The position numbers and the translations under genes were made by a program. A stretch of DNA of 23,170 bases from positions 1 through 23,170 of the forward strand of contig DAOVEQ010000001.1 of NCBI GenBank assembly GCA_030668905.1. Direction: 5' to 3'. Under the pieces are notes generated by a model. That model was not told the origin of the DNA. It saw only the letters and a program-made list of their open reading frames with translations, and ran no database searches. Shown piece after piece: positions 1 through 23,170 of this stretch. This DNA comes from Thermococci archaeon (GTDB lineage Archaea; Methanobacteriota_B; Thermococci; Methanofastidiosales; B48-G16). The first letter of the stretch is position 1, and each line of letters opens with the position of its first letter.

Positions 1-176
1 AGGATGAAAGAATGAAAGATGCTGTCAAAATCATAAAATCCAAGGAAAAAGAAGGAAAATGGATCCTCGAAAAAACTCCAAACGGAAGAATGCACACAAA
101 TATTGAAAAGAAAGGCAGAGAAAGTAAATGGATAACTTTAAATGTTTTGAGAGTTTTGAGGGGATTGGAGGTTTAG
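1..176 (+). CDS. C-terminal fragment of an unidentified protein, truncated by the window edge
   Basis: An open frame runs from the left edge (first full codon at base 3) to a TAG at 174-176 and encodes 57 residues. The residues are strongly charged and end in a stretch containing KWILEKTPNGRM, an IEKKG segment and KWITLNVLRVL. From memory, this arrangement (a tryptophan-rich ...TPNGRM...EKKG...KW.TL.AL.VL ending) closes a family of archaeal hypothetical proteins related to squalene/prenyltransferase alpha-alpha repeats, but the fragment is too short to be certain. The next gene starts one base after the stop and has its ribosome site (GGAGG, 167-171) inside this coding end, so the two genes are probably cotranscribed. 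The reading frame is convincing; the product assignment is weak. Confidence 0.55.
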   Translation, partial: DERMKDAVKIIKSKEKEGKWILEKTPNGRMHTNIEKKGRESKWITLNVLRVLRGLEV

Positions 177-177
177 T

Positions 178-882
178 ATGAAAAAGATACACATTGGGAT
201 ACTATCGTCCATAGTCGTGATATGTGTTGGGATAGGACTCTTCTCTATTTTGACAGACCAAGCTATAAAAGAGGAATCCTCTTCAATAGAGAGAATAAAA
301 CTACCTCATCCAGAGTATAGTAGTAATATTTCGATCGAGAATGCTCTGTTTGAGAGAAGATCAATAAGAAATTATAAAGATGAGCCTTTAACACTTGCTG
401 AGGTTTCGCAGCTCCTTTGGGCTGCGCAAGGAATCACGAACGAAAGAGGTTTTAGAACATCTCCCTCTGCGGGTGCGCTATACCCATTAGAGTTGTATGT
501 TGTCATCGGAAATGTGGAGGGGATATCTGAAGGTATTTACAGATACAATCCTGAGGAACATGAACTGATAAGGATTGTAAATGGAGACAAAAGAGCTGAA
601 CTATGCGATGCCGCTCTTGGGCAGTCTTGGATCAAAGAAGGTGCCATAAGTATTGTATTTTCCGCAGTTTATGAAAGAACAACCAAAAAGTATGGGGGGA
701 GGGGTATAAGATACGTTCATATGGAACTGGGTCATGCAGCTCAAAACGTATATCTTCAAGCAGTTTCTCTGAATCTCGGAACGACTGTTGTCGGAGCTTT
801 TAATGACGAGGAAGTGAAGAAAATTATAAAAATGGCAGACGAGGAACACCCCCTTTATATCATGCCTGTAGGAAGAGTGTGA
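178..882 (+). CDS. SagB-type nitroreductase-family oxidoreductase, N-terminally membrane-anchored
   Basis: This is a 234-residue protein. Residues 7-26 form one hydrophobic helix (membrane anchor or signal segment) followed by a charged linker, so the catalytic domain is likely held at the membrane, probably outside the cytoplasm. The FMN-dependent nitroreductase fold starts near residue 50: RRSIRNY (60-66) is the usual FMN phosphate-binding motif, TSPSAGALYPLELY (94-107) is the block typical of the SagB-type subfamily, and the chain ends in the common PVGR motif. SagB-type enzymes are best known as azoline dehydrogenases in ribosomal peptide clusters, but many archaeal members stand alone, and no cyclodehydratase or precursor peptide is visible here. 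ATG 178 has a GGAGG site 7 bases upstream. Family is confident; substrate is unknown. Confidence 0.85.
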   Translation: MKKIHIGILSSIVVICVGIGLFSILTDQAIKEESSSIERIKLPHPEYSSNISIENALFERRSIRNYKDEPLTLAEVSQLLWAAQGITNERGFRTSPSAGALYPLELYVVIGNVEGISEGIYRYNPEEHELIRIVNGDKRAELCDAALGQSWIKEGAISIVFSAVYERTTKKYGGRGIRYVHMELGHAAQNVYLQAVSLNLGTTVVGAFNDEEVKKIIKMADEEHPLYIMPVGRV

Positions 883-947
883 GAATAAGAATGTAATCCA
901 TAAAAGAGCAGTCTTGTATTCAAACATTAGCCTGTTCCCCTCACGAT

Positions 948-1865
948 TCATTTTATGAACAGTATCGCAACGCCTACAACTGCAATTACAGCACCTAGGA
1001 TTCCTCGTAAATTCGTTTTTTCTCCGTATATGATCCACACGAAGGGAATTACCAGTATGGGCATGAGGGACATCAATGTAGAGGCAACTCCTGCCACAGT
1101 ATACGTAACTGCTACCATGGACAGCCATACTCCGAGAAAAGGTCCAGATATCGCGCCGCCTATAGTATTCATCACTGCCCTCCTATCTCTGTACGACTCC
1201 AATATCTTTGACGGTCTTTTTATGATTATGAAAACAATCCCGACGAAAATCGCTGCTGTGATTATCCTGATCAATGTAGCCGAGAGAGGGTTGAGAGGTG
1301 TTGTGGACTCAACGGTTAACATCCCATATTTTGAGATAACAAGTCCGATGCCCTGTCCCACCGAACCACCCAATCCAAAAAATATCCCTAAAATTTCCTT
1401 TTTTCTGGGAACTGTATCCTTTGAGTTTCCTTTTTTTTCTATAATCACGATGACTACACCTGAAAGCGTAACGGTTATCCCGATGAGTGTCCATGCTCCC
1501 AGTACCTCGCCTAGTATGCAATAAGCGGAGATGGTGGAAAATATAGGTGCCATAGACATAAGAAGCACACCTTTTCTCGGTCCTATAAGGATGAGTGCAC
1601 CTAAATAGCCGAAGTCTCCGATTACGAGCCCTATCAAACCGCTGAGACTCAAGTAAAACCATTGTGAAGTTGTTGCTGCGGGTATAACCGTTCCAAAGAG
1701 TATGAAGTGCACTGTACCTAACAGCAGCATGGCAGTAATCAGGCGTAGAGTGTTAACACTGAGTACACCGATCCTTCTCCCTGCAGATGCAAAAAGAATG
1801 GAACACGTAGTCCACAGCACGGACGTACATACGGCTGCTATTTCTCCAATAAAAGATGGTTCCAT
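948..1865 (-). CDS. EamA/DMT-family membrane transporter
   Basis: This 305-residue, very hydrophobic protein has about ten predicted membrane helices in two repeats, the layout of the drug/metabolite transporter superfamily (two EamA domains, usual length 280-310). The first half starts with GEIAAVCTSVLWTTCSILFA and includes the conserved Pro/Gly-rich end of repeat one. A short charged loop (IIEKKGNSKDTVPRKKE) separates the halves. The second half ends in GILGAVIAVVGVAILF, the usual last helix. The start ATG at 1865 is preceded by a GAGGTGAG ribosome site. It converges with the nitroreductase gene (65 bp between stops) and diverges from the DUF3795 gene. Members export amino acids, metabolites or drugs; nothing here reveals the substrate. 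Confidence 0.88.
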   Translation of the reverse strand: MEPSFIGEIAAVCTSVLWTTCSILFASAGRRIGVLSVNTLRLITAMLLLGTVHFILFGTVIPAATTSQWFYLSLSGLIGLVIGDFGYLGALILIGPRKGVLLMSMAPIFSTISAYCILGEVLGAWTLIGITVTLSGVVIVIIEKKGNSKDTVPRKKEILGIFFGLGGSVGQGIGLVISKYGMLTVESTTPLNPLSATLIRIITAAIFVGIVFIIIKRPSKILESYRDRRAVMNTIGGAISGPFLGVWLSMVAVTYTVAGVASTLMSLMPILVIPFVWIIYGEKTNLRGILGAVIAVVGVAILFIK

Positions 1866-2045
1866 ATTTTCTACTCACCTCGATATTGTATATTCTACTT
1901 TACCATTAACAAAAATATGAAAATACATAAAGAAAAATTCATTATTTTTCCATTTTTTTCATAACGAGCTTCCATAATATCTCCTTCAGATATCGTTTGT
2001 AAGAGCTGTTTTTAAAATTTTTCTTTGTGTAAAAAATACCATAGA

Positions 2046-2054
2046 TATTTAAAT
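2046..2054 (+). promoter_or_regulatory. TATA box of the DUF3795 gene, leaderless spacing
   Basis: TATTTAAAT is centred 25 bases before the ATG at 2075. Archaeal transcription usually starts about 25 bases downstream of the TATA centre, so the transcript should begin at or next to the start codon. Consistent with this, there is no Shine-Dalgarno sequence in front of the ATG, only an A-rich stretch. Confidence 0.65.
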
Positions 2055-2074
2055 TCTCACAAAAAAATAAAAAC

Positions 2075-2419
2075 ATGGAAAAAATAATAGGTTTTTGTGG
2101 ATTGATCTGTAGTGAATGCCCAGCGTATTTAGCAACGCAGAAAGACGACGATAACGAAAGAAAGAAAGTCGCTGAGATGTGGTCAAAAGAGTTTAATGCC
2201 AACATGAAACCAGAAGATATCAATTGTGACGGATGTTTAGTCACAGAAGGGAAACTTTTCAGTCATTGTAAAGTTTGCGAAATAAGAAAGTGTGGATTGG
2301 AAAAAAATCTCAAAAATTGTGCTTATTGTGAAGATTTTGCATGTGAAAGGCTTAGTAAATTCTTTGAAATGGCTCCTGAAGCAAAAACGACTCTTGAAAA
2401 AATAAGAAAAGATCTATAA
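2075..2419 (+). CDS. DUF3795-family cysteine-rich protein
   Basis: This is a small soluble protein of 114 residues. The N-terminus FCGLICSECPAY (7-18) is the signature of DUF3795, found in many archaea and anaerobic bacteria. More cysteine pairs follow: NCDGC near 50, HCKVCEIRKC near 65-74, NCAYC and a final C near the end of the Cys region. The spacing suggests zinc or iron-sulfur binding, but the family's function is unknown. The gene is monocistronic by position: its own TATA box lies just upstream, and a T-rich stretch with the next promoter follows. The length matches the family's usual 100-130 residues, so it appears intact. Family membership is confident; any biochemical role would be a guess. 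Confidence 0.88.
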   Translation: MEKIIGFCGLICSECPAYLATQKDDDNERKKVAEMWSKEFNANMKPEDINCDGCLVTEGKLFSHCKVCEIRKCGLEKNLKNCAYCEDFACERLSKFFEMAPEAKTTLEKIRKDL

Positions 2420-2485
2420 AAGAATAAAATGTGAACTCTGGACACAGAAAATGTGTTTACCTTTTTACACCACTCTATCATTAAC

Positions 2486-2493
2486 TTTAAATA
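2486..2493 (+). promoter_or_regulatory. TATA box of the aminotransferase-transporter operon
   Basis: TTTAAATA is centred near 2490, in an AT-rich gap following the DUF3795 gene. The expected transcription start is about 2514-2517. That lies after the ATG at 2508 but before the in-frame ATG at 2523, so the promoter position helps decide the start of the next gene. Confidence 0.6.
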
Positions 2494-2522
2494 CCCCTAA
2501 ATGAAAAATGTTCCGTGATACG

Positions 2523-3677
2523 ATGGATGCAAAACAAAATGAGCGATTACTTTTAATGATCCCGGGACCTACGATAGTGGATCCGAAAGTTTTAAGAGCA
2601 ATGTCAAAACCTATAATGCCGCACAGGGGAAAAGAATTCTCTGAGATGTTTTTAGAGCAGGCAGAAAGGATGAAACAGGTTTTTAGAACTAAAAATGATC
2701 TGTTTTTACTGGCTGGAAGTGGTACTGCTGCAATGGATGCGGCTGTTTCCAACACAATAAAACCTGGAGAAAAGGTACTGTGTATAATTTCAGGGAAATT
2801 CTCAGAGAGGTTTACTGAGATCGTAAAAGCTTACGGGGGAGAAGCTTTAGAACTGAGCTTTGAATGGGGTAAAGAAATAGATGTTAATAAAGTAAAAGAA
2901 GCATTAGATGGAAATAATGATATTAAAGCGGTTACTGTCGTTCATAACGAAACATCTACAGGTGTCAAGAATCCCATAAAAGAAATAGGAGAGATAGTCA
3001 AAGAGACGAATGCCCTCCTGATCGTGGATACGATCTCCTCACTGGGTGGCGATGATATTAACGTAGATGAATGGAACATCGATCTCTGCGCAACAGGATC
3101 CCAGAAATGTCTTGCTATACCTCCAGGAATAGCTGCTATCTCTATATCCGAAAAAGCATGGAGCATTATCGAAAAAACCGATGGACACTCGTATTATCTG
3201 AATTTAAAAAAATACAAAAAGCACAAGCATCACGCTCCGTATACCCAGCCTGTATCGATGGTATATGGTTTGAAAGTTGCTCTTGACATGATATTTGAAG
3301 AAGGACTAGAGAATAGGATAGAAAGACATAGAAGACTTGCAAAAGCCACGAGAGAAGGTATTAAGGGTATGGGGCTGAAGCTTTTCCCGGAAAAAGAGGA
3401 GATATGCTCAAATACGGTAACATCTCTGTGTGTTCCTGAAGGTGTAGATGATAAGAAAATAAGAGGAATAATGAAAGATAAGTACAATATAGTCATTGCC
3501 GGAGGGCAGGCTCATTTGAAAGGTAAGATAATGAGGATAGGACATATGGGAAATGTCAGCAAAAGAGATATCCTCTGCACTCTGGCATCTTTGGAATTAG
3601 CTTTAAAAGAAGTAGGATTTAAAATAGAATTGGGAAGTGGGGTAAGAAAGGCTCAAGAAACTATGGATGGTGAGTAA
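2523..3677 (+). CDS. class V (alanine-glyoxylate / serine-pyruvate type) aminotransferase
   Basis: This is a PLP-dependent aminotransferase of fold type I, class V. The chain opens with LLLMIPGPT, the usual start of the archaeal alanine/serine-glyoxylate aminotransferase group. It then has AGSGTAAMDAA (PLP phosphate region), VVHNETSTG, the PLP-ring aspartate in IVDTISSLGGD, and the Schiff-base lysine in TGSQKCLAIPPG. Near the C-terminus IVIAGGQAHLKGKIMRIGHMG is the substrate-carboxylate arginine region. The sequence closely resembles, from memory, the Methanocaldococcus homologue. An upstream in-frame ATG at 2508 would add five residues, but the TATA box (2486-2493) predicts transcription starting after it, so I prefer 2523 (384 residues). 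The stop TAA abuts the ATG of the transporter, indicating translational coupling. It probably interconverts glyoxylate or pyruvate with glycine, alanine or serine; the exact pair is not determinable. Confidence 0.9.
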   Translation: MDAKQNERLLLMIPGPTIVDPKVLRAMSKPIMPHRGKEFSEMFLEQAERMKQVFRTKNDLFLLAGSGTAAMDAAVSNTIKPGEKVLCIISGKFSERFTEIVKAYGGEALELSFEWGKEIDVNKVKEALDGNNDIKAVTVVHNETSTGVKNPIKEIGEIVKETNALLIVDTISSLGGDDINVDEWNIDLCATGSQKCLAIPPGIAAISISEKAWSIIEKTDGHSYYLNLKKYKKHKHHAPYTQPVSMVYGLKVALDMIFEEGLENRIERHRRLAKATREGIKGMGLKLFPEKEEICSNTVTSLCVPEGVDDKKIRGIMKDKYNIVIAGGQAHLKGKIMRIGHMGNVSKRDILCTLASLELALKEVGFKIELGSGVRKAQETMDGE

Positions 3678-4229
3678 ATGGAAGAAAAAATAGCAAATCC
3701 AGCTCCATTAGGACTGGCAGCATTTGGTTTAACTACGTTGGTTTTGAACATAGTAAACGCAGGAATAGTCTCTGCAGATAGTATAGGTATGGTACTGCCT
3801 CTTGGAATGTTTTACGGAGGAATTGCACAGTTTGCGGCAGGAATGTGGGAGTTCAAGAAGGGAAATACCTTTGGATCCACGGCATTCACTTCATTCGCTG
3901 CATTCTGGATAGCTTTGAGTACAATGATTCTGCTGGAAAATACAGGAATAATTGCATCGGTGCCAAAAGGAGGAATGGCTGTCTTTCTAATAGTATGGGG
4001 AATATTCGCAGGGTATATGTTCATCTGTACATTGAAACTGACGAGGACACTGCAGATAGCATTTATAACACTGACAATCCTGTTCTTCCTGCTCGCTGCA
4101 GGAGAATTTAACCCAACAATACACAAAATAGCAGGATATGAAGGGATCATCTGTGCTCTTTCAGCACTATATGGATCTGCTGCTATTGTAATAAATGAAA
4201 CATGGGGCAGAGATGTATTGCCTCTCTAA
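3678..4229 (+). CDS. satP: GPR1/FUN34/YaaH (SatP)-family acetate/carboxylate transporter
   Basis: This is a 183-residue membrane protein with six predicted helices. The N-terminal NPAPLGLAAFGLTT (7-20) is the diagnostic motif of the GPR1/FUN34/YaaH family, whose bacterial and archaeal members carry acetate and succinate. MFYGGIAQFAAGMWEFKKGNTFG with FTSFAAFW following is the second conserved block. Length is standard (180-200 residues). The start codon follows the aminotransferase stop with no gap, and the GGTGAG ribosome site lies within that gene's last codons, so the two are made from one message. The pairing hints that the transporter supplies or removes a carboxylate handled by the aminotransferase, which is inference. 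A run of seven T follows the stop. Confidence 0.9.
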   Translation: MEEKIANPAPLGLAAFGLTTLVLNIVNAGIVSADSIGMVLPLGMFYGGIAQFAAGMWEFKKGNTFGSTAFTSFAAFWIALSTMILLENTGIIASVPKGGMAVFLIVWGIFAGYMFICTLKLTRTLQIAFITLTILFFLLAAGEFNPTIHKIAGYEGIICALSALYGSAAIVINETWGRDVLPL

Positions 4230-4236
4230 TTTTTTT
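4230..4236 (+). terminator. Oligo-T terminator after the transporter gene
   Basis: Seven consecutive T follow directly after the transporter's TAA and precede the tail of the convergent ligase gene. Archaeal RNA polymerase terminates on such U-runs without a required hairpin. Only 5 bases separate the two convergent stops. Confidence 0.5.
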
Positions 4237-5524
4237 ATTCTTCCACAACTCTCTTCGCTTTTCCGGTAGATCTTGGTATATCTCCTATGTTCACTATATC
4301 TACATCTACGGTGAGATTCAAAATCCCGTAGATCTCTTGCTGGATCTTCTTTGCCAGAAGATTTTTGTCTCCTTTAAAGCTAGGGTCCGGCTCTACTCTC
4401 ACCTTTAGCCGAGTCATCACGCCCGATTTGTATTTCACGATCTGATAGTTTTCACTCGTACCTTCTATTTTCATTATCGCTTCTTCTATCTGTTTTGGGA
4501 ATACAATCACCCCTCTCACCTTCATCATGTCATCGGATCTTCCCAGGATTCTCACATGTCTTGGAAGGGTTCTTCCACAGTTACATTCTTCTTCTATTAA
4601 AATAGAAAGATCTTTTGTTCTGAATCGTATTGACGGAAAAGCTTCCTTTGTAAGCGTTGTGAAGACGAGTTCTCCTTTTTCTCCGGGTTCCAGGACTTCA
4701 CCTGTTTTCGGATCAATGATCTCGACATAAAAATGATCGGTGTTTATATGAAGGCCATCATGTTCCTCACACTCTGCGGATACTCCAGGTCCTATGATCT
4801 CTGTAAGACCGTAGTTATCGAAGGCTGAGATACTCCATTTATCCTCTATCTTTTTTCTCATCTCGTTTGACCACGCTTCAGCTCCGCACATTCCTATCTT
4901 GAGTTTGAAATCTCTTTCTATATCGTATCCTTCTTTTTCTGCTACCTCGGCCATATATGCCAGATAGCTCGGGGTACATCCTATGGCAGTCGTCTCGAAG
5001 TCTTTCATTAACTGCAGCTGTCTCAGCGTATTTCCACTGGACATTGGAACTACAAGAGCCCCGATTTTCTGTGCCCCTTTCTCAAATCCGTGAGCCCCTG
5101 TAAATAAACCGTACCCAAAAGAATTCTGGAATCTGTCCTCTTTTCTTACCCCTGCCGTATACATTATTCGAGCCATTACCTCGCTCCACACATCGAGATC
5201 ATTTTTTGTGCACGTCCCGACGACAGGTTTTCCTGTAGTTCCCGAAGAGGCGTGTAACTCTACTACCTCACTCATCGGAACGCATACCAAATCAAAGGGG
5301 TAATATTTCCTCAGTTCGTCTTTTGTCAGGAATGGAACTTTTTTAAGATCATCTAATGTTTTTATATCTCCGGGCTTCAATCCTGCGTCTTTAAACCTCT
5401 TATGGTATACAGCATTATCTTCATAAACTCTTTTTATAACCTCTTTCAATCTCTTTAACTGAAGTTTCTTCAATTCCTCAAGTTTCATTGTCTCTATTTT
5501 CGAATCCCAGTACTTACTTTCCAT
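4235..5524 (-). CDS. paaK: phenylacetate-CoA ligase (PaaK family)
   Basis: This AMP-forming CoA ligase activates phenylacetate or a related aryl acid to its CoA thioester. It has 429 residues, the standard length. Motifs in order: SSGTTGKPVVG (93-103), the ATP phosphate-binding loop; FGYGLFTGAHG; GCTPSYL; MCGAEAW; YGLTEIIGPG (238-247), the adenine/AMP-binding block; FRTKDLS with the ribose-contacting Asp; and RSDDMMKVRGVIVFP leading into the PaaK-type C-terminal domain. The start ATG has a GGAGG site and a TATA box about 40 bases upstream. In archaea such enzymes often serve arylacetate metabolism next to aryl-pyruvate ferredoxin oxidoreductases, but none lies in this window. It converges with the transporter gene. 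The exact acid used is inferred from the family only. Confidence 0.93.
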   Translation of the reverse strand: MESKYWDSKIETMKLEELKKLQLKRLKEVIKRVYEDNAVYHKRFKDAGLKPGDIKTLDDLKKVPFLTKDELRKYYPFDLVCVPMSEVVELHASSGTTGKPVVGTCTKNDLDVWSEVMARIMYTAGVRKEDRFQNSFGYGLFTGAHGFEKGAQKIGALVVPMSSGNTLRQLQLMKDFETTAIGCTPSYLAYMAEVAEKEGYDIERDFKLKIGMCGAEAWSNEMRKKIEDKWSISAFDNYGLTEIIGPGVSAECEEHDGLHINTDHFYVEIIDPKTGEVLEPGEKGELVFTTLTKEAFPSIRFRTKDLSILIEEECNCGRTLPRHVRILGRSDDMMKVRGVIVFPKQIEEAIMKIEGTSENYQIVKYKSGVMTRLKVRVEPDPSFKGDKNLLAKKIQQEIYGILNLTVDVDIVNIGDIPRSTGKAKRVVEE

Positions 5525-5560
5525 GTCAATGCCTCCTATTTATTAAGAATTTGAAGCAAA

Positions 5561-5570
5561 GTTTTTAAAG
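5561..5570. promoter_or_regulatory. Symmetric TATA element between paaK and the candidate RNA gene
   Basis: GTTTTTAAAG reads as a TATA box on both strands. On the minus strand (CTTTAAAAAC) it predicts a paaK transcript starting near 5541, leaving a 17-base leader that contains the GGAGG ribosome site. On the plus strand it predicts a start near 5591, exactly where the candidate structured RNA begins. A second plus-strand TATA-like sequence, TATTTATATT, lies at 5581-5590. Confidence 0.5.
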
Positions 5571-5590
5571 TTTCTTGTCGTATTTATATT

Positions 5591-5775
5591 ACTCTTGGGC
5601 GAGGACTGATTTGATCCGTGATAATCAGAGCAAACCGAGAGTAACACTGTACCACGATCCCGCTGTACGATTGGTGACTACAGAAAAGCGTGGAACAGAA
5701 AAGCCCCACACGAGAGTAGCAGGTTGAGAGAGGGTTCCCTAACTATGATGTTCTGTGTTAGTGTGATGGGCAAAA
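5591..5775 (+). ncRNA. Candidate structured non-coding RNA in the 330-bp gap between paaK and the IPCT gene
   Basis: No credible reading frame covers this gap. Bases 5597-5770 are about 49 percent G+C while flanking intergenic DNA is clearly AT-rich; in AT-rich thermophilic archaea such islands usually mark structured RNAs. A fold can be drawn by eye: an outer stem ACTCT/AGAGT (5591-5595 with 5713-5717) continuing as GGGC/GCCC (5597-5600 with 5703-5706); a hairpin CTGATT/AATCAG starting near 5606; and an eight-step stem GTACCACG/CGTGGAAC with one A-A mismatch (5649-5656 with 5689-5696), capped through an internal loop by CTGTA/TACAG (5663-5667 with 5679-5683). A further hairpin CTAAC/GTTAG spans 5739-5761, followed by a T-rich stretch. 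ACAGAAAAG occurs twice (5680-5688, 5695-5703). I do not recognise the class; it lacks the SRP and RNase P landmarks I know. Ends are approximate. Confidence 0.5.
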
Positions 5776-5793
5776 TTTTATTTGCAGACAAGG

Positions 5794-5801
5794 TATTTAA
5801 A
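5794..5801 (+). promoter_or_regulatory. TATA box of the inositol-phosphate solute operon
   Basis: TATTTAAA sits 57 bases before the IPCT start. The expected transcription start is near 5822, giving a leader of about 32 bases that contains the GAGGATGATC ribosome site. This promoter is separate from, and downstream of, the candidate RNA. Confidence 0.6.
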
Positions 5802-5854
5802 CAAAACTGTCTATGTGTAAATAGCGTTTTTATTACCTCCCAGAGGATGATCGA

Positions 5855-6580
5855 ATGAAAGCTTTAATTATTGCTGCCGGAGGTAGCACAAGGTTAAAAC
5901 CGCTGACGTCCAAATGTCCCAAAACATTGTTGGATGTTGGAGAAAAGAAGATAATAGATTTTATTCTCGATCCTCTCATATATCTCAATCTTGAAATCCT
6001 TATCGTTACTGGATATCATGGAGAAAAAATAAAGAGATATGTAAAAAAGAATTATAATTGGGACATATCTTTTATTCGCAATCCTCAATGGAAAGAAGAA
6101 AATGGTATATCTGTTCTTAAATCTGAAAAATATTTAAAAAATGAGGATAAGTTTTTACTTTTAATGAGCGATCATATATTTAATCCCAGTTTTTTAGACG
6201 ATCTTATAGAAAAAGATCCACAGGAGTGTTATTTATGCGTGGATACGAACGTAAATAATGTTTTTGGATTGAAAGAAGCTACAAAAGTTCATGTAGAAAA
6301 AGACAGGATTTTGGACATAGGTAAAAATATTTCATATTATAACGGTGTAGACTGTGGAATATTCCTGACAACACCATATATCTTTAATGTACTGAAAGAA
6401 AATGTAAATATAGAAAATACTTTAAACAACGCTATGAAAAGACTCTCTACAGAAGAAAACCTCTATGCGTATGATATAACAGGAAATTTCTGGATTGATA
6501 TTGACACAGAGGAGGATTTAAGGGTGTTTTATGAATTCTTCAAAACCTACGGACGGGATAGTCTCCAGACATATAAATAG
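5855..6580 (+). CDS. CTP:inositol-1-phosphate cytidylyltransferase (IPCT), sugar-nucleotidyltransferase fold
   Basis: A soluble 241-residue nucleotidyltransferase. The N-terminus LIIAAGGSTRLKPLT (4-18) followed by CPKTLLDVG is the nucleotide-binding signature of the NTP_transferase family, and LLLMSDHIF holds the metal-binding aspartate. Neighbour evidence narrows the role: the next gene encodes a CDP-alcohol phosphotransferase that overlaps this one by 50 bases, the domain order of the bifunctional IPCT-DIPPS enzymes known from Archaeoglobus and other hyperthermophiles. IPCT makes CDP-inositol from CTP and inositol-1-phosphate, the first committed step toward di-myo-inositol phosphate. The start ATG has a GAGGATGATC ribosome site. 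The C-terminal 11 residues (TYGRDSLQTYK) lie beyond an AAAA run (6542-6545); dropping one A would fuse the frame to the next gene. The substrate is inferred from this pairing. Confidence 0.82.
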   Translation: MKALIIAAGGSTRLKPLTSKCPKTLLDVGEKKIIDFILDPLIYLNLEILIVTGYHGEKIKRYVKKNYNWDISFIRNPQWKEENGISVLKSEKYLKNEDKFLLLMSDHIFNPSFLDDLIEKDPQECYLCVDTNVNNVFGLKEATKVHVEKDRILDIGKNISYYNGVDCGIFLTTPYIFNVLKENVNIENTLNNAMKRLSTEENLYAYDITGNFWIDIDTEEDLRVFYEFFKTYGRDSLQTYK

Positions 6581-7154
6581 AAAAATATCCATAAGAATCT
6601 CAAAGATTCTTTTAAAGACAGGGATAACACCTAATCATATCTCTATCATCACTTTTCTTATAGCATTGTCAGCTGCATTCATGTTTTTACGGGGAAATAT
6701 TATTTTGGGAGGTATTTTAACACAACTAACGTCTATAATAGATGGTGTTGATGGAGAGATAGCAAGAATGAAAAATATGCAAACAAATTTTGGGGCATAT
6801 TTTGATTCCATACTTGATAGATATGCCGATGCCCTGATTTTAAGTTCTATAACCATATCTCTGTATTTGGATCAGGAGGATTTCATAATAATATTGGTTG
6901 GTTTATTCGCGCTCATGGGAAGCCCGATGTCCATGCTTGGAAGAGAAAAATTTAAAGCACTGACAGGAAAAGAATACAGTTTTGAAAACGAAGGATTTTT
7001 GAAATATATCCCAATGACGAGAGATTTCAGATTGTTTATAATCTTTTTGTTCAGTTTAATAAACAGAGTTTATTATTCCTTGATAATAATAGCTGTTCTG
7101 ACAAATTTAAAGACGGTTTTGAGATTATTTATAGTAAAGAGGGCATTGAAATGA
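6531..7154 (+). CDS. Di-myo-inositol-1,3'-phosphate-1'-phosphate synthase (DIPPS), CDP-alcohol phosphotransferase family
   Basis: A 207-residue integral membrane protein. It contains a perfect CDP-alcohol phosphotransferase motif, D(x)2DG(x)2AR(x)8G(x)3D(x)3D, at D71, D74-G75, A78-R79, G88, D92 and D96, with hydrophobic helices around it. The N-terminal KPTDGIVSRHINRKIS (5-20) is, from memory, the linker-and-start region of the DIPPS half of fused archaeal IPCT-DIPPS proteins. It condenses CDP-inositol with inositol-1-phosphate to give phosphorylated di-myo-inositol phosphate. Translation from ATG 6531 is supported by AAGGGTG at 6520-6526. The first 50 bases overlap the IPCT gene in the +1 frame. 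Its stop overlaps the ATG of the next gene (ATGA). The family is certain; DIPP synthesis is strongly suggested by context. Confidence 0.83.
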   Translation: MNSSKPTDGIVSRHINRKISIRISKILLKTGITPNHISIITFLIALSAAFMFLRGNIILGGILTQLTSIIDGVDGEIARMKNMQTNFGAYFDSILDRYADALILSSITISLYLDQEDFIIILVGLFALMGSPMSMLGREKFKALTGKEYSFENEGFLKYIPMTRDFRLFIIFLFSLINRVYYSLIIIAVLTNLKTVLRLFIVKRALK

Positions 7155-7897
7155 TCGGGGCAAGCACATTGATCGATCTTCCTTTAAATAAATCCCTGGA
7201 AGGATTCAAAAAATTAGGGCTAGATTTTGCCGAGATAAGATCAGATCTAATTGAAGAAGAGATAAAATCCGAGTTTGAGTTTACTGTTGTGCATTCACCC
7301 ATCTTTGACATCAATTTAGCATCTTTAAATGATTTCATAAGAGAAGCGAGTCTGAAAACTCTAAAAAAAACATTGGATCTTGTGTATAAACAGGATATTG
7401 GAGTAAAAGGCTTTGTAGTGCACTGCGGTCATTTAACGCACGATCTTAACGAAAGTTATCTCAAAAGGGCACGGGTTTCTCTAAAAGACTCTCTTCAAGA
7501 GTTGATAGCAAAAGGAGAAGATTATGGAATATTAATCGGGATTGAGAACTCGCAGAAAAAAAGAGATAGGGTTTTGATTAAACATCCTGAGGATTGTATT
7601 GAAATAAAAGAAGAGATAAATTCTGATTTTTTGAAGTATGTATTTGATCTTGGGCATGCAAATACATGGGGAATTGATTTAAAAAGGGCTATAGATATCT
7701 TAGGAAAAGACCTGATCCTTCTTCATCTTCATGATAATTTTGGAGATGCAGACTCGCACTTGCCATTAGGAAAGGGGAATATAGAGTTCAGTATTATCAA
7801 AAATGAAAAAAGACCTATGACATTAGAAATGAAATCTTTCGAGGATTTAAAGATCAGCCTCAGATATTTAAATCTTTTAAGAGATACGTCTCCTTAG
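7151..7897 (+). CDS. Xylose isomerase-like TIM-barrel protein (sugar phosphate isomerase/epimerase family)
   Basis: This 248-residue soluble protein has the AP-endonuclease-2/xylose-isomerase TIM-barrel signature: VVHSP, FVVHCGHL, the metal-ligand glutamate in ILIGIEN, FDLGHAN, LLHLHDNFGDADSHLPLGKGNI and a terminal LEMKSFED strand. These carry the His/Asp/Glu residues that bind divalent metal in this family. It begins inside the stop of the DIPPS gene (ATGA), so it belongs to the solute operon. Relatives include inosose isomerase/dehydratase (IolI/IolE) and endonuclease IV; a role on an inositol derivative would fit the operon but is inference, as is a role in phosphate removal. Its last 38 bases overlap the end of the convergent GNAT-fusion gene, so both strands code there. 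Confidence 0.85.
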   Translation: MIGASTLIDLPLNKSLEGFKKLGLDFAEIRSDLIEEEIKSEFEFTVVHSPIFDINLASLNDFIREASLKTLKKTLDLVYKQDIGVKGFVVHCGHLTHDLNESYLKRARVSLKDSLQELIAKGEDYGILIGIENSQKKRDRVLIKHPEDCIEIKEEINSDFLKYVFDLGHANTWGIDLKRAIDILGKDLILLHLHDNFGDADSHLPLGKGNIEFSIIKNEKRPMTLEMKSFEDLKISLRYLNLLRDTSP

Positions 7898-10373
7898 CTT
7901 CTTCAAGGGTGTCGCACACCTTCAGGATAACTCTATTTTCCTTAGACTCATCTGGGAACAGAACTGCTTCTTTTTTTGTTGTGAAATGCATCCCGTGTTT
8001 TCCGAAAGACATGGCAGTAATATCTCCTACGCAGGTAATGAAGCGATCTTTGTCCTCTACACACGCCCAGTCTGTTTTTATCCAAAACTCGAAAAGTGTA
8101 CTTTTCCTGTTTTTTATTCCATTGTCCATATACCACAGTTTCGGATTCTGCACATTTAAAAAGATGCCGAACCCAAAGTAAATTTTTTGCGGATACGAAG
8201 CGTTATTTTTCAGTACAACCTTTGGGATTAATACGTCTCCTTTTTTTATATAAAAGCATTCTAAAGAGAGATTTTTTAACTTTTTAGTATTAACATTCGT
8301 GGAAAGCTTATATCTATCTTTTATTTTTTCCATCGTAAATTTTTCTTTTCTTAAAGGAAGTATTGGCCATTCTTTTTTAGATACTGTTGGAAATATTCCT
8401 CCATAAAATGGATTAAACCATATAAACTCTTTTGGAGTAGGGTATGTAGAGAATAATACTTCTTTTCCATCTTTCTTTAGACTGTAAACAGAACCAGCAT
8501 GTTCTGGCGATACTTTGAAATCTATATCTCCGTCAAACTTTGCCAGAACGATATCTTTTTCAAGGTCAAACTTATCTGTAGAGATCTTTATTTTTTTTCT
8601 TTGCAGTTTTTCAGGAATTTCAGAAAATTTTTTCTTAAATTCTTCATTGTATCCTAAAACAAAATTGTGTTCTCCATTGTATATCAATTTTCCTTCAATC
8701 TTTTTGTTTATCAGATTTTTTATCGATACTTCAAAATCAGTTTCTATAACTTTGGGATTTATCCCTATATCGAGCCAGTCTTTAATATCAGGACTCTCTC
8801 TCTTTAAATGAGAGAAAGTTACAGTGTTATCTTTTTCAAAGAGGATCTCGGATCGCCATCCAGATGTTTGAACTTTTTTGGAATTTTCCCATTCTATATG
8901 GAGAGTCTCATTCTTGTTTTTATACTGTATCCAGTTATCCTTTAATTTTTTAAAGGCTCCGAAATCGACTTCCGCACTGTTTACTTCTACTACTTTTTCA
9001 GCAGGTAATACCATCTTTTCAAAACTCTTTGGATTTGTCCTGAATTTTATGGGAATATCTGTTTTATATCCTACTTTTAAACAATCTTCAAGCTCAATTT
9101 CTTTTGAAAACTCTTCTATGTAAAATTTTACTTTTTTTCCTTCTATTACATAGTTAAATTTTGAATCTTTTATTTTTGAAGGAGGATATCCTATTATTCT
9201 TTCCTCTATTTCAAAAACTTTCTCATTATCATAAAAAGTTAGTTTCCCTCCTTTAAGATCCATTTTGCAGGAGAATTTGCTGTTATCGATATAAAATTTT
9301 TCATTCTCTCCGTGAACAAGAGAATCTTCGACATATCTCAGATATAATGTCTTTTCATCTATCTTTACAGGGTATATACCCTCTTTTGGAAACTCTACGT
9401 CTATTTTAACTCCTTTTTTCTCTCCCTTTTTAACACGAATTTTTTTCGAAAAAAGCTCTGATTCTATATTTATCTCTGAATCTTCTTTCTTATTTTCGAT
9501 TATGATATAAAGCTCCGATTTTTTCTTATTGAAATAGAGATTCTCAGGGTACGAAGAAACATTGATCTCTTTTTTAACAACTTTGCATTCTAATTTTATT
9601 GATTCTCCATTAGAAATTATGTACACGTATTCTTTCTCTTTTTTACTCTCTTTCTCAATATTTTTCTTTCCATCGATCTCTATTTTTTCGTCATCAAGAA
9701 TTATGTGTCCCCTAAAATCAAGATCAAGAATTATCTTGGAGTCTTTTGAGTACATCAAAGCTTTGAAATTCTTTTTTTCGATGCCACAAATGGATGAATT
9801 CTCAGAGTCTATATAGACTTTAAAATCTTTGAATTTGTAACTCCAGATTTTTTCTCCAAACTTTTCATATCCATCCTTTTTAACTTCTATCTTTTTCTGA
9901 AGCGAGTTGTACCAGTCCTTTTCTAGTTTTGCAACGAGAGGTATAAAACTGACCATATCCACGTCTGTATCGGGAATCCAGAAGAATCCACATTTCTTGT
10001 ATACAGGAACAGCTTTCATGTTTCCTGCCCATGTTCCCAGAGTTACTTTTTTGTATCCGAGTTCTATACTTTTTTCCACGCATTTTTTTACCAACTCTTT
10101 TCCAAATCCGCGTCCGTGATATAACGGATCAACATTTAGAAATCCAAGATACACAGTATCCTTGTCGTTTTCAATAAAAGTACAGATTCCAACTATTTTA
10201 TCATCTTCCTCTGCTAAATACCATTCTATGTATTTCGATTCATGATACCAGTCTAATATGTCTCTTTCATCTATTATTACTTCGTCTAAGCCAGTGGGCC
10301 ATCCTTCCTGGCTTCTCTTAAACATATCAACAACTTTTTTTGCATAATCATCAGTAAAGGAAATTAATTTCAT
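7860..10373 (-). CDS. Large protein: N-terminal GNAT acetyltransferase domain plus about 690 residues of unknown, beta-rich sequence
   Basis: An 837-residue protein, far longer than typical GNAT enzymes (150-200). Residues 1-145 form a complete GNAT domain: FLNVDPLYHGRGFGKELV (78-95) is the acetyl-CoA pyrophosphate loop (R/Q-x-x-G-x-G/A type) and GNMKAVPVYKKCGF (117-130) is motif B. From residue 150 on there is lysine- and glutamate-rich sequence with alternating hydrophobic residues suggesting many beta strands and no membrane helices. Around 625-665 the segment HAGSVYSLKKDGKEVLF with WFNPFYGGIFP recalls galactose-mutarotase-like beta-sandwich proteins, possibly carbohydrate-acting. There is no signal peptide. 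The gene has its own TATA box with leaderless spacing and converges with the solute operon. Acetyltransferase activity is likely; substrate and the role of the large part are unknown. No frame interruption is seen. Confidence 0.82.
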   Translation of the reverse strand: MKLISFTDDYAKKVVDMFKRSQEGWPTGLDEVIIDERDILDWYHESKYIEWYLAEEDDKIVGICTFIENDKDTVYLGFLNVDPLYHGRGFGKELVKKCVEKSIELGYKKVTLGTWAGNMKAVPVYKKCGFFWIPDTDVDMVSFIPLVAKLEKDWYNSLQKKIEVKKDGYEKFGEKIWSYKFKDFKVYIDSENSSICGIEKKNFKALMYSKDSKIILDLDFRGHIILDDEKIEIDGKKNIEKESKKEKEYVYIISNGESIKLECKVVKKEINVSSYPENLYFNKKKSELYIIIENKKEDSEINIESELFSKKIRVKKGEKKGVKIDVEFPKEGIYPVKIDEKTLYLRYVEDSLVHGENEKFYIDNSKFSCKMDLKGGKLTFYDNEKVFEIEERIIGYPPSKIKDSKFNYVIEGKKVKFYIEEFSKEIELEDCLKVGYKTDIPIKFRTNPKSFEKMVLPAEKVVEVNSAEVDFGAFKKLKDNWIQYKNKNETLHIEWENSKKVQTSGWRSEILFEKDNTVTFSHLKRESPDIKDWLDIGINPKVIETDFEVSIKNLINKKIEGKLIYNGEHNFVLGYNEEFKKKFSEIPEKLQRKKIKISTDKFDLEKDIVLAKFDGDIDFKVSPEHAGSVYSLKKDGKEVLFSTYPTPKEFIWFNPFYGGIFPTVSKKEWPILPLRKEKFTMEKIKDRYKLSTNVNTKKLKNLSLECFYIKKGDVLIPKVVLKNNASYPQKIYFGFGIFLNVQNPKLWYMDNGIKNRKSTLFEFWIKTDWACVEDKDRFITCVGDITAMSFGKHGMHFTTKKEAVLFPDESKENRVILKVCDTLEEAKETYLLKDLNI

Positions 10374-10396
10374 AGAGAAAGAGTAAGAAAGCTTTT

Positions 10397-10404
10397 TTTA
10401 TAAA
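10397..10404 (-). promoter_or_regulatory. TATA box of the GNAT-fusion gene
   Basis: TTTATAAA is centred 27 bases upstream of the minus-strand ATG at 10373. The transcript should start within a few bases of the start codon, and the pyrimidine-rich gap has no Shine-Dalgarno sequence, consistent with a leaderless message. Confidence 0.6.
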
Positions 10405-10470
10405 TGTTTTGCTATAACTCTGATACATTTATCATTGTCGTTGACAGATTGATACAAGAATTTAAAAATA

Positions 10471-10741
10471 ATGGAGATATATATCCATGTGAGTACCAGG
10501 AACTTAAGCAGGATTAAAAGTCAACTGTATAATTTTGGAGTTAGAACCAAGAAAGAGTAGGTATAAAAATGGTGAAGAAGTCAAACTATAAGGGTGTATA
10601 TCCAAACCAAGTTCATATATACCTCCAATATGGCAGAATATCGAACCCATTTCGGATATGAACGAGTTAAATGTGATTTTCGTCTCGAAAAGCTGGGTGA
10701 TAGAGAAGCGATGGTCGTTGAATAAGGTGGAAATGAAATGA
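10471..10741 (+). pseudogene. Probable decayed gene remnant or short ORFs upstream of the GNAT gene
   Basis: The 364-bp gap 10374-10737 has no intact gene but is not random-looking. From ATG 10471 a frame encodes 29 residues (MEIYIHVSTRNLSRIKSQLY start) and stops at 10558-10560; two more stops follow within 15 bases, and the same frame then stays open from 10576 to TAA 10723-10725. A different frame is open from 10508 to 10741 except for one TAA at 10589-10591, and its final TGA overlaps the ATG of the GNAT gene (ATGA), the spacing expected of a real upstream operon member. Its readable part includes GEEVKL before the stop and MNELNVIFVSKSWVIEKRW after it. I interpret this as a gene broken by point changes. 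Which frame was coding, and the original function, cannot be decided by eye. Confidence 0.3.
10562..10570 (+). promoter_or_regulatory. TATA-like element upstream of the GNAT gene
   Basis: TATAAAAAT here is identical to the AMP phosphorylase TATA box near the right end of the window. The expected transcription start is near 10590-10595. For the GNAT gene that leaves a leader of about 145 bases, unusually long for this window. A GTG at 10594 begins a 43-codon frame (to 10725) that would be nearly leaderless from this promoter. Confidence 0.35.
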
Positions 10742-11412
10742 GCGTGAAGTTTATAGCTGATAAAACGGTAAGCTCTCCAGTTGAAATTATTGACGTGACT
10801 GAAGATCCTGAATACGAGCGATTCCTCTACAGATGTATCCTTCATAGTAAGAACGCCTGGACACGCGCATCTTACAGGAAGCATAAGCTACGCCGTGAGT
10901 ATTTAGAGTTTGTGATTCCCAGGGGTTTTCGCAAGAAGGTTCTGTTCTATAAGGGGGATCATGTCGGCATGATCGAGTATGTGCCCGCGGAAGTCTCCGA
11001 CTATCCTATTATCGGTGATAATGTTATTGTGATGAATTGTATTTGGGTTCATAAGAGGGGTCAGGGGCACAACTTTGGAAAACGATTAATCGCACATATG
11101 ATGGAGGATAAGAAGGAGGCTGCTGGTTTTGCCACTTTAGGTTTAGAAAATCATTGGACTGCGTGGATGAAGAAAAGAGAGATGGAGTGGCTAGGTTTCA
11201 AATCCGTGAAGTCAGTTAAATTGATGCACAAGAGGAAACATGAGGGAAGATGCTTCACGATACACCTCATGTGGATGCCAGCAAATGAAAATGCAAAGCC
11301 GCCTACATGGGACGAATCCAGACTTTTGGAAGGTACGCACTTTTGTGAATATCACCCGCTCTATCATGGGAGATATGGTTGTGAGGGACTGAAGGAAATC
11401 TTTGAAAAATGA
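10738..11412 (+). CDS. GNAT-family N-acetyltransferase
   Basis: This 224-residue soluble protein has a GNAT core. NVIVMNCIWVHKRGQGHNFGKRL (95-117 region) contains strand 4 and the acetyl-CoA pyrophosphate loop, with the R-G-Q-G-H-N-F-G-K pattern typical of a group of archaeal and bacterial standalone acetyltransferases; an EWLGF segment near 150 matches the usual motif-B Y/W-x-x-x-GF ending. The C-terminal 40 residues include several His, Cys and Trp residues (HFCEYHPLYHG). ATG 10738 has an AAGGTGG ribosome site. Composition is unusual for the region: G+C is near 45 percent and about a third of the arginines use CGN, while the RPA genes nearby use AGA/AGG almost exclusively. That suggests transfer from another organism. 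Its acceptor substrate is unknown. Confidence 0.85.
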   Translation: MSVKFIADKTVSSPVEIIDVTEDPEYERFLYRCILHSKNAWTRASYRKHKLRREYLEFVIPRGFRKKVLFYKGDHVGMIEYVPAEVSDYPIIGDNVIVMNCIWVHKRGQGHNFGKRLIAHMMEDKKEAAGFATLGLENHWTAWMKKREMEWLGFKSVKSVKLMHKRKHEGRCFTIHLMWMPANENAKPPTWDESRLLEGTHFCEYHPLYHGRYGCEGLKEIFEK

Positions 11413-11483
11413 ATTTAACAACGTGTTTGCAATGCTTCGCTAAATGCCTTCGGCACTTCATAAGCACACAAAACATTATATGC
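11413..11483. repeat. Imperfect palindromic hairpin element directly after the GNAT gene
   Basis: Starting one base after the GNAT stop, this element folds into a long imperfect hairpin capped by TGCC-TTCG-GGCA type pairing (TGCCTTCGGCA at 11445-11455, a stable cUUCGg loop). The flanking arms GTGTTTGC (11423-11430) and GCACACA (11464-11470) pair imperfectly. The left edge, ATTTAAC at 11413-11419, fits the RYYYAAC half-site of integron attC sites, but the right edge (ACATTATATG) does not give the required GTT core. It could be a transcription terminator, a REP-like or cassette-end element. Only one copy is seen in this window. Confidence 0.45.
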
Positions 11484-11510
11484 AATTCTGATCCTCTCGA
11501 GAGAAAAAGA

Positions 11511-11520
11511 TATAATAATA
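11511..11520 (+). promoter_or_regulatory. TATA box of the racemase gene
   Basis: TATAATAATA is centred about 42 bases before the ATG at 11557. The expected start is near 11540, leaving a short leader that carries the GAGGAG ribosome site at 11544-11549. Confidence 0.5.
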
Positions 11521-11556
11521 AACATTTTATCTACTTATTGTATGAGGAGATAAAGG

Positions 11557-12270
11557 ATGAAAAAAACTAAACATATCGGGATAGTTGCGTGTAGCGCAGA
11601 AGGAGCATCTCTCTGTTATCGAACAATCTGCATAGAAGGAGCACATTTTATGGGGAGACATGCACATCCTGAAGTTACCGTGCATACATTTCCCCTGAGT
11701 AAATATATGAGATACATAGATGTCGGCGATTGGAAAGGTGTAGCTGATTTAATGCTGTCTTCAGCGAATAACGTGGCAAAAGTTGGAGCAGATTTCGCGA
11801 TATGTCCTGACAATACAATCCATCAGGCATTTGACCTTGTCGTTAAGAAATCACCAATTCCATGGCTTCATATTGCTGAGGAAGTTGCGGCTGAGGCAAA
11901 ACGTCGAGACTATAAATGTCTTGGAGTTTTAGGCACGCGCTATCTAATGGAGAGTTCGGTGTATCCTGATAAACTTACTACTATGGACGTTGAGTACAGG
12001 ATCCCCGAGGAGAAGGATCGAAAGTGCATTAATACGATTATTTTTGATGAACTTGTTTACGGCAATTTTACCCCGGAAGCTCGTTCATATTTTAAGGAGG
12101 TAATCGACAGATTAAAAAACCAGGATTGCGACGCTGTTGTTCTCGGCTGTACTGAGATACCATTGTTAATAACTCAGGAAGATTCACCCCTGCCAACATT
12201 GGATTCGACACGGTTATTGGCAAGGGCTGCTTTGAGAAGAGCAGTCGAGACCGATAATCGATTTCATTAA
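11557..12270 (+). CDS. Aspartate/glutamate racemase family protein
   Basis: This 237-residue soluble protein belongs to the Asp/Glu/hydantoin racemase family, which inverts amino-acid stereochemistry without a cofactor by two cysteines on opposite faces of the substrate. Both cysteines are present in standard context: CPDNTIHQ (C83) and VVLGCTEIPLL (C198). The opening IGIVACSAEGASLCYRTI and the GVLGTRYLMESSVY block also match. The length is normal. It most likely acts on aspartate, though glutamate or a related substrate is possible. ATG 11557 has a GAGGAG site. About half of its arginines use CGN codons, unlike the flanking lplA, KaiC and RPA genes, so it may have arrived together with the upstream GNAT gene. 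It converges with lplA with a 20-base gap. Confidence 0.9.
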   Translation: MKKTKHIGIVACSAEGASLCYRTICIEGAHFMGRHAHPEVTVHTFPLSKYMRYIDVGDWKGVADLMLSSANNVAKVGADFAICPDNTIHQAFDLVVKKSPIPWLHIAEEVAAEAKRRDYKCLGVLGTRYLMESSVYPDKLTTMDVEYRIPEEKDRKCINTIIFDELVYGNFTPEARSYFKEVIDRLKNQDCDAVVLGCTEIPLLITQEDSPLPTLDSTRLLARAALRRAVETDNRFH

Positions 12271-12290
12271 CGTCAAAAAGATAATGCAAA

Positions 12291-13040
12291 TCATCTCACA
12301 AAAAGCCATTCTTTACTTGCATATTTTTCCCGCAGTTTGGAAAGCAGTTCCTTTTCATGATTATTTATTACTCCCTTTTCAAGATCGAATTTTGAAGAAA
12401 ATCCAAACTCCAGAGCTTCTATAACTTCTTTTTCAGATACTTTTCTATTTAAAGCCTTTTCAAGAGTTATTACTCTTTCTTCGGCACTTTTAAGCATTTT
12501 ATCTCTTATTTTCTCATCAGATATCTTCAAAACAGAAAAAAGAGTTTTCAGGCTTGTAGAGTACATGAATGTACCGTGCTGCAAGATCACTCCTTTTTTT
12601 CGGGTCTGTGCAGAGCCTGATATCTTTTTTCCATTTATAAGAACATCATTTATAGGTGAGAATCTTCCTTCTATTCCAAAATATTCAAGAGATTTTACCA
12701 AACAGAAACATACCTCTTCGTAGCTTTTTTCTATACTATGCCCGAAATCTTCTTCTTTTAGAATGATAGAGTACGTAATTTCTCCAGTATAATCGTGAAA
12801 AACAGCGCCTCCCCCCGTTATCCTTCTTACACACTCTATCCTGTATTCTTTACATCTTTTTAGGTCAATTTCCTGTTCAGCTGACTGGAAATATCCTATT
12901 GAAACGCATGAAGGTTTGAACCTGTACAGCCTAAATGTATTTTCTCCTTTTCCATCAATTAGCGAGAGCATTATAGCTTCGTCTAAGGACATCTGATAAG
13001 CGCCATCTCTTTCTATAACAGGGATGTACCGCAGTTTCAT
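12291..13040 (-). CDS. lplA: Lipoate-protein ligase A family protein
   Basis: This 249-residue BPL/LplA-fold protein attaches lipoate or octanoate to the lysine of lipoyl domains. RRITGGGAVFHD (72-83) is the lipoyl-AMP/phosphate loop, and NDVLINGKKISGSAQTRK (131-148) carries the catalytic lysine just before ISGSA (K139). LQHGTFMYS is the next conserved strand. The C-terminal residues LREKYASKEWLFVR match the usual end of LplA catalytic domains. It lacks the large LplA accessory domain; in archaea that half (LplB) is often a separate gene, and none is seen here, so an octanoyltransferase or amidotransferase role is an alternative. Its ATG overlaps the stop of the KaiC-like gene (ATGA), making it the last gene of a three-gene operon. 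Confidence 0.88.
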   Translation of the reverse strand: MKLRYIPVIERDGAYQMSLDEAIMLSLIDGKGENTFRLYRFKPSCVSIGYFQSAEQEIDLKRCKEYRIECVRRITGGGAVFHDYTGEITYSIILKEEDFGHSIEKSYEEVCFCLVKSLEYFGIEGRFSPINDVLINGKKISGSAQTRKKGVILQHGTFMYSTSLKTLFSVLKISDEKIRDKMLKSAEERVITLEKALNRKVSEKEVIEALEFGFSSKFDLEKGVINNHEKELLSKLREKYASKEWLFVR

Positions 13041-13735
13041 ATAATAAAGTCTTCAGAGTATACTTTTAAGCCTTCTGGTGTGATTTCTATAGTTTTTGTC
13101 TTTGTAGAATGATCCACTCCTCTCATCTTTCGAATTTCTATGCCCCTGATTCTCGCTGCGCCCTTTTTTTTGTAGTATAAAGAGATTATCCCCTGGAATA
13201 TGTATCCTCCTACGCCGTAGTCCGAGTTTTCCTCTTCCGCATCTGTGAGTTCAGAAATTACTAAAGACGTACATTCTAACTCTCTTAGTAGCGTTGAAAG
13301 CTTCAGGATCTTTTTTCTACTTTCTTTTTCTCTTAATCCCGCAGTAAGTACAGAAAGGGAGTCTATTACCATCCTTTTGGCATTTATATCTGAAACGGCC
13401 CTTTGAATTGTATTTATAAGATTGTCGATGTCGATATCTGCTTCTTCTATTTTCAGTGGGATCGGTGGAGTTATTGTCCTGAATTTGTTTTCCATTTCAA
13501 ACTTTTTTAGATCCCAGCCGAAATTTAGATAGTCCTCGTATAAATCTTCTGAATCTTCCTCTAGGCTTATGAGAATTCCATTTTCAGAGTTTTGTATGCC
13601 TTCCATCAAGAACTCAACACCCAATGTACTTTTACCAGTACCTGTAGCGCCTGTGATTAAAATTGTTCTTCCTTCAGGTATTCCGCCGTTCAGCATCTCG
13701 TCCAATCCAGGGATTCCTGTTTTTATGATATTCAT
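13037..13735 (-). CDS. KaiC-like RecA-superfamily ATPase (single domain)
   Basis: This 232-residue protein has one KaiC/RadA-type domain. GIPGLDEMLNGGIPEGRT (7-24) is the characteristic KaiC start, GATGTGKST (29-37) is Walker A, SLEED (57-61) supplies the catalytic glutamates, and RMVIDSLSVL (121-130) is Walker B. The RGIEIRKMRGVDHS block near the C-terminus is the KaiC arginine/lysine-finger region used between subunits, so a ring or hexamer is plausible. Archaeal single-domain KaiC-like proteins are widespread and mostly uncharacterised; they are thought to act in signalling or in control of partner proteins. It overlaps both neighbours by four bases, linking it to the TrmB regulator upstream and the lipoate ligase downstream. 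Its role with them is unknown. Confidence 0.88.
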   Translation of the reverse strand: MNIIKTGIPGLDEMLNGGIPEGRTILITGATGTGKSTLGVEFLMEGIQNSENGILISLEEDSEDLYEDYLNFGWDLKKFEMENKFRTITPPIPLKIEEADIDIDNLINTIQRAVSDINAKRMVIDSLSVLTAGLREKESRKKILKLSTLLRELECTSLVISELTDAEEENSDYGVGGYIFQGIISLYYKKKGAARIRGIEIRKMRGVDHSTKTKTIEITPEGLKVYSEDFII

Positions 13736-14499
13736 TCCTTTATCCCCTCCAGAATATTCAAGCTAAGATCAAAATCTTTTATTAGTCCAGATACAAGCTT
13801 TTTATCTATAATGATTCTTGCCTTCATTTCACTGAAAGTAAAAACGCCTGGAGATGCAACAAAAAATGTATAAATTACTTCACTGTCGTCCTTGATAATA
13901 ACATCTGCCCCCTCATATCCAGGATACTCAAAAACAGACGTATTGTCGAATACATAAGCGTTGGGGGCTCTTATCACCGTTTTAGCCTTCGTACTTTTTA
14001 GCTCATCCTTGTAAGCACCTATGAAAGAATCAAGGTCAGAAACTGTGCATCTGAGATTTTTTGAATCCGCGATCAGAGTTTTTGTATAAGAGGCAACGTT
14101 TATACTTCCGACCACCGTCCATGTTCCCATCTCTGCCATGTCTTCCTCAACGTTACTTTTGAATATAGGTTTTAACTCATCAGTGAGTTTTTTCTTCGAG
14201 TTTTTTCTTTTATCATTTTCATTTTCCTGTTCTTTTTTTATCTGCATCGTCCTTTTTTCCAGAGCCTTTTCAGGAGACATAGCCATGTGCATTCTGGGTT
14301 TTCCCGATACAGAGATTATAAACCCGAATCTTTCCAGATTTTGTAGTACTTGGTATATCTTTGTATATGGAATTCTTGTAACATCACTTATTATCCTTGC
14401 TGAAATTTTGCCTCGTTCCAGAAGTGCTAAGTAGGCTTTGGCTTCATACTCCCCTAAACCAAACTCTTTCAGTGTGTTTATAACTTCTTCTGGTTCCAT
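13732..14499 (-). CDS. TrmB-family transcriptional regulator
   Basis: This 255-residue regulator starts with a TrmB-type winged helix: LKEFGLGEYEAKAYLALLERG (10-30), then ISARIISDVTRIPYTKIYQVLQNLERFGFI as the recognition helix and wing. A lysine- and glutamate-rich coiled coil (about 84-112) follows for dimerisation. The C-terminal 140 residues resemble the TrmB-type phospholipase-D-like sensor part rather than a clear sugar-binding domain, so the ligand is unknown. It is the first gene of the TrmB-KaiC-LplA operon and probably controls its own promoter. The start ATG has an AAGGAGCG ribosome site 5 bases upstream. Confidence 0.87.
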   Translation of the reverse strand: MEPEEVINTLKEFGLGEYEAKAYLALLERGKISARIISDVTRIPYTKIYQVLQNLERFGFIISVSGKPRMHMAMSPEKALEKRTMQIKKEQENENDKRKNSKKKLTDELKPIFKSNVEEDMAEMGTWTVVGSINVASYTKTLIADSKNLRCTVSDLDSFIGAYKDELKSTKAKTVIRAPNAYVFDNTSVFEYPGYEGADVIIKDDSEVIYTFFVASPGVFTFSEMKARIIIDKKLVSGLIKDFDLSLNILEGIKE

Positions 14500-14560
14500 A
14501 GAATTCGCTCCTTTTTATATAATATGTACTAACCCTATTATTAACTTTTCGGAGAATACA

Positions 14561-14570
14561 ATATATAAAG
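14561..14570 (-). promoter_or_regulatory. Likely TATA box of the TrmB-KaiC-LplA operon
   Basis: CTTTATATAT on the minus strand predicts transcription starting near 14540, with a leader of about 40 bases holding the ribosome site. A nearer AT-rich run (14512-14526) is only about 20 bases from the ATG, so it would put the start inside the gene. The rest of the 296-bp gap 14500-14795 holds the RPA promoter and one short ORF. Confidence 0.4.
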
Positions 14571-14649
14571 TTTATGTAAATAATGTTTCCTTTGCTATAC
14601 ATTATAAAAGATAATATCAAACTGTCACAAGACTCTCTTCTTTTTTTCT

Positions 14650-14733
14650 ATGAATATTTCAGATTCTGCAGTCAGAGAACATCTAAGGAAAAGTGAAAAT
14701 AAAATTATCAATCTAATTCTTGGTGAAGGTTAA
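14650..14733 (+). CDS. Possible 27-codon small ORF between the divergent TrmB and RPA operons
   Basis: ATG 14650 to TAA 14731-14733 encodes 27 residues (MNISDSAVREHLRKSENKII start), with balanced helix-like composition. A TATA-like ATTATAAAAG at 14601-14610 lies at suitable distance for a 19-base leader, but there is no ribosome site. I recognise no family. It could be a real microprotein, a leader ORF for the RPA operon or chance; no independent support exists. Confidence 0.2.
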   Translation: MNISDSAVREHLRKSENKIINLILGEG

Positions 14734-14757
14734 GTCCGTTCATCTTCGATAGACAGG

Positions 14758-14766
14758 TTTTTATAT
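14758..14766 (+). promoter_or_regulatory. TATA box of the RPA operon
   Basis: TTTTTATAT is centred about 34 bases before ATG 14796, so the expected transcription start is near 14788 and the leader only about 8 bases. This is close to leaderless; the short leader contains only a weak AGGGA. Confidence 0.55.
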
Positions 14767-14795
14767 AGAGAGAGTTTAATAGTATAGGGATTGCA

Positions 14796-15791
14796 ATGAG
14801 ATCGGATATTATCGAGAAACTTGTAAGTGTGGGGCTTACCGAAGAAGAGATAAGAAAAAAGATAGACGAGAAAAAAAAGGAAGTGGAAGGACTTTTGACA
14901 GAAGAGGGGATACTCTCCATAATTGCCAGTGAATATGGAATAACATTGGAAAATGAGGTAGAAGAGCTGAAAATAAAGGATATAGTGGATGGATTAAAAG
15001 ATGTGAATATTACCGCTAAAGTTCTGGCCGTTTACCCTGTAAAAGAGTTAGAAGGGAACAAGAAGGTAGCCAATATTTCAATAGGCGACGAAACAGGTAG
15101 AATAAGGCTGACTTTGTGGAATGAACAGTGCGATTATCTTTCCGAAATTAAAAGAGAGGATGTTATAGATATCGTCGGAGCTATATCTAAAAAGGGGATG
15201 AAAGATACTGAGCTTTCTTTGGGGTATAAAGGAAAAATAATAGTTAATCCAGAAGGTAAAAAAATTACTTTAGAAAAAAAGGAGCCTTCAAGAAAAAGTA
15301 TAAACGAGCTTAAAAAAGGGGACAGGTATACGGAGATAAGAGGTACAGTAGTAAAGCTTTATAGACTGAGAATCTATGAGGGATGTCCCGATTGCTTCAG
15401 GAGGGTGGAGTTCAAAGATGAAAAGAAATACTGTAACTCGTGCAATAAGTTCGTGGAAAGTATTTACATACCTATATGTGAGATAGGTGTTGACGACTCT
15501 ACGGGATATATAAAATGTATACTCTTTGGGAACGTAGCTGAGGAACTTTTGGGAAAAGAAGGAGGAGAACTCTATTCATCTCTAGCAGAACTTTCTAAGA
15601 AAACATACTCGTTAAAAAAAGCGGAAGAGGAGTTCATCTTCGAAAACTTTTATTATCTCCTAGGAAAGGAAGTTTTGATGAGCGGAAGAGTGGAAGATAA
15701 TGAATTTCTTGGCTTGGAATTCAGGACGTATGCATTAAAAAAGTTTGACGAGCTTAAGGAAGCATATAAGATCTTGGGGGGTATGGAATGA
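14796..15791 (+). CDS. rpa41: Replication protein A large subunit (RPA41-type single-stranded DNA-binding protein)
   Basis: This 331-residue protein is the largest subunit of an archaeal RPA complex, which coats single-stranded DNA in replication, repair and recombination. A charged helical N-terminus (1-55) precedes the first OB fold (about 60-150: INITAKVLAVYPVKEL-like strand and the IGDETGRIRLTLW strand). A second OB fold (about 175-300) carries a zinc finger, CPDC (197-200) with CNSC (213-216). This resembles the Pyrococcus/Thermococcus RPA41 architecture. It is the first of three genes that overlap by four bases each, in the order RPA41-RPA14-RPA32 known from Thermococcales. Arginines are almost all AGA/AGG, the native pattern of this genome. 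Confidence 0.93.
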   Translation: MRSDIIEKLVSVGLTEEEIRKKIDEKKKEVEGLLTEEGILSIIASEYGITLENEVEELKIKDIVDGLKDVNITAKVLAVYPVKELEGNKKVANISIGDETGRIRLTLWNEQCDYLSEIKREDVIDIVGAISKKGMKDTELSLGYKGKIIVNPEGKKITLEKKEPSRKSINELKKGDRYTEIRGTVVKLYRLRIYEGCPDCFRRVEFKDEKKYCNSCNKFVESIYIPICEIGVDDSTGYIKCILFGNVAEELLGKEGGELYSSLAELSKKTYSLKKAEEEFIFENFYYLLGKEVLMSGRVEDNEFLGLEFRTYALKKFDELKEAYKILGGME

Positions 15792-16093
15792 GATATTATA
15801 GCATAGAAAAAGATATTGTTGAGATAAAAGAAGATGACAAAAGAGTAAGTATCGTGGGAACTGTCGTGAGGAAAAATACTACAAAATACTCAATGATCGT
15901 AGACGACGGAACAGGTGAGATAGAAGTTTACACAGATACTCTTTTTGATATAGGAAACCTTGTCAGAGTTATAGGAAGGATCTTTAAGGATGATACTTCG
16001 AGGCTGTGTATAAATGCCGAGATAATTCAGGATTTTTCAGGTTTTGATGTCGCACTCTATCAAAAAGTTAGAATTATGGAGGGAAAACTATGA
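15788..16093 (+). CDS. rpa14: RPA14-type small subunit, single OB fold
   Basis: This 101-residue protein is one OB fold: a conserved VSIVGTVVRKNTTKYSMIVDDGTGEIEVY stretch (strands 1-3, with the DDGTG turn typical of nucleic-acid-binding OB folds) and GNLVRVIGRI (strand 4). Its size and place between RPA41 and RPA32 match the small RPA14 subunit, which helps hold the heterotrimer together. It starts inside the RPA41 stop (ATGA) and ends inside the RPA32 start in the same way, so the three subunits are translated together. The sequence itself is too short for a family call without this context. Confidence 0.85.
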   Translation: MRYYSIEKDIVEIKEDDKRVSIVGTVVRKNTTKYSMIVDDGTGEIEVYTDTLFDIGNLVRVIGRIFKDDTSRLCINAEIIQDFSGFDVALYQKVRIMEGKL

Positions 16094-16833
16094 AAAAAAG
16101 AATGCCGTCAACAAGAACAAATCTGGAGGAGATAGTGCGGGGATATTACGTAAAAGACGAGGAAGACTTTGCCCCCAATTATCTGATAACAGAGAATTAT
16201 AAGAAGATCTATAGGGCTAAAACAGTTGTGACCGTTTTCAACGATCCTTTTATCTCTGAAGACGAAAGTTACGGTAGAGTATTGTTGGATGACACAAAAG
16301 AAACAATCTGGGCATATTTTTTCAGAGAAAACACAGCGATCCTTAAAGATATCTCAAAGGGGGATATAGTACAGGTAGTGGGAAAAATATATGAGTGGAG
16401 GAACGAAAAACAGTTAAGCGTGGAGGCTGCTTCCAAAATATCTCCAAATTTCTGGGTTTTACACAGGCTTGAACTGGTAAAATACAATAAGCATCTAAAA
16501 GAACAGTTAAAAATAGCTGAAAAAATAAAGTCTGAAGAAAAGAATCTAAAAAAAGCGAAAGAAAAGGCAGAGTCTATAGGAATAAATCCAGAGATAATAG
16601 AGGCATTATACGAAAGAGATTACGTAAAAGAAAAAGATGTAGATACAACATTAGTAAAAGATAAAGTCCTCTCTGTCATAGAAAGATTAGATGAAGGCGA
16701 AGGTGTGGAATTAGACGATCTTATTCCAGAGATAGACGAGTTTTCGCCCGAGGAAATAGAAGCAGTTGTAAGAGATCTTCTTTCTCAGGGAGAGATATTC
16801 GAGCCAAAGATAAACAGGTATACGAAAGTTTAG
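16090..16833 (+). CDS. rpa32: RPA32-type subunit with C-terminal winged helix
   Basis: This 247-residue subunit starts with a basic RMPSTR segment and an OB fold (about 40-130: [32 protein letters not shown] region, then [21 protein letters not shown]). A lysine/glutamate-rich coiled linker (155-185) leads to a C-terminal winged helix (about 200-247, ending [13 protein letters not shown]), the protein-interaction module of RPA32. ATG 16090 overlaps the RPA14 stop and has GGAGGG upstream. Its own stop overlaps the end of the convergent oppF by four bases, so transcription from both sides meets here. Confidence 0.9.
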
Positions 16834-17789
16834 TAAAGATGACAGGCGACATAGTGATTTTTTTCCACCTTTTTTAACTCGGGCTCCTGAGTTTCACAGA
16901 TCTTACCTTTCTTTTTAAAACATCTTTCATTGAATCTGCATCCAGACGGCGGATTGATGGGACTGGGAACATCTCCTTCCAGGAGTATCTCTTTGCTTTT
17001 TATTTTTGGATTCGCAACTGGAACTGCTGAGAGCAACGCTTCAGTATAAGGATGTTTCGGATTGTTAAAAAGCTCTTTTTTTGATGCCATCTCTACTATT
17101 TTTCCCACATACATCACAGCCACCCTATCACAAATATGTTTTATTACACTGAGGTCGTGAGTTATGAAAAGACAGGTAAACCCAAACTCCTTTTGAAGAT
17201 CTTGCATTAAGTTCAAAATCTGAGCCTGTATAGATACATCCAAAGCTGAGACAGGCTCGTCAGCTACTATGAACTCCGGATTGACAGCTAATGTTCTTGC
17301 AATTCCTATTCTCTGTCTCTGGCCTCCAGAAAACTCATGGGGATATCTATTCATCTGCTCTGCAGTTAATCCTACCCTCTCCATAAGTTCAAGAACTTTT
17401 TCTTCTCTTTCTTTCTTCGGATACAGTTTATGAACCTCCATAGGCTCGGCGATAATTCCACCAACAGTCATTCTCGGATCCAAAGAACCAAATGGATCCT
17501 GATATATTATGCTCATCTGCTTCCTATATTTTCTCATCTCAGATCTATCTAGGTGTGTTATATCTTCTCCTCTATAGAGTATCTTTCCAGAATCAGGCTC
17601 ATAGAGTTTTAAGATAGTTTTCCCGCATGTCGTCTTGCCGCATCCGCTTTCCCCTACAAGCCCCAGCATTTCTCCTTCCTCTATGGTAAATGATACATTG
17701 TCCACAGCCTTGACTATATCAGGTTTCTTCATGAAACCGCCACCAATATTGAAATATTTTTTTAATTCTTTGATCTCAAGTATTGTCAT
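16830..17789 (-). CDS. oppF: Oligopeptide/dipeptide ABC transporter ATPase, OppF/DppF type
   Basis: This is the cytoplasmic ATPase of the peptide importer, 319 residues from the chosen start. GESGCGKT is Walker [14 protein letters not shown] is the ABC signature, [12 protein letters not shown] is Walker B, and ITHDLSVI is the switch histidine. The [12 protein letters not shown] segment starts the C-terminal oligo_HPY domain, which has four cysteines ([18 protein letters not shown]); in a bacterial dipeptide ATPase this region binds an iron-sulfur cluster. An in-frame ATG 21 bases upstream (17810) would add seven residues, but ATG 17789 has a perfectly placed GGAGGAG and overlaps the OppD stop (ATGA), so I choose it. 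It is the last gene of the operon and pairs with OppD. Confidence 0.92.
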
Positions 17790-18760
17790 GGTAACTCCTC
17801 CAGGTAGCATCTAGATAAGTGATTTCCCTCTCTTTTTTTTAGAGGAGGCTCTTCTTTTGCACATATATCCATTGCATACGGACATCTCGGATGAAACTTG
17901 CATCCCGGAGGCATTTCTATAAGATTTGGTACGGTTCCCTCAATTATCTGGAGTCTTTCAGTATCGATATCCAATCTGGGGATCGCTTTATTCAGTCCTA
18001 CCGTATAAGGATGGAGAGGATTTTCAAAGATATTTTCTACACTTCCATACTCCACGATCTTGCCAGCATACATTACAGCCACATTTTCACACGTTTCAGC
18101 TATTACTCCAAGGTCATGGGTTATAAGAAGAACAGCAGCTGAAAAATCTTCTTTCAATTTATCCATAAGTCTCAGTATCTGAGCCTGGATTGTAACATCC
18201 AGAGCTGTTGTCGGTTCGTCAGCTATTAACAGCTGGGGATTACAGGAAAGTGCCATAGCGATCATCGCCCTCTGTCTCATTCCTCCCGATAGTTGATGAG
18301 GATACTCTTTTATCCTTTTTTCAGGCTCAGGGATGCCTACAATTCTGAGCATCTTTATAGCCTTTTTTCTTGCTTCTTTTTTATCCAGATCTTGATGAAG
18401 CTGTATAACTTCCATCAACTCACTGCCAATGGTGAAGACGGGATCTAAAGAGGTCATAGGTTCCTGGAATATCATAGATATCTTGTTTCCTCGTACCTTC
18501 TGCATCTCCTTTTCCGATTTTTTTACCAGATCTTCTCCTTCTAGATACACTTTTCCATCTACAATTTTGCCAGGCGGATCTGAAATGAGTCTTATGACTG
18601 ATAGTGCTGTCACTGATTTGCCGCATCCCGATTCGCCGACGAGACCGAAAGTTTCTCCTCTGTCAATAGAAAAGCTTACGCCATCAACAGCCTTTACTAC
18701 ACCGTCATCTGTAAAGAAATGAGTTTTAAGGTCTGAGACTTCAAGTAGTTTTTTGCTCAT
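17786..18760 (-). CDS. oppD: Oligopeptide/dipeptide ABC transporter ATPase, OppD/DppD type
   Basis: This 324-residue ATPase partners OppF. GESGCGKS is Walker [16 protein letters not shown] is the signature, [12 protein letters not shown] is Walker B and ITHDLGVI holds the switch histidine. [13 protein letters not shown] is the Q-loop region with the typical [20 protein letters not shown] marks the oligo_HPY domain, followed by four cysteines ([15 protein letters not shown] and RCYLEELP). Its ATG overlaps the OppC stop (ATGA), with GGAGG nine bases upstream inside oppC. Substrate selection lies in the receptor, so peptide length preference cannot be read from this subunit. Confidence 0.93.
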
Positions 18761-19665
18761 AGTTTTGCGCCTCCTTTTAGTCTAGGATCGAGTGCATCTC
18801 TCAAGCCATCGCCGAGGAGATTTAATGATATAACTGATAGTAATATGGCTACACCAGGAAATGTAGCAGCCCACCACGCACCTGTAACGAGGTATTTTCT
18901 GGCAATGGATAAACTTAACCCCCACTCGGGAGAAGGCGACTGTGCTCCCACGCCTAAGAAACCAAGAGCAGCAGCATCGAGTATAGCTGTTGCCAGCATT
19001 AGTGTTGAATACACGATTATGGGAGCCAGGGAATTGGGTAGCACGTGCTTAAAGATTATCCTTGATGTGGATGACCCTATGGCATGTTCTGCCTCTATGT
19101 ACTCTGTCTCTTTAATGATAAGTACCGCTCCCCTCATCACTCGCGCCATCTGAGGAGTATATACTACTCCTATGGCAAGCATCGCCTTATCGATCCCTCT
19201 GCCAAGTGTACCTGCTATTACTAACGCGAGGAGAAGAGCAGGATATGCAAAGAGTATATCTACTATTCTCATGAGTATACTGTCTATCTTACCCCCAAAA
19301 TACCCTGCTGACATACCCATAGATGTCCCTACGATTAGAGCAAATCCCAGAGCGACAAATCCAACACTGAGCGTAACTCTGCCTCCATAAAGAATCCTTG
19401 AAAGTAGATCTCTACCCAGGTAGTCAGTTCCTAGATAATATCCTGGTATACAATCATCGGACCAGAATCCGGGCTTGCTTCCACGATCGAGATCGGCATC
19501 ATATGGGCCATGGGGAGCAAATATAGGTGCACCTATACAGAGGATGAATATTGCTAGAAGCATGGCAAGACCTACCATAGCTGTCTTGTTCTTTTTCAAC
19601 TGTCTTATAGTGTCCTGCGTTCTTGTTCTACGTTTAAATTTCGTATCTTCCGTCATGATGATCAC
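18757..19665 (-). CDS. oppC: Oligopeptide/dipeptide ABC transporter permease, OppC/DppC type
   Basis: A 302-residue permease with a charged cytoplasmic N-terminus, a first helix at about 28-50, an extracytoplasmic loop, and then the binding-protein-dependent permease domain. YYLGTDYLGRDLLSRILYGGRVTL is the OppC/DppC hallmark, and EAEHAIGSSTSRIIFKHVLPNSLAPI is the EAA loop that docks onto the ATPases. The start is uncertain: GTG 19665 overlaps the OppB stop (GTGA), while ATG 19656 has GTGATC three bases upstream and would give 299 residues. Length is normal either way. It works as a heterodimer with the OppB-type permease. Confidence 0.92.
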   Translation of the reverse strand: MIIMTEDTKFKRRTRTQDTIRQLKKNKTAMVGLAMLLAIFILCIGAPIFAPHGPYDADLDRGSKPGFWSDDCIPGYYLGTDYLGRDLLSRILYGGRVTLSVGFVALGFALIVGTSMGMSAGYFGGKIDSILMRIVDILFAYPALLLALVIAGTLGRGIDKAMLAIGVVYTPQMARVMRGAVLIIKETEYIEAEHAIGSSTSRIIFKHVLPNSLAPIIVYSTLMLATAILDAAALGFLGVGAQSPSPEWGLSLSIARKYLVTGAWWAATFPGVAILLSVISLNLLGDGLRDALDPRLKGGAKL

Positions 19666-20666
19666 TTATACTTAATTCTTGGATCTATATACAGGTATAA
19701 AATATCTGTAGCTAGATTTACCAGCACGAATACTGTAGCAAAAATTAATGTAAATCCCTGGACTACAGGATAATCATAAGCAAGTATTGCATCAGCTATG
19801 TACTTACCAAGTCCTGGAAGAGAGAATATTGTTTCTGTAAGAACGGCACCGCCCATAAGTAGACCGATATTCATCCCGATTACAGTGACTATTGGGATCA
19901 GCGCATTTTTTATAGCATGTTTGTAAACAACCGCTCTTTCGGAAAGACCTTTTGCTCTTTCCGTTCTGATATAATCCTGCCTTAAAACTTCGAGCATGGA
20001 AGATCTCGTCATTCTTGCTATCGTCGCCATAGGTATGGTAGCCAGTGCTACCGATGGTAGAATAAGATGTTTAATACTGTCTACAAGTGCTGTCCCGTTA
20101 AGTGTTAGAATACTGTCAAGGATATACATTCCCGTTATTCTTTCAAGTTCCATTCCTGCTGTTAATCTTCCCCCTACAGGTGTTATTCCAAGTTTAACAC
20201 TGAAGATAAACATCAACATAAGCCCCAACCAGAATACAGGCATAGATATCCCAAAAAGAGCCCCAATCATAACACCATAATCAGCAGCTGAATATTGATG
20301 AACAGCAGATATTATACCTGCAATAATTCCAATAACAGAGGCTATTATCATAGCAATTAGAGATAATTCCAGTGTCATAGGTACCCTCTCCATGATTTCA
20401 CGGGTAACAAACTCACGAGACTCTATTGACCTCCCAAAGTCTCCTTTTACAGCCATCTTGAGCCATATATAATATTGAACATAAATAGGATCGTTGAGAT
20501 GATACTTCTCTCGTATTTCTTCGATTTTTTCAGCAGTTGCATGCTGACCTAAAAGGTTTACTGCGGGATCTCCGGGTGCTGCCCTAACTAATACGAATGT
20601 AATTAAAGATACTCCAAGCAATACAATAACGAGCATTGCCAACCTTTTTAAGATATATTCCTTCAT
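19662..20666 (-). CDS. oppB: Oligopeptide/dipeptide ABC transporter permease, OppB/DppB type
   Basis: A 334-residue permease with six predicted helices. The N-terminal LKRLAMLVIVLLGVSLITFVLVRAAPGDPA stretch is the classic first helix and PGDP motif of the OppB/DppB group, and RAKGLSERAVVYKHAIKNALIPIVTVIG is the EAA loop. ETIFSLPGLGKYIADAILAYDYPVVQG is the family's closing block. ATG 20666 has TGAGGC upstream. The gene is separated from the receptor gene by only 35 bases that are T-rich on the coding strand. Confidence 0.93.
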   Translation of the reverse strand: MKEYILKRLAMLVIVLLGVSLITFVLVRAAPGDPAVNLLGQHATAEKIEEIREKYHLNDPIYVQYYIWLKMAVKGDFGRSIESREFVTREIMERVPMTLELSLIAMIIASVIGIIAGIISAVHQYSAADYGVMIGALFGISMPVFWLGLMLMFIFSVKLGITPVGGRLTAGMELERITGMYILDSILTLNGTALVDSIKHLILPSVALATIPMATIARMTRSSMLEVLRQDYIRTERAKGLSERAVVYKHAIKNALIPIVTVIGMNIGLLMGGAVLTETIFSLPGLGKYIADAILAYDYPVVQGFTLIFATVFVLVNLATDILYLYIDPRIKYK

Positions 20667-20677
20667 AGATTTGCCTC

Positions 20678-20700
20678 AAAAAGAAAAAAAAAAGAAAGAA
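20678..20700 (-). terminator. T-rich stretch between receptor and permease genes
   Basis: The coding strand (minus) is a nearly uninterrupted run of T with a few C between the receptor stop and the oppB ribosome site. Such runs cause termination in archaea. Partial termination here would give more receptor than permease, a common arrangement in peptide transporter operons. The strength is not known. Confidence 0.4.
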
Positions 20701-20701
20701 T

Positions 20702-22384
20702 TTACTCTTCTAACCACACAGGATAGAAGAACTTTCTGCTTGTTGGATGTATAATGTAGCCGTGCACCGTACTTAGGAAAGCGAGGTTCTGATTGGAGTG
20801 AGCTATGAATACGTGCGAACACTGCGCCGTAAGAAGTACATTTGCTTCTTCGTAATACGCAGCTCTCTCTGCCTGGTCGAACGTCAAAAGCGCTGCATCT
20901 AAGAGGTCCTGGAATTTTTCATTTCTCTTGAATGCGACGTTTCCAGCACTTCCCACAGTAGCTTTATCCTCTCCATAAAGGACATTCAGGAAGTTATCAG
21001 GATCACCGTTGTCACCTGACCAACCTAGCATGCACGCCTGGTGCTCTCCCTCTTCAGTATCCCCGAGATACGCACCCCAGTCCTCTGTAAAGAGCTCAAC
21101 CTCAATACCGACCTTTGCAAGGTCTGCCTGTATTGCCTCGGCTATTTCAGTAGGCGTAGGGAAATACGGTCTTGAAACAGGCATGTACCACATTGTTACT
21201 TTGAATCCATCTGGATATCCTGCATCCGCTAAGAGCTGTTTTGCCTTCTCCAGATTGTATGGGTATCCCACGATATCGGCATTCCATCCGAACAATGAAG
21301 ATGGTTGTCCCTGCGTTGCAACACTGGCTGCTCCCTTGTACAGGTTTCTTACGATTGATTCTTTATTAATTGCATATGCTATAGCCTGTCTTACACGAAC
21401 GTCTTTAAACGGCTCGAAAGCTCCGGGTACATCAACTTCTTCACCTGCATCCCACTTTCCGTTTTTATTGGCGTCTACATAACCTTCTCCACAGTTCAGT
21501 GCTACGTATCCAACGTTCATTCCCGCCTGTGAAATTAATTGCAGATCAGCATCTGCTTCTATAATGGCGAGCTGCGATGGATCGACGTGCTCCATTCCCT
21601 GGATTTCTCCTGTCTGTAGTGCCATAAGTCTTGCTGAAGGATCTGTTATGACTCTAAATATCACCTTGTCCAAGTAAGCTCTTCCGTCCCAGTAGTCTTC
21701 AAAGGCTCTGAGAGTTATGTGGTCGTCTTTTACCCATTCTACAAACTCGAATGGTCCTGTACCAACAGGATTCTTGAAGTAATCTTCTCCATAGTCTTTA
21801 GCAGCATCTTCACTGACAATACAAACAGTGAACATTGCAAGGCTGGTCATCATTGAAGAATTGGGGTTCTTCATGTGGATAGCAACTTTGTAGTCGTTTA
21901 TCTTTTCTACACTTTCTATATCCATAAACATCCAGCCCCAGTATGACCAATTACCTTTATCGTGGTACCAGTTGTTTTCGTCGTACTGTCTTGCAAATGA
22001 GAATACAACATCGTCTGCTGTCACTTCACCATAGTCGTGGTGGAATTTAACACCCTTCCTAAGATTGAATGTAATCGTTTTCTTGTCATCTGAAACAGTC
22101 CAGTCTGTAGCAAGACACGGTTTTATGTTCGTTGTCCCACCATCATACTGCACAAGACCTTCGTGTATGTTGTCCATTCTCTGAATAGACTCACCGTCTG
22201 TAACATCTGCTGGATCAAGTCTTACAGCATCTCCGCTGGAACCAAAAACTAAGGTTCCGCCATATTTGCCCGGTGCTTCAGTAGGTGCAGGTGTTTCTTC
22301 TTTTTCACTTATGCATCCACTCAAAGTCGAAGCTACCATTACGGCCACTATTAAGAGGCCCATCCATTTCCATTCTTTTTTCAT
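20702..22384 (-). CDS. Extracellular solute-binding lipoprotein of the peptide ABC transporter (SBP family 5)
   Basis: A 560-residue receptor. The N-terminus is a lipoprotein signal: KKEWKWMG charged start, hydrophobic core, and lipobox STLSGC with C24 as the anchor, then a threonine/proline-rich linker. The mature part follows family 5: YGGTLVFG, the DNIHEGLVQYD region, the TFNLRKGVKFHHD motif (family signature), VRQAIAYAINKESI and the SGCDNGDPDNFLN-type C-terminal lobe (here GWSGDNGDPDNFL). Unusual is D304-E315, DANKNGKWDAGE, inserted before the usual PFKDVRVRQA motif; its spacing matches an EF-hand calcium loop. A strong AAGGAGGTAG ribosome site precedes ATG 22384. It heads the operon and likely binds oligopeptides; a nickel or sugar substrate is possible but less likely. 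Confidence 0.92.
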   Translation of the reverse strand: MKKEWKWMGLLIVAVMVASTLSGCISEKEETPAPTEAPGKYGGTLVFGSSGDAVRLDPADVTDGESIQRMDNIHEGLVQYDGGTTNIKPCLATDWTVSDDKKTITFNLRKGVKFHHDYGEVTADDVVFSFARQYDENNWYHDKGNWSYWGWMFMDIESVEKINDYKVAIHMKNPNSSMMTSLAMFTVCIVSEDAAKDYGEDYFKNPVGTGPFEFVEWVKDDHITLRAFEDYWDGRAYLDKVIFRVITDPSARLMALQTGEIQGMEHVDPSQLAIIEADADLQLISQAGMNVGYVALNCGEGYVDANKNGKWDAGEEVDVPGAFEPFKDVRVRQAIAYAINKESIVRNLYKGAASVATQGQPSSLFGWNADIVGYPYNLEKAKQLLADAGYPDGFKVTMWYMPVSRPYFPTPTEIAEAIQADLAKVGIEVELFTEDWGAYLGDTEEGEHQACMLGWSGDNGDPDNFLNVLYGEDKATVGSAGNVAFKRNEKFQDLLDAALLTFDQAERAAYYEEANVLLTAQCSHVFIAHSNQNLAFLSTVHGYIIHPTSRKFFYPVWLEE

Positions 22385-22430
22385 TTTTTTCTACCTCCTT
22401 TTACTATTCATAAGTGATTGACATAAATCT

Positions 22431-22440
22431 ATTTAAAGTT
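22431..22440 (-). promoter_or_regulatory. TATA box of the peptide transporter operon
   Basis: AACTTTAAAT on the minus strand is centred about 51 bases upstream of ATG 22384. The predicted start near 22410 gives a leader of about 26 bases with a full AAGGAGGT ribosome site, so this message is leadered, unlike its divergent neighbour. Confidence 0.55.
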
Positions 22441-22496
22441 TTCGATTACATAGTGTAGAACTAAAAAGATTTGCCACTGAAATTTGTTTATCTCCT

Positions 22497-22510
22497 TAAG
22501 AAATTTCTTA
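22497..22510. promoter_or_regulatory. Perfect 14-bp palindrome, candidate operator between divergent promoters
   Basis: TAAGAAATTTCTTA is a perfect inverted repeat midway between the peptide transporter TATA box (22431-22440) and the AMP phosphorylase TATA box (22528-22536), 18 bases upstream of the latter. A dimeric winged-helix regulator could bind it and act on both genes. In AT-rich DNA a chance occurrence is possible. Confidence 0.3.
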
Positions 22511-22527
22511 GGACATCTTAGGGAAGG

Positions 22528-22536
22528 TATAAAAAT
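22528..22536 (+). promoter_or_regulatory. TATA box of the AMP phosphorylase gene, leaderless spacing
   Basis: TATAAAAAT is centred 25 bases before ATG 22557, with purines GGAAGG just upstream as a plausible BRE. There is no ribosome site before the ATG, only a T-run, so the message is probably leaderless. Confidence 0.65.
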
Positions 22537-22556
22537 GGGATAGAGAAAGTTTTTTC

Positions 22557-23170
22557 ATGAGACTTAAAGTAAGACCTTTGGATCTGGATGCTGCTGGCAA
22601 AACTATCGTTATTCTGAATGAATTAGACGCTTTGGAATTAGGGCTTCATTCTTTGGATAGAGTTTGTATAAACGATAAACTGACAGCTATAGTGAACACC
22701 AGCTCTAAATTTGTAAAGAGGGGAGAAGCTGTCGTATATGAAGAGATCAGAGAGATTTTAAACTTAAAAGATAATCAAGAGATAGATATAAAGCCAATTA
22801 CGATTTTTAAATCTAAGGAGCATATAAGAAATAAGATAGACGGAATAGAGTTAGAGGAAGAAGAGCTTAAAGAAATTGTAAGGGATGTTGTAGACAGAAA
22901 CTTGAATGACCTGGAGTTAGCTGCATTTATTACAGCTTTGTATATAAGAGGATTATCCAAGAAAGAAATAGAGGGATTAATAAAAGCTATGACGGAAACG
23001 GGTAACAGATTGGATATAAAAAGAGATATAATTGCAGATAAACACAGTATTGGGGGAGTTCCAGGAGATAAAACTACCATGCTTTTAGTCCCTATAATTG
23101 CGTCATCAGGACTTACTATTCCAAAGACATCTTCAAGAGCAATAACATCTCCCGCGGGGACTGCGGACAG
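22557..23170 (+). CDS. deoA: AMP phosphorylase, N-terminal part (cut by window edge)
   Basis: The first 204 residues of an archaeal AMP phosphorylase (thymidine phosphorylase superfamily), which splits AMP and phosphate into adenine and ribose-1,5-bisphosphate for the archaeal pentose-bisphosphate nucleotide salvage pathway ending in type III Rubisco. The opening LKVRPLDLDAAGKTIVILNE and HSLDRV region is the N-terminal extension that separates the archaeal AMP-specific group from bacterial thymidine phosphorylases. The glycosyltransferase helical domain follows (RNLNDLELAAFITALYIRGLS), then DKHSIGGVPGDKTT (161-174), the phosphate-binding loop, and TSSRAITSPAGTAD at the edge. It is divergent from the peptide transporter, with its own leaderless promoter. 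Rubisco and the isomerase are not in this window. Confidence 0.93.
   Translation, partial: MRLKVRPLDLDAAGKTIVILNELDALELGLHSLDRVCINDKLTAIVNTSSKFVKRGEAVVYEEIREILNLKDNQEIDIKPITIFKSKEHIRNKIDGIELEEEELKEIVRDVVDRNLNDLELAAFITALYIRGLSKKEIEGLIKAMTETGNRLDIKRDIIADKHSIGGVPGDKTTMLLVPIIASSGLTIPKTSSRAITSPAGTAD

Follow-up and report, generated by a model that had tools for sequence, protein, structure and literature searches.

The window analysed here, a stretch of 23,170 nucleotides from a Thermococci archaeon of the order Methanofastidiosales, carries in an intergenic gap a structured RNA gene that is a divergent member of the known HgcG/Pab40 family and not a new class. We consider it highly probable that this segment is the gene of an H/ACA guide sRNA, an orthologue of HgcG/Pab40/Pf7, with its own TATA promoter and with hairpins 1 and 3 guiding, respectively, the homologue of Pyrococcus abyssi 23S rRNA U2588 and helix 69 (Table 1). 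Three stem-pocket-stem hairpins stand in a row; each contains a K-loop or a K-turn, and an ANA box follows each of them. In the assembled particle, the K-loop or K-turn of each hairpin would be the binding site of L7Ae and the ANA box that of Cbf5-Nop10-Gar1, the pocket would base-pair with rRNA on either side of a single uridine, and Cbf5 would convert that residue into pseudouridine. Hairpin 1 would direct this catalysis to the U2588 homologue in the peptidyl-transferase region and hairpin 3 to the loop of helix 69 (E. coli 1915 region); the remaining hairpin, 2, is presumably a further motif of the same build. Cbf5 is found over cut-off in three of the four genomes of the genus (the congeners G001-G003), and in the window's own assembly (G000, 69.8% complete) the match to this model is weak and partial.

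Table 1. Positions of the guide RNA gene and its predicted elements in the window
Feature	Position	Strand	Basis or detail
TATA-like element of the RNA gene, GTTTTTAAAG	5561-5570	+	TTTTTAAA starts at -29 from 5591
Whole HgcG/Pab40-type guide RNA	5591-5774	+	RF00064 match 5535-5780, E 8.2e-17; putative ends
H/ACA hairpin 1 (Pab40.1 homologue)	5591-5646	+	Lower stem 5591-5598/5635-5642 (ACTCTTGG/CCGAGAGT); upper stem 5606-5611/5623-5628 (CTGATT/AATCAG)
Hairpin 1 guides	GCGAGG 5599-5604, GCAAA 5630-5634	+	Pocket
Hairpin 1 K-loop, TGATCCGTGAT	5612-5622	+	
Hairpin 1 ACA	5644-5646	+	
H/ACA-like hairpin 2	5647-5701	+	Lower stem 5647-5656/5689-5698 (CTGTACCACG/CGTGGAACAG); upper stem 5663-5667/5679-5683 (CTGTA/TACAG); three both-sided pair changes
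Hairpin 2 pocket	ATCCCG 5657-5662, AAAAG 5684-5688	+	
Hairpin 2 K-loop	5668-5678	+	
Hairpin 2 ANA box, AAA	5699-5701	+	
H/ACA hairpin 3 (Pab40.3 homologue)	5703-5774	+	Lower stem 5703-5711/5761-5771 (GCCCCACAC/GTGTGATGGGC); helix-69 complementarity; G004 homologue
Hairpin 3 guides	GAGAGTA 5712-5718, GTTA 5757-5760	+	Pocket
Hairpin 3 K-turn G-A letters	5726-5727/5747-5748	+	
Hairpin 3 ANA box, AAA	5772-5774	+	

The gap comprises 330 bases between a minus-strand ORF at 4235-5524, which we take to be paaK-like, and a plus-strand ORF at 5855-6580, presumably IPCT-like (both labels follow the original prediction), and the program-made ORF list holds no frame of at least 80 amino acids within it. 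The G+C content reaches 48.1% in 5591-5775, against 24.6% in 5526-5590, 32.9% in 5776-5854 and 38.1% in the window, where equal or higher values occur in 2.2% of all 185-base stretches. The original prediction had described a gene-free gap of 330 bp, a rise in G+C to about 49% and a TATA element at 5561-5570, and was accurate on all of these. TATA-like words begin at -27 to -30 in all six loci checked (window, G002, G003, G004, P. abyssi and the Thermococcales locus L005). The original prediction had also placed the beginning of the structured RNA at the first stem base, which is supported by P. abyssi: the Pab40 transcript begins there at 382,389 (PMC4652768), the same base at which our hairpin-1 model, R1, starts in that genome, and its equivalent in the window is 5591, from which the RNA would be transcribed by its own promoter. 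A second TATA-like word, GGTATTTAAAC, lies at 5792-5802, between the RNA and the downstream gene, and is not kept in G003.

An E-value Rfam scan of 5520-5860 returned one strong match, to the H/ACA box family RF00064 (HgcG, Pab40) at 62.7 bits and E 8.2e-17, the next match having an E-value of 2.7. The default Rfam scan of the window was empty because this score lies under the curated cut-off, a gathering score of 77 bits that is a curation threshold and no biological feature; the default tRNA scan of the window and a search of the plasmid collection gave no match. The congeners G002 and G003 score 64.2 and 62.7 bits with the HgcG model (E 5.9e-16 and 1.7e-15). This covariance search had been proposed together with the suggestion of a new, faintly H/ACA-like structured RNA; the novelty was not borne out in view of the RF00064 match and of the published guide-target relations, and the H/ACA likeness proved correct, the ACA of hairpin 1 lying in box position.

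The HgcG score alone is no proof of HgcG, since two HgcE RNAs reach 39-43 bits with the same model. Weaker second HgcG hits occur in Thermococcaceae-type genomes (L044, L045), and both of those examined score higher as HgcE (Pab105), indicating that the HgcG model cross-hits HgcE. HgcE and HgcF (Pab35) are, like the window RNA, archaeal multi-hairpin H/ACA guides (PMC4652768), but neither matches the segment at E 10 in the E-value scan. It could be argued from this cross-scoring, and from a hairpin 2 unlike Pab40.2 in sequence and size, that the RNA belongs to a different, new family of H/ACA guides that resembles HgcG through general archaeal H/ACA likeness. We regard this as very unlikely, considering the 62.7 bits to HgcG without any HgcE or HgcF match, the GCGAGG guide held in common with Thermococcales RNAs, and the two published Pab40 targets, whose matches follow the expected order along the RNA.

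Regarding the fold, the segment had been predicted to be foldable into a closed outer stem (ACTCT+GGGC with GCCC+AGAGT) enclosing two hairpins. The foldability stood, as just 8 of 200 shuffles fold as well as 5588-5780 (z -2.13), but the layout drawn with an enclosing stem did not, three consecutive hairpins being found instead. The outer stem showed no covariation in two congeners, with one of nine pairs broken in G003, and it was rejected: ACTCTTGG pairs instead with CCGAGAGT at 5635-5642, where two of eight pairs are changed on both sides. Folded separately, hairpins 1, 2 and 3 gave z values of -2.85, -2.77 and -1.07, with 3, 1 and 25 of 200 shuffles as good, so that hairpin 3 alone is not above chance by energy.

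The homologue and covariation check recommended along with the prediction was carried out, and compensatory changes support the conserved stems of hairpins 1 and 2. In the genus alignment of three species (A3: window, G002 and G003), 97.8% of 135 cells are paired and 5 of 45 pairs, two of them in hairpin 1 and three in hairpin 2, are changed on both sides; slid controls gave 0 or 1, and the value of 5/45 was reached by 3 of 500 shuffles. When hairpin 1 was compared across six sequences from two orders (A5), 9 of 14 pairs were changed on both sides and 97.6% of 82 cells were paired, either value being reached by 0 of 500 shuffles. A5 consists of three congeners and 3 of 22 Thermococcales loci, these 22 being the ones among 30 that passed the extraction pattern (8 did not), and it left out the two- and three-base spacer types (P. 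abyssi, G004), which therefore served as held-out tests of R1. The measure of further pair types was not above shuffles in the genus and two-order tests (334/500 and 477/500). Hairpin 3 has within the genus one-sided, pair-keeping changes and no both-sided change; a cross-order MAFFT alignment of this hairpin (A2) was misaligned and was excluded from every count. By hand count, the ANA boxes lie 14, 15 and 15 bases from the pocket-closing layer in hairpins 1-3, in agreement with the H/ACA rule of 14-15 bases, which further describes a stack of ten layers between the pocket and the G-A pairs in the K-turn or K-loop (PMC4652768). Counted likewise, hairpin 1 has ten layers, including A-A and U-U mismatches in its upper stem, hairpin 3 has ten if one bulge is stacked, and hairpin 2 has eight, a kind tied to non-productive folds in the same source.

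For the target search, P. abyssi 23S numbering was anchored on nine published positions, which are named in two papers and all correspond to U with a single offset of 26. In the energy scan of this rRNA, the best site of P. abyssi hairpin 1 is 2614, equal to the published 2588, and that of its hairpin 3 is 2042, equal to the published 2016; U2588 is a published 23S target of Pab40 (PMC6138745, PMC4652768). Hairpin 1 of the window has the geometry of Pab40.1, with 14 bases between the upper-stem closing layer and ACA, and the same 5' guide. Its best site is the U2588-homologous U, cuugc[U]accucgcugucgg, with 4 + 7 pairs, in P. abyssi and in all six order-level 23S sequences scanned (G015, G007, G018, G011, G006 and G009; the domain V sequences L054 and L055, of G016 and G013, were left out). 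The 23S sequence of G003 reaches just past helix 69, so that within the order the site was read in other families. Complementarity scans included the flanks of the rRNA loci, and energy and shuffle scans were run without flanks save for 93 bases after the broken G003 23S. The hairpin-1 duplex amounts to -12.9 kcal/mol in G015, G007 and P. abyssi, with the next site at -0.3 or weaker. Shuffled guides reach -12.9 anywhere in 9 and 3 of 1000 trials, and chance becomes much less likely because the best site is also the published Pab40 target. Judged by this complementarity, hairpin 1 would guide the homologue of P. abyssi U2588.

Helix 69 reads GGGAGUAACUAUAACUCUCUU in all seven members of the order compared (G003, G015, G007, G018, G011, G006 and G009) and GGGGGUAACUAUAACCCUCUU in P. 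abyssi; the GAGAG guide of the window fits the former and the P. abyssi guide the latter, so that the guides differ where helix 69 differs. Matched 5'-guide duplexes reach -9.0 and -7.6 kcal/mol, against -4.6 for each swapped combination, and 16 of 5000 shuffles of the window guide pair as well. That guide and rRNA target vary together speaks well for assigning this hairpin to helix 69. The hairpin-3 guides match both sides of the helix-69 loop, yet not in strict register: the best duplex in the window's genus is GAGAGU:ACUCUC, and a strict-register scan of the window hairpin did not find helix 69. Relative to G004, of another family (f2) of the order, the 5' guide lacks one U in all three congeners (GAGAGUA versus GGGAGUUA), the G004 guide standing in strict register with the U in helix 69 of G007, with nine pairs plus four by the 3' guide. 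With this U missing, either a target A would bulge or the four bases U1915-A-U1917-A would stay unpaired, and a third unpaired residue is described as unfavourable (PMC4652768). Its loss may move the target within helix 69 from U1915 towards U1917. By descent and complementarity hairpin 3 is a putative helix-69 guide. In Haloferax volcanii, HP2, described as the homologue of Pf7 stem III, was proposed to serve both Psi1915 and Psi1917 via alternative structures (PMC2584109); HP1 and HP2 are two hairpins far apart. In the apical part of hairpin 3 (5726-5748; L078, L079), AGGATTCCCG and AATGAT words are common to the window's family f1 (G003) and to f2, beyond H/ACA needs.

Hairpin 2 is real by covariation. 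Scans with the window and G003 guides under three closing choices, considering contiguous pairing only, gave no convincing rRNA target in G003 16S, partial G003 23S, or G015 and G007 23S. The best values were -4.5 kcal/mol (G003 guide, 16S site 622) and -4.0 (window guide, G007 site 2268), both sites having positive energy with the other species' guide. The site guaacuu[U]gggag (1818 in G003, 1808 in G015) is common to both guides at only +0.5 to -1.8, and the L1932-equivalent region, the target of the middle motif in HgcG/Pab40 and covered by the partial G003 23S, is not among the sites listed for G003 hairpin 2 under contiguous pairing. In the window this hairpin carries A-A and C-C mismatches, which, together with the U missing from hairpin 3, could be taken to mark a decayed, non-functional HgcG copy; such decay is extremely improbable, since across three species the stem pairs vary with compensation and every guide letter in hairpins 1 and 3 stays the same.

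The window RNA agrees with HgcG/Pab40/Pf7 of Thermococcales in motif order, hairpin-1 guide GCGAGG, U2588-type target, 14-base spacing to ACA, a putative helix-69 guide in hairpin 3 and RNA start at hairpin 1. It differs from Pab40 in being shorter, in its score below the family cut-off, in its hairpin-3 guide (GAGAGUA versus GGGUUA), in the AAA boxes of hairpins 2 and 3, and in its compact hairpin 2, unlike the long Pab40.2 stretch of P. abyssi in sequence and size. The f2 RNAs of G004 and G007 share hairpins 1 and 3 with their targets; however, they have no hairpin 2, hairpin 3 following directly after hairpin 1, and their hairpin-3 guide is in strict register. Hairpin 2 looks like the variable cassette of the family.

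Concerning distribution, BLAST detected the RNA in G002 (96% identity) and G003 (85%), where it precedes the same gene as in the window; the third congener, G001 (89% complete), has neither the RNA nor a close IPCT. RF00064 matched 91 of the 115 genomes searched in the class, 88 of them over cut-off, and 0 of 14 controls, although in the window's order this search recovered only G000, G003 and G004 of 21 genomes, G002 being missed by stricter filters and matched in a separate scan. At E 0.01, R1 recovered 94 of the 115 genomes in the phylum, among them G004, G007 and G023, which had no part in its building, the last taken to be P. abyssi from its HgcG match at 382,332-604, the coordinates given for Pab40 (PMC4652768). 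Within the 21 genomes of the order, R1 matched five at E 3e-7 or better (G000, G002, G003, G004 and G007); matches in G008, G014 and G013 (E 0.045 to 1.7) were taken as chance, and no other match appeared at E 5. Families f3 and f4 gave nothing better than E 0.045, although the f4 sequences read retain the hairpin-1 target site. G007 has equal hairpin-1 hits at two contig ends (C29:2-59 and C49:41054-41111), probably one gene split by assembly. In the window, G002 and G003 the RNA precedes the IPCT-like gene and shares its strand; that it might act in cis, as a leader or riboswitch of this gene, is barely credible given that the G004 homologues, like those of Thermococcales (L005), lie elsewhere by flanking sequence, that a second TATA-like word separates RNA and gene, and that the guides match rRNA. 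As a side observation, mcrA was detected in one genome each of f4 and f3 (G015, G005) and in none of the five f1/f2 genomes searched (G000-G004, some assemblies incomplete), so that the window's family may be non-methanogenic.

HgcG is listed among the expressed ncRNAs of Thermococcus onnurineus (PMC5316973), and among the matches listed in the open-licence literature on HgcG, Pab40, Pf7 and Methanofastidiosa no account of the RNA in this order was found. The guide is here extended from Thermococcaceae-type genomes to another order of the same class, in which default annotation misses it. More speculatively, and with the odds against it, HgcG could be modular, with lineages exchanging its cassettes; hairpin 2 of this genus would then be a new cassette, and hairpin 3, shifted by one base with U1915-A-U1917-A unpaired, would use a single pocket to modify either U1917 or both uridines of helix 69. 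With its variable hairpin 2 and the shifted register of hairpin 3, the RNA offers a small natural experiment on the tolerance of the H/ACA pocket.
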